Below are positions 1 to 64,000 of a DNA stretch of 64,000 nucleotides, one piece after another. This DNA comes from Subtercola sp. Z020 (GTDB lineage: Bacteria; Actinomycetota; Actinomycetes; Actinomycetales; Microbacteriaceae), in contig NZ_PSTT01000071.1 in NCBI RefSeq assembly GCF_002931235.1, positions 62,001-126,000 on the forward strand, read 5' to 3'. The position numbers and the translations under genes were made by a program. The number at the start of each line of letters is the position of its first letter. Position 1 is the first letter of the stretch. The notes beneath the pieces are model-generated. The model was not told the origin of the DNA. It ran no database searches and saw only the letters and a list, made by a program, of their open reading frames with translations.

Positions 1-463
1 CGATCTCGAACTCGCGCAGGCTGGTAATTCGCTGCACGAGAAGATGCGGATAGTCCCGGATGACCAGCTTGCGCAGGTGGTGCATCTCGAAATCCTGGCT
101 GACGGTGTCGGCGATCGACCGCATGATGTCGAGCAGCCCGTCGAGAAGAGGAGCGTTGGGCCCGGCGGAAATGAACGCCTCTACTTCGGCGGGCGGCAGG
201 GTGAACGGCGATTCGCCGAGAACGGCCGCCTCTTTCGACGAGAAGTAGTTGAAGAACGTTCGCGGCGAGATGTCGGCGCGTCGACTGATCTCGTCGACGG
301 TGACATTGTCGAGACCCTTGTCGCGGCTCAGCTCGAGCACAGCCGACTGGATGCTGCGGCTCGTCGCTATGCGTTTGCGCTCGCGGAGCCCCATTCCGGC
401 AGCGACCGGGCCCGAGCGCGACGCTCCACCCGCTTCAGCAGAGGTGCTCCCGGCTATGCTCAC
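1..463 (-). CDS. TetR/AcrR family transcriptional regulator, C-terminal part cut by window edge
   Basis: A minus-strand reading frame begins at a GTG (463) and stays open to base 1, giving about 154 residues. The N-terminal region reads RKRIATSRSIQ...LDNVTVDEISRRADISPRTFF followed by NYFSSKEAAV. That is the classic TetR helix-turn-helix, with the recognition-helix end and the F-x-Y-F-xx-K-E-x signature at roughly residues 26-75. The C-terminal ligand-binding domain is only partly inside the window. An ATG at 394 in the same frame (GMGLRERK) is an alternative start, leaving a short disordered Ser/Gly leader in the longer version. The 60 bases upstream separate it from the stop of the hydrolase gene on the same strand, so it may be read through from that operon or have its own promoter. 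The regulated target is unknown. Confidence 0.85.
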   Translation of the reverse strand, partial: MSIAGSTSAEAGGASRSGPVAAGMGLRERKRIATSRSIQSAVLELSRDKGLDNVTVDEISRRADISPRTFFNYFSSKEAAVLGESPFTLPPAEVEAFISAGPNAPLLDGLLDIMRSIADTVSQDFEMHHLRKLVIRDYPHLLVQRITSLREFEI

Positions 464-523
464 ACCATCAATTATTGCAGACCGCGCAAGAATTCGGGCT
501 CTTCAGTCATTCTCTCCCTAATC

Positions 524-2140
524 TCACGTTGTGCACTTCGGGTCGGAACTCGGTGCGTCACCCGTGAGAAAGTACGTGTCGACGAGGTCGTGCACGCAGC
601 TCGACGTGCCGTAGGCCGTGTGGCCCTCGCCTTCGTAGGTGATGAGCTGCGAGCCAGTGAGCTGCTTCGAGACCGCCACAGCGTCTTCGTAAGGAGTGGC
701 CGGGTCGTCGGTCGTTCCGACGACGAGGATGGTCGGAGCACCGGCGTCGCTCACCGGGCCGGGCGTGCGGGTTGCCGGCACCGGCCAGTTCGCGCAGCCG
801 ATGTCTCCGTAAGTCCACCACGGGCCGAAGGTCGGGGCCGCTGCGATGAGCGCGTCGTTCTGCTTCTGGATCGTCGCCTCATCGGTCACGGCCGGGTAGT
901 CGAGACAGTTGATCGCCGTGAAGGCCTCCGTCTGGTTGTTCTGGTAGGTGCCGTCGGAGTTGCGACCGTTGTAGGCATCCGCCAGCTGGAAGGCGAGCGT
1001 GGCATCGCCGGTCTTCACCTGCGCGATCATCTGCGAGAGGTACGACCAGCTGCTTTCGGTGTAGAGCGGGTAGAAGATCGCCGTGAGAAGACTTGCCGAG
1101 CCGAGCTTGCGGCCGTCGGAGGCGGTGATCGGGTTGCTGTCCACCGCTTTGAGGAGTGTCTGCACCTGCTTGGTCGCGTTCTCGACGGAGCCGGAGAAGG
1201 GGCAGTTCGAACCGCTGAGGCAGTTCGTGAGGTACGCCTTCAGCGCACCCTCGAAGCCCTTCGCCTGCCCGATGCTCGAGTCGAAACCGGTCGAGGTCGG
1301 GTCGACGACGCCGTCGATGGTCATGCGGCGCACCTTCTCGGGGAACAGCGTCGCGTACTCGCTGCCGATGAAGGTGCCGTAGGAGTACCCGAGATAGTTC
1401 AGGCCGGTGTCGCCGACGGCCGCGCGCAGCACGTCGAGGTCGCGCACCGTGCTCTCGGTGTCGATGTGGCCGAGCAGGGCTCCGGTCTTGGCCGCGCAGT
1501 CGTCGCCGAAACTCTTCGCGACGGCGGTGGCCCCGGCCAACCACTCGTCAGACCCGCGCTTGCCGGGAACGATGTCGTAGAGGTAGGCGTCCATCTGGGC
1601 GGGCGTGACGCAGTCGACAGCGGAGGACTGCCCGACACCACGAGGATCGAAGCCCACGATGTCGTACTGCTGCTGAACGGAAGGATCGACGGCGAAATCG
1701 ACGCTGTCCTTCACGAAGTCGAGTGCGGAGACTCCGGGGCCTCCGGGGTTCACGAAGAGGGTGCCCTGGCGGGTGCCGCTCTTCGCCGGCTGCTTGATGA
1801 GCGCGAGGGAGATGGGCTCACCTGTCGGGTCGCTCCAGTCGAGCGGCACCTGTGCCTTGGTGCATTCGAACCCGCCGCCGCAGTCTGACCAGGCGAGGGT
1901 CTGGCCGTAGAACGGCTGCAGGTCGGCCTCCACCTGTTCGCCCGTCGGAGTCGACTGGCCGGCTGCCGCTCCCGTGGAGCCACCGTCGGTCGACGCGTTG
2001 GGGAACCACGTCGTGCAGCCGGAGAGGAGGAGCACGGCCGCAGCGGTCACCGCTGTGACAGCGGCGAAGCGCGAGCGGGAGCGCGACGAACGGATACGGC
2101 CAACCCGACCGGATCGGTGCGACGGTACAGGTTCGGTCAC
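524..2140 (-). CDS. Secreted alpha/beta-hydrolase lipoprotein, tripeptidyl-aminopeptidase-like
   Basis: The 538-residue protein has a basic N-terminus, a hydrophobic stretch and a lipobox LLLSGC with the lipidated Cys at 42, so it should be anchored outside the membrane. The body is an alpha/beta hydrolase: oxyanion segment NPGGPG, nucleophile elbow GYSYGTF, a late Asp in TTDDPATPYEDA and a His in GEGHTAYG. The last part matches the TAP-like C-terminal domain of Streptomyces-type tripeptidyl aminopeptidases (SlpD/SlpE, Mycobacterium CaeA-like). Its predicted role is peptide or ester hydrolysis at the cell surface. The start overlaps the holB stop by four bases, so it is the last gene of the topA-tmk-holB block. 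Family assignment is firm; substrate is not. Confidence 0.9.
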   Translation of the reverse strand: MTEPVPSHRSGRVGRIRSSRSRSRFAAVTAVTAAAVLLLSGCTTWFPNASTDGGSTGAAAGQSTPTGEQVEADLQPFYGQTLAWSDCGGGFECTKAQVPLDWSDPTGEPISLALIKQPAKSGTRQGTLFVNPGGPGVSALDFVKDSVDFAVDPSVQQQYDIVGFDPRGVGQSSAVDCVTPAQMDAYLYDIVPGKRGSDEWLAGATAVAKSFGDDCAAKTGALLGHIDTESTVRDLDVLRAAVGDTGLNYLGYSYGTFIGSEYATLFPEKVRRMTIDGVVDPTSTGFDSSIGQAKGFEGALKAYLTNCLSGSNCPFSGSVENATKQVQTLLKAVDSNPITASDGRKLGSASLLTAIFYPLYTESSWSYLSQMIAQVKTGDATLAFQLADAYNGRNSDGTYQNNQTEAFTAINCLDYPAVTDEATIQKQNDALIAAAPTFGPWWTYGDIGCANWPVPATRTPGPVSDAGAPTILVVGTTDDPATPYEDAVAVSKQLTGSQLITYEGEGHTAYGTSSCVHDLVDTYFLTGDAPSSDPKCTT

Positions 2141-3300
2141 GGCAGGGCCTTTCGTGGTGCGGAACCGGGCAGTGCCACGGTGATGAGCATCGCCTCGAGG
2201 GCGAGAGCGGGTGCCACGTTCGCGGCTATGCGTCGGCGGGCGTCGGCGATCGCATCCATTACGGCCAGCGTGTCGGCCGGCTCGCCCGCTGCGGCGAGCG
2301 CGTCGAGTTTCGGTCGGATGGCGGCGTTGATCGGCTCGAGCCGAGCATCCAGTTGCAACAGCAGCACGTCGCGGTAGAGCGACAGCAGGTCGACGAGAAT
2401 GCGGTCGATGCCGTCGCGGAGGCTGCGCGTCGAGCGCCGCTTCTGGTCTTCTTCGAGCGCCTTGACCTGCGAACGCAACCCTGCCGGCACGGCCTGGCCG
2501 GGTTCGACCCCAAGCGTGCGGAGGGTGCTCTCGCGCTCCTCGGCGTCTCTCTCCTCGGTGATCGCGGAGGCATCGTCTTTGGCGAGGTCGAGCAGGCGAG
2601 CGGCGGCCATGACGGCCTCGGGCACGCTCCGGATGCCGAGAGCCACCGCCAGCGTCTCGTCACGGCGCGCACGCGCCTCTGCATTGGTGGCCAGCCGGTG
2701 CGCCATGCCGATGTGGCTCTGCGCCTCCCTCGCGGCACGGTGCGCCGTCTCGGCGTCGACGCCGTCGCGCCGTTCGAGGAGTTCGGCGACATCGTTCGTG
2801 CTCGGAACCCGCAGCCGCACCGAACGCACCCGGGAGCGGATCGTCGGCAGGAGGTCGGCCTCACTCGGCGCGCAGAGAATCCACACGGTGCGCTCGGGCG
2901 GCTCCTCGAGCGCCTTGAGCAGCACGTTCGACGTGCGCTCGACCATGCGGTCGGCGTCTTCGATGATCATGACGCGGTAGCGCGACACGGAGGGCGAGAA
3001 CTGCGAGCTCGAGACGAGCGCCCGCACCTCTTCTATCGAGATGATGACCCTGTCGGTGCTGAGTACGGCGAGATCGGGGTGGGTTCGGGCGGCGACCTGG
3101 CGGCAGTCGCGGCAGTGGCCGCATCCACCCTCCCGGCAGAGCAGTGCTGAGGCGAAGGCGTACGCCAGGTTCGAGCGGCCGGAACCGGGCGGGCCGGTGA
3201 TGAGCCACGAGTGCGTCATGGCTCCCCCGACGTTGCCCGCGGCATCCCTGAAGACGTCGATCGCCTCGGGTTGCCCGGTCAGCTCCTGCCACACGCTCAT
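2137..3300 (-). CDS. holB: DNA polymerase III delta-prime subunit
   Basis: This 387-residue clamp-loader subunit helps open and load the sliding clamp. The start at 3300 (MSVWQELTGQPEAI) was chosen because it matches the usual family N-terminus; the frame is open further upstream but that would run through tmk. Visible features are a P-loop-like GPPGSGRS at 36-43 with Arg where a catalytic Lys would be, a four-Cys zinc module CREGGCGHCRDC, and the SRC-like arrest region DADRMVERTSNVLLKALEEPPE. Delta-prime subunits generally do not hydrolyse ATP, so the Lys-to-Arg change fits. It lies 10 bases downstream of tmk and overlaps the following lipoprotein gene by four bases, a gene order common in Actinobacteria. 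Confidence 0.93.
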   Translation of the reverse strand: MSVWQELTGQPEAIDVFRDAAGNVGGAMTHSWLITGPPGSGRSNLAYAFASALLCREGGCGHCRDCRQVAARTHPDLAVLSTDRVIISIEEVRALVSSSQFSPSVSRYRVMIIEDADRMVERTSNVLLKALEEPPERTVWILCAPSEADLLPTIRSRVRSVRLRVPSTNDVAELLERRDGVDAETAHRAAREAQSHIGMAHRLATNAEARARRDETLAVALGIRSVPEAVMAAARLLDLAKDDASAITEERDAEERESTLRTLGVEPGQAVPAGLRSQVKALEEDQKRRSTRSLRDGIDRILVDLLSLYRDVLLLQLDARLEPINAAIRPKLDALAAAGEPADTLAVMDAIADARRRIAANVAPALALEAMLITVALPGSAPRKALP

Positions 3301-3310
3301 GTCGTCAAAC

Positions 3311-3961
3311 CTACCTGCCGCCACTGACAACGAGCGGGGCGAGACGTTCGCGGATCTGCGCAGAAATGACGTCGGGAGGGAGTGCCCCGTCGACGACGAG
3401 AAAGCGTTCGGAATCATCCGCTGCAATCGCCAGGAACGAGGCGCGAACACGGGTATGGAAGTCGCTCTTCTCCGCCTCCAGCCTGTCGAATCGTTTCTCC
3501 GCGCGGTCGAGCCGTTCGCGGGCGTGAGCTTCATCGAGATCGATCAGAATGGTCAGATCGGGCCGCAGACCTTCGGTGGCCCACTCGGAGAGCCTCCTGA
3601 TCTCGCCGCCGTCGAGCACGCGACCGGCACCCTGATAGGCGACCGACGAGTCGATGTAGCGATCCTGGATGACCACCTCACCGCGCTCGAGCGCCGGGCG
3701 CACCTTGGTGGCGATGTGTTGGGCCCTGTCGGCGGCGTAGAGCAGCGCCTCGGCGCGATCGCTGATCTGACCCCGGCTGTGCAGCACGATCTCCCGCACC
3801 TCCAGGCCGAACTCGGTACCGCCCGGCTCGCGGGTGCGCACGATCGTGCGGCCCGATGCCGCCAACCAGTCGGCGAGCAGTGCCGCCTGCGTCGATTTGC
3901 CCGCGCCGTCGCCCCCTTCGATGGTCACGAACAGGCCACGGGGGGTAGCGCTCTCTGTCAC
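3311..3961 (-). CDS. tmk: Thymidylate kinase
   Basis: The 216-residue protein phosphorylates dTMP to dTDP. It shows the P-loop EGGDGAGKST near the N-terminus, the REPGGTEFG substrate loop, the DR motif in QDRYIDSS, and a LID region with several Arg residues (RERLDRAEKRFDRLE). Length is normal for the family. The start overlaps the topA stop by four bases, so translation is probably coupled. Confidence 0.96.
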   Translation of the reverse strand: MTESATPRGLFVTIEGGDGAGKSTQAALLADWLAASGRTIVRTREPGGTEFGLEVREIVLHSRGQISDRAEALLYAADRAQHIATKVRPALERGEVVIQDRYIDSSVAYQGAGRVLDGGEIRRLSEWATEGLRPDLTILIDLDEAHARERLDRAEKRFDRLEAEKSDFHTRVRASFLAIAADDSERFLVVDGALPPDVISAQIRERLAPLVVSGGR

Positions 3962-6834
3962 TTCTTCGGAGCAGCCTTTCGAGCGGGCGCCTTTCGCGCG
4001 GTTCCCGCCGCCGCGCGCTTCGTCGTGGTGCGCGGCTTGGCCGGACCCTTGGCGCGCTTGTCGGCGAGCAGCTGCACGGCGCGGTCGTAGTCGATCTCCT
4101 CGATCGACTCGGCCTTCGGAATCGTGGCATTGGTCACGCCATCTGTCACGTAGGCGCCGAACCGGCCGTCTTTGATCTTGATCGCCTTGCCGCTCTCGGG
4201 GTCGGGCTCGTCGAACTCCTTCAAGGCACTGGATGCTCGCCGGGCACCGTATTTGGGCTGGGCGAAGAGCTCGATCGCGCCGGGCAGGTCGATCTCGAAG
4301 ATGAGGTCTTCGTTGTCGAGCGAGCGGGTGTCGGTGCCCTTCTTGAGGTACGGGCCGAACTTGCCGTTCTGCGCGGTGATCGGCTCGGAGGTCTCGGGGT
4401 CGTCGCCCACGGTGCGCGGCAGAGCGAGCAGGCGGAGGGCCGTGTCGATGTCGATCGAGGCCAGGTCCATCGACTTGAAGAGCGAAGCGGTACGGGGCTT
4501 GACCGCCGCGGACTTCGCGGGCGCCTTCTTCGCGGCCGGCTTCTTGGCAGGGGCCTTCTTCGCGGTGGACTTCGCGCCAGTCGAGCCTGCGGAGCCGGAT
4601 TCGGCCGGGGGCTCGACGAGCAGTGCCGCAGCCGCGAGAAGGGCAGCTGCCGCCTCGGCCTCCTGCTCGGCCGTGAGCTCTGGGTCGACCTCGGTCACGT
4701 AGGGGCCGAACCGGCCATCTTTCGCGACCACGTTCTTGCCGTTCTCGGGGTTCACCCCGATGACGCGGTCGACGACGACGGGGGCGTTGATGAGTTCTTC
4801 GGCCTTGCCGAGCGTCAACTCGTCGGGTGCGAGCTCCGGCGGGATGTTCACCCGGCGCGGAGTCTTCACCTCGCCGGTCGCGAGGTCGACCTCGTCGCCC
4901 TCCGACACTTCGAGATAGGGGCCGTACTTGCCGATGCGCAGCGTGATCTCGTCGGAGAGCGGGATCGAGTTGATCGCCTTGGCGTCGATGTCGCCGAGGT
5001 TGTCGATCACGTCTCGGAGGCCGCGGTGGCCGTCGTTGCCGAAGTAGAACCCGTTCAGCCAGTCGACGCGGTCTTCTTCGCCGCCCGCGATCTTGTCGAG
5101 GTCGGATTCCAGTTCGGCGGTGAACTCGTAGTTCACCAGCTCGGAGAAGAACTCCTCGAGCAGGCGGATGACCGAGAACGCGATCCAGTTGGGAACGAGG
5201 GCCTGGCCCCGGGGCGTCACGTAGCCGCGGTCGATGATGGTGGAGATGATCGACGCGTAGGTCGAGGGGCGACCGATGCCGAGCTCGTCGAGCGTCTTCA
5301 CAAGGCTGGCCTCCGTGTAGCGCGGGGGTGGGCTGGTCTCGTGGCCGGCGGCCTCCACCTCGAGGGCGCGGAGGTTCTGGCCCTTCGTCAGCGGGGGGAG
5401 TTTGGCCTCTGTGGGCTCGTTGCTGGCGTTCCGCTCTTCGTCCTGGCTCTCCTCGTAGGCGAGCATGAAACCGCGGAAGGTGATGACGGTGCCGCTGGCC
5501 GAGAACTCGGCGACGGTGCTGTCGGTCAGCCCCTCGACGGCGGTCGGGCCGGCAATGATCGTGACGGATGCCGTGGAGCCCTTGGCATCTGCCATCTGCG
5601 AGGCGACGGTGCGCTTCCAGATGAGTTCGTAGAGACGGAAGTCGTTGCCACGGAGGGTCGATGAGAGCTGCGACGGGGTGCGGAAGGTCTCACCGGCGGG
5701 GCGGATCGCCTCGTGCGCCTCCTGGGCGTTCTTTCCCTTGCCCGAGTACAGCCGCGGCTTGTCGGGAACCGTCTCGGCACCGTACAGCGCCGTGGCCTGG
5801 GTGCGGGCGGCGTTCAGCGCCTGCTGCGAGAGCGACGGGGAGTCGGTTCGCATATAGGTGATGTAGCCGTTCTCGTAGAGCGACTGGGCGACGCTCATCG
5901 TCTGCCGCGCGGAGAACCGGAGCTTTCGCGCCGCCTCCTGCTGCAGCGTCGACGTCGTGAAGGGTGCGGCAGGGCGCCGGGTGTACGGCTTCGACTCGAC
6001 ATTCGAGACCTGGATGCCGACGGTCGGGTCTTTCAGAGCGGCTGCCAGCGACTGGGCCTGGGCCTCGCTCAACAGGCTGGCCTTGCTCTTCAGCTGGCCC
6101 GACTCGTCGAAGTCGCGGCCGGTGGCAATTCGTTCGCCGTTGACACGCACCAGCCGGGCGCCGAACGACTGCGCATCCGCACCGGCGGTCGCCGCGTCGG
6201 CGAGCGTTGCGTTCAGGTCCCAGTAGCTCGCGGCCGTGAACGCGAGGCGCTCGCGTTCACGCTCCACCACGAGACGGGTGGCGGCGGACTGCACACGGCC
6301 GGCCGAGAGACCCGGGCCGACCTTTCGCCAGAGCACCGGCGACACCTCATAGCCGTAGAGCCTGTCGAGGATGCGCCGCGTCTCCTGCGCATCGACCAGG
6401 GCCTCGTCGATGTCGCGGGTGTTGTCGCGAGCGTGCTCGATCGCCTCCTTGGTGATCTCGTGGAACACCATGCGGCGAACAGGAACTTTCGGCTTCAGCA
6501 CTTCGAGCAGGTGCCACGCGATGGCCTCACCCTCGCGGTCTTCATCAGTTGCAAGGTAGAGCTCGTCGGCGTTCGCCAGGGCCTTCTTCAGTTCGGCGAC
6601 CGTCTTCTTCTTCTCCGCGGAGACCACATAGTACGGAGCGAAGCCGTTCTCGACGTCGACAGAGAACTTGCCGAGGGAGCCCTTCTTCAATTCCGGCGGG
6701 AGATTCTTCGGCTCGACGAGGTCGCGGATGTGACCGACCGAGGCCTGCACCTCGTAGCCGTCGCCCAGGTACTGGGCGATGGACTTCACTTTGGTCGGTG
6801 ACTCGACGATCACGAGTTTTCTCGGGCCTGACAC
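3958..6834 (-). CDS. topA: DNA topoisomerase I
   Basis: Type IA topoisomerase that relaxes negative supercoils. I place the start at GTG 6834 (958 residues), because an AGGGAG ribosome-binding site sits five bases upstream and the protein then begins just before the Toprim motif KLVIVESPTK; the frame is open for 37 further codons upstream. Toprim acidic cluster DEDREGEAIAWH is present, and the catalytic Tyr lies in ITYMRTDS at about residue 327. Following the core are actinobacterial C-terminal repeats of the type (D)GRFGPYV/GKYGPYLE, and a Lys/Ala-rich low-complexity linker and tail (AKKAPAKKPAAKK type) that should bind DNA. The Cys4 zinc fingers of enterobacterial TopA are absent, as usual for this phylum. 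First gene of the topA-tmk-holB block. Confidence 0.96.
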   Translation of the reverse strand: MSGPRKLVIVESPTKVKSIAQYLGDGYEVQASVGHIRDLVEPKNLPPELKKGSLGKFSVDVENGFAPYYVVSAEKKKTVAELKKALANADELYLATDEDREGEAIAWHLLEVLKPKVPVRRMVFHEITKEAIEHARDNTRDIDEALVDAQETRRILDRLYGYEVSPVLWRKVGPGLSAGRVQSAATRLVVERERERLAFTAASYWDLNATLADAATAGADAQSFGARLVRVNGERIATGRDFDESGQLKSKASLLSEAQAQSLAAALKDPTVGIQVSNVESKPYTRRPAAPFTTSTLQQEAARKLRFSARQTMSVAQSLYENGYITYMRTDSPSLSQQALNAARTQATALYGAETVPDKPRLYSGKGKNAQEAHEAIRPAGETFRTPSQLSSTLRGNDFRLYELIWKRTVASQMADAKGSTASVTIIAGPTAVEGLTDSTVAEFSASGTVITFRGFMLAYEESQDEERNASNEPTEAKLPPLTKGQNLRALEVEAAGHETSPPPRYTEASLVKTLDELGIGRPSTYASIISTIIDRGYVTPRGQALVPNWIAFSVIRLLEEFFSELVNYEFTAELESDLDKIAGGEEDRVDWLNGFYFGNDGHRGLRDVIDNLGDIDAKAINSIPLSDEITLRIGKYGPYLEVSEGDEVDLATGEVKTPRRVNIPPELAPDELTLGKAEELINAPVVVDRVIGVNPENGKNVVAKDGRFGPYVTEVDPELTAEQEAEAAAALLAAAALLVEPPAESGSAGSTGAKSTAKKAPAKKPAAKKAPAKSAAVKPRTASLFKSMDLASIDIDTALRLLALPRTVGDDPETSEPITAQNGKFGPYLKKGTDTRSLDNEDLIFEIDLPGAIELFAQPKYGARRASSALKEFDEPDPESGKAIKIKDGRFGAYVTDGVTNATIPKAESIEEIDYDRAVQLLADKRAKGPAKPRTTTKRAAAGTARKAPARKAAPKK

Positions 6835-6977
6835 GGGCGCTCCCTGAACACTGGAATATGGATTGCTGAACGCTGCTGAACCGGCTCGACTGAGCAGGAG
6901 CGGCGCGACCGACGGACGCACTGGCCCGTCAGGCACACCATACACACCATCCGATGGCGTTTACCTAATTCCGCCGT

Positions 6978-7003
6978 GGGCTTACGTCGCTGCGAGTAAG
7001 CCC
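6978..7003. promoter_or_regulatory. Inverted repeat in the topA / 7075-gene divergent region
   Basis: An 8-base perfect inverted repeat, GGGCTTAC / GTAAGCCC, is separated by 10 bases. It lies between the divergent topA and small-protein genes, about 70 bases before the latter. There is no T-run on either strand, so it is not a typical terminator. It could be an operator or a 5'-UTR hairpin; function is inferred only from position. Confidence 0.4.
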
Positions 7004-7074
7004 TCCGCCTCTTGCGGCGCGGCGCATTCGGAGCAGGATGGAGGCTGTAACTCAATGGAGAGGAGTAGGCACTC

Positions 7075-7320
7075 GTGTCTGTCACCCAAATAGGAACCTA
7101 TACAGCGAAGCTCGTCGACGGGCCGTTGGAGGGTAAGACCATCAGCACGGACTTCACGGCGGGAGGTGAGGCCCAGCCGAGGATCATGATCCCCACGGAC
7201 ACGCCCTCGAAGCAGTACCTCTATATCCGCGGTCGCGGAATCGAGTTCGGCGAGGGCAGCGACGCCGATCGCCGCCCTCGCGCCGTCGAATACCGCTTCG
7301 TGCAGGCCGTCTTCGAATAG
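7075..7320 (+). CDS. Small conserved-looking protein of unknown function (81 aa)
   Basis: The gene starts at a GTG (7075) with a GAGAGGAG ribosome-binding site upstream. The product is soluble, acidic to neutral, without signal peptide or membrane segment; it begins SVTQIGTYTAKLVDGPLEGK and ends YRFVQAVFE. The alternating hydrophobic pattern (GTYTAKLVDGP, KQYLYIRGRG, AVEYRFVQAV) suggests a small all-beta fold. I do not recognise the family. Codon use is like that of the neighbours. It is transcribed divergently from topA, and a strong hairpin follows its stop. Confidence 0.75.
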   Translation: MSVTQIGTYTAKLVDGPLEGKTISTDFTAGGEAQPRIMIPTDTPSKQYLYIRGRGIEFGEGSDADRRPRAVEYRFVQAVFE

Positions 7321-7338
7321 CGGGCATCTCGTTTCACC

Positions 7339-7373
7339 GGGGCCGGGTCTGCAGTCACTGCGGGCCCGGCCCC
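7339..7373. terminator. Bidirectional hairpin between the small gene and the Tad locus
   Basis: A perfect 9-base GC stem, GGGGCCGGG / CCCGGCCCC (7339-7347 and 7365-7373), encloses a second small stem GCAG/CTGC. It sits just after the plus-strand stop at 7320 and overlaps the last codons of the convergent minus-strand TadE-like gene, so the right arm encodes that protein's C-terminus. Neither side has a long U-tract, but strong GC hairpins without U-runs are common terminator candidates in Actinobacteria. Confidence 0.6.
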
Positions 7374-7732
7374 GCTCGTGCCGCCACCGTCACGTCGACA
7401 CCCAGAACGACCCGGTGCGCCTGCACGGAGACGATGGCATCGGCCACGTCGCAGTCGGCCAGCTCGACGCCGTTCCCCGCGGCGACCCGAGCTGCCGCCA
7501 GGCAGGGATAGCCGCCCAGGAATCCCGCGGCGACGTCTGCCCCGGCCAGCGCGGCCGCCTCGGCGGCGCCCTGGAGTTGGTGCCGCGCCGACAACGCCGT
7601 GACGAGAGTCATCAGCAGCGCCGCCATCATCAGCAGGGCGGCGATGACGGCGATCGCCAGCACCGATCCCGAGCCGGTGTCGTCACGGAACGGCCTCATC
7701 ACGCGGGACAGTCGCACCCCCCGCGCCGTCAT
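7355..7732 (-). CDS. Rv3654c-like TadE-type pseudopilin
   Basis: The 125-residue protein has a short basic N-terminus with a DDTGSGSVLAIAV segment followed by a long hydrophobic helix (about residues 20-45), then a Gly/Ala-rich region GAAEAAALAGADVA and a small C-terminal domain with two Cys. This is the architecture of the Rv3654c family found next to TadE in actinobacterial Tad loci, also called helicase/secretion neighbourhood TadE-like. It should be membrane inserted and processed as a minor pseudopilin. The start overlaps the TadE stop by four bases. The last codons lie in the terminator hairpin. Confidence 0.8.
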   Translation of the reverse strand: MTARGVRLSRVMRPFRDDTGSGSVLAIAVIAALLMMAALLMTLVTALSARHQLQGAAEAAALAGADVAAGFLGGYPCLAAARVAAGNGVELADCDVADAIVSVQAHRVVLGVDVTVAARAGPGPQ

Positions 7733-8097
7733 CGCCCGTCTCCCAGGGAGCAGGACCGGGCGCTGGCCTCCAGCCCTCCGGCGTCGAGACCGCCCAGCCG
7801 GATCGGCGCCGACACGGTCGCGCAGACCAGGTCGCCTTCACGCGCGGTCGAGAGGCGGTGGGTGCCGACAAGGCGGTTCACCAGTCCGTCGGCAGCTGAG
7901 GGGTCGCCGCGCGCGTTCGTTCGCGCGGCGACGGATGCGGCATCCGCGACCCGCAGGTGAAGGGCACCAGCCTGCAGGGACGAGATCGCCAGCACGAGCA
8001 CGAGGAGAACGGCGGGGAGGCCGGCGGCGAATTCGGCTGTGACGGTTCCACGATCATCCTGCACCGCGCGGACGATCCGGATCCCGTGGCCGGCCAT
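7729..8097 (-). CDS. TadE-family minor pseudopilin
   Basis: In this 122-residue protein the motif DDRGTVTAEFAAGLPAVLLVLVLA matches TadE: a prepilin cleavage-like region (RG|TVTAEFA) with Glu at +5, then a single transmembrane helix. The remainder is a small extracytoplasmic domain with two Cys (VCATVS, ARSCSL) that could form a disulphide. It lies between the DUF4244 pilin gene (stop/start overlap by one base) and the Rv3654c-like gene, as in other actinobacterial Tad loci. Confidence 0.82.
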   Translation of the reverse strand: MAGHGIRIVRAVQDDRGTVTAEFAAGLPAVLLVLVLAISSLQAGALHLRVADAASVAARTNARGDPSAADGLVNRLVGTHRLSTAREGDLVCATVSAPIRLGGLDAGGLEASARSCSLGDGR

Positions 8098-8327
8098 CAG
8101 ACGCCTGCCGTCAGTGCTGTGCGGATGATCTGGGTGAGCAGGGCCTTCACTTCGTCGCCGTGGAGGATCGCAACGAGGAGCCCCGCGAAGCCGACGGCGG
8201 CCATCGTGGCGATGGCATACTCCGCTGTCGCCGATCCACGGTCGTCACGAAGAGCCACCTTGAGACGGCGCAGGGTGCCGGAGGCATCTCGGCGTGGGAG
8301 AGAGTGATGCAGGAGGTGGTCTTTCAT
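8097..8327 (-). CDS. DUF4244 Flp-type pilin subunit
   Basis: The 76-residue product has a 28-residue basic leader and then DDRGSATAEYAIATMAAVGFAGLLVAIL, a shortened version of which is diagnostic for DUF4244, the actinobacterial Flp-like major pilin. Glu-Tyr in the TAEYA motif correspond to the conserved residues after the prepilin peptidase site. It is likely assembled by the adjacent TadA/TadB. No prepilin peptidase gene (TadV/CpaA) is visible in this window. Confidence 0.85.
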   Translation of the reverse strand: MKDHLLHHSLPRRDASGTLRRLKVALRDDRGSATAEYAIATMAAVGFAGLLVAILHGDEVKALLTQIIRTALTAGV

Positions 8328-8441
8328 CGGGTGTTTCCTTTGCTTCGGGGCGGATGGTGGCTGGCGGGTCTCGTCGCTGGGTCAATCGTGGAGCGGTTCG
8401 GGTGGGTGCCGACGAAGACAGCGGCGATCGGTGGAGTTCTG

Positions 8442-9425
8442 CTACCAGGAGGCGAATGTGGAGGAGATGACGGCAAGCAGCAGGGGTGCGACGCCGAGGA
8501 GCATGAAGGCGGGGAGTACGCAGAGCCCGAGCGGCAGCATCAGGCGGATCGAGAGTGCCGCCGCGACCTTCTGACCGGCTGCCTGGGCTTCGCGGCGAAG
8601 CTGGCGGCCCTCGCTTCGGAGAAGCTCGGCAGCCGGCACGCCCGCCCGGTGGGAGAGCTCGACGATCGCGTCGATGACGGTCATGCTGTCGGGTTCGCCG
8701 AGATCGAAGTCGAGCAGAGTGTTCTCGGTAAGGCGGCGAGCGCTCGCCAGGGACACTCCCCCGCCCATGGCCACCGCCATGAGTTCGACGCCGAGGCCGG
8801 TGGTGACGGCAGCGGGAGTCGCTGCACGGACGAGACGGCGGTTCCAGAGTCGCGCCAGAAGAAGGAGTGCTGAGCCCGCCACCAGGCAGGCGAACCCCGG
8901 CACGGTGGCCGAGAGAGTGTGCAGCGTGTCGAAGCCGAGAAGCGCGCCGAAGCCGAGCGCGACCACAGGCAGCGCCGTCATGAGCCGCGTCGTCGCAATG
9001 GGCGCCGCAAGTGCGACATCGACAGTTCGCTGGGTGTGGCCGATGTCGCGCAGCGACCCCGCCATGTCGCGGAGGCAGGGCGCGTTCGGTGCGCCGGATT
9101 CGTCCGCAACGTGCCAGGCTGCGGCCACGGCGCGCCAGGCCGAGGCCGTGCGGGCGTCGGCAGCGCGGCTCGCGACGGCTATTGCGGCATCGGCAGGCGC
9201 TCCGAGGCTGATGGCGCGCGCAATCGTCTCGACGATGTGGGCGTGACGACGGGCGGCAGCGCTGAGCCGCCCGCCACGCGCGACGCGTTCTCCCGACGGG
9301 AGGTAGCTCCACGCGCTCTGCGGGGCCACTCCCGCTTCGAGCAGCACAGCCAGCCGCTGAACGATTGCGGCCACGGCATCGACCTGCGCGCCTCCGCTCG
9401 GAGTTTGACGCGTCTGTTCACGCAT
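8442..9425 (-). CDS. Tad pilus inner-membrane platform protein, TadB/TadC (T2SSF) family
   Basis: The 327-residue protein starts at ATG 9425, eight bases inside the end of tadA; the open frame extends further but would lie wholly in tadA. It has cytoplasmic helices, a membrane pair near the middle (TTRLMTALPVVALGFGALLGF and FACLVAGSALLLLARLW), a conserved T2SF-like region (ELMAVAMGGGVSLASA, AELLRSEGRQLRREAQAAGQKVAAALSIR split around it) and a C-terminal membrane pair. It would anchor the TadA ATPase. Only one such F-domain gene is present, whereas many Tad loci carry both TadB and TadC. The next 114 bases (8328-8441) hold no gene. Confidence 0.82.
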   Translation of the reverse strand: MREQTRQTPSGGAQVDAVAAIVQRLAVLLEAGVAPQSAWSYLPSGERVARGGRLSAAARRHAHIVETIARAISLGAPADAAIAVASRAADARTASAWRAVAAAWHVADESGAPNAPCLRDMAGSLRDIGHTQRTVDVALAAPIATTRLMTALPVVALGFGALLGFDTLHTLSATVPGFACLVAGSALLLLARLWNRRLVRAATPAAVTTGLGVELMAVAMGGGVSLASARRLTENTLLDFDLGEPDSMTVIDAIVELSHRAGVPAAELLRSEGRQLRREAQAAGQKVAAALSIRLMLPLGLCVLPAFMLLGVAPLLLAVISSTFASW

Positions 9426-11013
9426 GGCGCCCTCCGGTCGGTGAGGCCGCGGTTGTCGCGACGGCCCCGGGGGCGGTGGCGACGGTGGCGCCGATGGCGC
9501 CCGCGACGTGAGACGGAGGTGGATCGACTCGGAGGCCGTCCCGAGGAGGGCCGTTCCGCAAAGGTTCCACTTCAAGGCGGCCCCTAGTGTCGAGAGCGAG
9601 GGCGCCGAGCTCGGCGAGGTAACGCTGGGAGCCGCGGCGCTCGAGGTGGAGCACGAGGCCGATCGCGCTCACGGCCTGGCTGGCCAGGGCCTCGGGAGCG
9701 AGCCCGGCCAGAGCCCCGAGGGCCTCGAGGCGGGTGGGCACGTCGGCGAGCGAGTTCGCGTGGAGCGTGCCCGCGCCGCCGTCGTGGCCCGTGTTGAGGG
9801 CGGAGAGCAGTTCGCGGATCTCGGCTCCGCGGCACTCGCCGAGCACGAGGCGGTCGGGGCGCATCCGGAGGGCTTCGCGCAGCAGGCGGTCGAGAGTGAT
9901 GCCCCCCGCCCCTTCGAGGTTCGGCTGGCGCGCTTCGAGAGAGACGAAGTGCGGATGATCCACCTGCAGTTCGGCGACGTCTTCGATGGCGACGAGGCGT
10001 TCGTCGGGAGCCGCGGAGGAGAGGAGCGCCGAGAGAAAAGTGGTCTTCCCGGAGCCGCCCGCGCCGGTGATCAAAAGATTCGAGCGTTCACAGACTGCGC
10101 GCTCCACGATGGCGCGCAGGTCGATTCGCAGGCGAGATGAGCTGGGCGGAGCGTCGCCGGGAGGTGTGAAAAACCCCGCTCGCGAGAGGTCGTCGAGGTG
10201 CAGGACGCCCGGCCGGGGAATGCGGAGGGAGATGAGCGTGCCGCGCGGAGAGACCGGCGGCAGCACGGCGTGCAGCCGCATCCCGTCGTTCAGGCGCACA
10301 TCGACGCAGGGGGACGCTTCGTCGATGTGGCGGCCGCCGAGGGCGACGAGACGCACGGCCAGGTCCCGGAGTTCGGGTTCGCCCGGGCACGCCCAGGAGC
10401 GCTCGCGCACGAGGCCCGATCCGCGGTCGACCCAGAGCGCGTCTGCGCCGTTGACGAAGATGTCGGTGACGCCGGGCTCCCGCGCGAACCGTTCGAGCGG
10501 GCCCAGCCCGGTCGTGTTGCGGGATGGCGGTGCATCGGAGGCCGAGCGCGCCGAACTCGCACGCGCCAGGTAAGCACGCGCGGCGTCAGACGACGGCGCA
10601 TCGTCGTATCCGCGCGTCGAGCTCGGGCGCGCCACGTACGGTAGCGCCGCCACGCGCCACGGCGCGGGCGAGGGTGGCGCCCCGACAGGCGGCGGCCCAA
10701 GCCGGGGAGGCGGCGTGGGCGAAGGCACCGCAGAGGGCGATGCGCCAGCCAACCGACGCCGGGAGGGCTGCAGCGGGGGCGGAGGCGCGGCGGAGGGCGG
10801 CGTGGCGGACGGCGACATGGCGGGGGGCGACGTGGCGGAGCGACGACGCAGGGAGGGCGGCGGAAGCGGAAGCGCGGGCGGAGGTGCCGCGCACGACGGC
10901 GCGTCGGCGAGACGACGCGGGTAGGGCGGCGGCGGCACAGGCGCCGCAGCACTCCGCCCCACGCCACTCCCCCGCCGCGGGGCGGCCACGTACCGTTCAC
11001 TGATCGCTGTCAT
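9418..11013 (-). CDS. tadA: Tad pilus assembly ATPase (TadA/CpaF-like) with long Pro/Ala-rich N-terminus
   Basis: A 531-residue secretion ATPase that would power assembly of the Flp pilus. The catalytic part (from about residue 168, LGPLERFAREPGVTDIFVNG) has Walker A GAGGSGKTT at 317-325, the Asp box VAIEDVAEL, Walker B LVLGECRGAEIREL and the His box GTLHAN. Residues 1-165 are a disordered stretch made of Pro, Ala, Ser and Arg (PPPSLRRR, TPPSAAPPPP and similar), far from the usual N-terminal domain. No good ribosome-binding site precedes ATG 11013, so a later start is possible, but no in-frame stop interrupts the extension. The gene is divergent from acs across a 361-base region. Confidence 0.88.
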   Translation of the reverse strand: MTAISERYVAAPRRGSGVGRSAAAPVPPPPYPRRLADAPSCAAPPPALPLPPPSLRRRSATSPPAMSPSATPPSAAPPPPLQPSRRRLAGASPSAVPSPTPPPRLGPPPVGAPPSPAPWRVAALPYVARPSSTRGYDDAPSSDAARAYLARASSARSASDAPPSRNTTGLGPLERFAREPGVTDIFVNGADALWVDRGSGLVRERSWACPGEPELRDLAVRLVALGGRHIDEASPCVDVRLNDGMRLHAVLPPVSPRGTLISLRIPRPGVLHLDDLSRAGFFTPPGDAPPSSSRLRIDLRAIVERAVCERSNLLITGAGGSGKTTFLSALLSSAAPDERLVAIEDVAELQVDHPHFVSLEARQPNLEGAGGITLDRLLREALRMRPDRLVLGECRGAEIRELLSALNTGHDGGAGTLHANSLADVPTRLEALGALAGLAPEALASQAVSAIGLVLHLERRGSQRYLAELGALALDTRGRLEVEPLRNGPPRDGLRVDPPPSHVAGAIGATVATAPGAVATTAASPTGGRHA

Positions 11014-11135
11014 GCGGCGAGCCTAGGAACGCACGCAGAGCCCGCCGACGCCGGCGATCACATCTGTGGAGAGATTCCGCGATCCCCACGTGGGGAGGAG
11101 AAGATCGAGCAACAAATGGCGCGTTAAATGAAGGG

Positions 11136-11166
11136 GGCGGCACCTATTGGGGGAAAAGGTGCCGCC
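11136..11166. promoter_or_regulatory. Hairpin 1 with ATTGGGGGAAA loop
   Basis: A perfect 10-base stem, GGCGGCACCT / AGGTGCCGCC, is closed by an 11-base loop ATTGGGGGAAA. There is no U-tract on either side. It lies upstream of both tadA and acs. The shape is clear; regulation by it is inference. Confidence 0.6.
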
Positions 11167-11169
11167 GTA

Positions 11170-11205
11170 GCAGCGCACGATTGGGGGGAATCGGGATTGC
11201 GCTGC
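11170..11205. promoter_or_regulatory. Hairpin 2 with G6 loop
   Basis: An outer 8-base stem GCAGCGCA / TGCGCTGC encloses an inner stem CGATT / AATCG with a GGGGGG loop (11178-11193). It starts four bases after hairpin 1 and exposes the same ATTGGGGG string. The pair might be a 5'-UTR protein-binding element or twin operator for acs. Confidence 0.55.
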
Positions 11206-11374
11206 ATCCAAGCCATAATCGACTTGGTAGTGAAGAGTTTACCTGAGCGAAACATGCCCGCAAACCGTTTCAGACGATTCCCAGCATGAACTCGCGCGAA
11301 GCATCCGGGCCACCCGATTCGGGTCCAGAATCGAACAGAACCACGCACACGGCACGACGGAGCAAAGGAGCACC

Positions 11375-13405
<2,031 letters not shown>

Positions 13406-13528
13406 CCCGCGCCGCCCGCTGCCCAGCGCGCTGTCACCGGTCGGCCCGCCGCCGCGGCCGGTGCGGCTGCCCGCTCACGGTGCGCGGCGTGGGCAGGCGG
13501 GGGCCGCCGCCGCGCGCGGGCGCGGGCG

Positions 13529-14050
13529 CTACGCGAACGCGACGATGAGCTCCACCTCGACGGGCGAGTCGAGCGGCAGCACCGCGACGCCGACCGCCGA
13601 GCGCGCGTGCACGCCCGCCTCGCCGAAGACGTCGACCAGGAACTCCGAGGCGCCGTTGATGACGCCCGGCTGCCCGGTGAAGCCCGGGTCGGAGGCCACG
13701 AAGCCCGTCACCTTCACGACGCGTGTGACCCGATCCAGCGACCCGAGCACGCTCTGCACCGCCGCCAGCGCGTTGATCGCCGACAGCTGCGCGAACTCCT
13801 TCGCCTCAGACGGTGACACGAGCCCCTCGCCCTCGCCGACCTTGCCGGTCGCGGGCAGCAGCCCGTCGACGAACGGCAGCTGGCCGGCGGTGAAGACCAA
13901 GTCGCCGTGGATGGTCGCCGGCACATAGGCGCCGGCCGGGGCAGAGACCGCCGGGATGCTGATCCCGAGTTCGGCCAGCCGCGCCGCCACAGCGCCGCCC
14001 GCCGCCACAGCGCCGCCGGCCCCCACAGCGCCGCCCGAGGCCGTGCTCAT
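13529..14050 (-). CDS. RidA/YjgF/L-PSP family protein
   Basis: The 173-residue protein (start ATG 14050, overlapping the DUF4177 stop by four bases) has the RidA-like core: ISIPAVSAPAGAYVPATIHGDLVFTAGQLPF, split by shorter conserved blocks, then SAINALAAVQSVLGSLDRVTRVVKVTGFV and a C-terminal VEVELIVAFA strand. Archetypal RidA deaminates reactive enamine/imine intermediates, but the catalytic Arg of the final IEAVA-Arg region is not obvious here, so it belongs to a more distant YjgF subgroup. Residues 5-22 are a triplicated GGAVxA motif. It precedes acs convergently with a 123-base gap. Confidence 0.82.
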   Translation of the reverse strand: MSTASGGAVGAGGAVAAGGAVAARLAELGISIPAVSAPAGAYVPATIHGDLVFTAGQLPFVDGLLPATGKVGEGEGLVSPSEAKEFAQLSAINALAAVQSVLGSLDRVTRVVKVTGFVASDPGFTGQPGVINGASEFLVDVFGEAGVHARSAVGVAVLPLDSPVEVELIVAFA

Positions 14051-14328
14051 CGGGCGCCCGTCTCGTCTTGCCCGGGCGCGGCCGGCACGCCGGTGCCGTC
14101 GGGGCCGGATGCCGCACCCTCGTTCCACGAACCGTTCGCCGCAGCTGCCGAGGCCGCCGCCGCAGCCGGCTCCGAGCCCTGCAGCGGGCGCTTCAGGTAC
14201 GCCACAATGCCGCCCTGCTCATTCGTCACGATCTGCACGAGCTCCCACCCGTCGGAGCCCCAGTTGTTCAGAATCGCCGCTGTGTTGTGGATCATCAGCG
14301 GGGTGGTCACGTACTCCCATGCGGTCAC
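14047..14328 (-). CDS. DUF4177-type small protein
   Basis: This 93-residue protein begins MTAWEYVTTPLMIHN and continues with a conserved W-G-x-D-G-W-E-L-V motif (NNWGSDGWELVQIV) typical of DUF4177. After residue 50 it becomes an Ala/Gly/Ser-rich tail with no clear fold. It is translationally coupled to the RidA-family gene. The DUF4177/RidA pair is common in Actinobacteria; a molecular role is not known. Only 49 bases separate it from the divergent PBP gene. Confidence 0.82.
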   Translation of the reverse strand: MTAWEYVTTPLMIHNTAAILNNWGSDGWELVQIVTNEQGGIVAYLKRPLQGSEPAAAAASAAAANGSWNEGAASGPDGTGVPAAPGQDETGAR

Positions 14329-14377
14329 GGGCTCTCCTTAGGCTCTTTTTTCAGGTTGGTGCCTTAGGCTTCGGTCT

Positions 14378-16897
14378 ATGTCTGCCCCAAAACGTAAGGT
14401 TAGCGGCGCGGTCGGAGCCATCCTTGGCCTTGTGGGCATGAGCGCAATCGCTGGCGTGCTCGTCACGGCCATGGTCACTCCGGCTCTCGCCGTCACCGGT
14501 CTTGCTGCCAACAACTCTATCGGCGTGTTCGAGAATCTCCCGAGCTACATCAAGCCGGATGCCCTCGCCCAGACCTCCAGTGTCTACGGCAAGAACGAAG
14601 ACGGCTCGAACGTGCTGCTCGCCTCGTTCTACGAGCAGAACCGCCAGACGGTCGGCTGGAACGACATCTCGCAGTTCGCGAAAGACGCCCTGGTTTCGAC
14701 AGAAGACCCGCGTTTCTACGTGCACGGAGGGGTCGACGTGCAGTCGACGTTCCGTGCGCTCGTCGGCAACGTCGTCTCCGGCGGCATCAGCTCCGGCGCC
14801 TCCACGATCTCGCAGCAGTACGTGAAGAACATCCTCGTCCAGCGCGCCGAGGCGATCGACGATCCGACGCAGGAGGCTGCGGCCTACGCAGAGGCCACCG
14901 CGCAGACGACCGACCGCAAGCTGAAGGAGGCCAAGCTCGCGATCGGGCTCGAGAAGGAGTACAGCAAAGACGACATCCTTCTCGGCTACATGAACATCGC
15001 GCTCTTCGGTGGGCGGGTGTACGGCATCCAGGCCGCGTCGGAGTACTACTTCGGCATCCCCGCCAGCCAGCTCTCGCTGCCCCAGGCCGCGAGCCTGATC
15101 GCGATCGTCAACGAGCCCGAGGCCCTCCGCATCGACCTCGACGAGGAGCACACCGCCGCGAACAAGGCTCGCCGCGACAAAGACGTTCTCGCCTCGATGC
15201 TGAAAGAGCACACGATCACGCAGGCGCAGTTCGACGAGGCCGTGGCCACCCCGGTCACTCCGAACATCACCGAACCGTCGACCGGTTGCCAGACGGCCGT
15301 TCACGGGGCCGGGTTCTTCTGCGACTACGTCAAGAAGATCATCGAGCAGGATCCGACCTTCGGCGACACGGCCGACGCGCGCGACAAGAACCTCGCGACC
15401 GGCGGGTACCAGATCTACACCACCCTCGACATGAAGCTGCAGACGCAGGCCGACGAGACGGTGAAGTACTACGCGCCCTACGACGCGTCGAACCTCGACC
15501 TCGGCGCCGTACTCGTCACCGTCGAACCCGGCACCGGCCGCGTGACCTCGATGGCGCAGAACAAGAACTTCAGCGAAGAGCCCGACGCCCCCGCCGACTC
15601 CACGAGCGTCAACTACTCGACCGACGCTGCCTACGGCGGATCGACCGGCTTCCAGGTCGGCTCGACCTACAAGCTGTTCACGCTCATCGCGTGGCTGCAG
15701 TCCGGTCGCTCGCTGGGTGACATCGTGAACGGGTCGAACGGCCAGTCGTACAACCTCGCCAACTTCAAGAACACCTGCGGCGGTGCCAGCGGCGGAACCT
15801 ACAAGCCGGGCAACGACGCGGGTGAGGCCGGCGGTCGCGCCTCCGTTCTCAACCAGTTCGAAGAGTCCGTCAACAACGCCTTCATCACCATGCAGCAGTC
15901 GCTCGACCAGTGCGCGATCAGGGATGTCGCGACCTCCCTCGGAGTGCACCGCGCCAACGACGCCCCCCTCGACACCTACGTCGCTGCCGGTCTCGGAACG
16001 AACGAGATCGCCCCGCTGACCATGGCCGCCGCCTACGCCGGCGTCATCAACAAGGGCCTCTACTGCAGCCCCGTCGCCATCGACAGCATCACCGATGCCA
16101 ACGGCGCCCCCGTTGCGGTGCCGCAGGCGAACTGCACCCAGGCCATCGACCCGGCGATCGCCCAGGCTGCCGCGTACGCCATGCAGGGCGTGATCCAGTC
16201 CGGCACAGCGACACCGGCCAACCCGAGCGACGGCACGCCTCATGCCGGCAAGACGGGCACCACCGACAACGAAGAGAGCATCTGGCTCGTCGGCGGCACC
16301 ACGAAGCTCGTCACCGCTTCGTGGACCGGCAACGTCACCGGCCACGTCTCGATCCGGCACACCTCGATCTACGGCCCCGGCAGTGGCCCCGTCAACAGCG
16401 GGTACACCCGGCTCTACATGTGGCGGGACTTCTACAAGCAGACGGGCGACTCCTACGGCGGCGACTCGTTCCCCGTGCCGCCTCGCAACCTGAGCGCGGG
16501 CCAGTCGGTGAAGGTGCCCGACGTCACCGGCCTTTCGATCGACGCCGCCATCTCGAAGCTCGAGAACGCCGGGTTCGAAGCGAACGACGCCGGCGAGCAG
16601 GATTCGAACAGGACCGCCGGCCAGGTCTCGTCGACCGATCCCGCAGCCGGGACGAGCGCAACCAAGGGCGCCGACATCGACGTCTTCACAAGCAACGGCA
16701 AGCTGAAATCGCTGCCCGATGTGACGGGCAAGATACCCATCGACTCGGTCAACACGCTGAAGGGGCAGGGGTGGAACGTAACGCAGCAAGTGAGCCCCGA
16801 CGCGGGCTGCAAGAAGAACAGTGTCGTCAGCCAGACACCCGAAACCGGTGATTACAACCAGTCCACGACGCCGGTCACCCTGGTGATATGCCAGTAA
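14378..16897 (+). CDS. Bifunctional penicillin-binding protein (class A) with two PASTA domains
   Basis: The 839-residue peptidoglycan glycosyltransferase/transpeptidase has one N-terminal membrane helix (about residues 10-40). The GT51 motif STEDPRFYVHGG places the catalytic Glu at 109, and STISQQYVKN and RKLKEAKLAIGLE blocks follow. The transpeptidase has active Ser 429 (STYK), SVN at 497-499 and KTG at 625-627. Two C-terminal PASTA repeats begin with VKVPDVTG and LKSLPDVTG and contain Cys residues, so they are extracellular sensors of muropeptides. It resembles mycobacterial PonA-type proteins. It overlaps the next gene by 10 bases. Confidence 0.95.
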   Translation: MSAPKRKVSGAVGAILGLVGMSAIAGVLVTAMVTPALAVTGLAANNSIGVFENLPSYIKPDALAQTSSVYGKNEDGSNVLLASFYEQNRQTVGWNDISQFAKDALVSTEDPRFYVHGGVDVQSTFRALVGNVVSGGISSGASTISQQYVKNILVQRAEAIDDPTQEAAAYAEATAQTTDRKLKEAKLAIGLEKEYSKDDILLGYMNIALFGGRVYGIQAASEYYFGIPASQLSLPQAASLIAIVNEPEALRIDLDEEHTAANKARRDKDVLASMLKEHTITQAQFDEAVATPVTPNITEPSTGCQTAVHGAGFFCDYVKKIIEQDPTFGDTADARDKNLATGGYQIYTTLDMKLQTQADETVKYYAPYDASNLDLGAVLVTVEPGTGRVTSMAQNKNFSEEPDAPADSTSVNYSTDAAYGGSTGFQVGSTYKLFTLIAWLQSGRSLGDIVNGSNGQSYNLANFKNTCGGASGGTYKPGNDAGEAGGRASVLNQFEESVNNAFITMQQSLDQCAIRDVATSLGVHRANDAPLDTYVAAGLGTNEIAPLTMAAAYAGVINKGLYCSPVAIDSITDANGAPVAVPQANCTQAIDPAIAQAAAYAMQGVIQSGTATPANPSDGTPHAGKTGTTDNEESIWLVGGTTKLVTASWTGNVTGHVSIRHTSIYGPGSGPVNSGYTRLYMWRDFYKQTGDSYGGDSFPVPPRNLSAGQSVKVPDVTGLSIDAAISKLENAGFEANDAGEQDSNRTAGQVSSTDPAAGTSATKGADIDVFTSNGKLKSLPDVTGKIPIDSVNTLKGQGWNVTQQVSPDAGCKKNSVVSQTPETGDYNQSTTPVTLVICQ

Positions 16898-17904
16898 AGT
16901 CGTCGATGGCCGCCACCGCGGCCGTCGGCGCCGGCCTCGGCCTCGGCGCGCTCGCCTGGGGCACGCTGGTCGAGCGGAAGCTCTTCACCCTGCGACGCGT
17001 GACGGTTCCGATTCTGGCTCCGGATGCCCGTCCGATCCGGGTACTGCACATCTCCGACCTGCACATCGCGCCGTTCCAGCACCGCAAGCAGCGCTGGGTG
17101 CAGCGCCTCGCACGGCTGAAGCCCGACCTCATCGTGGACACGGGAGACAACCTCGGTCACCGTGACGCGTACGACTTCCTCCGTGACACCCTCGAGCCGT
17201 TCCGCGGCGTCCCCGGCGTCTATGTGAACGGGTCGAACGACTACTGGGCACCGTCGTTCCGCAACCCGCTCCGTTACTTCATGGGCCCGTCGAAGAACGC
17301 CGATGCCGCGGAGCGCCTCGACCTCGACCGCGAGCACGCGATCTTCGACTCCCTCGGCTGGGTCGACCTCGACAACAGAGCGTCGTCGTTCGACGTGAAC
17401 GGAACCACCATCGAGTTCTTCGGAGTCGACGACCCGCACCGCAGCTACGACCGGCTCGAGCGCACCACCAGCGCGATCGACAGCCTGCGCGAGGGCGACG
17501 ACGGTGAGCACGGTGACGACGGCGCCCGGGTCACACAGGGCTCGCGCACCGGCTCCGGCGCCCGCCGCACTGCGGCCGCAGCATCCCGGAGCACACTGAG
17601 CGTCGGTGTCGCCCACGCTCCGTACCAACGCATCCTGAACTCCTTCGTGACGCTCGGCGCCCAGCTGATCTTCGCCGGCCACACCCACGGCGGCCAGGTC
17701 TGCGTGCCGGGGTACGGCGCCCTCGTCACCAACTGCGACATCCCCCGCCGCCAGGTGAAGGGCCTCAGCACGTGGCGCCGCGGTGCGCGCACGGCGTTCC
17801 TGAACGTCTCGGCCGGGCTCGGCACCTCGATCTTCGCACCCGTGCGGTTTGCCTGCCTGCCCGAGGCGACCCTGCTGACGCTGGTTCCGGCGACCGAGGC
17901 CTGA
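16888..17904 (+). CDS. Membrane-anchored metallophosphoesterase
   Basis: The 338-residue calcineurin-like phosphoesterase has an N-terminal Gly/Ala-rich hydrophobic anchor (residues 8-27). Metal-binding blocks are HISDLHI, DTGDN, NGSNDYW in the position of GNHD, and GHTHGGQ. The His of GNHD is replaced, a variant also seen in other actinobacterial members of this family. A low-complexity insert rich in Asp, Gly, Arg and Ala (LREGDDGEHGDDG to AAAASRS) separates the two halves. It begins inside the end of the PBP gene, so coupled expression with cell-wall synthesis is likely. The substrate is unknown. Confidence 0.88.
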   Translation: MPVKSSMAATAAVGAGLGLGALAWGTLVERKLFTLRRVTVPILAPDARPIRVLHISDLHIAPFQHRKQRWVQRLARLKPDLIVDTGDNLGHRDAYDFLRDTLEPFRGVPGVYVNGSNDYWAPSFRNPLRYFMGPSKNADAAERLDLDREHAIFDSLGWVDLDNRASSFDVNGTTIEFFGVDDPHRSYDRLERTTSAIDSLREGDDGEHGDDGARVTQGSRTGSGARRTAAAASRSTLSVGVAHAPYQRILNSFVTLGAQLIFAGHTHGGQVCVPGYGALVTNCDIPRRQVKGLSTWRRGARTAFLNVSAGLGTSIFAPVRFACLPEATLLTLVPATEA

Positions 17905-17945
17905 CAGCCTTCTCAGGCGCGGTCGCAGAGGGCCGAAAAGTCGGC

Positions 17946-17951
17946 TATTCT
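17946..17951 (+). promoter_or_regulatory. Candidate -10 element of tRNA-Pro
   Basis: TATTCT lies about 44 bases before the tRNA start, in the otherwise GC-rich 90-base gap after the phosphoesterase gene. No convincing -35 hexamer is visible, so this rests on position and sequence only. Confidence 0.3.
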
Positions 17952-17994
17952 AGACAAGTTGTTCGAGCCGGTTCGCGCTGGCGAAGACCACGAT

Positions 17995-18068
17995 CGGGGT
18001 ATGGCGCAGCTTGGTAGCGCGCGTCGTTCGGGACGACGAGGTCGCAGGTTCAAATCCTGTTACCCCGA
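17995..18068 (+). tRNA. tRNA-Pro (anticodon CGG)
   Basis: The cloverleaf folds cleanly. The acceptor stem CGGGGTA pairs with TACCCCG (7 bp) and the discriminator is A. The D arm is GCGC...GCGC with AGCTTGGTA in the loop, and the anticodon stem CGTCG/CGACG closes loop TTCGGGA (anticodon CGG). The T arm is GCAGG-TTCAAAT-CCTGT. CCA is not encoded. CGG decodes the Pro codon CCG, the dominant Pro codon in this high-GC genome. Confidence 0.96.
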
Positions 18069-18072
18069 CACA

Positions 18073-18114
18073 AAACACGAAGAGGGCCGGCACACGCTGG
18101 CCCTCTTCGTGTTT
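18073..18114. terminator. 16-bp hairpin between tRNA-Pro and tdk
   Basis: A perfect 16-base inverted repeat (left arm 18073-18088, AAACACGAAGAGGGCC; right arm 18099-18114) has a 10-base loop. It begins five bases after the tRNA and lies ten bases beyond the tdk stop on the opposite strand. The A-rich left edge and T-rich right edge give AAA/TTT at the stem base in either direction, so it can terminate both transcripts. Confidence 0.85.
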
Positions 18115-18123
18115 CAACCGGCC

Positions 18124-18777
18124 TCACCGGGAGGACAGCTGGCCGTCGCTCTCCTCCAGGTAGCAGCGCCCGCAGAGCGCCTCGTAGGTGACCTCGTCGC
18201 CGTCGATGGCCACCTGGTCGCCGTCGAAGACGAACCGGCCGTTGACGAGGCGGGGGTTGAAGATCGCCTTGCGACCGCACCGGCAGATGGTCTTCAGCTC
18301 TTCGAGGCTGTGCGCGACCTCGAGCAGTCGCCCGCTGCCCGGGAAGGCCGCGGTCAGGAAGTCGGTGCGGATTCCGTAGGCCAGCACCGGCACATCGTCG
18401 ATCAGGGCGATGCGCAGGGCGTCGTCGACCTGCTCAGCTGTCAGGAACTGGGCCTCGTCGATCAGCAGGCAGCTCACGTCGCCCGCGCTCGCGCCGAACC
18501 CGTCACCGAGCAGGTCGCCTGTCTGGTCTGTGGATGCCCGCACAGCCTCCCGCTCGGTGAGGAAGACGTCGCGCAGGCCCTGGTCGGGGCCGACCAGGAA
18601 GTCGACGTCGCGCACCACTCCGAGCCGGGAGACGATCGAACGGTCACCCTTCGTGTCGGTGGAGGGTTTCGCGATCAGCACGCGGTGCCCGCGCTCCTCA
18701 TAGTTGTAGGCGGCCTGCAGCAGCGCCGTGCTCTTGCCGCTGTTCATCGCCCCGTACCGAAAATAGAGTTTTGCCAC
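18124..18777 (-). CDS. tdk: Thymidine kinase (type II)
   Basis: The 217-residue salvage enzyme phosphorylates thymidine. It shows P-loop GAMNSGKST, the Walker B-like LLIDEAQFL, the lasso/thymidine-binding region GIRTDFLTAAFPGS, and zinc ligands in CRCG and CGRCY. Length and motif spacing are normal. It is followed by the bidirectional hairpin shared with tRNA-Pro. Confidence 0.96.
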   Translation of the reverse strand: MAKLYFRYGAMNSGKSTALLQAAYNYEERGHRVLIAKPSTDTKGDRSIVSRLGVVRDVDFLVGPDQGLRDVFLTEREAVRASTDQTGDLLGDGFGASAGDVSCLLIDEAQFLTAEQVDDALRIALIDDVPVLAYGIRTDFLTAAFPGSGRLLEVAHSLEELKTICRCGRKAIFNPRLVNGRFVFDGDQVAIDGDEVTYEALCGRCYLEESDGQLSSR

Positions 18778-18796
18778 CAGACAACCTTAGGTGCTC

Positions 18797-19903
18797 TCAG
18801 AACAGGGTCGGCGAGCCCGGCACTGCGTTCACCGGCGGGCGCGCAGGGCGGGGCGCTCGCCCGACAGGGGTGAAGAGCCGCTGGTCGTCCATCTGGGGCA
18901 GCAGGCCCAGCGCACTCGACGCCACCCCGCCGGTTGCCGGGTCTGCCACGCCCTGACGCAGCCCGTGCTTCGCGAGCAACGGCCGGATGCGCCGGCCGAG
19001 CCACGCGCGGTACTCCTTCGGTGCATACGACGACGACCCCGGGTACATCGCGCGATACGACTCGACCTGCTCTGGATGCTCGCGCTCCAGCCACTGCATG
19101 AACCACGGCTTGATCCCCGGCTTCAGGTAGAGAACCGAGTGCAGCACGCTCGTCGCGCCCGCCTCCTTCACCCGCGCCAGCGCGTCGTCGAGGTGAGTCG
19201 TGGTGTCGGTCAGGTACGGCAGGATCGGCATCAGGAACACGGAGCACTCGAGCCCGGCATCCCGCACGGCCCGAACCGTCGCGAGCCGCGCCTTCGCGGT
19301 CGGTGTGCCCGGCTCGACGCTCTGCTGCAGGTCGTCGTCGTAGATCGCGATCGACATGCCGATGTCGACCTTCACCCGCTTCGACGCCTCGACGAGCAGG
19401 GGCAGGTCACGGCGCAGCAGCGTGCCCTTCGTCAGGATCGAGAACGGCGTGCCCGAGTCGGCCAGCGCCTCGATGATGCCGGGCATCAGCGCATAACGCC
19501 CTTCGGCCCGCTGGTACGGATCGGTGTTCGTGCCGAGCGCGACCGGGTGGTGGGCCCACGACGGCTTGGCGAGCTCCTTCGCCAGAACCTCGGCCACGTT
19601 CACCTTCACCACGATCTGGCTGTCGAAGTCGAGCCCCGAATCGAGGTCGAGGTAGGTGTGCGTCGGCCGCGCGAAGCAGTAGACGCAGGCGTGACTGCAC
19701 CCGCGGTAGGGGTTGATGGTGTAGCTGAACGGCATGGTGCTCTGGGTCGGTACGTGGTTCAGTGCGGACTTGGCCAGCACCTCGTGGAAGGTGATCCCTG
19801 CGAACTCCGGCGACTTCACCGACCGCACCAGGGAACTCAGCTGGGCGAGCCCGGGCAGCGCCGAGGTGCTCTCGGTGTCGAGTCGCTGCCCGTTCCATCT
19901 CAT
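18797..19903 (-). CDS. Rv2578c-family radical SAM protein
   Basis: The 368-residue protein has the cluster motif CSHACVYC within NPYRGCSHACVYCFARPTH, the hallmark of the Rv2578c/SplB-like radical SAM family. Other recognisable blocks are LGTNTDPYQRAEGRY and LTKGTLLRRDLPLL. I choose ATG 19903 (MRWNGQRLD), which matches the usual N-terminus; the longer frame would add 26 residues lacking similarity. The mycobacterial relative is part of the DNA-damage regulon. The bases before the start contain two CGAACA half-sites (around 19913-19930) but not a palindromic LexA box, so SOS control is not shown here. Confidence 0.9.
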   Translation of the reverse strand: MRWNGQRLDTESTSALPGLAQLSSLVRSVKSPEFAGITFHEVLAKSALNHVPTQSTMPFSYTINPYRGCSHACVYCFARPTHTYLDLDSGLDFDSQIVVKVNVAEVLAKELAKPSWAHHPVALGTNTDPYQRAEGRYALMPGIIEALADSGTPFSILTKGTLLRRDLPLLVEASKRVKVDIGMSIAIYDDDLQQSVEPGTPTAKARLATVRAVRDAGLECSVFLMPILPYLTDTTTHLDDALARVKEAGATSVLHSVLYLKPGIKPWFMQWLEREHPEQVESYRAMYPGSSSYAPKEYRAWLGRRIRPLLAKHGLRQGVADPATGGVASSALGLLPQMDDQRLFTPVGRAPRPARPPVNAVPGSPTLF

Positions 19904-20028
19904 GTCGACATTCGAACATATCTCCGAACAGGATGCAAACAGACGGCGCTCAGGTTCTGACCGGGCAGGGGCCAGTAGCATATGAGCTTCGGAGCACTCC
20001 GGCCGGCGACGGCACGCAGAAGGGGAAG

Positions 20029-20523
20029 ATGGACGAGAAGCCCAGGTTCTCCCGCCGCACCCTGCTGAAGGCCGCGGCGATCGCCGTTCCGGTCGCCGGC
20101 ATCGCCATCGCCGTGCCGACGGCTCTCACCCGGCGGCCCGACGTCGCCATGTGGTGGACGAGCCTCAGCCAGAACGGCTCCAGCTCGCGCGCCAGCCTGA
20201 ACGTGCGCATCCCCGCCGGGGTGCCGTCGGCGGCGGGCGCCTCCATCTTCGTGAATGCGGCGTCGTTCCCGGTCTATGCCGTGAAGTCGGTCACCGCGAA
20301 CGACCCGTGGCGCCCGTTCTTCGCGAAAGACGCGCCCTTCCAGCTGCTGACCGCCGACCGCACGGCTGAGGAACGCACCGCGCTGGTGGTCGTCGACTTC
20401 GTGCGGATGAGTTCCGACGAGTCGGCCGGAACCGTGCGCGCAACGTGCAACGGTGCCGACGGGAACCTGCTGGCCGAAGCGTCGCTGAACCTCGCCCAGC
20501 CCCTCTTCACGAGGTTTTCGTAG
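20029..20523 (+). CDS. Tat-signal small secreted protein of unknown function
   Basis: The 164-residue product starts MDEKPRFSRRTLLKAAAIAV, with twin Arg followed by a hydrophobic helix up to residue 33, so Tat-dependent export is likely; there is no lipobox. The mature part has a DUF-like beta pattern (ASLNVRIPAG, ALVVVDFVRM) and a single Cys. The start at 20029 has an AAGGGG sequence just upstream; the frame is open for 32 codons further back. I do not recognise the family. Its last 17 bases overlap the convergent GH28-like gene. Confidence 0.72.
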   Translation: MDEKPRFSRRTLLKAAAIAVPVAGIAIAVPTALTRRPDVAMWWTSLSQNGSSSRASLNVRIPAGVPSAAGASIFVNAASFPVYAVKSVTANDPWRPFFAKDAPFQLLTADRTAEERTALVVVDFVRMSSDESAGTVRATCNGADGNLLAEASLNLAQPLFTRFS

Positions 20524-21862
20524 CGTCTTCCGCGTGAACGGTCACCGTCACCGCACCGAGCGCGGGGAGCGACCCGGCGGCCTGGTCGATCGGGATGTCG
20601 AGCTGCTTGTCGAACCGCAGCCGCCGGATGCTCACGTCGATCGCCCGCACCGGGGCGGACAACTGTGCTCCGGTGGGCACAGCCGCGACGTCGACCAGCT
20701 CGACAGACGACACCGAACTGCCCGGCGGAAGCGACAGAACGTCGGCCTGCGACTCGGCGGCCAGAACGGTCACGCGACTGACCGTGATGTCGCTGATCGT
20801 GGGGGCGAAGCCCTGCACCCGGCCGGCCGTGCCGATGATGGCCGCCTTCGACGTCGTACCCGTTCGCGAGCCGGAACCGGCCCCGGAGTTCTCGCCCGTG
20901 CCAGACCCGGCATCGGTGTCGCGCGAGAGGGTGACATTGTTCACACTCACCCGCGAGAAGTTCGACTCTGCGCCGATGACCCAGGCCGCAGGGCCGGCGT
21001 AGCCGTCGAGGTAGATGTCGGCGAGCTCCCCCGCCGCGGGTTCTGCTGTGACGTACTTCGTCGAGCCGAACTGCAGCACGCCGGCGGGCCCGCCGGTGAC
21101 CGACGCGGTGGTCGTGCGCGTGTTCGTGAAGTTCGACACATAGACCCGGCTGAGGCGTGAGCCGTCACCCGCCTGAAGGCGCACGGGGTTGATCCCGACA
21201 TCCACCGTCACGTTCGAGATGTAGATGTCGGAGACGTTCCGATCCTCGGCGCTCAGCCCGTTCGTGTACGCGGTCGTGTTGCCGCCGGTGTTCTTGGCGA
21301 AGATCGAGAAGCAGTCGTCGCCCGTGCGACCGCGCACCGAGTCGATGTGGATGTCGCGGCAGCCCGGCCCGATGTCGATACCGTCCTGGTTGGTGGTCGT
21401 GGCATCCTGCGCCAGCTCGATGTCGCTCCAGTGCGCGCCCCGCACCCCATACTGCATCGCGGCCATCTTGTACATCGGCCCGAGCGTCACGCCGGAGACG
21501 GTCAGTCCGGTGACGTTCTGGAACAGGAGGCCCTGCCCGCGGCCCCCTGACTGGCTGAGCGGGTTGCCGTTGAAGCGGGCCAGGCCGGTTCCCACAATGC
21601 GAAGGTTCGAGTTGCCGGTGCCGCCCGCGATCTGGTCGGAGTTCCGCAGCATGTTGTCGTTCGCGCCGTCGACGAGCCTGATACCGGCATCGTTCAGGGT
21701 GAGCGTCGTGTCCGACGACATGATGATCGCCTCGTCGATGAAGTAGCGGCCGCTCAGCACCACTTCGCCCGATTCAGCCAGTGCCTTGTTGATGGCGGCG
21801 ACATCGGTCGCGCCGGTCGTGTCGCCCGAGGGTGCAACGTGTCTCGTCATGGCTCGAGTCAA
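20507..21862 (-). CDS. GH28/pectate-lyase-like right-handed beta-helix protein
   Basis: The 451-residue protein has repeated NVTVDVG / VSNFTNTRT-type strands of a parallel beta-helix. The block NQDGIDIGPGCRDIHI followed by GRTGDDCFSIFAKN aligns with the NTDG and GDDC catalytic motifs of GH28 polygalacturonases, here NQDG and GDDC. The start has no signal peptide (MTRAMTRHVAPSGDTTGA), which is unusual for an extracellular polysaccharide enzyme; it may use another export route or act in the cytoplasm. A Gly/Ser/Thr-rich insert (SGTGENSGAGSGSRTGTTS) lies near residue 320. The polymer substrate cannot be told from sequence alone. Confidence 0.8.
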   Translation of the reverse strand: MTRAMTRHVAPSGDTTGATDVAAINKALAESGEVVLSGRYFIDEAIIMSSDTTLTLNDAGIRLVDGANDNMLRNSDQIAGGTGNSNLRIVGTGLARFNGNPLSQSGGRGQGLLFQNVTGLTVSGVTLGPMYKMAAMQYGVRGAHWSDIELAQDATTTNQDGIDIGPGCRDIHIDSVRGRTGDDCFSIFAKNTGGNTTAYTNGLSAEDRNVSDIYISNVTVDVGINPVRLQAGDGSRLSRVYVSNFTNTRTTTASVTGGPAGVLQFGSTKYVTAEPAAGELADIYLDGYAGPAAWVIGAESNFSRVSVNNVTLSRDTDAGSGTGENSGAGSGSRTGTTSKAAIIGTAGRVQGFAPTISDITVSRVTVLAAESQADVLSLPPGSSVSSVELVDVAAVPTGAQLSAPVRAIDVSIRRLRFDKQLDIPIDQAAGSLPALGAVTVTVHAEDATKTS

Positions 21863-21903
21863 TCACGCCGACGGGGCGGGCGGCTGAAGGGGAGCCTAAA
21901 CGA

Positions 21904-21954
21904 AACCAAGCGCCCCCTGCGGTGAGGGGTGTCGACCGCAGAGAACGCTTGGTT
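21904..21954 (-). terminator. Hairpin downstream of the copper operon
   Basis: The outer stem AACCAAGCG / CGCTTGGTT (9 bp) and inner stem CTGCGG / CCGCAG lie between the CopC stop (22013) and the next gene start (21862). Reading on the minus strand, the stem is followed by TTTCGTTTAG, a U-rich tail, which fits intrinsic termination of the CopC transcript. The rest of the 150-base gap shows no gene. Confidence 0.65.
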
Positions 21955-22012
21955 CCTCGATTGTGCAGCTCGTCGAATTCCATCGCAGTTGGAAGCCGAC
22001 GTGTGCTCCACG

Positions 22013-22678
22013 CTATGAGTTCGGAGTGCCCGCCGACCCGGATTGGTCAGAAGCCGAACTTTCTCCGACTTTCTTTCGGCGGGCCGAGACCAGCAGGATG
22101 ACCACCACTGCGACGACAGCGAGCAGCACGATGCCGCCAGCCACGGCGAGGATCAGCCAACCCGCCAGCCCGTCCCCCGCACTCGTCGTCGCCGAGGGCG
22201 CCGCGCCGAGTGCCGTGGCACCCGGCCGCCCGCAGTCGGGCGCCGATGCGCTGCCGGCAGACGCCGCGGTACCCGCCGCGGGCGCGTACTCGAAGGTGAG
22301 GGAATTGCTCACCGGGTGTCCGTCGCTCGACACGATCTGCCAGCTCACGGTGTACGAACCCGGCCCGCCGAGCGCGACGGGCGCACTGACCGTGTGGCTC
22401 AGGATGCTCGTGCAGCCGGTCTCGAAGTGCGTCGTAGCGGCATCCGGCCCCGTCACCTCCACGATCGACGACGAGCCGTCGCCGGAGAGGTCGAGCACGA
22501 GGTCGTTGAACGTCAGGCTCACCTCTGCCGGAGGTGCGGTGACCGTCGCGCCCGCCGCCGGCGAACTGCTGACGAGGTAGTCGTGCGCCGAAGCGCTGCT
22601 GACCGGCAGCAGGGCGAGCAGCGCGGCGACCGCCAGAACTCCGGCCGCCGCTGCGACTCTACGCACGGGAGCCTCCAC
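22013..22678 (-). CDS. CopC-domain copper resistance protein with C-terminal membrane anchor
   Basis: The 221-residue protein starts at GTG 22678 with a signal peptide ending ...SSASA; the mature protein begins HDYLVSSSPAAG, with the N-terminal His that binds Cu(II) in CopC. The beta-sandwich continues through EVSLTFNDLV and SYTVSWQIVSSDGHPVSNSLTFEY (shorter conserved blocks DGHPV/S), and a second His lies in DGHPV. An Ala/Ser-rich linker leads to one C-terminal membrane helix (WLILAVAGGIVLLAVVAVVV) and a basic tail. It overlaps the YcnI-like gene by 20 bases, typical of actinobacterial YcnI-CopC pairs. Confidence 0.9.
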   Translation of the reverse strand: MEAPVRRVAAAAGVLAVAALLALLPVSSASAHDYLVSSSPAAGATVTAPPAEVSLTFNDLVLDLSGDGSSSIVEVTGPDAATTHFETGCTSILSHTVSAPVALGGPGSYTVSWQIVSSDGHPVSNSLTFEYAPAAGTAASAGSASAPDCGRPGATALGAAPSATTSAGDGLAGWLILAVAGGIVLLAVVAVVVILLVSARRKKVGESSASDQSGSAGTPNS

Positions 22679-23444
22679 GCGGGCGCCGGGTCAGAGCGAC
22701 GACGGCGACGACCAGCGCGATGGCTGCCAGTACGAGCGAGGCGATGGCGACCATGACCGGAACCGTGGTGTCTGCCGCCGCGACGACTCCGCTGCCCTGG
22801 GTCACGGCCGAACCGTCACCGCCCGATGCGGGGCCGGCCGAGACGCTGGCCCCGCCCGTCGAGGGTGTCGCAGCCCCGTCGGAGGGGGGTGCGTCGTCGA
22901 TGTAGAGCACCGGCGCCGGGTTCTCGGGCTCTGCGCCCGAGGCGGCCGGGGCATCCGCCCAGTCGACGACCGATCCGTCGGAATACGTCTGGTGCGCCGG
23001 CAGCAGAATGTGGCCGGTGTCGGGGATGGGGCCGGCCGAAACGGAGAACAGCTGGAATTCACCCGGCGCGATGCCGGCAGAGGCGCCGCCGGTCGGCGCA
23101 TCCGCCGTCCAGATTACCTTCGTCGGGGCCTCGGTGACCGTTCCGTCGTCGGTCGTGACCGGTGTGGCGAGCGTGCTCGACATGACCTCGACCGACCAGC
23201 CGGGAACGGGCTGGTACGAGACACTGCCGAACGGGGTGTCGGTCGGCAGATCGACTTCGAGCTTCACCGTGCTCGCGGTTGCGCTCTCTGTGGGCACCTT
23301 GAAGGTGAGGGTGGCATAGCTGCCGGCCGCCGCCTGGTCGGGGTTGACCCGAACGTGGGCGCTTGCGGCCAGCGGGGCGCCGAGAGCGAGTGCTGCTGCT
23401 AGCGCCGATACCGTTGCGGCGCGCGCCATCGTCTTCGTGTTCAT
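22659..23444 (-). CDS. YcnI-like DUF1775 copper-associated exported protein
   Basis: The 261-residue protein starts at ATG 23444 (MNTKTMARAATVSAL), preceded by an AGAAGGA ribosome-binding site. The signal peptide ends at ASA and mature His is first (AHVRVNPDQAAAGSYATLTFKVP in shortened form), matching the DUF1775/YcnI domain whose N-terminal His and a conserved Trp bind copper. Gly/Ser-rich linker and a C-terminal membrane helix (VPVMVAIASLVLAAIALVVAV) followed by RRPRGG anchor it. Probable role: copper binding or delivery outside the membrane together with CopC. Confidence 0.9.
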   Translation of the reverse strand: MNTKTMARAATVSALAAALALGAPLAASAHVRVNPDQAAAGSYATLTFKVPTESATASTVKLEVDLPTDTPFGSVSYQPVPGWSVEVMSSTLATPVTTDDGTVTEAPTKVIWTADAPTGGASAGIAPGEFQLFSVSAGPIPDTGHILLPAHQTYSDGSVVDWADAPAASGAEPENPAPVLYIDDAPPSDGAATPSTGGASVSAGPASGGDGSAVTQGSGVVAAADTTVPVMVAIASLVLAAIALVVAVVALTRRPRGGSRA

Positions 23445-23477
23445 CTGTGGAATCCTTCTCCGGGCATGTGCCCGGCG

Positions 23478-23513
23478 CATGTGTGTGGTGTCAGATCGGA
23501 GAACACACACATG
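23478..23513. promoter_or_regulatory. Inverted repeat CATGTGTGTG / CACACACATG upstream of the YcnI-like gene
   Basis: Perfect 10-base arms (23478-23487 and 23504-23513) are separated by 16 bases. The right half covers the last codons of the membrane-protein gene (stop 23491-23493) and the left arm lies in the 46-base gap before the YcnI ATG. A second mini-hairpin, GGGCA-TG-TGCCC (23462-23473), follows it toward the start codon. In mRNA these would fold just before the YcnI ribosome-binding site. Confidence 0.5.
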
Positions 23514-24159
23514 CAGGCGGGCCGCGGTGCCGCAGCCTGCCCAGGAAGACGCCGAGATCACGCGGATGATCGGGCTCGGCCACGATGGTGCTGCGGTCGG
23601 GTCGGAGCACCGGACGGGGCTCGACGAACAGCGAACGCACCAGTCGGCGGAATCGGAGGCCGCCGAGGCGGACCAGCCCCCACAGCGCACTCTCGCCGCG
23701 GCGGAGGGCCACGATGGTGACGAGGGCGGCCACGAGGTGGGCGATCCACATGCTCGAGCAGAGCTGCGCTGCCGCAGCGGTGAGCAGGGCAGCGCCCGCA
23801 TCGAAGCCGGTTCCGCCGGCCGAGGCCGCAGCCGACCCGGAGCCCGCGATGACCAGCACAGACCCGTGGTGACCCATGGTGCTCATCGTCAGCTCTCCCC
23901 CACCGGCCGGCGCCGCGCCGACGGTGAAGAGCGCGTGCAGCATGACCTGGCTGGCGACCACGGAGACAGCGAGCCGCACGAGCGACAGGGTTCGGCCGGC
24001 CAGGGCCGTGCAGACGAGCGCAGAGAAGGCCAGGGCCAGCGCCAGCCCCACACCGCCGGGGGCACCTCCACCGGCTGCGGCGTGCGACAGAGCCGCGGCG
24101 AAGACGGCGATGCACGCAGCGGTCAGCCCACGGAGGGCGCGAGCTGACCGGGTATTCAC
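23491..24159 (-). CDS. Polytopic membrane protein of the copper cluster
   Basis: The 222-residue protein starts at GTG 24159, nine bases after the BY-kinase stop. Four hydrophobic segments are visible at about residues 8-28, 34-56, 60-80 and 125-150, with a loop containing MSTMGHHG. The His pair and Met residues fit a metal-related function, and this kind of membrane protein commonly accompanies YcnI and CopC. The C-terminal third is basic and Arg-rich (RRGESALWG, RFRRLVRSLF) and ends with two Cys. No named family is recognised with certainty. Confidence 0.8.
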   Translation of the reverse strand: MNTRSARALRGLTAACIAVFAAALSHAAAGGGAPGGVGLALALAFSALVCTALAGRTLSLVRLAVSVVASQVMLHALFTVGAAPAGGGELTMSTMGHHGSVLVIAGSGSAAASAGGTGFDAGAALLTAAAAQLCSSMWIAHLVAALVTIVALRRGESALWGLVRLGGLRFRRLVRSLFVEPRPVLRPDRSTIVAEPDHPRDLGVFLGRLRHRGPPACVCSPI

Positions 24160-24168
24160 GCCTTCAGT

Positions 24169-25590
24169 CTATTTGCGGCCGCGACGGCGGCGAGCCGGAG
24201 CAGTCTCTGCTTCTTCGTCGACCGGACCTGCGCCGTAGTAGCCGTACTTCTCGTTGTGGTAGGAGTCGGGGCCCTTGTTCGGCAGCATCGTCAGAACCAC
24301 ACCGACGACCTTGCTGTCGATGCTGGTCAGCGAGTTGAGCGCCCGCGCCAGCTCGGTGCGCTTCACCTTGCCGGAACCGGCGACGACGATCGCGCCCGCC
24401 GTCATGCTGCTGATGATCGCACCGTCGGTGACGGGCAGCAGGGGCGGCGCGTCGATGATGACGTAGTCGACCTGATCGTTCAGGGCGCTCAACAGGTTCT
24501 GCATCGCGTCTGAACCGAGCAGCTCGCTCGGGTTCGGGGGCACTCGACCGGCCGGCAGCACGTAGAGCTCACGGTTGCCCCAGCGCTGTAGAACGTCGAC
24601 CAGCGGCACGGAACCGATCAGCACATCGGTGAGACCGACGGCCCCTTCGAGCCCCATGTAGTCGGCCAGTTTGGGCTTCCTGAGGTCACCGTCGATGATG
24701 ACGACCCGCACGCCCGTCTCGGCAAGCGCCAGAGAGAGGTTCGCTGCGGTCGTGCTCTTGCCCTCACCCGCGATCGACGAGGTGACGACGAAGCAGTGGT
24801 TGTCCGAGCCTGCGCTCACGAAGCGCAGGTTGGTGCGAAGCGCCCGGAAGGCCTCCGCACGCGGGTTGCGCGGGTCGCTGTGTACGAGAAGAGGATGCTT
24901 GTTCGACTCAGGGTCGAAGCTGATACCACCGAGCAGGGGCGCGTCGGTGACGCTCGAGACGTCGTGGGCGCCGTGAACGCGGGTGTCGAGTGCGGTTCGG
25001 AGGAACGCGGCACCCAGACCGAAGACGAGACCGACCAGCAGGCCGAGCACGATGTTCAACGGCACGTTCGGGCTCGACGGGCTGGTGGGAACCAGCGCGG
25101 GGTCGACGACCTGCACCTTGACGAGGCTGTCGCCGCCACCGGCCGGCTTCTCGAGATCGTTGACGACGGCCTCGGAGAAGCTCTGCGCGGTGGCGTTGGC
25201 GAGGTTCGCGGCCGTCTGCGGGTCGGAGTCGGTGGCCGTGAGCTCGATGATCACGGTTCCCGTCGGGGATTCGGCCGAGAGCTGGGAGGCGAGGCGCTTG
25301 CTCGTCGTGTCGAGGTTGAGTTCGGCGATGACCGTGTCGAGAACCGAAGCGCTGGTGATGATGCTGACGTACGACTTCACCTTGGCCTGGGCGTAGTTGT
25401 TGCCCGACGTCAGGTCACCGGCGGTCGGGGTGTCTGACACAGCGACAGAGACGTACATGGTGGTCGTCGTGCGGTACTGCGGTGTCGCCGCGATCGCCAG
25501 CGCAGCGCCGGCTCCGATGCCCAGCAGAGCGAAGACGACGATGAAGACCCATCCCTTACGGATGACGCGGAAATAACCTTCTAAAGTCAT
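24169..25590 (-). CDS. Wzz-type chain-length regulator fused to BY-kinase (paralog 1)
   Basis: The 473-residue protein has the Wzz topology: membrane helix after MTLEGYFRVIRKGWVFI, an extracellular domain, the Pro/Ser-rich SPSSPNVPLN motif before the second helix, then a cytoplasmic tyrosine kinase. Kinase motifs are Walker A SIAGEGKSTTAANLSLALA in shortened form GEGKST, Walker A' VVIIDGDLRKPKL, and Walker B YVIIDAPPLL. The C-terminal tail has a Tyr cluster (YHNEKYGYYG) and a basic end. It should control EPS chain length by autophosphorylation. It is separated from the main EPS genes, next to the copper operon on the same strand. Confidence 0.93.
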   Translation of the reverse strand: MTLEGYFRVIRKGWVFIVVFALLGIGAGAALAIAATPQYRTTTTMYVSVAVSDTPTAGDLTSGNNYAQAKVKSYVSIITSASVLDTVIAELNLDTTSKRLASQLSAESPTGTVIIELTATDSDPQTAANLANATAQSFSEAVVNDLEKPAGGGDSLVKVQVVDPALVPTSPSSPNVPLNIVLGLLVGLVFGLGAAFLRTALDTRVHGAHDVSSVTDAPLLGGISFDPESNKHPLLVHSDPRNPRAEAFRALRTNLRFVSAGSDNHCFVVTSSIAGEGKSTTAANLSLALAETGVRVVIIDGDLRKPKLADYMGLEGAVGLTDVLIGSVPLVDVLQRWGNRELYVLPAGRVPPNPSELLGSDAMQNLLSALNDQVDYVIIDAPPLLPVTDGAIISSMTAGAIVVAGSGKVKRTELARALNSLTSIDSKVVGVVLTMLPNKGPDSYHNEKYGYYGAGPVDEEAETAPARRRRGRK

Positions 25591-25734
25591 AGGCAGATGC
25601 CCTCTCGTGGTGAGGCCGACAGCTTCCCCTGACCAGCACGTGCCCGGTGCAACGCTTTACCGGCCAACAAAGCCTACGGTAGAGACACCGAGAATAGACA
25701 ATTGCCAGGCTTGGCCTGTGCGAAGGTAATAGAC

Positions 25735-26880
25735 ATGTGTCGCCCATCCCCTGATCGCCGCGCCGTCTCTGCGGCAGCACTCACGATCGTCACCTGCGCG
25801 CTCGCGACGGCGCTCGTCTTCGGCGGAGCGAACCCCGCGAATGCCCTGACGTTCCCCTCCCTCACTGCGGCAGACGCCGTCACCCCGGTCATCGATGACC
25901 CGCCAGCGGAACCGGATACCGACCCTCTGCCGACGGTCGACCCGGCGCCGGCTCCCAACCCCAGCGATGAGCCGGCACCGAGCGCCGAACCGGGCCCGCC
26001 TGTCGAGCCCAGCGTCGATCCGCCGGCCCCGACGGAGGAGCCGGCGCCGGCGACCGAGGTACCTGCTCCAGCCGATCCCATTCCCGTCGAGCAGCCGAGT
26101 GAAGCGTCGGTGCCCGAGCCCGACGAATCAGGGTACGACCCTGAGGAAGTCTCCGGTGAAGAGACCGCGACGCCCGCCCCGACAGTGACTCCCGCCCCGA
26201 CCCCGACCGCAGTCGTCACTGCGACCGCTGCGCCTGCCCCTGCTGTCGAACTGCCCTTCTACCCGCCGCCGTCGGCCGGAACCGCCTACGACACGTTCCC
26301 GTTGCTGCTCGCCGGGACACTCGCCGGCCTCGTGCTGCTGCTCGGTTTCGCGACATCAATTTTCACGCGGTGGCGCGTTCGCGGCCTGCGGGGCCCTGTT
26401 CGCAGCCGGGTCGCGCTCCCCAGCGATGACGCTCTGTCGAGCTTCTCATCCCGTCCAATGAACAGTGCGGCGACCAGGGCCGGGCTCGCGCTTCCCTGGA
26501 GCACGGTCGCACGGCCCGCGCGCGACACCGTCGCCTCCGGCTTCGCGCTCGGCTTACCCCGTTTGAGCGCCCGTGACGACGGCGGGTGGGCTGCCCAATT
26601 CGACGCCGGCTTCGACGTTCGCTCGAAGGTGTCCGTGACCAGAAACCGTACACCCGATTTCACGCTGCCGTTCAGCACGGAGACCGCCGCAGCTCCCGCC
26701 GCAGAAACGACCGCCCCCGGCGATCGGCGCGCCGACCTGCAGGTGTTCGACAAGCCGAAGGCAGCCCGCGAGCAGGCGGCGGCCTTCGCCGCCCGCTTCG
26801 GCCTGCCGTTCGGCAAGCGCAGCGCGGGCTCTGGCACCGGCGTCGGCAACTACGACCTCGGCCTGCCGGGAACGACCTAG
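25735..26880 (+). CDS. Secreted, membrane-anchored Pro/Glu-rich protein of unknown function
   Basis: The 381-residue protein (ATG 25735, GAAGG ribosome-binding site eight bases upstream) has a signal peptide ending ...GGANPANA. About 130 residues of Pro, Ala, Glu, Thr and Asp follow (PAPNPSDEPAPSAEPG type), then one membrane helix (FPLLLAGTLAGLVLLLGFA), then a basic cytoplasmic domain of about 170 residues with GLP/PF-rich repeats. The extracellular part looks like a flexible wall-spanning spacer. It is divergent from BY-kinase 1 and convergent with the signal peptidase gene. I do not recognise the cytoplasmic domain. Confidence 0.78.
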   Translation: MCRPSPDRRAVSAAALTIVTCALATALVFGGANPANALTFPSLTAADAVTPVIDDPPAEPDTDPLPTVDPAPAPNPSDEPAPSAEPGPPVEPSVDPPAPTEEPAPATEVPAPADPIPVEQPSEASVPEPDESGYDPEEVSGEETATPAPTVTPAPTPTAVVTATAAPAPAVELPFYPPPSAGTAYDTFPLLLAGTLAGLVLLLGFATSIFTRWRVRGLRGPVRSRVALPSDDALSSFSSRPMNSAATRAGLALPWSTVARPARDTVASGFALGLPRLSARDDGGWAAQFDAGFDVRSKVSVTRNRTPDFTLPFSTETAAAPAAETTAPGDRRADLQVFDKPKAAREQAAAFAARFGLPFGKRSAGSGTGVGNYDLGLPGTT

Positions 26881-26904
26881 AACCACCGGCGCACCGGCGC
26901 GAGC

Positions 26905-27618
26905 CTAGAATCCACGCCAGTCGCCCGGCGGAAAGACGATCGCGGCGACCCGGCCGACGATGTCGTTCCGACCGACCATCTTGAGACAGTCGCTGCCCGA
27001 ACTGCCGCCCCGGCACGCGAAGATCGAGTCGTTCGAGTTCGACCGATGGTCGCCCAGCACGAAGTACTGCCCCTCAGGAACGGTGAGCTCGCCGAAGCAC
27101 CGCTCCGACACCGGGGAGGTCGAACAGTCGAACGAGCCCGCGACGAACGGATAGTCGGCGTACACGTACGGCTCGTCGAGCGGCACCCCGTCGACGAGCA
27201 CCCGGCCCTCGGCGTCGCAGCACGACACCGTCTGCCCCGGCCCCGCGATCACCCGCTTCACCAGCGTGTGGTCGAGGTTCGGGCCGATCCCGACGAGCCC
27301 GCCCACCCACCGCGCCGCGTAGACGAAGGGGTTCGAGGGGGCGGGGGTCGCCTCGCCCCAGAGGTCTGAGGCCGTGAAGACGACGATGTCGCCGTCGTGC
27401 GGGTCGCCGAAGTCCAACGACACCCGGTCGACCAGCAGCCGATCGCCGATCGAGAGGGTCTGCTGCATCGACCCCGAGGGCACGTAGTAGACCTTCACGA
27501 TGAACGCCTGCACCAGCGCCAGCACGACGAAGGCGGCGAGGAGGTTGAACCAGAAGCTGCCGGTGATGCGCCGGATGCCCGTGCGGGCCGGTCGCCTGGC
27601 CGGCGGTTCTGCGGTCAC
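26905..27618 (-). CDS. lepB: Type I signal peptidase
   Basis: The 237-residue protease has one N-terminal membrane helix (about residues 23-41). Catalytic Ser 50 is in VPSGSMQQTL and catalytic Lys 121 in LVKRVIAGPG; the box GDIVVF and the late GDHRSNSNDS are also present. Two Cys pairs in the extracytoplasmic part (SCCDAEG, DCSTSPVSERC) are unusual extras. It overlaps the HprK-like gene by four bases, so it may be a dedicated peptidase for that system. The gene name reflects the family; another housekeeping copy may exist elsewhere. Confidence 0.93.
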   Translation of the reverse strand: MTAEPPARRPARTGIRRITGSFWFNLLAAFVVLALVQAFIVKVYYVPSGSMQQTLSIGDRLLVDRVSLDFGDPHDGDIVVFTASDLWGEATPAPSNPFVYAARWVGGLVGIGPNLDHTLVKRVIAGPGQTVSCCDAEGRVLVDGVPLDEPYVYADYPFVAGSFDCSTSPVSERCFGELTVPEGQYFVLGDHRSNSNDSIFACRGGSSGSDCLKMVGRNDIVGRVAAIVFPPGDWRGF

Positions 27619-28778
27619 GACACACCGGCCGGGCGCAGCAGGCCCGCGGAGACCAGCTCGTCGACAGCGGCCGACACGAGCTCACCCGAAGACCCGGAGG
27701 GCGCGTCACCGTGGGTCGCCACCACGGCCCCTGCAAGGTCGTCGAGCGTCGCCCCCCAGACCGCCGTCTCGAAGATGGCCGGGGCGATACCGGCCAGCAC
27801 CCGAACGACCGAGTCGTTCAGCACGATCAGCGAGTCGCCGTCTCTCACGGCGTCGTCGAAGACGGCGTACAGCAGCTCGGCGGAGGCTCGGCGGGTCGCA
27901 TCAGGGTCCGCCGCATCAGGCTCCACCGCATCGGGCTCCACCGCATCCGCCGCCCCACCCGCAGCACCCGCCGCCGCGAAGATCCCCGCGAACACGTCGA
28001 CCAGCGTCTCCGCCTCGAGGTAGCTGACCTGCCGGAGCCCTCCGCACCGGTCGAGAATCCCCTGCAGGCGCTGCAGCGGGCGCCCGCGTTCGGCGAGGTA
28101 GCTCACCTGCGGCACCAGTTCGCCGATGGCCTCCGCCAACCCGGTGCTCCGGATGCTCGGCAGCCCCGTGCCGTCGCCCCCCGTGCGGCGGTCGAGCATC
28201 ACCACGCCGACGAGCCTCAGCGGTACGGCCGGTGGCGGCAGCAGACCGAGCTCAGAGGGCGAGACCTGCCGCTTCCACCGCTCGGGCGCCGGCTGCTTCA
28301 CCGAGAGCGGCTTCGCGTAGGGCAGCACGGTGAGGTCGTCGTTGACCCCGAGAGTCTCGTCGGTGACGTAGCCGAACTGCCGGCCGAGCGCGATCGACGC
28401 CGTGGTCTTGCCGCGGCCGGAGGGGCCGACGAAAGCGATCACCGCGCCCGTGCTGAGGTCGGCCACCGCTCCGGCGTGCAGCATCACGAGGTCGTTGCGG
28501 CGGGTGTCGATGGCCCGGCGGGTGAGCAGGCCCGACAGACGGTCTTCGAGTTCACCGAAGCTGTTCGCGACCAGCTCGGCACCAGCATCCGGAGCCGAAG
28601 ACGGCGCCCTGAGTTCGGCCCGCACCTCGGCCCCCGGCATCGTCGGGGCGGCGGTGACGAGCCGCCCGCCGCACCACTCCCAGGCCCGCGCCACCTGCTC
28701 TGCCTCTGCATCTGTGACACCCGACAGCGAGACCGCGAACGGAACGCCGAGGCAGCTGACTTCGACGAGGTGCGTCAT
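27615..28778 (-). CDS. HPr-kinase-like P-loop protein fused to a PqqD-like domain
   Basis: The 387-residue protein starts at ATG 28778 (MTHLVEVSCLGVP); the open frame upstream has no similarity. Residues 90-260 show the HprK-related fold: VMLHAGAV around His 101, Walker A GPSGRGKTT at 118-126, TDETLGV (Asp-Glu 140-141) and VLPYAKPLSVK, as in HprK-related kinases of peptide-modification and EPS loci. A linker with VEPDA repeats (280-294) follows. Residues about 303-385 (DGDSLIVLNDSVVRVLAG, TLDDLAGAVV, VDELVSAGLL) match PqqD-like peptide-chaperone domains. No acceptor peptide gene is obvious nearby. Function as a peptide Ser/Thr kinase is inference; nucleotide binding is well supported. Confidence 0.78.
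   Translation of the reverse strand: MTHLVEVSCLGVPFAVSLSGVTDAEAEQVARAWEWCGGRLVTAAPTMPGAEVRAELRAPSSAPDAGAELVANSFGELEDRLSGLLTRRAIDTRRNDLVMLHAGAVADLSTGAVIAFVGPSGRGKTTASIALGRQFGYVTDETLGVNDDLTVLPYAKPLSVKQPAPERWKRQVSPSELGLLPPPAVPLRLVGVVMLDRRTGGDGTGLPSIRSTGLAEAIGELVPQVSYLAERGRPLQRLQGILDRCGGLRQVSYLEAETLVDVFAGIFAAAGAAGGAADAVEPDAVEPDAADPDATRRASAELLYAVFDDAVRDGDSLIVLNDSVVRVLAGIAPAIFETAVWGATLDDLAGAVVATHGDAPSGSSGELVSAAVDELVSAGLLRPAGVS
27897..27941 (-). repeat. VEPDA-coding tandem repeat in the HprK-PqqD linker
   Basis: Three 15-base units encode VEPDA, VEPDA and ADPDA, at the junction between the kinase and PqqD-like domains. The unit length is a multiple of three, so the linker can change length without loss of frame. 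Confidence 0.65.
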
Positions 28779-28807
28779 GCCCCCCACGCTAGCGCACACG
28801 CCCGGCG

Positions 28808-30115
28808 CTACGAGGAGGGCTTCGTGAGTCCCCAGCGGGGGTAGAGAACCTCGTACCCGCGGGTCAGGCCACCATCGAGCGCGACGTTGTCGTGGCTGCT
28901 GTCGGGGATCTCCGTGTAGGTCGCCGTGATGCCTGCGGCGACCGCGGCGTCGTAGGTGCGCTTCACCCCCGGGAGCGCCTCCGAGTCGTTCGCTCCCACG
29001 GCGAAGACCCCCACCGAGTCCGGATATTTCGTCTTCGACATGATGGTCTTCGGCCACACCGCCTCATAGGCGGCCTGGTCGCCGCCGAACACCCGGGAGA
29101 GCGTCGAGCGATCGTCGACGCCCTGGTACTCGTCACCCGACAGGTCGACGACGTTGCCGAACACCTCGGGGTACTTCGCGCCGAAGTAGGCCGCGCACAT
29201 GCCGCCGTTCGAGAAGCCCAGAACGGTCCAGTCCTTCGGGTCGTCAGAGACCGCGAAGTGCGACTTCACCCACGGAACGACGTCTTTCATGATGTAGGTC
29301 TCGACGTTGCCCATGGAGGTGTCGAGGCACAGCGGGTCTTTCGAATCGTCGCCGAGCTGGTCGGGGTTCACGACGATCGGGCCGAGCCCGTTGTCGGCCG
29401 CCGCCATCTTGTCGAGGATGGCCTTCGGGTCGTCGAGGCCCGGGCTGCCCGGTTGGCCGTTCAGCTGGATGATCACCGGCAGTTTCGGCTTCGATGCCAC
29501 CAGCCCCGCCGGCGGAACGTAGGCCAGCGCCGTGCGGGCGACGAACCCCGATGCCGAGTTCGGAATGTCGACGGTACCGAGCGAACCGGTGGCCGGCAGG
29601 TCGGCGGGAGCCTTCCACGATTCGTACAGCGGGGTGTTCGGGTCGATGCCGGGGTCGGCGGTCGACGGGGCGCCCAGGTCGAGCGGCTTCTCGTTCGTGA
29701 CCCCGAGGAACGCTGCGACCGTCTTGTCGAGCCCGAACGCCGCGTTCACGCCGAGCGTTCCGGTGAGCACGAAGACGAGGATCGACACCGCGGCGATCAC
29801 CTTGCGCCACCACCGGGAGAGCCACAGGTTCACCACCGCCACAGCGACAGCCGCGAAGGTCAGGATGATCCAGGTGTCGACGATCGGCGAGAGCCGCGTG
29901 CCGAAGAGATTCAGCACATTGACGGTGAGCAGGATCGTGAGGGCGCCGATCAGCGCACCCGAGACGGCACCGATGCTCGCCGTCAGCACCCAGCGCACGG
30001 TGGGCCGCCGAATGAGCAGGTAGAGCACCAGGGCGATGCTGATGCCGCTCATCGTGGCGATCAGCGGCGCGTTGACGATGTTCAGGCTCAGGATGGCGTC
30101 GCTCACTCTCCACAT
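28808..30115 (-). CDS. Membrane-anchored esterase (alpha/beta hydrolase, antigen-85/EsteraseD-like)
   Basis: The 435-residue protein has four N-terminal membrane helices within residues 8-150 (for example IATMSGISIALVLYLL and TWIILTFAAVAVAVVNLW). The exported hydrolase domain has VIIQLNGQPG, the nucleophile elbow GFSNGGMCAAYFG, an acid region VGANDSEALPG, and a catalytic His in SSHDNVA. The fold matches putative esterases related to mycobacterial mycolyltransferases. Start choice is uncertain (ATG 30115, ATG 30124 or GTG 30109). It lies 29 bases upstream of the HprK-like gene on the same strand, so co-transcription with the kinase and signal peptidase is likely. Confidence 0.85.
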   Translation of the reverse strand: MWRVSDAILSLNIVNAPLIATMSGISIALVLYLLIRRPTVRWVLTASIGAVSGALIGALTILLTVNVLNLFGTRLSPIVDTWIILTFAAVAVAVVNLWLSRWWRKVIAAVSILVFVLTGTLGVNAAFGLDKTVAAFLGVTNEKPLDLGAPSTADPGIDPNTPLYESWKAPADLPATGSLGTVDIPNSASGFVARTALAYVPPAGLVASKPKLPVIIQLNGQPGSPGLDDPKAILDKMAAADNGLGPIVVNPDQLGDDSKDPLCLDTSMGNVETYIMKDVVPWVKSHFAVSDDPKDWTVLGFSNGGMCAAYFGAKYPEVFGNVVDLSGDEYQGVDDRSTLSRVFGGDQAAYEAVWPKTIMSKTKYPDSVGVFAVGANDSEALPGVKRTYDAAVAAGITATYTEIPDSSHDNVALDGGLTRGYEVLYPRWGLTKPSS

Positions 30116-30184
30116 TATGGCCATGCCGGCTGTGCTGTAGTGCACAGCGCCCGAGCGGACAAGCCCCCCACTCCGGGAGGTGTT

Positions 30185-30201
30185 CCCGACTCGGGGTCGG
30201 G
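30185..30201. promoter_or_regulatory. Palindrome CCCGAC-TCGGG-GTCGGG
   Basis: Six-base arms with a 5-base spacer lie in the 123-base divergent region between the esterase and the small gene at 30239, about 40 bases before the latter. It is one of several C/G-tract palindromes in EPS-region promoters; a regulator-binding role is inference. Confidence 0.4.
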
Positions 30202-30238
30202 AGTAGCGTGGAAGGGACCCCCTTGGAGGCATACCCGA

Positions 30239-30517
30239 ATGACGTCAGTACTGCAGTTCGGCTCGAACGAGATCGTCGTCAGCGATCCGAACGAGATCAC
30301 CTACCTGAAGGAGATGATCCAGCGGATCGTCTCCGAGGGCCGCACCGAGTGGGTACCGTTCCTCTGCGAACTCGACGACGGCACCCCGCAGACCTTCGAT
30401 CTGCTGGTCACACCCGGTGTTCCCATCTCGATCGTCTCCGACGTTCCCCGTGAGCTCTTCTCCGGCGACGCGGGGATCACGTCAGTATCCAGCCGTCTCG
30501 GATCAGCCGGCGCCTGA
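30239..30517 (+). CDS. Small protein of unknown function (92 aa)
   Basis: The gene starts at ATG 30239 with a GGAGG ribosome-binding site nine bases upstream. The product (MTSVLQFGSNEIVVSDPNEI...) is soluble, with an amphipathic helix (TYLKEMIQRIVSEG) followed by beta strands (EWVPFLCEL, TFDLLVTPGVPISIV). No signal peptide or known family. Its last 41 bases overlap the convergent LuxR-type regulator gene, so the two transcripts are complementary there. Codon use supports it as a real gene. Confidence 0.7.
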   Translation: MTSVLQFGSNEIVVSDPNEITYLKEMIQRIVSEGRTEWVPFLCELDDGTPQTFDLLVTPGVPISIVSDVPRELFSGDAGITSVSSRLGSAGA

Positions 30518-31133
30518 GCTCCATCTTCGTCACCGTCTCCCCGTCGAGCGAATACTTGCGGCGCACGTGGGCGATGTGCGTTCGCACCGTCTCGGCTGAG
30601 AGCCCGAACCGGGCAGCCGTCTCGGGCACGGAGGCGCCGGAACCCGACAGATAGGCGCTGACGATCTCCAGTTCCCGGAGCGTCAGGGCGGGCACCTCGG
30701 GCGTGCGGCCCTCGTCGAGCAGTTCCACCACGGAATCGGAGAGCGTCACGTCGCCCCGGGAGGCTCCGGCAACGGCGGCAGCGACGCTCTCCGAGGGATC
30801 GCTCTGCAGAACGTAGGCGTGGGCGCCCGCGGCCAGCACGCGGCGGATGGCCGGCGCGTAGGTGGTCGCACCGATCACCACGATGCCCGTGCCGTGGGGG
30901 GCGAGGGTGGCGACTTTGGCCGCGGTCGGTGTTCCGTTGCTCAGTTCGTTGTCGAGCAGCACGACGTCGGCCACGCTCTGGTCGCGGTTGTTGTAGACGT
31001 GCCACGACTTCGTCCAACCGTCGACGGACGCGCCGGGAAGCAGGGTCTTCAGCTTCACGCTGATCGCTTCGGCGAGCATCCTGCTCTCGTGCACGACATG
31101 GATGCGGATGCGACGGGGTTTTGCGGGTGCCAC
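30477..31133 (-). CDS. LuxR-type regulator with atypical receiver domain
   Basis: The 218-residue protein starts at GTG 31133 with an AGGAGGAAGAGG ribosome-binding site. The N-terminal receiver-like fold (IHVVHESRMLAEAIS...VADVVLLDNELSNG, VVIGATTYAPAIRRVLAAGAHAYVLQ) keeps the phospho-acceptor-like Asp in LLDNE but has HE in place of the usual acidic pair, so phosphorylation may not control it. The C-terminal HTH (LTLRELEIVSAYLSG, SAETVRTHIAHVRRKYS) is a standard GerE/LuxR helix-turn-helix. It is divergent from BY-kinase 2 across 136 bases and is the best candidate EPS regulator. Confidence 0.88.
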   Translation of the reverse strand: MAPAKPRRIRIHVVHESRMLAEAISVKLKTLLPGASVDGWTKSWHVYNNRDQSVADVVLLDNELSNGTPTAAKVATLAPHGTGIVVIGATTYAPAIRRVLAAGAHAYVLQSDPSESVAAAVAGASRGDVTLSDSVVELLDEGRTPEVPALTLRELEIVSAYLSGSGASVPETAARFGLSAETVRTHIAHVRRKYSLDGETVTKMELRRRLIRDGWILT

Positions 31134-31229
31134 GCTACCTCTTCCTCCTGCCGCTGGGCCGGCCCGGGGTAGCAAAAGCATAGGACATCCATTCAGATGA
31201 CCCGGAAGACCCCCGAAGGCGGCACATGT

Positions 31230-31235
31230 TACGAT
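31230..31235 (+). promoter_or_regulatory. Candidate -10 element (TACGAT) before BY-kinase 2
   Basis: TACGAT preceded by TGT lies 35 bases before the GTG start of the kinase gene, in a relatively A/T-rich patch of the divergent region with the LuxR regulator. No clear -35 is seen. Confidence 0.35.
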
Positions 31236-31269
31236 CGCGAAAACATCAAGCACGCGAGCAGGGGGCACT

Positions 31270-32841
31270 GTGGAGCTGTCGGCGTACCTTCGGATTCTCA
31301 GGAACCACTGGATCGGCATCATCGTCTTCATTGCGCTCGGGGCGGGCGTCGCGTCGGGCTGGTCGATCGTGCAGCCGCGCGTGTACACGGCCGATGCGAG
31401 CGGAATCCTCACCACGGGCGTGAGCACCGACCTCGGCTCCGCGCTCGTGGGTGACAACTACGCGAAGTCGCGGGTGAAGTCGTACCTCAACGTGGCCAAA
31501 TCCCGGGCGGTCGCCAACTACGCGATCGACAAGCTGGGGCTCACGTCGTCGCCGGAATCGCTCATCTCGAGCATCACTGTCGTCAATCCCGAAGACACCG
31601 CCGTGCTGCAGATCTCGGCGCAGGGGTCGACGCCCACCAAGGCACGTGACCTCGCCGAGACCTGGGTCGACGGCATGACCGAGCAGGTCAATGCGCTGGA
31701 GAACGCGTCGGCAGGCGCTGCGACGGGAACGGCGGCAGCCGGCCCCTCGATCGTCACCCTGCAGACCTTGGACTCCGCCGTTCTGCCCACCTCGCCCACC
31801 TCGCCCAACACCCGGCTCGCCATTCTGATCGGCCTGCTCTTCGGCCTCGGCCTCGGCATCGCCTACGCCGTCGTCAGGCACACCCTCGACCGCCGCATCC
31901 GTTCCGTCACCGCTGTGGAGAAGGAGTTCGGGCTGCCCGTCGTCGGAACCGTGCCCTTCGACCGCAACTTCACCGACACGAACCGTCTGGTCGAGCAGAG
32001 CTCCACGTCGAACTACGTCGGCCGGCGCACCGACGACGACGCCGTCTCCGAGGCGATGCGCGAGCTCCGCACCAACCTGCAGTTCATGAACGTCGACAAC
32101 CCGCCCCGCATCATCGTCGTCACGAGTTCTCTCGCCGGTGACGGCAAGTCGACCATCACGGCCAACCTCGCCACCACCATCGCCGCCTCCGGCCAGCGCG
32201 TCGTCGTCGTCGACGGCGACCTCCGCCGACCCACCGTGGCCAAGTCGTTCGACCTCCTCCCCGGCGTGGGCCTCACCGACGTGCTGGTCGGCCGGGCCGA
32301 GATCGAAGACGTGCTGCAGCCCTGGGGAGACTCCGGGCGGCTCGCCGTGATGGGAGCGGGCGTCATTCCGCCGAACCCCAGCGAACTGCTCGGGTCGATG
32401 GCGATGCAGTCACTCCTGAACGAACTCGCCCGCGACGCCATCGTGCTGATCGACGCTCCGCCGCTCATCCCCGTCACCGACGCCGCCATTCTGACCGCCC
32501 GCACCGACGGGGCCCTCATCGTGGCCTCTGTGGGCAAGACCTCGATCGACGCCCTCGGCAAGTCGTTGCAGAACATCGCGAAGGTGAACGGGCGGGCTCT
32601 CGGGGTGATTCTGAACCGGGTGCCGCGCAAGGGATCGAGCAGCGGCTACTACGGGTACCAGTACAAGGGCGACTACTACTCCTCTGAGGCCAACGCCGAG
32701 GGCACCGCCGCCCCGCACGTCGTTCCGGAGTACGCCGACGTGCCCCGGGAGAAGGCGCGCCGCGCGGTACGGGCCGAGCGCGTGGTCACCGAGCCGGAGG
32801 TCGCCGAGGCGCCGGTCGCCCCGACGACTCCGCTCCGCTGA
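31270..32841 (+). CDS. Wzz-type chain-length regulator fused to BY-kinase (paralog 2)
   Basis: The 523-residue protein (GTG 31270) begins MELSAYLRILRNHWIGI with a membrane helix, then the extracellular coil, the PTSPTSPNTRL motif and the second helix. The kinase has GDGKST (Walker A), VVVVDGDLRRPT (Walker A') and VLIDAPPLIPV (Walker B). Its C-terminus contains a Tyr cluster (SGYYGYQYKGDYYSSE) followed by a longer Arg/Glu/Val-rich tail not seen in paralog 1. It leads a plus-strand operon with a phosphatase, a nucleotidyltransferase and a PqqD-like gene, all overlapping or within 15 bases. Confidence 0.93.
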   Translation: MELSAYLRILRNHWIGIIVFIALGAGVASGWSIVQPRVYTADASGILTTGVSTDLGSALVGDNYAKSRVKSYLNVAKSRAVANYAIDKLGLTSSPESLISSITVVNPEDTAVLQISAQGSTPTKARDLAETWVDGMTEQVNALENASAGAATGTAAAGPSIVTLQTLDSAVLPTSPTSPNTRLAILIGLLFGLGLGIAYAVVRHTLDRRIRSVTAVEKEFGLPVVGTVPFDRNFTDTNRLVEQSSTSNYVGRRTDDDAVSEAMRELRTNLQFMNVDNPPRIIVVTSSLAGDGKSTITANLATTIAASGQRVVVVDGDLRRPTVAKSFDLLPGVGLTDVLVGRAEIEDVLQPWGDSGRLAVMGAGVIPPNPSELLGSMAMQSLLNELARDAIVLIDAPPLIPVTDAAILTARTDGALIVASVGKTSIDALGKSLQNIAKVNGRALGVILNRVPRKGSSSGYYGYQYKGDYYSSEANAEGTAAPHVVPEYADVPREKARRAVRAERVVTEPEVAEAPVAPTTPLR

Positions 32842-32854
32842 GCGCGAGCCGGCC

Positions 32855-33568
32855 ATGAGCGAGACGACAACCCCCGGCAGTCCGGGCACGCGGGGCGCCG
32901 ACCCCGCGGCGTTCGGCATCGTCATGGTGTGCGAGGGCAACATCTGCCGCTCGCCGCTCGCCGAACAGTTGATGCGTTCCCGCCTCGGCGAGGCGGGCCT
33001 GTACGCGGCGGTCACCGTCTCCAGCGGCGGGCTGGGCGCCCTCGTGGGCTCCGCGATGGATGCGACGGCGGCCGAGCAGTCCCGCCGGTACCGCGGGCGC
33101 CCCGACGACTTCCGCGCACGCCAGCTGCGGTCGGCGATCGTGAACCCGGCAGACCTCGTTCTGACCATGACCCGTGCCCAGCGCGACGACGTCGTGCAGC
33201 GCTACCCGCGCATCCTGCAGCGCACCTTCACCCTGGTCGAGTTCGCGAAGCTGCTGGCCCTCGACGCCGTCGACCTGCCGGAATCGAACAGCGACTTCGC
33301 TTCCGTCGCCGCCCAGCTCGCCGCATCGGGCCTTCCGGAGCGAGCGCCGGAGATCGCCGGCATGCTCCGCGATCGCACGCGGAGCTACGCGCGACTGCGG
33401 AGCCGCGCCCGCCTGCAGGCCGACGACGACATCGCCGACCCGTACCGCCGGGACCCGCAGGTTCACGAGGCCGTCGCGCAGAAGATCAGCCTGGCCACGG
33501 CGCAGATCGTGCACAACTTCGCGGGCTGGGCTGTCGACTCCGAGGGCAGCGATCGCCTGCGAGCATGA
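32855..33568 (+). CDS. Low-molecular-weight protein tyrosine phosphatase (EPS type, paralog 1)
   Basis: The 237-residue phosphatase has the signature CEGNICRSP (Cys-x5-Arg-Ser) after VMVCEGN, and the general acid Asp in the DIADPYRRDP block near residue 200. A central insertion of about 60 residues (FTLVEFAKLLAL...RAPEIAGMLRDRT) makes it longer than classical 150-residue enzymes, as in other actinobacterial EPS phosphatases. It should dephosphorylate the Tyr tail of the adjacent BY-kinase. The TGA overlaps the ATG of the next gene. Confidence 0.92.
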   Translation: MSETTTPGSPGTRGADPAAFGIVMVCEGNICRSPLAEQLMRSRLGEAGLYAAVTVSSGGLGALVGSAMDATAAEQSRRYRGRPDDFRARQLRSAIVNPADLVLTMTRAQRDDVVQRYPRILQRTFTLVEFAKLLALDAVDLPESNSDFASVAAQLAASGLPERAPEIAGMLRDRTRSYARLRSRARLQADDDIADPYRRDPQVHEAVAQKISLATAQIVHNFAGWAVDSEGSDRLRA

Positions 33569-34503
33569 GCGCCCCGCACCCGGCATCCGCCCAGCTGCTC
33601 AGCACCAGAGACGCTGTCGACCTCGCATCGGCCTGGCTCTGCCATCGGGCGCGCGTGGCCGGAATCCGTGCGCTGCTCGTCAAGGGGCCGGTCGCCGCGC
33701 ACCTCGGATTGCGCAGGGAGAGGGTCTCGGCCGACGCCGACATCCTCGTCGAGCCGGGCAGGGTCGCGGAGTTCGTCGACGCTCTCGCACCGTTCGGCTG
33801 GCACGAGCGCCCGCAGGGTACCGTGCCGCAGCTCGTCGAGGCGCACTCGGTGTCGCTGATCAACGACGACTGGCCGATCGACCTCGATGTGCACGCGTTC
33901 TGGCCGGGCTTTCTCGCCGACAGCGGGCAGGTCTTCGACACTCTCTGGAACAGCCGCATCCACTCGACGCTCGCGGGTGCTGAAGTGACGGCCCCGAGCG
34001 CCGAGAGCATGGCCCTCATTCTGGCGCTGCACTCCCTGCGCCGCCCCCTCGGCAGGGACAGCTCACGGGTCGACGATCTGGCGGCCCTCTCCGCGGCGAC
34101 CCGGCGGGTCGTTCCGGTCGCCACGGGAGAGACCCTGCTGCGGCGCGCACGCGAGCTCGGCGCGACCCAGACGGCGGCTCCCTTCCTAAGGATGCTCGGG
34201 GTGGCGGTTGCCGCCGATCCGGCTCCGAGCCGCGAACTGCAGCTCTGGCGGCTGAAGGCCGAGACCCGCGGCAATGTCAGCGCCTGGCTGATGGAGGCGC
34301 GACGCGCGCGCGGCATCGAACGGGTGCGAGTGGTGCAACGGGCGGTGCTGCCGGGTTCGGCCGAACTGCGTCGGCTGCACCCCGACCTCCCGCCGGGCAT
34401 CCGGGGCCTCGTTCTCGGCTGGACGGGTCGATGGCGTTCTGGCCTCGGGGAGCTGCCCCGCACGGTGCGCGCCCTTCGGAGCGCGCGGGTGGAACGCCCG
34501 TGA
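33565..34503 (+). CDS. Nucleotidyltransferase-fold protein of the PqqD/HprK neighbourhood
   Basis: The 312-residue protein has the minimal nucleotidyltransferase layout: LLVKGPVAAHLGL (Lys-Gly 40-41), then RVSADADILVEP with the Asp-x-Asp pair at 57 and 59, and a third acidic position in PIDLDVHAFW. This matches the uncharacterised nucleotidyltransferase family (NTP_transf_5-like). The helical C-terminal half is rich in Arg and Leu. It is coupled to the phosphatase (ATGA overlap) and to the PqqD-like gene (GTGA overlap). The transferred group and acceptor are unknown. Confidence 0.85.
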   Translation: MSAPHPASAQLLSTRDAVDLASAWLCHRARVAGIRALLVKGPVAAHLGLRRERVSADADILVEPGRVAEFVDALAPFGWHERPQGTVPQLVEAHSVSLINDDWPIDLDVHAFWPGFLADSGQVFDTLWNSRIHSTLAGAEVTAPSAESMALILALHSLRRPLGRDSSRVDDLAALSAATRRVVPVATGETLLRRARELGATQTAAPFLRMLGVAVAADPAPSRELQLWRLKAETRGNVSAWLMEARRARGIERVRVVQRAVLPGSAELRRLHPDLPPGIRGLVLGWTGRWRSGLGELPRTVRALRSARVERP

Positions 34504-34805
34504 CCCGGCCGCTCGGGGATCGAACGACGGTGCGACGCCGCGAGAACGTCGCCGAACTCGAGTCTGCAGACGGCGTCGTCGTTCTGGCGATGGATGCGCC
34601 CCACTGCACACCGTTCCGGCTCACCGGTGGCGGCATGCTGGTTTGGCGGCACCTGACGGCAGACCGGCGGGAGGCTCGCACGGTCGTCGCCGAGGTCGCC
34701 TCAGAGTCCGACTCAGACGCCTCGGAGATCGAGCCTTCCGTACTGCTCTTCCTCGCCGAACTCGTCGACCTCGAACTGGTCGAGGCCCACGAGCGGGCGG
34801 ACTGA
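34500..34805 (+). CDS. PqqD-like small protein
   Basis: The 101-residue product (GTG 34500) has the PqqD-like order: RENVAELESADGVVVLAMDAP, then FRLTGGGMLVWRHLT, TVVAEVASESDSD and a C-terminal LLFLAELVDLELVEAH helix. PqqD domains act as chaperones that deliver a precursor peptide to a modifying enzyme. Stand-alone PqqD-like proteins occur with HprK-related kinases and nucleotidyltransferases in the HPr-rel-A set near EPS loci. Similarity is by pattern and context; the alignment is short, so confidence is moderate. Confidence 0.72.
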   Translation: MTRPLGDRTTVRRRENVAELESADGVVVLAMDAPHCTPFRLTGGGMLVWRHLTADRREARTVVAEVASESDSDASEIEPSVLLFLAELVDLELVEAHERAD

Positions 34806-34836
34806 GCGGCTGGACTGAGCGCGCGGACTGAGGCGG

Positions 34837-36318
34837 TCAGCTGGCGATGTTGAGCACCTTCGCGGTGGCCTGGATCTCCTTCTTGGCCTTCGCCGGGGAG
34901 GTGTTCAGCTGCGTACCGAGCGACGGGATCATCTTCTTCAGCTGGGGCACCCAGCCGGCGTACTCCGCCGGGAAGCAGCGCTCGATGAGGTCGAGCATGA
35001 TCGGAACAGCGGTCGACGCACCCGGTGACGCCCCGAGCAGACCCGCGATGCTGCCGTCTGCCGCGGTGATGACCTCGGTGCCGAACTGCAGCACGCCGCC
35101 CTTCTTGGCGTCTTTCTTCATGACCTGCACCCGCTGGCCGGCCGTGATGAGGTACCAGTCCTTCGGGTCTGCGGTGGGCATGAACTCCTTCAGCGCCTCC
35201 ATCTTCTTGGCGCGGCTGGCGAACACCTCGCCGATGAGGTACTTCATCAGGTCGAGGTTGTCGCGGGCGACAGCCAGCATCGGCCCGATGTTGTGCAAAC
35301 GGATCGAGCGGGGCAGGTCGAGCCAGGAGCCCGACTTCAGGAACTTCGGACTGAACCCGGCGTAGGGGCCGAAGAGCAGCGAGCCCTCCCCGTCGACGAC
35401 GCGCTTGTCGAGGTGCGGAACCGACATGGGCGGTGCGCCGACCGAGGCCTTGCCGTAGACCTTGGCCTGGTGCTCCCGCACGACGGCCGGGTTGTCGGTG
35501 CGGAGGAACTCACCGCTGATGGGGAAGCCGCCGAACCCCTTGATCTCGGGGATGCCGGCCTTCTGCAGCAGGTTCAGGGCGCCGCCACCGGCGCCGACGA
35601 ACACGAAGCGGGCGTTCACGATCGACGGCGTACCGCCGACGAGGTGCTTCATCGACACCTTCCAGGTGCCGTCTTTCTGCTTCTTGAGCCCGGTGACCTT
35701 GTGCTCGGTGTTCAGCGTCGCGCCGTTCTTCGTGATGAAGTCGAAGAGCTGCTTGGTGAGCGAACCGAAGTCGACGTCGGTGCCGGCCGGCACGCGGGTC
35801 GCGGCGATCTTCTCGCCTTTGGTGCGGTCGCGCATCAGCAGCGGCGACCAGCCGTAGATGACCCGGGGGTCGTCACTGTACTCGATACCGGCGAAGAGCG
35901 GCTCGTGCAGCAGGGCCTCGTAGCGCTTCCGCAGGTACTCCACATTGTCGTCGCCCTTGACGAAGGTCATGTGCGGCGTCGGGTTGATGAACGTCTCGGG
36001 GTCGTCGATGACGCCCTGCTCGATCAGGAACGACCAGAGCTGCCGGCTCACCTGGAACTGCTCGTTGATGGCCACGGCCTTCGACGTCTCGACAGACCCG
36101 TCGGCGGCCTGCGGCATGTAGTTCAGCTCGCAGAGCGCTGCGTGCCCGGTGCCCGCGTTGTTCCACGGGTTCGAGCTCTCGAGAGCGACGTGCCCGAGCT
36201 TCTCGTAGACGGCGATGGTCCACTCGGGTTGCAGCAGCTTCAGCAGCGCACCCAGAGTGGCGCTCATGATGCCGCCACCGATCAGTACGACGTCAACGGG
36301 TTTCGGGGAGTCAGTCAC
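34837..36318 (-). CDS. mqo: Malate:quinone oxidoreductase
   Basis: The 493-residue FAD enzyme oxidises malate to oxaloacetate and feeds electrons to the quinone pool. It begins with the dinucleotide-binding GGGIMSATLG and has the Mqo-specific ESSNPWNNAGTGHAALCELNY block, shown here only in part as WNNAGTGHAALCELNY. The body and length are typical. It interrupts the EPS genes and is the only clear central-metabolism gene between 24 and 64 kb apart from ugd. It follows ugd on the same strand with an 18-base gap. Confidence 0.96.
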   Translation of the reverse strand: MTDSPKPVDVVLIGGGIMSATLGALLKLLQPEWTIAVYEKLGHVALESSNPWNNAGTGHAALCELNYMPQAADGSVETSKAVAINEQFQVSRQLWSFLIEQGVIDDPETFINPTPHMTFVKGDDNVEYLRKRYEALLHEPLFAGIEYSDDPRVIYGWSPLLMRDRTKGEKIAATRVPAGTDVDFGSLTKQLFDFITKNGATLNTEHKVTGLKKQKDGTWKVSMKHLVGGTPSIVNARFVFVGAGGGALNLLQKAGIPEIKGFGGFPISGEFLRTDNPAVVREHQAKVYGKASVGAPPMSVPHLDKRVVDGEGSLLFGPYAGFSPKFLKSGSWLDLPRSIRLHNIGPMLAVARDNLDLMKYLIGEVFASRAKKMEALKEFMPTADPKDWYLITAGQRVQVMKKDAKKGGVLQFGTEVITAADGSIAGLLGASPGASTAVPIMLDLIERCFPAEYAGWVPQLKKMIPSLGTQLNTSPAKAKKEIQATAKVLNIAS

Positions 36319-36336
36319 CCTCCCAGCTTATTACGG

Positions 36337-37647
36337 CTAGGGGCGGCCGAGCCCCTGGTAGGTCCACCCGGCGTCGCGCCAGTCCGAGGGCACCAGGCAG
36401 TTGCGACCGTCGATGACGTAGGGGCGCGCCACGAGGCCGGCGACCCGCGCCGGGTCGAGCTCGCGGAACACCTTCCACTCGGTCACGACGACCACCGCGT
36501 CGGCTCCGGTCAGGGCCTCGTCGATGTCGGTCGTGAAGTCGAGCTGGGGGTGGGTGCGCTTCGCGTTGGCGATCGCCTCGGGGTCGGTGGCGATGACCTC
36601 GGCGCCCAGCCCCTTGAGGCGGGCCGCGACATCCAGTGCCGGGGAATCGCGGATGTCGTCGGAATCGGGCTTGAAGGCCAGGCCGAGCACGGCGACCTTC
36701 TTGCCGAAGATCTGGCCGTCGAACGACTCGACGACGAGGTCGACGACCTTCTGGCGGCGACGCAGGTTGATCGAGTCGACCTCTTTGAGGAAGGCGACGG
36801 ACTCGCCGCGGCCCAGCTCCTCTGCGCGGGCGGTGAAGGCACGGATGTCCTTCGGCAGGCAGCCGCCGCCGAAGCCGACGCCGGCGTTCAGGAACCGGCG
36901 GCCGATGCGGGCGTCGAAACCGATGGCATCCGCCAGCTGCGTGACATCTGCGCCGGTGGTCTCGGCGATCTCGGCCATGGCGTTGATGAACGAGATCTTG
37001 GTGGCGAGGAACGCGTTCGCCGAGACCTTCACCAGCTCGGCGGTCGCGTAGTCGGTGACCACGAGAGGGGTGTCGCGCGAGAGGGCGACCTCGTAGACCT
37101 CGTCGAGCGCGCTCTTGGCGACCTCGAATGCGTCGCCGCCCGGCAGCCCGTAGACCAGGCGGTCGGGGCTGATGGTGTCTTCGACGGCGAAGCCCTCACG
37201 CAGGAACTCCGGGTTCCAGGCCAGGTGCGCACCGGAGCCGGCCGCCACCTTCTCGGCGAGGCGGGCGGCGGTGCCGACCGGCACGGTCGACTTGCCCGCG
37301 ACGAGGTCGCCGTCAGAGAGGTAGGGGATGAGCGAATCGATCGCTGCGTCGACGTAGGTCAGGTCGGCGGCGTTCTCGCCCTTGCGCTGCGGGGTGCCGA
37401 CCGCGACGAAATGCACCTTCGCGCCGACGACATCGGCCATGTCGGTCGAGAACGACAGACGCCCGGAGGCGATGCCGCTCGCGAGAATCTCGGGAAGACC
37501 GGGCTCGAAGAAGGGAGCTTCACCGGCGGCCAGTGTGGCCACCTTGTTCGGGTCGACATCGATGCCGACGACCTCGTGCCCCAACTCGGCCATCGCAGCC
37601 GCGTGGACTGCCCCGAGGTAGCCACAGCCGATTACCGATAATTTCAT
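36337..37647 (-). CDS. ugd: UDP-glucose 6-dehydrogenase
   Basis: The 436-residue NAD-dependent enzyme makes UDP-glucuronate, a likely EPS building block. N-terminal Rossmann motif GCGYLGAVHAAAMAELGHEV, shown as GCGYLGAVHAA, binds NAD. The catalytic Cys is in GVGFGGGCLPKDIRAF, and the C-terminal UDP-binding region follows the LGLAFKPDSDDIRDSPA motif. It is divergent from the first glycosyltransferase across 191 bases. Confidence 0.95.
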   Translation of the reverse strand: MKLSVIGCGYLGAVHAAAMAELGHEVVGIDVDPNKVATLAAGEAPFFEPGLPEILASGIASGRLSFSTDMADVVGAKVHFVAVGTPQRKGENAADLTYVDAAIDSLIPYLSDGDLVAGKSTVPVGTAARLAEKVAAGSGAHLAWNPEFLREGFAVEDTISPDRLVYGLPGGDAFEVAKSALDEVYEVALSRDTPLVVTDYATAELVKVSANAFLATKISFINAMAEIAETTGADVTQLADAIGFDARIGRRFLNAGVGFGGGCLPKDIRAFTARAEELGRGESVAFLKEVDSINLRRRQKVVDLVVESFDGQIFGKKVAVLGLAFKPDSDDIRDSPALDVAARLKGLGAEVIATDPEAIANAKRTHPQLDFTTDIDEALTGADAVVVVTEWKVFRELDPARVAGLVARPYVIDGRNCLVPSDWRDAGWTYQGLGRP

Positions 37648-37743
37648 TCGTCTCCTTCAAGCGAGCCCGCCAGCAGAATCACCTCCCACTGGGCGAATCA
37701 TTTCTACCAGTAATGTGTTTCGATTTTATGAACCGGGACCTGC

Positions 37744-37759
37744 ACCCCCGTTCGGGGGT
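37744..37759. promoter_or_regulatory. Perfect palindrome ACCCCCG-TT-CGGGGGT
   Basis: A 7-base perfect inverted repeat with a two-base centre lies in the 191-base ugd/glycosyltransferase divergent region, about 80 bases before the plus-strand start. The flanking sequence is AT-rich (AATGTGTTTCGATTTTATG and TAAATCCGAAACG), as expected for promoters on both sides. A dimeric regulator site is the likeliest reading; a terminator is unlikely between divergent genes. Confidence 0.5.
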
Positions 37760-37838
37760 CTTGCGTGATAAATCCGAAACGTTGATAGGTCACAATGGGT
37801 CGTGAGACGCATATGTCTTACTGGATGGGGTGTAAAAC

Positions 37839-38936
37839 GTGGCAGGTGTGATTGTGCACGAGTGGCTGGAGCCGCTCGGCGGAGCAGAGAAGGTCATGGA
37901 GGAAATCGCCGCTCTGTACCCCGACTCCCCGATCCGATGCCTCTGGAACGATGCGCCGCAGCGCTTCGAGTCCAGTCGGGTGACCGAGACCTGGCTGGCA
38001 CGCACGCCGCTTCGCCGCCACAAGGCTCTCGCCCTGCCGATCATGCCCGAAGTCTGGCGCCATCTGGGTTCGAGCGACGCGGAGTGGATCCTGTCGAGTT
38101 CGCATCTCTTCGCACACCACGCACGCTTCTCGGGGCCGGCGCGGAATGCACCGAAGTACGTCTACGCCTACACTCCGGCCCGCTACATCTGGGAACCCGA
38201 TGCCGATGTACGCGGCAACTCCTTCGGTGCGCGCGCAGTGTCGCGCCCTCTCCGCGCACTCGACAGACGGAGGGCTCAGGAGCCGAAGTCGATCGCGGCG
38301 ATCAGCGAATTCGTGCGCGAGCGCATCAAGCGGGACTGGGGCCGCGACAGTATCGTCATCTATCCGCCGGTCGACATCGCCGCCTTCGCCGACGACGCAC
38401 CGGGCGAACTGACGGAGGGTGAGCAGCAGATTCTCGACAGCCTGCCCGACACCTTCGTCATGGGTGCGTCGCGGTTCATCCCGTACAAGCGGCTCGATCT
38501 CGTGATCCAGCTGGGCGTCGCCGCCGACGTGCATGTGGTGCTCGCGGGAAACGGGCCCTCGATGGGCGAGCTCCGCGCCCTGGCCGATCAGCACCCGGGG
38601 CAGGTCACCTTCGTCGATCGTCCCTCGCTCGCGCTGCTCCGCGAGCTCTACCGGCGTGCGCTCGTGTACGTCTTCCCACCCATCGAAGACTTCGGCATCA
38701 TGCCGGTCGAGGCGATGGCAACGGGAACTCCCGTGATCGCCCGCAGCTTCGGCGGCGCAGCCGAGACTGTCGTCGACGGCGTGACGGGAGCCCTCTTGCC
38801 GAACTTCACGGAGACAGAGATGCGTGAAGCCGTTGACCGGGTGGCCTCGATCGACCCCGCCGCCTGCAAGGCACAGGCCGACCAGTTCACCAGAGCCGCT
38901 TTCCACAAAGGAATGACCGACTGGGTGGGCTCGTGA
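37839..38936 (+). CDS. Glycosyltransferase, GT4-like
   Basis: The 365-residue enzyme has a GT-B fold: N-terminal VIVHEWLEPLGGAEKVM with the donor/acceptor loop GGAEKV, a central GASRFIPYKRLDLVIQLGV and a C-terminal PIEDFGIMPVEAMATGTPVI (E-x7-E, shortened here as EDFGIMPVEAMATGTPVI). This is the retaining GT4 signature. It starts at GTG 37839 and begins the plus-strand EPS run; the stop overlaps the next start by four bases. Sugar specificity cannot be told. Confidence 0.9.
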   Translation: MAGVIVHEWLEPLGGAEKVMEEIAALYPDSPIRCLWNDAPQRFESSRVTETWLARTPLRRHKALALPIMPEVWRHLGSSDAEWILSSSHLFAHHARFSGPARNAPKYVYAYTPARYIWEPDADVRGNSFGARAVSRPLRALDRRRAQEPKSIAAISEFVRERIKRDWGRDSIVIYPPVDIAAFADDAPGELTEGEQQILDSLPDTFVMGASRFIPYKRLDLVIQLGVAADVHVVLAGNGPSMGELRALADQHPGQVTFVDRPSLALLRELYRRALVYVFPPIEDFGIMPVEAMATGTPVIARSFGGAAETVVDGVTGALLPNFTETEMREAVDRVASIDPAACKAQADQFTRAAFHKGMTDWVGS

Positions 38937-41203
38937 GTCGACAGCTCCGCATTCTGCACGTCGATCACACTTCTTCGGTGGGCGGCGCCGAGTTCGCCCT
39001 GTTCCGGATGCTCCAGCCGAGCCCCCCGTGGGAAGCAACGTTGTTCGTGCCGACCGGGGCAGGGCTTGGTCTGTATGCTCCGCTGGCGACCTCTCCGTCT
39101 GTGTGCGTGCGGAAGGTCGGCCCACCCCAGCTCAGCGGAGCGAGCACCGGCTCGGGAATCCGGTCGACACTGACCTTCGCTCTGAGAGCACTTGGTCAGT
39201 CCCTCGCCATTCGGCTGAGTCCCGAATTCCGGGCGGCCGACGTCGTGCACACCAACACCTCGCGGGCGGCCGTCTACTCCGCCGTCGCCTCGCTGCTCTC
39301 CCGCAAGAAGCTCGTAGTTCACCTCCGCGACCTCGTGAACGCCGAGAGCCTCGGCGGCATCGGGTTCCGCCTCTTCACCCGCGTCGCACTGCGGCGGGCA
39401 GACGGGGTCATCGCCAACTCGCGGGCGACGCTGGAGTCGGCGCTGCCGTACCTCCGGGCATCCGTCGACCGCGCCGTGATCGCGAGCGCAGCCGGCATCT
39501 CGGTGTCGACTGCACCGACCGAGGCAGAGCCCGAACTCCGCCGTATCGGCATGGTCGCCCGGCTCGACCCGTGGAAGGGGCAGGATCTGCTGGTCCGCGC
39601 CTTCGCCGACGCCTTTCCCACCGGCGACGTGCGGCTCGAGCTGGCCGGCAGCGCCGCCTTCGGCAACGAGTTCTACGAAGAAGAACTGCGGGCCCTGGTC
39701 GTCGAACTCGGCATCGCCGACCGGGTCGACTTTCTCGGCCACGTCGACGACGTCGCCGGCCTCATCGCCTCGTGGCAGGTCTGCCTGCACACCGCGATGC
39801 GCCCCGAACCCCTCGGCCAGAACGTTCTGCAGTACCTGGCCAGCGGCCGCGCCACCATCGCCGTGAACGCCGGAGGGCCCGCCGAGTGGATCACCCCGGG
39901 CGAGAACGGCCTGCTCTTCGAGATGGGCAGCAGGGAGGGGCTCGCGGATGCCCTCCGCACCGTCGCGGGCGACGCCGACCTGCGCGCCCGCCTCGGCGAC
40001 GCCGCGCGCCAGACCCCCGGCCTGCTCTCCGACGCCGGGATCACGACGGAGCACGCGCAGTTCTTCGCCCGCGTGGCCGGAGCGCGCTCGCACCCCGCCG
40101 CCTCCACCGCCCGCCCCGACGCCTCAGGGCCCCGCATCTGCTTCGTCGCCGCCCCGCTCACCGCCCGCAGCGGCGTCTACCGTTCCTCCCGGGAGATCGT
40201 CGCCGAGGGCCGCCGGCAGGGCCACGACTGGTCGCTGCTGCTCGGCGTCGCCGCCTCCGCCTCGGGCTCGGCCCCGGCATCCGACGCCGACGAACCGTGG
40301 ATCTCGGAGATCGAGGTGAACCCGGCCGGCCTCAAGGGCCCGCTGGAGCTCCGTGCCCTGTTCGCGACGCACCCCCTGGTGGCCGACAGCGACCTCGTGG
40401 TGAGCCTCATCCCGCAGAGCGACATGGCGATGGCGCAGACCTCGAAGCCGTGGGTGGCCTACATCCGTGGTCTGCCGTGGCCGGCCGCCGGCGAGTCGGG
40501 CACCGGCAAGACGCTCGTCTGGAAGACCCTCGAACGCACCGCCCTCCGACGGGCGGCCGCCGTCTGGGTCACCACCGACGTGCTGGCCGCCGATGTCGGG
40601 CTCGGTTCCCGCGCGCAGCTCGTGCCCGCGGGCATCCAGCCCCTCCCCCGGCTCTGGGATGGCCGCGGCGAGCGCCGCACGGCCGTCTGGGCGGCCCGTT
40701 ACGACCAGGACAAGAACCCGTCGCTGTTCCTGGCCGCCCTGGCCGGCACCGACCTGCAGGGCGTCATGTACGGCAGCGGCCGCCTGCGCGACCAGCTGGC
40801 CGCTGAGGCCCCCGCCAACGTCTCCGTCGACGGCTGGACCACGCCCGACGCCCTCTGGGAGGGCGCCCTCGCCTACGTCGGCACCTCCCACCGGGAGGCC
40901 TTCGGCCGCAGCGCCGTCGAGGCCGCGATGAGCGGCATCCCGCTCGTGCTCGCCGACACCTTCGGCGCGGCTCCCCTGCTCATCACCGACCCCGACCTGC
41001 GCCGGCGCTTCATGCTGCCGACCTCAGACACCGCCGCCTGGACCCGGGCGCTCGTCGACCTCGCCGCCGACGAAGCGCTGCGGATGCGCCTCAGCGACCA
41101 CGTCTACGGCAACGCCCAGCGCCTCACGATGGCCGCCTCCGTGGCTGCGATCGCGGGTGCTGCCGCCCGCGCCGTGCGCGGGCCCTCGGGGACGCAGCGG
41201 TGA
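38933..41203 (+). CDS. Double glycosyltransferase with two GT-B modules
   Basis: The 756-residue protein has two tandem glycosyltransferase modules. The first, residues 1-395, has VGGAEFALFRM, RIGMVARLDPWKGQDLLVRAF, and a GT4-type EPLGQNVLQYLASGRATI end. The second, residues 400-745, has RSGVYRSSREIVAEG, WAARYDQDKNPSLFLAAL, and SHREAFGRSAVEAAMSGIPLV, again GT4-like. The link is Ala/Pro/Ser-rich (about residues 385-400). Both modules retain the acidic E-x7-E region, so both could be active and add two sugars. It overlaps the neighbouring genes by four bases on each side. Confidence 0.88.
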   Translation: MSRQLRILHVDHTSSVGGAEFALFRMLQPSPPWEATLFVPTGAGLGLYAPLATSPSVCVRKVGPPQLSGASTGSGIRSTLTFALRALGQSLAIRLSPEFRAADVVHTNTSRAAVYSAVASLLSRKKLVVHLRDLVNAESLGGIGFRLFTRVALRRADGVIANSRATLESALPYLRASVDRAVIASAAGISVSTAPTEAEPELRRIGMVARLDPWKGQDLLVRAFADAFPTGDVRLELAGSAAFGNEFYEEELRALVVELGIADRVDFLGHVDDVAGLIASWQVCLHTAMRPEPLGQNVLQYLASGRATIAVNAGGPAEWITPGENGLLFEMGSREGLADALRTVAGDADLRARLGDAARQTPGLLSDAGITTEHAQFFARVAGARSHPAASTARPDASGPRICFVAAPLTARSGVYRSSREIVAEGRRQGHDWSLLLGVAASASGSAPASDADEPWISEIEVNPAGLKGPLELRALFATHPLVADSDLVVSLIPQSDMAMAQTSKPWVAYIRGLPWPAAGESGTGKTLVWKTLERTALRRAAAVWVTTDVLAADVGLGSRAQLVPAGIQPLPRLWDGRGERRTAVWAARYDQDKNPSLFLAALAGTDLQGVMYGSGRLRDQLAAEAPANVSVDGWTTPDALWEGALAYVGTSHREAFGRSAVEAAMSGIPLVLADTFGAAPLLITDPDLRRRFMLPTSDTAAWTRALVDLAADEALRMRLSDHVYGNAQRLTMAASVAAIAGAAARAVRGPSGTQR

Positions 41204-43236
41204 GCTCGGCCACGACGCCGGTGGTCAAGCGAGGGTTCCGGAGCGATATCCAGGGTCTCCGCGCTGTCGCGGTCACGCTGGTCGTGCTCTATCACGCGCA
41301 GGTCTCAGTGGTCTCCGGAGGGTACATCGGGGTCGACGTGTTCTTCGTCGTGTCCGGTTTCCTCATCACCAGCCACCTCGTCGCGCCGCTTTTCCGCGGG
41401 GAGCGCATCCGGTTCGGGGAGTTCTATGCACGGCGCGCCCGCCGCATCCTCCCGGCGTCGCTCGTCGTACTCGTTCTGACAGCCGTCGCCGGAGCGATCT
41501 TCCTCCCGCCGCTCGACGTTCGCGGCATGTTCAACGACGCCATCGCGACGGCACTGTACGCGCCGAACATCCTGTTCGCCGTGCAGGGCACGAACTACCT
41601 CTCCGAGAGCACGCCGTCGCTCTTCCAGCACTACTGGTCGCTCGGAGTGGAGGAGCAGTTCTACCTCGTCTGGCCGGCTCTGATCGCACTGGCCTTCTTT
41701 ATCGTTCGAAAGTCGCGACGGAGCCTGTTCATCGTTCTGGTCGCGATCGTGGTGCTCTCCTTCGCCGCCTGCCTCGTGCTGACCGTACGCTCGCAGCCGC
41801 TCGCCTTCTTCCTGCTGCCGACCAGGGCCTGGGAGCTCGGCGTCGGAGGTATCATCGGCTTCGCGTCGGTGAGCGGCCGCCTCACTCTGAAACCGGTCGT
41901 GGGCGCCGTGCTCTCCTGGGCCGGGCTCGCCATCATCGTCAGCGCGGCCTTCGTCTTCGACTCGGACACCCTCTACCCGGGCTTCAATGCGGCGGTCCCC
42001 GTTCTGGGCGCGGCGCTGCTGCTGATCGGCGGAGAGTCGCGAACCCCCTCCGGCGCCGTGTGGCTGCTGAAGGTCCGCCCATTCCAGTGGCTCGGCCTGA
42101 TCTCGTACTCCCTCTACCTCGTCCACTGGCCGCTGCTCGTGCTGCCCCAGGAGGCCGTCGGAGTCGGAATTGAGCTACCGGTCTGGATATTCTGGCTTCT
42201 CGGAACTCTCTCTGTGCCTCTGGCTTGGCTGCTCTACAGGTTCGTGGAAGACCCAGTGCGCAAGCTGCCAGCACTGACACGACGCCCGGCCAGAGCGACA
42301 CTCATCGTGACGGTGATTGCCTCGCTCGTCATCGTCGGGGGTTCATTCGCTGGGCAACGGGCAACCAACCTCATTCCGCTGTACACCGACACAGCAGTTG
42401 CCGTTGCCGCTCCCTCCGCGCCACCCGTGGCGACGACCTTTGTGCCACGGAACCTCGCCCCGGGACTTCGCCAGGCGGCGGGTGACAACCCCATCATCTA
42501 CAGCGACGGCTGTCATCTCGACGAGACGCAGACCGAGGTGCAGAACTGTGTGTTCGGCGACACGCAATCGTCGAGAACGATCGCCCTCTTCGGCGACTCC
42601 CACGCCGCCCAATGGTTTCCCGCGCTCGACAGCTGGGCAACCGAGAATGACTTTCGCCTCATGACGTACACCAAGTCATCCTGCCCGTCAGTGGACATCC
42701 GGCTTGTGAATCAGGGCAATGAATATATCGCCTGCCAAAAGTGGCGCGAGAGCGTCGTCGCTGAGCTGAAGGCGAATCCTCCCGCCCTCGTCGTGCTTTC
42801 CAATTACGCCCGCGCAACCGTCGCAGATCGCTCTCGCTCCTTCGCCGACCAATGGACAGCGGGTCTGGCATCAGTGGCGGGCGAACTCGCCGGTTCCAGT
42901 GCGGTGACGATGGTGGCGGACACTCCTTCCTTCCCCGACACACCGGCTGTCTGCCTCTCCACCCATCTTTCGGACGCGGACGGGTGTGATGCCGAGCCGG
43001 CCGTGGTCTTGAATTCCACGCTCGCCGACGAGGAGAAGGCGGCTCTCGTAGACGTCGGCGCCACGGTCGTCGATATGACGCCGTATCTCTGCAGCACGAC
43101 CGTCTGCCCAGTCATCGATGGAAATCTCCTGATGTATCGTGACAATCATCACTTGACCGCCACGTTTTCCGCGGCGCTCGCAGACGCGCTGGGTGCCCGC
43201 ATTCTGCTCGCGTCTCCAGCTCTGTTGATGAACTGA
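41200..43236 (+). CDS. OafA-type acyltransferase with C-terminal SGNH domain (paralog 1)
   Basis: The 678-residue membrane protein begins DIQGLRAVAVTLVVLYHAQV, the start of acyltransferase-3 domains, with catalytic-type His in YHA and FFVVSGFLI, RRARRILPAS and QHYWSLGVEEQFYL motifs and about ten membrane helices to residue 385. The exported C-terminal SGNH-like domain has FGDSHAAQWFP (Ser nucleophile) and a DNHHLTATF block (Asp-x-x-His). It should O-acetylate the EPS or a wall glycan. The region after 42.1 kb looks less GC-rich than its 5' half. Confidence 0.93.
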   Translation: MSSATTPVVKRGFRSDIQGLRAVAVTLVVLYHAQVSVVSGGYIGVDVFFVVSGFLITSHLVAPLFRGERIRFGEFYARRARRILPASLVVLVLTAVAGAIFLPPLDVRGMFNDAIATALYAPNILFAVQGTNYLSESTPSLFQHYWSLGVEEQFYLVWPALIALAFFIVRKSRRSLFIVLVAIVVLSFAACLVLTVRSQPLAFFLLPTRAWELGVGGIIGFASVSGRLTLKPVVGAVLSWAGLAIIVSAAFVFDSDTLYPGFNAAVPVLGAALLLIGGESRTPSGAVWLLKVRPFQWLGLISYSLYLVHWPLLVLPQEAVGVGIELPVWIFWLLGTLSVPLAWLLYRFVEDPVRKLPALTRRPARATLIVTVIASLVIVGGSFAGQRATNLIPLYTDTAVAVAAPSAPPVATTFVPRNLAPGLRQAAGDNPIIYSDGCHLDETQTEVQNCVFGDTQSSRTIALFGDSHAAQWFPALDSWATENDFRLMTYTKSSCPSVDIRLVNQGNEYIACQKWRESVVAELKANPPALVVLSNYARATVADRSRSFADQWTAGLASVAGELAGSSAVTMVADTPSFPDTPAVCLSTHLSDADGCDAEPAVVLNSTLADEEKAALVDVGATVVDMTPYLCSTTVCPVIDGNLLMYRDNHHLTATFSAALADALGARILLASPALLMN

Positions 43237-43264
43237 TCGACCGAAAGCCAAAGGGAGGGCGTTC

Positions 43265-44611
43265 ATGCTCATCGTCATCATCGCCGTTGGGTTCATAGCC
43301 TTTATTGCTGTTCTCCTGACGAAAAGATCGACGGCGCTGGTGGTTGCTGTCACGGCAGGAGCGATCTCGGCCGTGTTGGTTCCGTCATTCGGTCCCGCTC
43401 CAGATCTCAAAGCGGCAGCTCTCGTCGTGACGATCGTGCCACTGACACTAGCGATTCTCCGGAACGGGTCAGCACTTCTGCGCCAGAGGCTCCAGCTTCC
43501 CCTGATCTTGTACTTCATCTACTCCTCCATCATGGCCACCGTGAACGCCTCTGGGCCTGCGACAGTACTCGCGCTCGCCACTGGGCTTTCGCTTCTCCTT
43601 CTCGTGCTCTGCAACAACCTCATCACCGATCAGAAGATCGCTATGCTGGCCAGGTTGATGGTGGTCGTAGTTGTGTTCCAGTTCTTCCTGGGCTTCAACG
43701 AGGCGGTCCTGGGCAATCCCGCGTTGTGGCCTAGGCCCGACGGCAGTGACCGGATTCTCTCGCGCGTCAACCATTTCGCCGAGTTCCTTCCCGGCCGCGT
43801 TCTCGGCTCGACGGCAGGCCCCATTCCTTACGGCACTCTCGCAGCGATCGGCCTGATGGCATCTCTGTGGATAGCGGTCGAACAGCGAAAGCGGGTCTAC
43901 TGGTTTGCCGTGGTTGCTGCAGCCGGAGCCCTCCTCTTTTCGGGGACCCGCAGCGCTCTGTTGGCGGTCATTCTCGCTATCATTGCCTGGATTCTGGTGC
44001 GTTCTCGGGTCTCCCGCCCACTCATCGTCTTGTTCGGCGTTCTTGGCGCATTCATCTTTGCGGCTTCGGTGAATGTCGTGGCGCTCTTCGGCTTCTCTGA
44101 CTTCGCTGACAGCACGAGCTACGTGCACCGCTCGGGAGTGATCGGTTCTGTGGGCTCCCTCCTGACACAACAACCCATGTTCAATGTTCTTTTCGGGAAC
44201 GGCGCGCTGGCAAACACGCTGTTGACGAACGGCGTCATCGGTTCCGCCGACAGTGTGCCGGTATATGACAACCAGTTCGTACGAGAGATCGCGGTTTCGG
44301 GAATTTTGGGGTTCGGTCTTCTCGTGATCGCCATCGTCGTCGGCTTGAAGCGGGGGGACATGCTCTCTCGTCTCTGCCTCGGCATCCTCGTGTTGATGTT
44401 CTTCTCCTTCGACGCGTTGACGTGGAGAGCCGTTGCGATCGTCTTCGCCATGGTTTGCTCGGGTCCCGTCGGGGGTACCAGACTCACGAAGTCCAGCCTC
44501 GCAGAGCCAGAACAGGTTGAGTTACCGGGCTCCTCTCCACCCCCCACGCGAGGATCAGGGAGAGGAACCGAGTCGGTTTCTACGCGAGCATCGGCTCGCC
44601 CCCGGCACTGA
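43265..44611 (+). CDS. O-antigen polymerase-like (Wzy) membrane protein
   Basis: The 448-residue protein has about ten to twelve membrane helices and a large periplasmic-like loop (residues about 150-200, with PDGSDRILSRVNHFAEFLPGR, shortened as RILSRVNHFAEF). The STRSALLAV-like block, here SGTRSALLAVILAII, is the motif common in Wzy/WaaL-type proteins. The C-terminal tail is Pro/Ser/Arg-rich. A strong AAAGGGAGG ribosome-binding site supports ATG 43265. Codon use is less GC-biased than in flanking genes. It probably polymerises the lipid-linked repeat unit. Confidence 0.85.
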   Translation: MLIVIIAVGFIAFIAVLLTKRSTALVVAVTAGAISAVLVPSFGPAPDLKAAALVVTIVPLTLAILRNGSALLRQRLQLPLILYFIYSSIMATVNASGPATVLALATGLSLLLLVLCNNLITDQKIAMLARLMVVVVVFQFFLGFNEAVLGNPALWPRPDGSDRILSRVNHFAEFLPGRVLGSTAGPIPYGTLAAIGLMASLWIAVEQRKRVYWFAVVAAAGALLFSGTRSALLAVILAIIAWILVRSRVSRPLIVLFGVLGAFIFAASVNVVALFGFSDFADSTSYVHRSGVIGSVGSLLTQQPMFNVLFGNGALANTLLTNGVIGSADSVPVYDNQFVREIAVSGILGFGLLVIAIVVGLKRGDMLSRLCLGILVLMFFSFDALTWRAVAIVFAMVCSGPVGGTRLTKSSLAEPEQVELPGSSPPPTRGSGRGTESVSTRASARPRH

Positions 44612-44669
44612 CACCGCCACAGAGCGCCCGATTGGGGGACCCTCAATGGCGGACTCTTGAATTTGGTGG

Positions 44670-44685
44670 ACGGTATTGATACCGT
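44670..44685. promoter_or_regulatory. Palindrome ACGGTAT-TG-ATACCGT
   Basis: Seven-base perfect arms with a two-base centre lie in the 148-base gap between the polymerase and the Tat-exported lyase. It is about 75 bases before the lyase start. Shape and size suit a dimeric repressor/activator operator. Confidence 0.5.
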
Positions 44686-44686
44686 G

Positions 44687-44700
44687 CCCCTAAATTGGGG
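44687..44700. promoter_or_regulatory. Palindrome CCCC-TAAATT-GGGG with ATTGGGGGG
   Basis: CCCC/GGGG arms flank a TAAATT centre, immediately after the previous palindrome; the right side reads ATTGGGGGG. The string ATTGGGGG also occurs at 44631 and in both hairpins near 11.15 kb. Function unknown. Confidence 0.4.
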
Positions 44701-44759
44701 GGTACTGCAGCTCTTCCGCAGTCACGCCCTCAAGAGGGTCAAATGATTCGGAGATGCTC

Positions 44760-46625
44760 GTGAATACCAGAAAAGCGTTCAAGCAGCAGGTCAGCCGGCG
44801 GGGGTTTCTCCTTTCGGGGGCCACACTCGGTCTCGGTGCTTCCTTGAGTCTTAATTCCGTCTTCGCCGGAGCGGAGAGCGCAGTAGCCGCAACGACGGTC
44901 AACTCAGCGGTGATCAAGGCTAGCGCTGTCTATGTGAATTTTCAGACCAGGGTAGCCTCGAGCTACGGTGTCTCGAAGACCATCGGTACGCTTGTATCGG
45001 GCGATGGTCTCATGTCGCCCGGCGGCACCAACATGATGGGGCCGTTTCTCCCCTTCCACGCCGGCGACCCTGCCACGAATACCGTCCCCATCGGGCTGGA
45101 ATGGCACGGTTCATCAGTGCCCAAGACCCTCGTTTCGTATACCGGCGATTCCATCAGGTACACCGGCAAGACCACGGCTTCCACGCAGTATCTCGGCGGG
45201 GTCAGAACGCAGACAGGAGTCGTGGCCCCTGGGCAGAGCGTGCTTCTGTCCTTCAACGCGGATTTTGTCTCCCTTACGGGCGACCCGAATGCCAGCATCC
45301 TCGTGCAGCTTCTTCGAAGCGACGGCACGACCCTGTACCAGCGTGCCTACAATGCCCAGGAGGAGGCGGGCATGCGGTGTATTGTGCGGCTCGTGGCCCC
45401 GCCCGGTGGAACAGAGAAGTACCGCATCGTCTTCATGGCGCTTGCGGGCAGTGCGGCCGCGAACCAGTCGGCCACCATCGACATCTCAAACATCTCGGTC
45501 ATTGCTGAACCAGCGGTTCCACGCATCGGCATTCGGTACGCAGCACCGAAGTATTCGCGTACGACCGTGCCCGTGAAGAACCTGTTGGTGAAGCCTGCGG
45601 TGGCCGCAGGCGAGTATTACCTCCTTGTTCGAACCGACGAGTTCGGCTGGGCGTCCGAAAGCGTCATGGTCTCGTCTACGGCCACTCAGATCGACGTCAA
45701 AACGGTCCTGGGTGCGACGGCAGACGTAACGGTACGCGAGTTGCTGTTCATCGCGCGATCGCGCTGGACGTCGGGATGGATGAGCAGCTTGTCGCCCACG
45801 GCATGGACGCCGCTGCTCTTCATGAACATCAACAACACGGCCGGTCAGTCACGCGTCGAGTCTCCCAACCGCATCGGGCGGGCAACCGGACTCGTCACGA
45901 CGTCGTCGGGTCCCGCTCCGGAGGATGACAACGCCTACCCGCTCGCCACGCTTGACGCTCCCCCTATCGAATCTGCCGCATTCGATTCAAACCGTCTCTC
46001 GTACCTATCCTTCACAACGGACAAGGGTGTGTATATCGGCGAGTTACCTTCTGAGCCTGTGCCGTCTCGGTCGGAGATCGGCTTCCGCAAATCAGTCGGC
46101 TTCGGACAGCACGTTTGGACGGCGTTCTCAGTACGTGCGATGACGACTCTCTCAGACAGTTCGGCTGCGAGGAAGGCGCTTCTGATGCAATTCCGGTACG
46201 TGAGAAACAAGACAGGAGACTCTAGTCAGCTTGGGCCCGACCTCGCTTTCGAGCAGCTGACGAACAATCGCTTCGTGCTTCACTATCGGACCGATAACGG
46301 CGTGCCGGTGCTGGCCGGAAAGAGCACGCCGGCCGGAATCACCACCGTCGAACTGGGGCCGTGGCCATATGTTCCCGGCGAGTGGCACAGAGTGGTTCTT
46401 CACACCGTATTCTCCGACACGGGGGGTGGATACCTCGGTTTCTGGCTTGATGGTACGCAGATCATCGACAAACCTGTCGCGATGGGCTATCGCAGGAATA
46501 TCGCCCCCAAGCTGCGCATCGGCTCCTACAAGTTCTCTGACTTCCCCAGTCAGGTCGAATTCCAGAACATCGAGACGGGTACGCGCGACCTCACCTCCCG
46601 CATCACCCGCCCGCTTCCCGTCTGA
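44760..46625 (+). CDS. Tat-exported polysaccharide-lyase-like protein
   Basis: The 621-residue protein has a twin-Arg signal (VSRRGFLLSGATLGLG) with cleavage expected after ...SAVAA. The middle is beta-rich and the C-terminal 200 residues show concanavalin-like/laminin-like strands: GQHVWTAFSVRAM, GEWHRVVLHTVFSDTGGGYLG in shortened form and WLDGTQIIDK, matching polysaccharide-lyase (PF14099-like) domains. I choose GTG 44760 because GGAG lies six bases upstream; ATG 44754 directly abuts that site. Located between polymerase and acyltransferase genes, it may trim or release EPS. Codon use is less GC-biased. Confidence 0.78.
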   Translation: MNTRKAFKQQVSRRGFLLSGATLGLGASLSLNSVFAGAESAVAATTVNSAVIKASAVYVNFQTRVASSYGVSKTIGTLVSGDGLMSPGGTNMMGPFLPFHAGDPATNTVPIGLEWHGSSVPKTLVSYTGDSIRYTGKTTASTQYLGGVRTQTGVVAPGQSVLLSFNADFVSLTGDPNASILVQLLRSDGTTLYQRAYNAQEEAGMRCIVRLVAPPGGTEKYRIVFMALAGSAAANQSATIDISNISVIAEPAVPRIGIRYAAPKYSRTTVPVKNLLVKPAVAAGEYYLLVRTDEFGWASESVMVSSTATQIDVKTVLGATADVTVRELLFIARSRWTSGWMSSLSPTAWTPLLFMNINNTAGQSRVESPNRIGRATGLVTTSSGPAPEDDNAYPLATLDAPPIESAAFDSNRLSYLSFTTDKGVYIGELPSEPVPSRSEIGFRKSVGFGQHVWTAFSVRAMTTLSDSSAARKALLMQFRYVRNKTGDSSQLGPDLAFEQLTNNRFVLHYRTDNGVPVLAGKSTPAGITTVELGPWPYVPGEWHRVVLHTVFSDTGGGYLGFWLDGTQIIDKPVAMGYRRNIAPKLRIGSYKFSDFPSQVEFQNIETGTRDLTSRITRPLPV

Positions 46626-46635
46626 CCGCCGACCC

Positions 46636-48783
46636 CTACGGGGCTGCCGCCGGCGATGGTGTGGAATTTGACAGCGCATCTGTCGGCAGGGTCGCCAAGG
46701 ACTGGGCGAAGAACTTGTCGAGAGTCGCAGAGAAGGTCGCTGTGAGATGGTTACCGTCCCTCCACATCAGAAGTCCGTCCATCACTGCAGGACAAAGATC
46801 GCCCGGGCAGATCGCGGGCGTGAGATCCAGAAGTGTCGAGCCCGGCGCAAGAGCGACTGCCCTCACTTCGGCACCGTTCTCGCGGAGCGTGTCCTTCTTT
46901 GAAAACATGCAGGATGAAAGAGTCGTCGTGTTCTTCGCGACACAATCAGGGATGAGAGTGTCGGGGCGCGGGGAATCGCGAATGGAGATGACGGGAATAC
47001 CCGCATCCAGAAGCGGCTTCCAGGCGGTGGCAAAACCGGCAGCCAGGCGGTCGCGCGCCTCTTCATTGTCCGATGTGCCGAAACCCGCCACGATGTAACG
47101 AGCTGTACCGACATAGACCGCATCCGGGTGATCTGCAAGAAGCTGGGCAGTGACCTTTGCCCCCCACTCAGTACACGAGTCGTAGGGGCCCTTGTCCAAC
47201 ACAACCGTGGCGGTCGAGAACGGGCAGGACGCCTTGGTGTAGGTCGTGAGTGTTCCGGAAGCCTGCGCAACAGCCTTCGCCAGACCCGGGGAGAACGCAG
47301 CGGCGTGAGAATCTCCCACCAGCGCGATGTTCGGCCCTGCGTCGCCGCCTTTCACGGCGCAGCCTCTGACTGTCGTCGACTCACTGTCCTGAAGGCAGGC
47401 GTTGCGCGGCAAGTCCGTCGACGCGGCCACAGGGGTGGGATCGATGCTCGAGAAAGAATTCACGGCGAGGTCCATAGACGGATTATCGAAAAGCAACTCC
47501 GCACCACGCTCAACCGCGGGCGGCGCGTCCGTCGCGACTGGTTTCACAACGGTGGCAGCAGAGTTCTCCTCTAGAGGAGGAACGAAAGGCACCGCGATAA
47601 TAATGAGGAGCGCTGCGACAATCGAAGCAAGTGAGGTCATCAAACCGAGTTTCAGGGGGGCGCCGTCCGATGCGTAGCTCGACTTGGACCAGTTGAGGAA
47701 GGGCGTCTCCACGAAGCGATAGCTCAGCCACGCCGGAATCACGGAGAAGGCACCGACAGCGAGGGCGAGAGGGAGGCTCAGCGTGCCGAACACGGCTGCT
47801 GCCAGCACCAGCATCGGCCAATGCCACAGGTACAACGAGTAGGAAATGGTTCCGATCCAGACCATCGGGCGCAAGCTGAGGACGACGGCCGGGCCGCGGT
47901 TGCCCGCGATCGGTCCGGCCCAGATGATCGCCGCAGTACCGAGAGTCGGTGCGAGCGCCGCATACCCCGGGAACGGCGTCGCCGTTGTGTAGAGCAGAGC
48001 CGATCCGAGGACGGCAACAACCCCGAGCCAGCCGACGATCGCTGCAAAGATTCTGGGTGCGACAGAGAGATGCCCGTGAAAGATCGCTAGACCGGCGCCG
48101 ATGGCCAATTCCCAGACGCGTGTCGTTGTGACGAAGTAGGCCGGCCCCGGATCAGTAGAAGTGAGGTAGATCGACCACCCGAGAGACGGCACCGCGACAA
48201 CAACGAAGGCGATGGCCAACAATTTTGCGCGAGATGCCGCCCGCCGTTTGGCGAGGAACAACACAATGATGAGCAAGAGAGGCCAGAACAGGTAGAACTG
48301 TTCCTCGACGGACAACGTCCAATAGTGCTGCAGCGGGCTGGGTGCCTGATCCCGGGCAAGGTAGTCGACGGAACTCCCTGCCAGCACCCAGTTCATGACG
48401 TAGAAGGAGCTCGCGACAGCGTCGCGACCCACTGCCACCCACCGAGTCATGGGGAGAACGAGAAGAGTGAGTCCCAGGACGGAGACAAGGGCCACCGTTG
48501 CGGCGGGCAGAATGCGAGCCGCTCGCCGGGTGTAGAACTCCTTGAGCGAGATTCGCCCCTTGCGTTCGTGCTCCTTAAGCAAGCTGCCGGTGATCAAGAA
48601 CCCCGAAATGACGAAAAATACGTCGACGCCTACGAAGCCGCCGACGAGCGGCTGGAAACCGACGTGGTAGAACAAAACGAGGAGTACCGCAACCGCGCGG
48701 ATTCCCTGGATGTCAAACCGCTTCGGAACCTCGGTCCTCAGCCGGCTTCCCGACCGTTCCGAACGAGGTTGTGCGCTTGCCAT
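46636..48783 (-). CDS. OafA-type acyltransferase with C-terminal SGNH domain (paralog 2)
   Basis: The 715-residue paralog of the 41200 gene has DIQGIRAVAVLLVLFYHVGF, FFVISGFLI, RRAARILPAA and QHYWTLSVEEQFYLFWP, multiple membrane helices to about residue 420, then an exported SGNH domain with VGDSHAAAFSPGL and DGNHLTATFSATL. GGGAG precedes ATG 48783 by six bases. It lies tail to tail with the lyase gene (10-base gap). Its DNA is less GC-rich than the wzx gene that follows on the same strand. Confidence 0.93.
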   Translation of the reverse strand: MASAQPRSERSGSRLRTEVPKRFDIQGIRAVAVLLVLFYHVGFQPLVGGFVGVDVFFVISGFLITGSLLKEHERKGRISLKEFYTRRAARILPAATVALVSVLGLTLLVLPMTRWVAVGRDAVASSFYVMNWVLAGSSVDYLARDQAPSPLQHYWTLSVEEQFYLFWPLLLIIVLFLAKRRAASRAKLLAIAFVVVAVPSLGWSIYLTSTDPGPAYFVTTTRVWELAIGAGLAIFHGHLSVAPRIFAAIVGWLGVVAVLGSALLYTTATPFPGYAALAPTLGTAAIIWAGPIAGNRGPAVVLSLRPMVWIGTISYSLYLWHWPMLVLAAAVFGTLSLPLALAVGAFSVIPAWLSYRFVETPFLNWSKSSYASDGAPLKLGLMTSLASIVAALLIIIAVPFVPPLEENSAATVVKPVATDAPPAVERGAELLFDNPSMDLAVNSFSSIDPTPVAASTDLPRNACLQDSESTTVRGCAVKGGDAGPNIALVGDSHAAAFSPGLAKAVAQASGTLTTYTKASCPFSTATVVLDKGPYDSCTEWGAKVTAQLLADHPDAVYVGTARYIVAGFGTSDNEEARDRLAAGFATAWKPLLDAGIPVISIRDSPRPDTLIPDCVAKNTTTLSSCMFSKKDTLRENGAEVRAVALAPGSTLLDLTPAICPGDLCPAVMDGLLMWRDGNHLTATFSATLDKFFAQSLATLPTDALSNSTPSPAAAP

Positions 48784-48854
48784 CGAAGACTCCCCAAGTC
48801 ATGTACGGGCCACCCTGCCCGCAAGACCCAGACTAGCCGAGTTGCAGCCGGCGC

Positions 48855-50342
48855 TCAGCGCCGCGCGCGCTTGGGCAGCAGGCTCACACCGTCGGCCACG
48901 AGCGACTTCCACACCCGGCGGTGCACGACGCGCATCACGAGCGCGAAGACCGCGAAGAAGATGACGGCGCCGACCACGATGCGCACGATCGGCAGCATCG
49001 GCACCAGGTAGAGCAGGGCGTACGGGATGATCGCCCAGAGCGACGCGTGGAAGGCCGGTGCGATCGCTCCCAGCTGGCTGCGGTAGCCCATTCCGACGAG
49101 CTTCTTCTGCAGGTGGAAGATCACCGGCGTGAGCAGGATGCCGGCGATCGTGTAGCCCACGGCCACACCGACGATGCCCCACGGCAGCCCGGCGATCATC
49201 CCGGCTATCTGCACGATCGCTGCGGCGATGTTGAACCTGAGGTGGATGTCGGAACGGTTCAGGCCGAGCAGCACGGGCGCATTCACGGCCGTGACGGCTT
49301 GCCGCGCGCCCGTCACCGAGAGCACCTGCAGAACGAGCACTGCCGGCAGCCAGGACGCCCCGAGGAAGAACCCGATCGTGTCCTCGGCCGAGACACCGAT
49401 GAAGGCCATCAGGGGGAAGGCGATGAAACTGATGCCGCGGGTGCTGCGGAGGATCAGCCGCGACACCTCGGCGTGGTTGTCGCGCACCCGCGAGATGGCG
49501 GGGAAGAGCACGCGGGTGACGACCTGGCCCACCATCTGGATCGGCGTCAGCAGCACCTTGTACGCGAGAGAGTAGTAGCCGAGTTGCTGCGAGCCGAAGA
49601 ACTTGCCCACCAGCACGTTGTCGATGTTGCGCGAGGCGAAGGCGATCAGGTTGCCGATGAAGACGCGCGTGCCGAAGCCGATGGAATCGCCGAGGGCACG
49701 CATCCGCAGGTTCGGCAGGGGCGGGCGGGCCGCGACGTACAGGATGATCGCCGCGAGCAGGTCGCTGGCCACCAGTTGCACGACGATGGCCCAGTAGCCG
49801 AAGCCGAGCAGTGCGGCGAGAATGCCGAGCACGCCGCCCAGAACCGCGGATCCGACATCCGAGTAGGCGATCGACTTGAAGTTGAGCGTGCGCATCAGCA
49901 GCATGCGCGGCACGATGGCGATCGACTTCAGAATGAGCCCGAGCGCCAGCACGGGCAGCACAGAGACGAGCTCAGGCGTGTTGAGGAAGCTCGCCACCGG
50001 CCCGGCGAGCGGAACAGTGACGAGGATGAAGACCACGGCGAGGCCGAGGTTCACGGTCGCGGCAGCACCAGCCGTGTCGCGGGTGATCTTCTTCTGGCTG
50101 ATCAGGGCGGCCGTGAGCCCCTGGTCGAGCAGCAGCGTGGTGAGCGCGATGTAGACGTTCGCCTGCGCCACGATGCCGTACGCCGTCGGGCCGAGCAGAC
50201 GGGCCAGGATGACCGAGGCGACCAGGATGATGCCCTGCCGCCCCACCAGCGCGATCGCGTTCCAGCGCACGCTGGTCGAGCCGGATCCGCCCGGAGCGTC
50301 GTCGTAGGAGTAGTCGGTGGCCGATCCCGGCGCCCGGCTCAC
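48855..50342 (-). CDS. Polysaccharide flippase (Wzx, MATE-like)
   Basis: The 495-residue membrane protein has about twelve to fourteen helices. The start at GTG 50342 overlaps the previous stop by four bases (GTGA); the frame is open further upstream inside the pyruvyl transferase gene. Wzx-type motifs are ILARLLGPTAYGIVAQANVYIAL, shown as ARLLGPTAYGIV, and SRNIDNVLVGKFFGSQQLGYYSLA, shown as NIDNVLVGKFFG. It should export the lipid-linked repeat unit. The C-terminus is short and basic. Confidence 0.92.
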   Translation of the reverse strand: MSRAPGSATDYSYDDAPGGSGSTSVRWNAIALVGRQGIILVASVILARLLGPTAYGIVAQANVYIALTTLLLDQGLTAALISQKKITRDTAGAAATVNLGLAVVFILVTVPLAGPVASFLNTPELVSVLPVLALGLILKSIAIVPRMLLMRTLNFKSIAYSDVGSAVLGGVLGILAALLGFGYWAIVVQLVASDLLAAIILYVAARPPLPNLRMRALGDSIGFGTRVFIGNLIAFASRNIDNVLVGKFFGSQQLGYYSLAYKVLLTPIQMVGQVVTRVLFPAISRVRDNHAEVSRLILRSTRGISFIAFPLMAFIGVSAEDTIGFFLGASWLPAVLVLQVLSVTGARQAVTAVNAPVLLGLNRSDIHLRFNIAAAIVQIAGMIAGLPWGIVGVAVGYTIAGILLTPVIFHLQKKLVGMGYRSQLGAIAPAFHASLWAIIPYALLYLVPMLPIVRIVVGAVIFFAVFALVMRVVHRRVWKSLVADGVSLLPKRARR

Positions 50343-51586
50343 GGCCTGGTACCCCCGGCGAGCGATCGGGCGAACGATTCGGCGGGCACGCTGGCCGACC
50401 TGCGCAGTTCGAGCAGTGCGTCGTCGGGGAGCACGGCGAGCGACGGGTCGGCGGCCAGCATCTCGATGCGGCTCTCGAGCCACTCGGGTGAGGCGTCTTC
50501 GATCTTCACCACGAAGTCGCCGAGCCCGATCGAGCGGAACAGTTCGAGGGTCTTGAACTCGTAGGCGATCGCGATCACCGGCCGTTTGGCGAGCAGCGCG
50601 AGGATCGCGAGGTGCATGCGCGTCGAGACGACCAGTTCACTCGCCAGCAGTTCGTCGACGAGTTCGAGCGGCCGGTGGAATCCCGTGTTCACATCGACGG
50701 GCGTGCCGGCGAAGATGCGGGCGGCCTCTTCGGAGTCGTCGTAGGAGTACGAGGGCACGCCCTGGCACGTCGAGAGGGCCGACACACTGAAGCCGAGCGA
50801 CGACAGCCGGTTCGCACCGGCGCGCATCATGGCCTCGTAGCCCGCGGTCGTGTCGAGCTCGCCGTCGACCCCGCGTGACCACTCGCGCACGCTCAGAATG
50901 GCGCGCTTCGCACCCTGTTCTCGAGCGGGATGCCCGGGGGCCTCCGGCACCGCGAGGGCGAAGACCGAGTCGGAGACGACCTCGCGCGGAAGCTCCTTCA
51001 TCCCGAGCCGGTTCCAGGAAGCGGCCGAACGCTCGTCGCGGAAGTAGACCTCGTCGATCAGCTCGGAGGCCTGGCGGATCGCGACCTCCGACCGCTCGCG
51101 GGTGAACGGGCCGAGCGACTGGGTCCAGAGCACGATGCGCTTGCCGTACGACTTCGCCAGCCGGAACTCGAGCACGCGCGGCGAGAAGTTGTAGTGGTCG
51201 ACGAGGTAGGTGCCGCCGCTGGAGATGATCACCTCGCAGGTGCGGAGCTCGCGGAGGCTCGTGCTGAAGCGACTCGACCGTACCAACGGCAGGTTCAGCG
51301 CGCGCATGAGCAGCGGGTTGCGGTCGATGACGCGGCGAACGAGAGCGTGGCGCACCCGCTGCAGCACGTTGCGCAGGCGGGCGGGTTCGCGCGGGGGCGA
51401 GACCGTGAGCTGCTGGAAGATCTTCCAGTTGGGGTAGAGCTTCGAGGTGACGGCCGCGTTCGAGTCGAAGGCGATCACGGTCAGGCTCTCGCCCGGCAGG
51501 GCTGCCGCCAGGGCATCGCCGATGGCCTCGAAGATCGCGGCATCGCCGGTGTTCGACAGAACTGCATTGGTGACGCCGATTTTCAC
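50339..51586 (-). CDS. Polysaccharide pyruvyl transferase family protein
   Basis: The 415-residue protein has N-terminal NTGDAAIFEAIGDAL, shown here as NTGDAAIFEAI, and a late STRMHLAILALLAKRPVIAIAYE block, the pyruvyl transferase (CsaB/WcaK) signature with the catalytic His. It would add a pyruvate ketal to a sugar residue of the EPS from phosphoenolpyruvate. It lies between a glycosyltransferase (28-base gap) and the flippase (four-base overlap) in a minus-strand operon. Confidence 0.92.
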   Translation of the reverse strand: MKIGVTNAVLSNTGDAAIFEAIGDALAAALPGESLTVIAFDSNAAVTSKLYPNWKIFQQLTVSPPREPARLRNVLQRVRHALVRRVIDRNPLLMRALNLPLVRSSRFSTSLRELRTCEVIISSGGTYLVDHYNFSPRVLEFRLAKSYGKRIVLWTQSLGPFTRERSEVAIRQASELIDEVYFRDERSAASWNRLGMKELPREVVSDSVFALAVPEAPGHPAREQGAKRAILSVREWSRGVDGELDTTAGYEAMMRAGANRLSSLGFSVSALSTCQGVPSYSYDDSEEAARIFAGTPVDVNTGFHRPLELVDELLASELVVSTRMHLAILALLAKRPVIAIAYEFKTLELFRSIGLGDFVVKIEDASPEWLESRIEMLAADPSLAVLPDDALLELRRSASVPAESFARSLAGGTRP

Positions 51587-51614
51587 GTCTGCTCCACTTT
51601 CATTGGGTCGGGGT

Positions 51615-52736
51615 TCACCGCGCGGAGTCGTACAACGACTCCAGTTTCTGGGTCTGTTTCACCAGATCGAAGTTCGAGGCGACATGGGCGGCCGCTGCCA
51701 GCCCCAGCGCCCTGGCCGCCACTTCGTCGCCGAGCAGGTGGTCGAGCGACGCCGCGAGGCCATCGACATCGTGCTCCGCGACGAGTATTCCCACTGTATC
51801 GGTCGACACCGCCTCGGGAATGCCCGAGTGCCGGGTGGAGACGACGGCGGTGCCGAGCGACATCGCCTCGACGAGCGCGATGGGCAGGCCTTCCCTGTCA
51901 CCGTTCGCCGCAGTCACGCTGGGCAGGGCGAAGATGCGCGATGCGCCGATCTCGCGGCGGACGGCCTCCTCCGACTGGCGGCCGAGGAACACGACGCGGT
52001 CGGTGAGGCCGAGCGTCGCGACCTGCGCGACGAGCGACTCCATCAGCGGCCCGTCGCCGATGATGCGGAGGGTCGCGTCTGAATGCTTTCCGGCCACCGC
52101 GGCGAACGCCGAGATGAGGTCGGCCGTGCCCTTCTTTTCCACGAGGCGGGCGACATGGATGATCTGCGGCGGCCTCGGCCACGGCGCGACGGCGAACAGC
52201 TCGGTGTCGACCCCGATGTAGTGCGTCAGCAGCTTGTTCTCCGGCAGCCCCAGCGCGAGCGCGCTCTGGCGGATCTGGTCGGAGACGCAGATCAGCAGCT
52301 CGGCGTGCGTGCCGAGGCTCAGCCGCCGCAGGGCGTAGTTGACCGCCATCGGGCGACGTGTCGCGATGAGCGCCTGCTTCGAGACGGTGACGTCCCGCCC
52401 GTGCAGGGTGACCACGAGCGGCACCTTCGCACTCTTCACTGCCCCCACCGCGTAGAGGCCGTCGGGGCCGAAGTGAGCGTGCACGATGTCGAGGTTCTGC
52501 TCGGCGACCAGGCGGTTCAGCGCGCGGGAGGTGCCGGTCATCCCGTACAGCGCATCGCCGACGGTGCCCACGCGGGAGGAGAGCGCGACGGCGTCGACCC
52601 CCTCCGGCCGGTCGGTGATGGCGCGACGGGCGATGAAGGTCGGCGAGTACCGCGAGAGCGCGCCGGCCTGGGCGCGGATGAACGTCTCGGAGGGTACGAA
52701 CAGGTTGTGCCGGAAGATGCCTGCGCGAGCCACCAC
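51615..52736 (-). CDS. Glycosyltransferase, GT4-like
   Basis: The 373-residue GT-B enzyme has VARAGIFRHNLFVPSETFIRAQ at the start, IIHVARLVEKKGTADLISAF, and NGDREGLPIALVEAMSLGTAVV (E-x7-E). The start is GTG 52736 (GGAGG ten bases upstream), sharing one base with the stop of the sugar-transferase gene; a second GTG at 52733 is possible. Sugar donor and acceptor unknown. Confidence 0.9.
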   Translation of the reverse strand: MVARAGIFRHNLFVPSETFIRAQAGALSRYSPTFIARRAITDRPEGVDAVALSSRVGTVGDALYGMTGTSRALNRLVAEQNLDIVHAHFGPDGLYAVGAVKSAKVPLVVTLHGRDVTVSKQALIATRRPMAVNYALRRLSLGTHAELLICVSDQIRQSALALGLPENKLLTHYIGVDTELFAVAPWPRPPQIIHVARLVEKKGTADLISAFAAVAGKHSDATLRIIGDGPLMESLVAQVATLGLTDRVVFLGRQSEEAVRREIGASRIFALPSVTAANGDREGLPIALVEAMSLGTAVVSTRHSGIPEAVSTDTVGILVAEHDVDGLAASLDHLLGDEVAARALGLAAAAHVASNFDLVKQTQKLESLYDSAR

Positions 52737-54238
52737 TAGTAGGCGCCCTCCGAGGCAAGAACGGCCCTCGCCGTCTTCCACAGAATGAGCAGGTCGCCCG
52801 TCATCGACCAGTTCTCGACGTAGTACAGGTCGAGACGAACCGAATCCTCCCACGAGAGGTCGGAGCGGCCGCTGACCTGCCAGAGGCCCGTGATGCCGGG
52901 CTTCACGAGGAAGCGGCGGTGCACGTGGGTCTCGTACTGCTCGACCTCGCGCTGGATCGGCGGGCGCGGGCCCACGATCGACATGCTGCCGCCGAAGACG
53001 TTGAACAGCTGCGGGAGTTCATCGATGCTGTAGCGCCGCAGGAACTTGCCGATCGGCGTCACGCGGGGGTCGTTGGCCATCTTGAAAAGGATCGTGTTGC
53101 CCTCGGTGCGTTCGGCGCTCTCGAGTCCGGCGAGCCGGGCTTCGGCATCGACGACCATCGAGCGGAACTTCAGCATGTTGAAGCGCGAACCGTTCAAACC
53201 GATGCGCTCCTGCTTGAAGAACACGTCGCCGGGGGTGCTGAGGCGCACCCCGATCGCGACCACCACGAGAAGGGGCGACAGGATCAGGATGAGGATCGAC
53301 GAGAGCACGATGTCGGTGGCGCGCTTGGCGAACCGCTTGCCGCCCGCGTAGCGCGGCGTCTCCACATGGATGAGCGGCAGGCCTGCGACAGGCCGGGTGT
53401 GGATGCGCGGACCACCGATGTCGGTGAGCGACGGCGCCACCACGAGGTGCTGCCGGCCGGGCTCGAGGCTCCAGCTCAGCTCACGGATCTTCTCGGGCGC
53501 CAGTTCGTCGCTCGAGGTGATGACCACCGTGTCAGCGCCGCAGGTGAGCATGGCGGCCTTCAGGTGGTCGATGTTGCCGAACACCGGAATGTCGGTGTCG
53601 GGCAGGTACCCCGCGACCAGCCCGCTCGGCACGCAGGCGCCGACGACTCGGTAGCCGGCTTGGGGCTGGCGGGCCAGTTCCCGGGCGATGTGCGAGGCGC
53701 TGGCGCTCGAACCGACCAACAGCACGCGCGAGCTGTAGAGCCCCGCTTTGCGCTGCAGGCTGAGCCAGCGACGCCACACGCTCCGCGAGAGCACGAGCAG
53801 GATGAGGCCGAGCGGCAGCGAGACGATGATGTACCCGCGGGCGAGGTCGACCTGGGTCAGGAAGGCAACGATGGCCACGAGGCCGAAGAGGCGGAGCGTG
53901 GCATCCGCGATCTGCTTGTACTCGGCAGAACCGGTGCCGACGATGCGGTACTCACGGGTGCCGTAGATGCTGAGCGCCAGCATCCAGGCGGCGATCAGCA
54001 CGAGCGAGACGAGGGTGTAGCTGAGGACGAGGTTGGTGGTGCCGGCGACGGCGGGCTTCACGAGGTTCGCACCGAACCACAGGAACTGGGTACCGAAGAC
54101 AGCCACGACCACGACCACCAGGTCGTTCAGAATCAGCCTCGACGCATAGACCACCCGCCAGTCGCGGCTCGTCCGTTTCGTCCCGCCTTCTGCCTTCATC
54201 TCGTTCTGTGTCAAGATCGGCACTTCTTCTTGGATCAT
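52736..54238 (-). CDS. Undecaprenyl-phosphate sugar-1-phosphate transferase (priming enzyme)
   Basis: The 500-residue protein of the WbaP/WcaJ type has four N-terminal membrane helices, a CoA-binding-like central domain (LLVGSSASASHIARELA), a further helix KRATDIVLSSILILILSP, and the catalytic domain with FKQERIGLNG, MLKFRSMVVDAE and PGITGLWQVSGRSD. It should start the repeat unit on undecaprenyl phosphate. I choose ATG 54238; the open frame extends upstream across a TATACAT sequence that looks like a promoter -10, so the TTG at 54295 is unlikely. Confidence 0.93.
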   Translation of the reverse strand: MIQEEVPILTQNEMKAEGGTKRTSRDWRVVYASRLILNDLVVVVVAVFGTQFLWFGANLVKPAVAGTTNLVLSYTLVSLVLIAAWMLALSIYGTREYRIVGTGSAEYKQIADATLRLFGLVAIVAFLTQVDLARGYIIVSLPLGLILLVLSRSVWRRWLSLQRKAGLYSSRVLLVGSSASASHIARELARQPQAGYRVVGACVPSGLVAGYLPDTDIPVFGNIDHLKAAMLTCGADTVVITSSDELAPEKIRELSWSLEPGRQHLVVAPSLTDIGGPRIHTRPVAGLPLIHVETPRYAGGKRFAKRATDIVLSSILILILSPLLVVVAIGVRLSTPGDVFFKQERIGLNGSRFNMLKFRSMVVDAEARLAGLESAERTEGNTILFKMANDPRVTPIGKFLRRYSIDELPQLFNVFGGSMSIVGPRPPIQREVEQYETHVHRRFLVKPGITGLWQVSGRSDLSWEDSVRLDLYYVENWSMTGDLLILWKTARAVLASEGAY

Positions 54239-54295
54239 GCTCCCCCACAGACTGCGCGGAACCGTGCTGCGGCTCACGCTCATCCTCGGAATCAA

Positions 54296-54302
54296 ATGTA
54301 TA
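54296..54302 (-). promoter_or_regulatory. Candidate -10 element (TATACAT) for the priming-transferase operon
   Basis: TATACAT on the minus strand lies about 58 bases before the chosen ATG of the priming transferase and 23 bases after the end of BY-kinase 3. It is the most AT-rich point in this interval; no convincing -35 is seen. Confidence 0.35.
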
Positions 54303-54324
54303 ACACTGCCCCGCGGTAGCCAGC

Positions 54325-55791
54325 CTATTGTGAAGGCGTCAACTCTTTGGCGGGTTCGACGACCTCGCCTTTCGTTCTGCGTCGCTTTCGATCGTTCGAA
54401 CCTGGCTCGTCGAACTCCTCGCCGTACCCGTACCCGTAGCCATAGCCATAGCCATAGCGGCCGTACCCGTACGAGTCGGGCCCCTTGGTCGGCAGCATCG
54501 TCATGACCACGCCCGCGATGCCCGAGCCGACGTTCGTCAGGGCCGAGATGGCGCCTTTCAGCTGGCCGCGATGCACCCGACCCGCGCCCACCATCACCAG
54601 GGCACCGCCCGTGTGCTTGGCCAGGATGGCGGCGTCGGTGACGGGCAGCAGAGGCGGGGCGTCGAAGAGCACCAGGTCGAATTCCGCCTCGAGTTGCTCG
54701 ATGAGCGCGATCATCGCATTGGAGCCCAACAGTTCGCTCGGGTTCGGCGGGATACGGCCGGCCGGGAGCACGTAGAGGTCGTGGGTGCCCCAGCGCTGAA
54801 CGACATCGGCCATCTCGACCCGGCCGACGAGAACGTCGGTGAGGCCTGCACCCCCCTCGAGCCCGAGGTACTCGGCGAGCTTCGGCTTTCGCAGGTCGGC
54901 GTCGATGATGATGGTCTTCGTTCCAGCGGAGGCGGTGACGATCGCCAGGTTCGCCGACGACGTGCTCTTGCCCTCCCCGGGAATGGAGGAGGTGATGACG
55001 TAGCTCTTCGGCCGGTCGAGCGCCACGAGGAACTGGAGGTTCGTGCGGAGGGTTCGGAACGACTCGGCGCGCGGGCTCCGCGGGTCATCCTGAACCACCA
55101 GCGGGCGCTCGACGGTCTTCGGGTCGAACGCGATACCGCCGAGGATGGGGGCTGTCGTCACCGCTTCGACGTCGCGCTCATTCCGCACTTTCGTGTCGAG
55201 CGTCTGGCGCAGCACAGCGATGGCCACGCCCAGGATCAGACCGATCAACGCACTGATGAGGATGTTGACGCGGGTGTTGGGTGACGACGGCGCTGCGGGC
55301 ACCAGGGCTTGCTGCAGCACCGTGATCTTCACGGGGCTCGAGCCGGCCGCATCGACGGGCACGATCGAGCTGACCGTCTTCTCGAAGCTCGAGGCGATGG
55401 CGTTCGCGATGTCGGCGGCGCGCTGCCCGGAGACGTCGCTGACGGCGATGTCGACGACGACGGTGCCTGTCGTGGTGCTGGCCGTGACATGACTCGCCAG
55501 CTCCTGGGCCGAGACAGGCAGGTTCAACTCTGCGATGACGGGCTGGAGCACGATGGGGGTCGTCACGACATCGGTATAGCTCTTGACCTGGTTCTGGGTG
55601 AACGAACTGCCCTGGCTGAGTTCGCTGACGGTGCCGGCCGACTGCACGGAGACGAAGACCTTGCTCGACGCGACATACATGGGGGTGGTGAGCAGCGAGA
55701 CGACGGAACCGATCGCCACTCCCGACAGCACCAGAGCCAGGATGATGATCCATCCCTTTCGGAGAACACGGAGATAGTCGCGAAGTTCCAC
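54325..55791 (-). CDS. Wzz-type chain-length regulator fused to BY-kinase (paralog 3)
   Basis: The 488-residue protein starts at GTG 55791 with GGGAAAGG upstream (start VELRDYLRVLRKGW). It has Wzz helices, SSPNTRV before the second helix, GEGKST, IIIDADLRKPKL and VLFDAPPLLPV. The C-terminal tail is an extreme Tyr-Gly repeat (SYGYGRYGYGYGYGYGYG), encoded by hexanucleotides, followed by a charged end. It leads toward the priming transferase operon on the same strand. Confidence 0.94.
   Translation of the reverse strand: MELRDYLRVLRKGWIIILALVLSGVAIGSVVSLLTTPMYVASSKVFVSVQSAGTVSELSQGSSFTQNQVKSYTDVVTTPIVLQPVIAELNLPVSAQELASHVTASTTTGTVVVDIAVSDVSGQRAADIANAIASSFEKTVSSIVPVDAAGSSPVKITVLQQALVPAAPSSPNTRVNILISALIGLILGVAIAVLRQTLDTKVRNERDVEAVTTAPILGGIAFDPKTVERPLVVQDDPRSPRAESFRTLRTNLQFLVALDRPKSYVITSSIPGEGKSTSSANLAIVTASAGTKTIIIDADLRKPKLAEYLGLEGGAGLTDVLVGRVEMADVVQRWGTHDLYVLPAGRIPPNPSELLGSNAMIALIEQLEAEFDLVLFDAPPLLPVTDAAILAKHTGGALVMVGAGRVHRGQLKGAISALTNVGSGIAGVVMTMLPTKGPDSYGYGRYGYGYGYGYGYGEEFDEPGSNDRKRRRTKGEVVEPAKELTPSQ
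54424..54471 (-). repeat. Hexanucleotide repeat coding the Tyr-Gly tail of BY-kinase 3
   Basis: About eight six-base units, read on the plus strand as GTACCC or ATAGCC, encode alternating Tyr-Gly on the minus strand. Six-base steps keep the frame, so expansion or contraction changes the number of possible phospho-tyrosines by one per unit. Confidence 0.75.
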
Positions 55792-55814
55792 GCGCACAGC
55801 CTTTCCCATTTGTA

Positions 55815-55826
55815 ACCCGAACGGGT
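55815..55826. promoter_or_regulatory. Palindrome ACCCG-AA-CGGGT before BY-kinase 3
   Basis: Five-base perfect arms lie 24 bases upstream of the kinase GTG in a 159-base gap. It resembles the 37744 palindrome (CCCG-NN-CGGG core). It may be an operator, or a 5'-UTR hairpin. Confidence 0.4.
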
Positions 55827-55950
55827 CACCCACCACGACCCTATGATGACACAGTGACGAGTCAGAACAGTCTCTGACAGGTTTCCGTCACGTTACGGTC
55901 GGCCTTCGCAGGCTAGACGCAAAAGCAACCCCTGACCGGGCACTCGGTTT

Positions 55951-56544
55951 TCAGGAGCGGGCGGCCAGCGAGAGGATGTGCACCACGGCGCCGACGGCCG
56001 GAACGAGTTGAGCGACCGAGAGCGCATAGGTCTCGTCGTCGCGGCGGTACGGGTCGACGACGTCGTCCTCGTCGGGGCTGGCGGGCGGGTCGGACTGCCC
56101 GCGGCGCGAGGCGGTGAGGGCGACGGCGGCCTTCAGCTTGTCGCGCGTCGTGGCCTCACGACCGGCGACCGCACTGATCTCCTCGTCGGAGATCTGGCCC
56201 GCCAGCCGGGCGAACTCGCGCAGCGTGAAGGTGACAGACACCTTTCTCGGCATCATCTCGACGATCGCGCGCCGATGCGAGCGGGCCATCGCGAAGAGCA
56301 GGTCGGCGCCGGCCACGTACGGCTCGATCATGTACCGGGCCCGGTGCGCCGAGAGGTCGACGTCGAACTGGCCGCCGATCTGCAGGATCTGGTCGGTCAC
56401 CTGGTCTCCGTCACGCGCGATGATGCCTGCGCTCGACAGGTCGACGTCGCCGATCTCGCGCAGCCGCTCCCGCAGCAGGCCCTCGGCCAGCGGGGAACGG
56501 CAGATGTTGCCCGAGCACACGGTCATTATCGAGAAAGTCGTCAT
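55951..56544 (-). CDS. Low-molecular-weight protein tyrosine phosphatase (EPS type, paralog 2)
   Basis: The 197-residue phosphatase has SIMTVCSGNICRSPLAEGLL with the Cys-x5-Arg-Ser loop, and DVVDPYRRDDETY containing the general acid. An insertion (LREFARLAGQ...DKLKAAVALT) like that of paralog 1 is present. It lies 159 bases upstream of BY-kinase 3 on the same strand, the expected kinase/phosphatase pair. The bases upstream hold a GC-rich duplication. Confidence 0.92.
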   Translation of the reverse strand: MTTFSIMTVCSGNICRSPLAEGLLRERLREIGDVDLSSAGIIARDGDQVTDQILQIGGQFDVDLSAHRARYMIEPYVAGADLLFAMARSHRRAIVEMMPRKVSVTFTLREFARLAGQISDEEISAVAGREATTRDKLKAAVALTASRRGQSDPPASPDEDDVVDPYRRDDETYALSVAQLVPAVGAVVHILSLAARS

Positions 56545-56556
56545 TATGGTGCCTCA

Positions 56557-56623
56557 CTGTCTGGCGGTCACGGGCTGGGGGGGTGCCGGGCTGGGGGGTG
56601 CCGGGGGTGCTGTCTGGCGGTCA
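56557..56623. repeat. Tandem/direct repeat with G-runs upstream of phosphatase 2
   Basis: CTGTCTGGCGGTCA occurs at 56557-56570 and again at 56610-56623. Between them is a tandem GGGCTGGGGGG(G)TGCC unit (56572-56587, 56588-56602), followed by GGGGG. Four or more G-runs on the plus strand fit a G-quadruplex motif. The rest of the 128-base gap holds no gene. Confidence 0.65.
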
Positions 56624-56672
56624 GCCTCTGAAGGGTCACTGCCTGGAGTGGTGACGACGACAAGCCTACGGT

Positions 56673-57770
56673 TCAGAAGACGAAGCGGATCGTGAGCGAC
56701 TGCTCCGCGGTCTCTGCGTCGACCCGCTGGAAGGCGAGCTGCATCAGCCCGACGAAGGGCGATGCACCCGCCCCGGGGTTGCTGCGACCGTCGCTGAAGA
56801 CGGCGCCGAGTTCCCCGGTCATCCGCACGCCCACCCTGTCGAACGACAGTGACAGCGCCCGTGCCCCGGGGCCCGCATCGCCCGCGAAGTGCAGGAGAAC
56901 GGTACGGAGGGCGGTGCGCTGCTCGTCGGTCAACGACAGCGCGACGGCGTGGGGGTCGCTGTAGCGGCCGACCAGCCGTTCGAGGGGTTCGATTGCGAGA
57001 CTCGACTCGAGCGTCGCCCTCAGGCTTCGGGCGAGCTCGGCTGCGCGCTCCCTGTCGGCGTCGGTCAGGCTGTCACGGGCTTTCACCTCGCGGAAGAAAG
57101 GAAGCACCTCCCGCCGCAACGACTCGGTGTCGGTCCCCAGGAACTCCTCGATGGCGCGCCGACGGTCCCGAAGATCGCGGTGTTCCCGCGCCTCGGCTGC
57201 ACGCTGCCGGTCAGCCCTCAGCCCGGCGATCAGCGACGACGAGAAGATCGCCGCTCCCCCGCCGAGCGCGACGACGAGAACCCCCGACATCGTGAGGGAG
57301 GTGAGCAGCTCCGAGCGCAGGGAACCGAAGTGCACCAGGGTCGTCGCGGCCACGACGATCGTCGCGACGAGGGTGCGCAACACGATCTCGCCCGGGGGGC
57401 GGTACGACCCCGAGACCATCAGAACGAGGGCGACGGCGATCGGACCCCAGTCGTTCCGCACGTCGGTGTCGGTTCCCGACTGGCCGATCGATTCGAGGAT
57501 GCACGCAATGAGCACGAGGGCGTACGAGATGCCGTACGCCGCCCGGGTGACTCGTCGCCGGTACGGGTCGGCTGCCCTGATCAACAGGGCGAAGGCGGCG
57601 ACCAGTGCGGCGAGGCCCAGGGCGACCAGCGCGAAGGAGGAGGTCTCGCTGCCGTTCAGTACGGTCAGCGCGCCGGCGACCACCACCGCGACGACGGAGA
57701 CGGCGACCACGAAGATGCGCGCAGTGATCCCGCTCAGGGGATCGATCTCCTGCGCGGTGCTCCCGGTCAT
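56673..57770 (-). CDS. Membrane protein with cytoplasmic coil, partner of the histidine kinase
   Basis: The 365-residue protein has six hydrophobic segments up to about residue 185, then a charged coiled region (ADRQRAAEAREHRDLRDRRR) and a C-terminal domain resembling a degenerate sensor kinase. No clear phospho-acceptor His box, N box or DxGxG ATP motif is seen, so it is probably not an active kinase. The ATG 57770 follows a GTGA overlap with the kinase stop (GTG 57776 also possible). Coupling suggests it senses or modulates together with the kinase. Confidence 0.75.
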   Translation of the reverse strand: MTGSTAQEIDPLSGITARIFVVAVSVVAVVVAGALTVLNGSETSSFALVALGLAALVAAFALLIRAADPYRRRVTRAAYGISYALVLIACILESIGQSGTDTDVRNDWGPIAVALVLMVSGSYRPPGEIVLRTLVATIVVAATTLVHFGSLRSELLTSLTMSGVLVVALGGGAAIFSSSLIAGLRADRQRAAEAREHRDLRDRRRAIEEFLGTDTESLRREVLPFFREVKARDSLTDADRERAAELARSLRATLESSLAIEPLERLVGRYSDPHAVALSLTDEQRTALRTVLLHFAGDAGPGARALSLSFDRVGVRMTGELGAVFSDGRSNPGAGASPFVGLMQLAFQRVDAETAEQSLTIRFVF

Positions 57771-57772
57771 CG

Positions 57773-58975
57773 TCACCGCCCCACCGGACACTCGGAGCGG
57801 GGCACGCTCAGCAGAAGAGCCGTGCCGCTGCCGGGAGCCGACCAGACGAGGATCGTGCCGTGCACGGCCTCGACGCGACGGCGCACGGCCTCGCTGACGT
57901 CGGCGCTGTGCGTACCGGGCAGCCGGGGGTCGAAACCCCGGCCCGCGTCGGAGACGATGATGTTGACGCTGCCGGCACCGGCCGCAACCGACACCTCGGC
58001 CGACGTCACACCGGAGTGCCTCCGCACAGTGGCGAGCCCGCGGCCGACCACGTAGACGACCTCGCGCAGCACCGGCGCCTCCAGCTCGCGGAGGAGGGCA
58101 GGGTCACCGCTCACACTCACGCGGAGGCCCGCCTCCCTGGCCGACCGGATGACCGTGCCGAGGCCGGAGCTCCGCAGTGCCTCCGCTCCCGCCTGGCTCC
58201 TGACCATCACGTCGTCGACCAGCAGGCCGGGATGGGCGAGAGAGGCGATGTCCTTCACCAGGAAGGCCCTGTGGTCTTCGAGCAGACGGCCGGGAGCAGA
58301 CACCGCGAGCGCCTGCAGGTCGTTCAGAACGGTGTCGTGCAGGGCGGCAGAGGCCTCGGCGGCGATGCGGCCGCGTTCACTGATGCGCTCCTCGACCTCC
58401 GCCGCCACCTGCATGGTGCGAACGCCACGGGTCGCGCGCGCCCTGCCGTACCAGAGCGTGGCGAGCAGGAGAACGATGCCGAGCCACGTGACGATCGACG
58501 GAATGTCGAAGGCGAACACGAGCCCGTGGATGCGTGTGCCGAACTGCACGGCCAGTGAGGCGACGACGAAACCGACGGTCGACCGGGCGATGCTGGCCGG
58601 CAGGGAGCGGCCCGCGATTCCCACCACGGTGATGGCGATCTTCGGCATGGTGAAGATTGCGGCATCCGACCGCCACCCGTCGCCGACGCCCGCCGAGATC
58701 TGCAGGGTGAACAGGAAGATGCCGGCGCCGGCGACGAGCATCAGGCCGAAGACGAGCCACGGGTTCGACGCCAGGAGCGCCCAGGCCACGGCCAGCCCTG
58801 CGATGGCCAGCCCCGCGATCGCGAGGGCGACGTCGGCCTGGGGGATCTCGAGGCCGAAACCGATCACGAGCAGGAAGGTGGCGGCGAGAAAGACGCTGCT
58901 CACCCAGATCGCGGCCCGACCCAGGGCGCGAGAGGTCGAGACACCCTCAACATCGGTGGGCAGAACGAGAGACAT
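57773..58975 (-). CDS. NarL-type sensor histidine kinase
   Basis: The 400-residue protein (ATG 58975, MSLVLPTDVEGV) has about five N-terminal membrane helices to residue 190. The dimerisation/phospho-acceptor block AEASAALHDTVLNDLQAL carries the His of the HisKA_3 class, followed by a HATPase with VIRSAREAGLRVSVSGD, a degenerate N box around RHSGVTSAEVSV, the D box IIVSDAGRGFDP and the G2 box GSGTALLLSVP. No response regulator gene adjoins it, so the partner (possibly a LuxR-type protein such as that at 30.5-31.1 kb) is encoded elsewhere. Confidence 0.85.
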   Translation of the reverse strand: MSLVLPTDVEGVSTSRALGRAAIWVSSVFLAATFLLVIGFGLEIPQADVALAIAGLAIAGLAVAWALLASNPWLVFGLMLVAGAGIFLFTLQISAGVGDGWRSDAAIFTMPKIAITVVGIAGRSLPASIARSTVGFVVASLAVQFGTRIHGLVFAFDIPSIVTWLGIVLLLATLWYGRARATRGVRTMQVAAEVEERISERGRIAAEASAALHDTVLNDLQALAVSAPGRLLEDHRAFLVKDIASLAHPGLLVDDVMVRSQAGAEALRSSGLGTVIRSAREAGLRVSVSGDPALLRELEAPVLREVVYVVGRGLATVRRHSGVTSAEVSVAAGAGSVNIIVSDAGRGFDPRLPGTHSADVSEAVRRRVEAVHGTILVWSAPGSGTALLLSVPRSECPVGR

Positions 58976-59067
58976 CGGTTCCCTTCGGCACCCCGGCCTA
59001 CCCCCGAACAGGGCTGGAGACGCACGCACTCATATTAGGGCACGCACCCCGGCGATAGGGTTGGCGG

Positions 59068-59640
59068 GTGCCTACCCTCCGCTCCCGTGAGATCGCCGTC
59101 ATCGTGCGGCTGCAGCAGACCCGGCTGGGTCGCATTCTGGTCGCCCCCTCCCGCGTGCTCAGCTTCTTCGGGGAGAATGCCGCCGGCTGGCTCGTGCTGG
59201 GAATCATCGGCGCCCTGGTCGACCACGATCGCTGGGCGACCTGGCTGCTCAGCGTCGCCGCCGTGGCGGTGGCCCAGGTTCTCTCGTCGGCCGTCAAGCA
59301 GGTCATCAGAAGGCCCCGGCCGGGCGTCGCGGCCTCGGCCGACGGTGTCTACGCGCTCAAGGCCGCCGGCGGGTACCCGAGGGGAACCGACGGGCCCGTC
59401 GCCGTCTATGCGCACGCCGCCAGCCGCCTGAGCTTCCCGAGCTCGCATTCGGCATCGACCATGGCGGCGGTGATCGTCTACACCGCCTTCTTCCCGGCGC
59501 TCTGGCCGCTCGCTCTCATCGTGGTTCTGGCGATGGGCCTGAGCCGGGTGGTGCTCGGGATGCACTTTCCCACCGATGTGCTCGCGGGCTACGCCCTCGG
59601 CCTGCTCGTGGGTGTGCCTGCGGTTCTGCTGCTGCACTGA
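59068..59640 (+). CDS. PAP2-family phosphatase
   Basis: The 190-residue membrane enzyme has the three PAP2 motifs: KQVIRRPRP, SFPSSHSAS, and SRVVLGMHFPTD. Several hydrophobic segments place the active site at the outer face. It may dephosphorylate undecaprenyl pyrophosphate or another lipid phosphate and recycle carrier used by the EPS pathway. It starts at GTG 59068, divergent from the sensor kinase with a 92-base gap. Confidence 0.9.
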   Translation: MPTLRSREIAVIVRLQQTRLGRILVAPSRVLSFFGENAAGWLVLGIIGALVDHDRWATWLLSVAAVAVAQVLSSAVKQVIRRPRPGVAASADGVYALKAAGGYPRGTDGPVAVYAHAASRLSFPSSHSASTMAAVIVYTAFFPALWPLALIVVLAMGLSRVVLGMHFPTDVLAGYALGLLVGVPAVLLLH

Positions 59641-59653
59641 ACCCGCCAAGCGG

Positions 59654-60337
59654 TCAGGGCAGCGCGACGTCGATGTTCTGCAGCGCCCTCGCCTGCCGCC
59701 GGGTGAGCGGAACGGCGTCGGGCAGCACCGGCGCAACCTGCACCTCGTGCGACGGCACGACCTCCGCCAGCCACCCGGCGAGCGTCGACACAGCGGCGTC
59801 GATCTGCCGGGCCACCTTCGCGTGGGTGGCGGCAGACTTGCGGTAGGGATCGGCGATGTCGAGCTCCGATTCGCGGCGCGGCGGCGGCATCGCGCTCCGC
59901 CGACTGAGCAGGTACTCGAGCTGTTCGGCCGGCGCACGCCTCTCCCCCGCCGAGTCGACCGGGTTGTGTTCGACGAGCCGGGCCAACTCGAGAAGCGTCA
60001 CCGACTTTTTGGAGGCGACCGGCAGCATCCGTGCAGCCGACGCCCGCTGCTCGAGCGTCATGGTGACGACGAGGTCGGCCGCGCGGAGGTCGGCGGGCGT
60101 GAGCCGTTCGGAGTGATGACCCGAGGGGTCGCCGCCGTGCGAGACGGACTGGCGCGCAGAGAGGGCATCCATCTCGAGGCCGCCCCGGGCGTGCGTTCCG
60201 CGACTCGTCGCCCTGACGACGTCGCCGGTGACGCCCACCGACTCCAGGCCGGCGGCGAGCAGCTGGGCTGCGAGGGGCGAGCGACAGATGTTCCCCGTAC
60301 AGATGAACAGGATGTTCAGCGGGGAAGAAGGCGTCAT
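59654..60337 (-). CDS. Low-molecular-weight protein tyrosine phosphatase (EPS type, paralog 3)
   Basis: The 227-residue phosphatase has ILFICTGNICRSPLAAQLL and the DIADPYRKSA acid block, plus the family insertion (VTLLELARLVEHNPVDSAGE region). Its C-terminus has an extra tail (VVPSHEVQVAPVLPDAVPL). The start ATG 60337 overlaps the previous glycosyltransferase stop by four bases. BY-kinase 4 lies divergently about 1.4 kb away, giving a third kinase/phosphatase neighbourhood. Confidence 0.92.
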   Translation of the reverse strand: MTPSSPLNILFICTGNICRSPLAAQLLAAGLESVGVTGDVVRATSRGTHARGGLEMDALSARQSVSHGGDPSGHHSERLTPADLRAADLVVTMTLEQRASAARMLPVASKKSVTLLELARLVEHNPVDSAGERRAPAEQLEYLLSRRSAMPPPRRESELDIADPYRKSAATHAKVARQIDAAVSTLAGWLAEVVPSHEVQVAPVLPDAVPLTRRQARALQNIDVALP

Positions 60338-61515
60338 GTAGAGATTATGGCCCTTCGCGCCGCACGTACGCTGGGGGTGTATGCCGGGAGCGTGCCGCTG
60401 TAGAGCTCGGCCGATTCGACGCCCAGGTGCACGTCGCTCCACCGGCTCTCGCGTACCGCCAGCGCCTCTGCAGAGAAGCGTTCGGCCAGGCCCTCTTCGC
60501 TCAACAGTCGTTCGACCGAGTCGATCGCCTCCCGCACCGATTCGACGAGAAAGCCGGTGCGCTCGTCGTCGACGATGTCGACGTTGCCGACGATGTTCGA
60601 CGCCACCACGGGAATGCCCATGGACTGCGCCTCCATGACGGCCAGCGGCATCCCCTCCCACAGGGTGAGGAACAGCAGGATGTCGATGCGGGCCAGCTGC
60701 GCCATGGCGGCCGGGTAGCTGAGCCAGCCGGTCTTCTCGACGCCGGCGTCGTCGAGATCGGCGGCGAACTCGTCGGTCTCGCCGTCGCCGATCCAGAGGA
60801 ATCGCGCGCGACCGCGAAAGTGCCGGGCGACCTCCGCGAACTTCCACGGGGCCTTCTGGTAGGCGATGCGGCCGACCATCGCGACGATGGGCAGCCCGTC
60901 GGCCGGCCTCTGCTCGCGGTGCGGCAGAGCATCCAGCGCCACGCCGTTCGAGACGACGAAGCAGTGCGCCATCTTCAGCACGCGCGTGGCCACCTCGGCC
61001 TCGGAGGGGCTGACCAGAACGAGCTGGGAGGGGCCGTGCCGGCCGAGAACGCTCTCGATCACCCGGTACACCTGGCGCACGGGAGGTGAGTAGTCGGTGC
61101 GGAGGAACGAGAAGCCGTGCGGGGAGTAGAACGAGGCCGGCTTGCGGCGGCGGCCGGTCAGGGCGAGGCGGCCGAAGGCGCCGCCCACCGAGGAGTGGAA
61201 GTGGATGATGTCGGCACTCGTCGCGATCTCACCGCGCACCTTCGACATGATCCAGATCGCGTGCGCCAGCATCGACGTGTCGCCGGCCGGGGCCTCGACC
61301 AGGGTGACGCCGGTGCCGAAGATGCCCGCCAGCTCGGCTGTCGCGGGCGTGTCATCGCGGCGGGTGAAGTAGAGAGTGACCCGCATCTGCTGCTCGACCT
61401 GGCGGAGGGTGAGTCGGGCGAGCGAGGTGACCACCCCACCGCCGAGGCTCTCGGTGACATGCGCGACCGAGAGAGGTGAGCCGGTGGCTGCTTCCCGATT
61501 GAGTTGCATGGTCAT
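60334..61515 (-). CDS. Glycosyltransferase, GT4-like
   Basis: The 393-residue GT-B protein has SVAHVTESLGGGVVTSLARL (GGG acceptor loop), IVAMVGRIAYQKAPWKFAEV, and LTLWEGMPLAVMEAQSMGIPVV with the E-x7-E motif. It is coupled to phosphatase 3 and divergent from BY-kinase 4. Sugar specificity unknown. Confidence 0.9.
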   Translation of the reverse strand: MTMQLNREAATGSPLSVAHVTESLGGGVVTSLARLTLRQVEQQMRVTLYFTRRDDTPATAELAGIFGTGVTLVEAPAGDTSMLAHAIWIMSKVRGEIATSADIIHFHSSVGGAFGRLALTGRRRKPASFYSPHGFSFLRTDYSPPVRQVYRVIESVLGRHGPSQLVLVSPSEAEVATRVLKMAHCFVVSNGVALDALPHREQRPADGLPIVAMVGRIAYQKAPWKFAEVARHFRGRARFLWIGDGETDEFAADLDDAGVEKTGWLSYPAAMAQLARIDILLFLTLWEGMPLAVMEAQSMGIPVVASNIVGNVDIVDDERTGFLVESVREAIDSVERLLSEEGLAERFSAEALAVRESRWSDVHLGVESAELYSGTLPAYTPSVRAARRAIIST

Positions 61516-61678
61516 GTGGCACGCTCCCTGTCAGTAGATCGACAATCGCGCTGCGACCGGCACCCCCCGGGTACGACAATTACGGGCAGCCTAGGGAGGG
61601 CACGAGGGGGCAATTTCGGGTCTCGCCCTAATGAGTTAAGGACTCAGGATGATTCACCGAGGCGGCGCAGAAGGTGCG

Positions 61679-61684
61679 TAATAC
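61679..61684 (+). promoter_or_regulatory. Candidate -10 element (TAATAC) before BY-kinase 4
   Basis: TAATAC lies 36 bases before the GTG start of the kinase, within a 205-base divergent region also holding ACCCCCCGGGT (61562-61572) nearer the glycosyltransferase. The -35 is unclear. The rest of the region holds no gene. Confidence 0.4.
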
Positions 61685-61720
61685 TGAGACAAATCCGAGG
61701 GGTGTGAGGGAGGCGGAGAA

Positions 61721-63283
61721 GTGCAGCTTGAAGACGTTCTGAGGGTTTTCCAGCGATCCTGGCTGCTGATCGCCGGGCTCACCATTCTCGGTCTGCTCGC
61801 CGCCGGGGCCGCCCTGGCGGTCACGACGCCGCAGTACCAGTCGACCTCCCGGCTCTTCGTGTCGACGCAGGCCAGAGACAGCGCCTCCGACCTGCTGCAG
61901 GGCAGCACCTACACGCAGTCCCGCATGATCTCCTACTCGCACCTCGTGGTGCAGCCGGTGGTGCTCGACCCGGTCATCTCCTCGCTCGGGCTGGCGCTCA
62001 CCTCCGACCAGCTGGCCGGTCACGTCACGGCGAACGTGATCACCGACAGCCTCATCCTCGAGGTGACGGTGTCGGAGGCGTCGCCCCAGCAGGCCGCAGA
62101 CATCGCGAACGCCGTCGCCGCCCAGCTCGTCTCCACCATCACGACGCAGATCGAAGACCCGGGCGACGGCACCAAGCCGCTGATCGCCGTCAGCATCATC
62201 GCCAACGCCAGCCCGGCAGCGAACCCCACGACCCCGGTCTCCTGGCTCTACCTCGTGGTGGGCGGGGTCGGCGGCCTGCTGCTCGCGATCGGTCTCGCCT
62301 TTCTGATCTCGGGCTTCGACAACCGGGTGCGCAGCGTCGACGATGTGAAGCGGCTCACCGACCTGCCGATCCTCGGGCACTTCCCGCGGCAGGCGAAGGT
62401 GCGCGACCGCCCGCTGCTCTTCGCCGACGACATGATGAGCCAGCGCGCCGAGTCGTTCCGGGCGCTCCGCACGAACCTGCAGTACTTCGACCTGGCGGTG
62501 AACCACCAGGTTCTGCTGTTCACCTCCTCGATCCCGGGTGAAGGCAAGACGACGACGTCGCTGAACCTCGCGATCGCCCTCGCCCAGACCGGCAAGAAGG
62601 TGCTCTACATCGAGTGCGACCTGCGGCGGCCCAAGTCGGCGAAGTACCTCAACGTCGAGGGCGCCGTCGGCCTCTCCGACGTTCTGGTCTCGCGCGCCGA
62701 ACTCGCTGACGTGCTGCAGCCGGGCGCTCTCCCCAGCCTCGCCATCCTGCCGGCCGGCGCCCTGCCGCCGAACCCGAGCGAACTGCTCGGCTCCGAGCAG
62801 TTCGAGACCCTCGTCACGGCGATGCGCCACGAGTACGACTACCTGATCCTCGACGCTCCCCCGCTGCTGGCCGTGACCGATGCCGCCATCCTCAGCCGGG
62901 TCAGCGACGGCGTCATCGTGGTGGTCGGCACGGCCCAGGTGAAGAAGCAGCAGCTCGAGACGAGCTTCGAGATCCTCTCGCAGGTGGATGCCCGGGTGCT
63001 CGGCATCGCCGCGAACTTCCTCCCGCGGCGGGGCGTCGACGCCTACTCGTACTACACCTACGGGTACGGCAGTGTCATGCCCGATCGCGCGGGCGCCGAG
63101 GCGGAGGCGGCGCTGCACCTCGGCGCACAGCCGGGGCAGGTCGCCCACGAGCAGCCCCACAGCCGCTCCCACCGACGCCTGCCCGCCCTGGTCGAGCTCG
63201 ACACGATCGCCGAGGCCACGCCGACCGCCGAACCCGCCGGTGACGACGTGTGGAAGCGGGTCCGCACCCCGTCACGACGATGA
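61721..63283 (+). CDS. Wzz-type chain-length regulator fused to BY-kinase (paralog 4)
   Basis: The 520-residue protein (GTG 61721, GGAGGCGGAG upstream) begins MQLEDVLRVFQRSW, with Wzz helices, an extracellular domain and a kinase: GEGKTT, VLYIECDLRRPK and YLILDAPPLLAV. Walker A' has EC in place of DG/DA before Asp. The Tyr cluster (AYSYYTYGYGS) is followed by an unusually long Arg/His/Pro-rich tail of about 75 residues. The stop overlaps the acetyltransferase start. Confidence 0.93.
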   Translation: MQLEDVLRVFQRSWLLIAGLTILGLLAAGAALAVTTPQYQSTSRLFVSTQARDSASDLLQGSTYTQSRMISYSHLVVQPVVLDPVISSLGLALTSDQLAGHVTANVITDSLILEVTVSEASPQQAADIANAVAAQLVSTITTQIEDPGDGTKPLIAVSIIANASPAANPTTPVSWLYLVVGGVGGLLLAIGLAFLISGFDNRVRSVDDVKRLTDLPILGHFPRQAKVRDRPLLFADDMMSQRAESFRALRTNLQYFDLAVNHQVLLFTSSIPGEGKTTTSLNLAIALAQTGKKVLYIECDLRRPKSAKYLNVEGAVGLSDVLVSRAELADVLQPGALPSLAILPAGALPPNPSELLGSEQFETLVTAMRHEYDYLILDAPPLLAVTDAAILSRVSDGVIVVVGTAQVKKQQLETSFEILSQVDARVLGIAANFLPRRGVDAYSYYTYGYGSVMPDRAGAEAEAALHLGAQPGQVAHEQPHSRSHRRLPALVELDTIAEATPTAEPAGDDVWKRVRTPSRR

Positions 63284-63816
63284 ACGTCGCAGCCAAATGG
63301 CAGCAGCTCGGGGTGGCCGCGTACAACATCGTGCTGACCTTCGTGCCGTCGCACACCGTGCGCCTCGGTGCCCTGCGGCTCTGGGGGGCATCCATCGGTG
63401 AAGGCAGCACCGTGTCGCGCGGCACGACCGTCTTCGACATCGGCCGCATCGTGATCGGGCGGGACTGCTCCATCGGGTTCCGCTGCCTGCTCGACGCCCG
63501 GGGAACGATCACGCTCGGCGACAACGTCGTGCTGGCCAGCGACACGCAGATCATCACCGGCACGCACATCATCGACTCCGACACCTTCGACGCCGAGTTC
63601 TCCCCCGTCGTCATCGACTCGTTCGCCTGGGTCGCCTCGCGCTGCACCATCCTCCCCGGGGTGAGCATCGGGCGCGGCGCCGTCGTGGGCGCCTGCTCGC
63701 TGGTGCGCTCCGACGTGGCGGCGATGGATGTCGCAGCCGGTGTACCGGCGACCAAGCGCGGCGAGCGCTCCTCCTCGCTGGCCTACTCGGCGAAGTTCCG
63801 GCGCCTGTTCTACTAG
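63280..63816 (+). CDS. Left-handed beta-helix O-acetyltransferase (WcaF/CysE-like)
   Basis: The 178-residue protein (ATG 63280, ATGA overlap with BY-kinase 4) has an N-terminal amphipathic region, then hexapeptide repeats (GEGSTVSRGTTVFDIGRIVIG, shortened as FDIGRIVIGRD; ITLGDNVVLA; VSIGRGAVVGA) and a GTHIIDSDT region with a catalytic-type His. It would acetylate an EPS sugar or precursor. Confidence 0.9.
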   Translation: MNVAAKWQQLGVAAYNIVLTFVPSHTVRLGALRLWGASIGEGSTVSRGTTVFDIGRIVIGRDCSIGFRCLLDARGTITLGDNVVLASDTQIITGTHIIDSDTFDAEFSPVVIDSFAWVASRCTILPGVSIGRGAVVGACSLVRSDVAAMDVAAGVPATKRGERSSSLAYSAKFRRLFY

Positions 63817-63830
63817 TGGAAGGCTCGGCC

Positions 63831-64000
63831 GTGCAGCACACCCCCCTGTTCGACCTGTCGACGGCGACCCTCGTCTATGTGGCGCCGCGCACCGGCACGA
63901 ACGGTGTCAGCGACTACGCCGACGACATCCTCCGTTTCGCCCGCGAGCGCCTGGCGCGGGTCGTCGAGGTGCGGCACGGCGGCTCCTCGGCAGACGGCGT
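63831..64000 (+). CDS. Partial gene, probable glycosyltransferase or EPS protein (N-terminus only)
   Basis: The frame begins at GTG 63831, with GGAAGG seven bases upstream, and stays open to the window end (about 57 codons). It reads QHTPLFDLSTATLVYVAPRT then GVSDYADDILRF. The GT-B-like N-terminal strand LVYVAPRTGTNGVSDYAD resembles the acceptor loop of glycosyltransferases, and position after the acetyltransferase fits, but too little is visible for a firm call. A GTG at 63816 in the same frame is an alternative start. Confidence 0.5.
   Translation, partial: MQHTPLFDLSTATLVYVAPRTGTNGVSDYADDILRFARERLARVVEVRHGGSSADG

Follow-up and report, generated by a model that had tools for sequence, protein, structure and literature searches.

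The stretch of DNA that we analyzed (the window) comprises 64,000 nucleotides from Subtercola sp. Z020. It contains a set of kinase, nucleotidyltransferase (NTase) and PqqD genes flanked by exopolysaccharide (EPS) genes, with the following features:

19933..20523 (+), protein with a degenerate leader; leader profile E 7.8e-6 at 20044-20124
24169..25590 (-), second BY-kinase, EPS context; profile match
26905..27618 (-), type I signal peptidase (LepB paralog), candidate leader peptidase; Peptidase_S26 PF10502 E 3.8e-34
27615..28778 (-), HprK-type serine kinase with C-terminal PqqD/RRE domain; 387 aa, RRE at about residues 300-387
28808..30142 (-), membrane protein with an extracellular esterase-type domain; PF00756 E 3.3e-8
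31270..32841 (+), BY-kinase/chain-length determinant; TIGR01007 E 5.4e-46
32855..33568 (+), low-molecular-weight tyrosine phosphatase (PTP); PF01451 E 1.7e-22, CX5R intact
33565..34503 (+), nucleotidyltransferase NTP_transf_5; PF14907 E 5.2e-9, over cut-off
34500..34805 (+), stand-alone PqqD/RRE; PF05402 E 4.8e-6, over cut-off
52736..54295 (-), polyprenyl glycosylphosphotransferase, EPS context; PF02397 E 1.2e-68

The HprK-PqqD gene shares 4 bp with the LepB gene, and the PTP, NTase and PqqD genes are joined by successive 4-bp overlaps. The first-pass annotation had described both arrangements, and our results were consistent with it: coordinates, profiles and fold agree for an HprK-like kinase with a PqqD-like C-terminus overlapping a signal peptidase gene, as do the overlaps and the PF14907, PF05402 and PF01451 matches for an NTase and a free PqqD overlapping each other and the phosphatase gene. 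In structure comparison the kinase part adopts the PEPCK/HprK fold (Z 15 against PEPCK), and the catalytic His-Lys-Asp is kept, with H101, K124 and D140 invariant in the alignment. In HPr-rel-A systems an HprK-related kinase and a PqqD-like partner are found near EPS genes, a feature common with the window. The comparison with these systems, also made in the first-pass annotation, holds as a relationship, but only a distant one: TIGR04352 (HprK_rel_A) scores the kinase at 21.1 bits, far under the curated cut-off of 200, and we rejected membership of the family.

The suggested PqqD similarity was borne out for both proteins. The free PqqD is the sole PF05402 match in the genome. The C-terminus of the window kinase itself falls short of a PF05402 match; the model recognized the C-termini of 7/16 ortholog kinases (best 3e-6), and hhalign aligned the profile of the kinase C-terminus with that of the free PqqD (probability 97.3, E 2.6e-11). 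The AlphaFold model of the kinase (pLDDT 85) shows bbb-hhh-b over residues 303-383, which is the RRE arrangement. Since the structure searches with the kinase (Foldseek and VIA) spanned residues 1-328 only, the PqqD assignment of its C-terminus rests on profiles and topology. Compared with RRE structures from lasso and linear polyphosphorylated peptide (LPP) systems, the free PqqD profile matched 5v1u (7.6e-12), 9x90 (3.5e-8) and 9x8z (4e-8); in profile comparison, these RREs fit it better than the PqqD of PQQ does.

The free PqqD is probably the partner of the NTase. K40 G41, D57-x-D59 and D108 are invariant in the NTase alignment, and the fold resembles MNT-type nucleotidyltransferases, e.g. 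MenT1, and also FKRP; a PDB sequence search found no relative. Fusions among relatives include HprK-PqqD, NTase-PqqD (locus L038) and a degenerate phosphatase joined to HprK. The best-scoring relatives of the BY-kinase at 31270..32841 adjoin HprK, indicating a subclass associated with this locus. Since BY-kinase and phosphatase share an operon with the HprK system in several lineages, and HprK also occurs fused to a phosphatase-like domain, their gene context suggests that they are not mere EPS bystanders. The LepB protein has both the Ser (PSGSM) and the Lys (LVKRV) motifs (TIGR02227 E 8e-32) and is one of three S26 matches in the genome. Its gene adjoins the kinase in 9/10 genus loci, an adjacency seen mainly inside this genus, and the esterase-like gene is close to the kinase in 9/10 as well.

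In many relatives, exported proteins encoded beside the kinase carry a twin-arginine leader of 31 residues with the consensus GxSRRxVxxGAAW[SA]xPVIAxAxAxPAxAAS. The features of a Tat signal are all present: a twin-arginine motif, then a hydrophobic region, then an AxA site. We collected 85 such leaders, chosen for the pattern of W and P+3, so that both residues stand at 100% by selection. Counted from the Trp, P+12 was found in 99% and Ser+17 in 95%, R at -9 in 96% and R at -8 in 100%, and residues allowed at a cleavage site occupied +13 plus +15 in 78/85. When leaders were detected by a model without the c-region, Ser+17 was present in 58/73. The mature domains behind the common leader are unrelated; the proteins mostly have 60-500 residues, and a genome encodes several of them at scattered sites. 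The genome studied here has three intact leader proteins, all on other contigs, and the degenerate one in the window, in which W is replaced by I and the Ser and AxA are lost. The leader class occurs in about 17% of the order genomes sampled, and we found no Pfam or NCBIfam model for this leader-defined class of surface proteins.

This dispersed family takes the place of the substrates initially proposed. The protein at 25735 is without a WxxP twin-arginine leader, as is that at 28808, which is membrane-anchored and esterase-like; the small ORF at 30239-30517 has no family match and is absent from the relatives' loci searched.

The expectation that these genes travel together was confirmed. 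Among 247 genomes of the order (own genome left out), which are not independent of each other, 39 had both kinase and leader, 6 the kinase only, 4 the leader only and 198 neither (p 2e-34), the pairing thus not being absolute; in this same sample of non-independent genomes, co-inheritance gave p 1e-42 for kinase and NTase and p 2e-38 for NTase and leader. Kinase, NTase and leader were found together in 39/247, and one genus (g49) had all three in 4 genomes and none in 5. In a class sample of 216 genomes, those with a strong kinase (E < 1e-50) and those with the leader were the same 8. A leader gene lay at most 10 kb from the kinase in 21/39 genomes, against about 0.9 expected, and operons at four loci (L082, L083, L084 and L099) run NTase, PqqD, BY-kinase, HprK-PqqD and then leader genes.

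We propose, with a probability of about two in three, that the window genes supply the enzymatic half of a leader-guided modification system, whose substrates are Tat-exported proteins with a W-x-x-P leader that are phosphorylated and then decorated before export. The PqqD/RRE domains, of which HprK carries one and the NTase has the other as its partner, would bind this leader in the cytoplasm. The conserved Ser at Trp +17, the predicted mature residue 2, would be phosphorylated by the HprK domain, and the NTase would next extend the Ser phosphate by a nucleotidyl or sugar-phosphate group. Folded and modified, the protein would exit via Tat, and the dedicated signal peptidase would cleave behind A-x-A (+13 to +15). 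Counting against this proposal are the genomes with kinase or leader only, the location of the intact leader proteins on other contigs, the Ser at +17 as opposed to +18 in LPP, the hydrophobic nature of the Tat signal that a PqqD would have to bind, and the near restriction of the LepB adjacency to this genus. Co-inheritance, fusions, operons and a published analogue nevertheless lend strong support to the general idea of the first-pass annotation, in which kinase, PqqD, NTase and peptidase, set among EPS genes, act on an exported protein that bears a leader.

Tat substrates often need chaperones that bind their signal peptides, which we count in favor of another explanation, fairly improbable in our judgement: the PqqD domains and the kinase may provide chaperoning or quality control for Tat substrates, the kinase phosphorylating its own partners or the leader to switch the timing, while the exported protein keeps no modification. 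The same co-inheritance and leader data fit this, and one locus (L037) groups LepB, TatA-like and TatC-like genes, with a leader protein on either flank. However, the co-inherited NTase with its intact catalytic Asp residues and the conserved Ser behind the predicted cleavage site speak for a product carried by the mature protein, and the LPP kinase modifies the core (PMC13381572).

It is distinctly unlikely that HprK, NTase and PqqD regulate or decorate exopolysaccharide together with the BY-kinase and phosphatase, the Tat proteins being matrix proteins that accompany this type of EPS. The set does lie amid EPS genes, the BY-kinase subclass scores highest beside HprK, and the phosphatase-like fusion to HprK would also fit. 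Yet many BY-kinase loci have neither HprK nor leader: of 97 genomes with a BY-kinase and no HprK, only one had the leader, and on this control we rejected EPS linkage as the sole cause of the co-occurrence. Conversely, three loci (L030, L033 and L034) have kinase and leader genes together and no BY-kinase within about 10 kb. Moreover, conservation lies in the leader that is cleaved off and not in the mature protein, and peptide binding is what PqqD domains do. A small phosphorylated RiPP of the lasso or LPP type, with the Tat proteins as bystanders, is very unlikely: RRE, HprK-like kinase, NTase and signal peptidase do form the LPP core (PMC13381572) and lasso RREs are closest to the free PqqD, but we saw no conserved small precursor beside the genes, the 30239 ORF being absent from the relatives' loci searched, and the WxxP of LPP and lasso leaders sits in the Tat leader itself.

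If modification of Tat-exported proteins is the function, RRE-guided, RiPP-type chemistry would act on full-size secreted proteins, extending a recently described chemistry beyond peptides, and the signal peptide would double as export tag and modification tag. This reading names an exact predicted phosphosite and recognition motif, and would give a function-bearing context to three unexplained actinobacterial families: HprK-related kinases, NTP_transf_5 and stray PqqD proteins. A text search of PMC on the leader motif and on HprK-related kinases, with subscription papers outside its scope, returned no earlier description of the system. An unlikely extension is that a phosphosugar built by the NTase on the N-terminal Ser could be a covalent anchor joining exopolysaccharide to the Tat-exported proteins, in which case BY-kinase and phosphatase would couple the growth of the chain to anchoring. 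Such an anchor would correspond, on the side of the signal peptide, to anchoring by exosortase or sortase.

The closest known analogy is with the LPP systems described in 2026 in Bacillota, such as lppA-K-B-S-D-N of Paenibacillus alginolyticus, in which the RRE binds YxxP, the HprK-like LppK phosphorylates core Ser3 and the signal-peptidase-like LppS cuts after +15 (PMC13381572). Common to both are an HprK-like kinase, a related RRE, an NTP transferase in the core set (here recognized by PF14907), a signal-peptidase-type leader peptidase (here a candidate) and a capsule/EPS locus. Precursors (here the putative substrates) have a conserved N-terminus and a variable C-terminus, with a [Y/W]xxP motif, cleavage 15 residues past the aromatic residue (here predicted) and a Ser just behind the site. 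In contrast to LPP, the host here is actinobacterial, the leader is a twin-arginine signal with Trp, and one RRE is fused to the kinase with a second one free. The peptidase is a bacterial Ser/Lys LepB instead of an archaeal-type SipW-like SpI (Ser-His-Asp), and we noticed no counterpart of the MsbA-like exporter among the genes tabulated for the loci examined. The modified Ser of LPP is at +18 (core position 3), whereas the conserved Ser here is at +17 (predicted mature position 2), in substrates that are mostly scattered proteins instead of peptides.

Three of the steps proposed here are also found in the paeninodin and pseudomycoidin lasso peptides, in which an RRE binds a WxxP leader, an HprK homolog phosphorylates Ser and an NTase acts on the phosphate, giving in pseudomycoidin a phospho-hexose on Ser (PMC8498205, PMC9266682). 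Unlike in those systems, the substrates here are exported proteins, and we saw no macrolactam cyclase (asparagine synthase homolog) or B2 peptidase near the genes. We also rejected a C-terminal Ser as modification site: it is conserved in paeninodin, whereas the C-terminal residues of the 85 leader proteins are mixed. Finally, in PEP-CTERM/exosortase systems, too, unrelated exported proteins carry an EPS-linked sorting signal that phylogenetic profiling can recognise (PMC1569441). Here, with no exosortase seen, the signal is instead N-terminal and twin-arginine, and modification enzymes replace the transpeptidase.

The first-pass annotation had described a set of signal peptidase, HprK-PqqD fusion, BY-kinase, phosphatase, nucleotidyltransferase and PqqD genes; it is present as described, with coordinates confirmed, in a window that represents 64 kb of a 3.5-Mb genome, which its best matches place close to Microbacteriaceae:

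26905-27618, minus strand, signal peptidase I (LepB)
27615-28778, minus strand, HprK-type kinase with an extra C-terminal domain
31270-32841, plus strand, opposite to the kinase, BY-kinase
32855-33568, plus strand, LMW tyrosine phosphatase, first in a chain of 4-bp overlaps
33565-34503, plus strand, nucleotidyltransferase (NTP_transf_5; NTase), overlapping the phosphatase gene by 4 bp
34500-34805, plus strand, stand-alone PqqD, overlapping the NTase gene by 4 bp

EPS genes flank the set in the window (more BY-kinases, glycosyltransferases, a flippase, a pyruvyl transferase and a glycosylphosphotransferase). A membrane-anchored protein with an extracellular esterase-family domain (PF00756, a family that includes mycolyltransferases) is encoded at 28808-30142 and accompanies the kinase across the genus; a possible role is acyl transfer onto surface proteins. 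The small ORF at 30239-30517 has a plausible ribosome-binding site, yet sister genomes carry no relative of it at that position; it is a species-specific insertion or spurious. A LuxR-type protein with a weak receiver domain (30477-31130), divergent from the BY-kinase gene and conserved in position, is a candidate regulator of the locus.

The kinase has the PEPCK/HprK fold and retains His, Walker Lys and Asp. The C-terminus of the window protein by itself gave no Pfam match; the PqqD-like domain suggested there is upheld by profile-profile comparison (probability 97.3, E 2.6e-11) and by the PqqD topology predicted in a good structure model. The stand-alone PqqD exceeds the Pfam cut-off, and its profile ranks leader-binding (RRE) structures of lasso systems and of the linear polyphosphorylated peptides (LPPs) of Bacillota ahead of PQQ PqqD. 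In some relatives the C-terminal domain is a separate gene 3' of the kinase, and in one locus (L038) PqqD is fused to the NTase, not the kinase; thus kinase and NTase each seem to be served by a PqqD of their own. The NTase retains D-x-D and a third Asp, and its model, of moderate quality (pLDDT 72), has a nucleotidyltransferase fold. Three other HprK proteins (L082:7101-8564, L083:5753-7414, L047:9155-10558) carry an N-terminal phosphatase-like domain without the CX5R motif, possibly a module binding phospho-Ser or the leader.

Near kinase relatives (loci L028-L050 and L082-L101, from genera including Rathayibacter, Microbacterium, Arthrobacter, Agromyces, Nocardioides and Demequina), we repeatedly found exported proteins with the twin-arginine leader GxSRRxVxxGAAW[SA]xPVIAxAxAxPAxAAS. 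Their mature parts are mutually unrelated, with Ig-like or RCC1-like domains by Pfam and many without any match. Among 85 leaders chosen by RR...WxxP, a choice that fixes the invariance of Trp and of Pro at +3 (counted from Trp), Pro+12 is conserved in 99% and Ser+17 in 95%, at fixed spacing, and conservation stops after Ser+17. With a leader model lacking the c-region, Ser+17 was found in 58 of 73 untrained matches. Eight of the proteins were tried against Pfam and NCBIfam, and in none of them did a model cover the leader. In the source genome, three intact leader proteins are encoded on other contigs, and a degenerate copy lies inside the window. At L097:5139-9428, three leader proteins have Leu or Ile for Trp and keep Pro+3, Pro+12 and Ser+17, a natural test of PqqD's need for Trp. 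Two others (L073, L075) have a mature domain resembling, by eye, the DUF3494 ice-binding fold.

Kinase and leader are co-inherited; the counts are lower bounds from the matches listed, the p-values ignore phylogeny, and a few of the surveyed genomes (G053 and G219 among them) contributed sequences to the training. The two were concordant in 58 of 59 relatives, own genome left out (13 both, 45 neither, 1 leader only). In 247 genomes of the order, at least 45 had the kinase, 43 the leader, 41 the NTase and 39 all three. Across 216 genomes of the class, kinase (E < 1e-50, chosen post hoc from a gap in E-values) and leader matches listed fell in the identical eight genomes. Shared ancestry alone is insufficient as an explanation, since one genus (g49) is split between four genomes with all three and five with none among the matches listed. 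In 21 of 39 genomes a leader gene sits no more than 10 kb from the kinase, where uniform placement would predict 0.9. BY-kinases occur in at least 142 of 248 genomes; where they are present and HprK is absent (97 genomes), only one has a leader among the matches listed. Five genomes (G144, G158, G200, G226, G282) have a good kinase match and, among the matches listed, neither leader nor good NTase match; in these the kinase family may serve a second purpose.

LepB is tightly linked to the kinase only within its own genus (9/10 loci) and occasionally outside it (L037, L042, L086, L091, L095). At L037, consecutive LepB, TatA-like and TatC-like genes are flanked by two leader proteins.

LPPs were described in 2026 (PMC13381572). 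Their YxxP leader is bound by an RRE, an HprK-like kinase places several phosphates on core Ser3, and a signal-peptidase-type enzyme cleaves, aided by the RRE; the core set includes an NTP transferase, for which the authors saw no activity in the host they used, and the clusters are located within capsule loci (PMC13381572). In pseudomycoidin, an NTase attaches a hexose to the phosphate made by the kinase (PMC8498205, PMC9266682). Counted from the aromatic residue, LPPs have Pro+3, a cut after +15 and Ser+18; the actinobacterial leader has the same Pro+3, A-x-A at +13 to +15 and Ser+17, a geometry compared after the leader was defined and not an input to its model.

Given this positional match and the pseudomycoidin precedent, the most likely reading is that PqqD would bind WxxP in the cytoplasm, the kinase would phosphorylate Ser, the NTase would extend the phospho-Ser, and the protein would leave through Tat and lose its leader to signal peptidase. 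Such an order would suit Tat, because Tat carries proteins already folded in the cytoplasm. Ser+17 as the phosphosite, the nature of the group that the NTase would transfer and the way in which EPS takes part are inferences. Despite this predicted LPP-like working, we do not file the set as LPP, since the window locus lacks the SipW-type peptidase of LPP and we noticed no MsbA-like exporter at the loci examined. This is no ordinary locus: it is a widespread and, it seems, undescribed Tat-coupled actinobacterial relative of the LPP pathway, with a putative action on full-size exported proteins.
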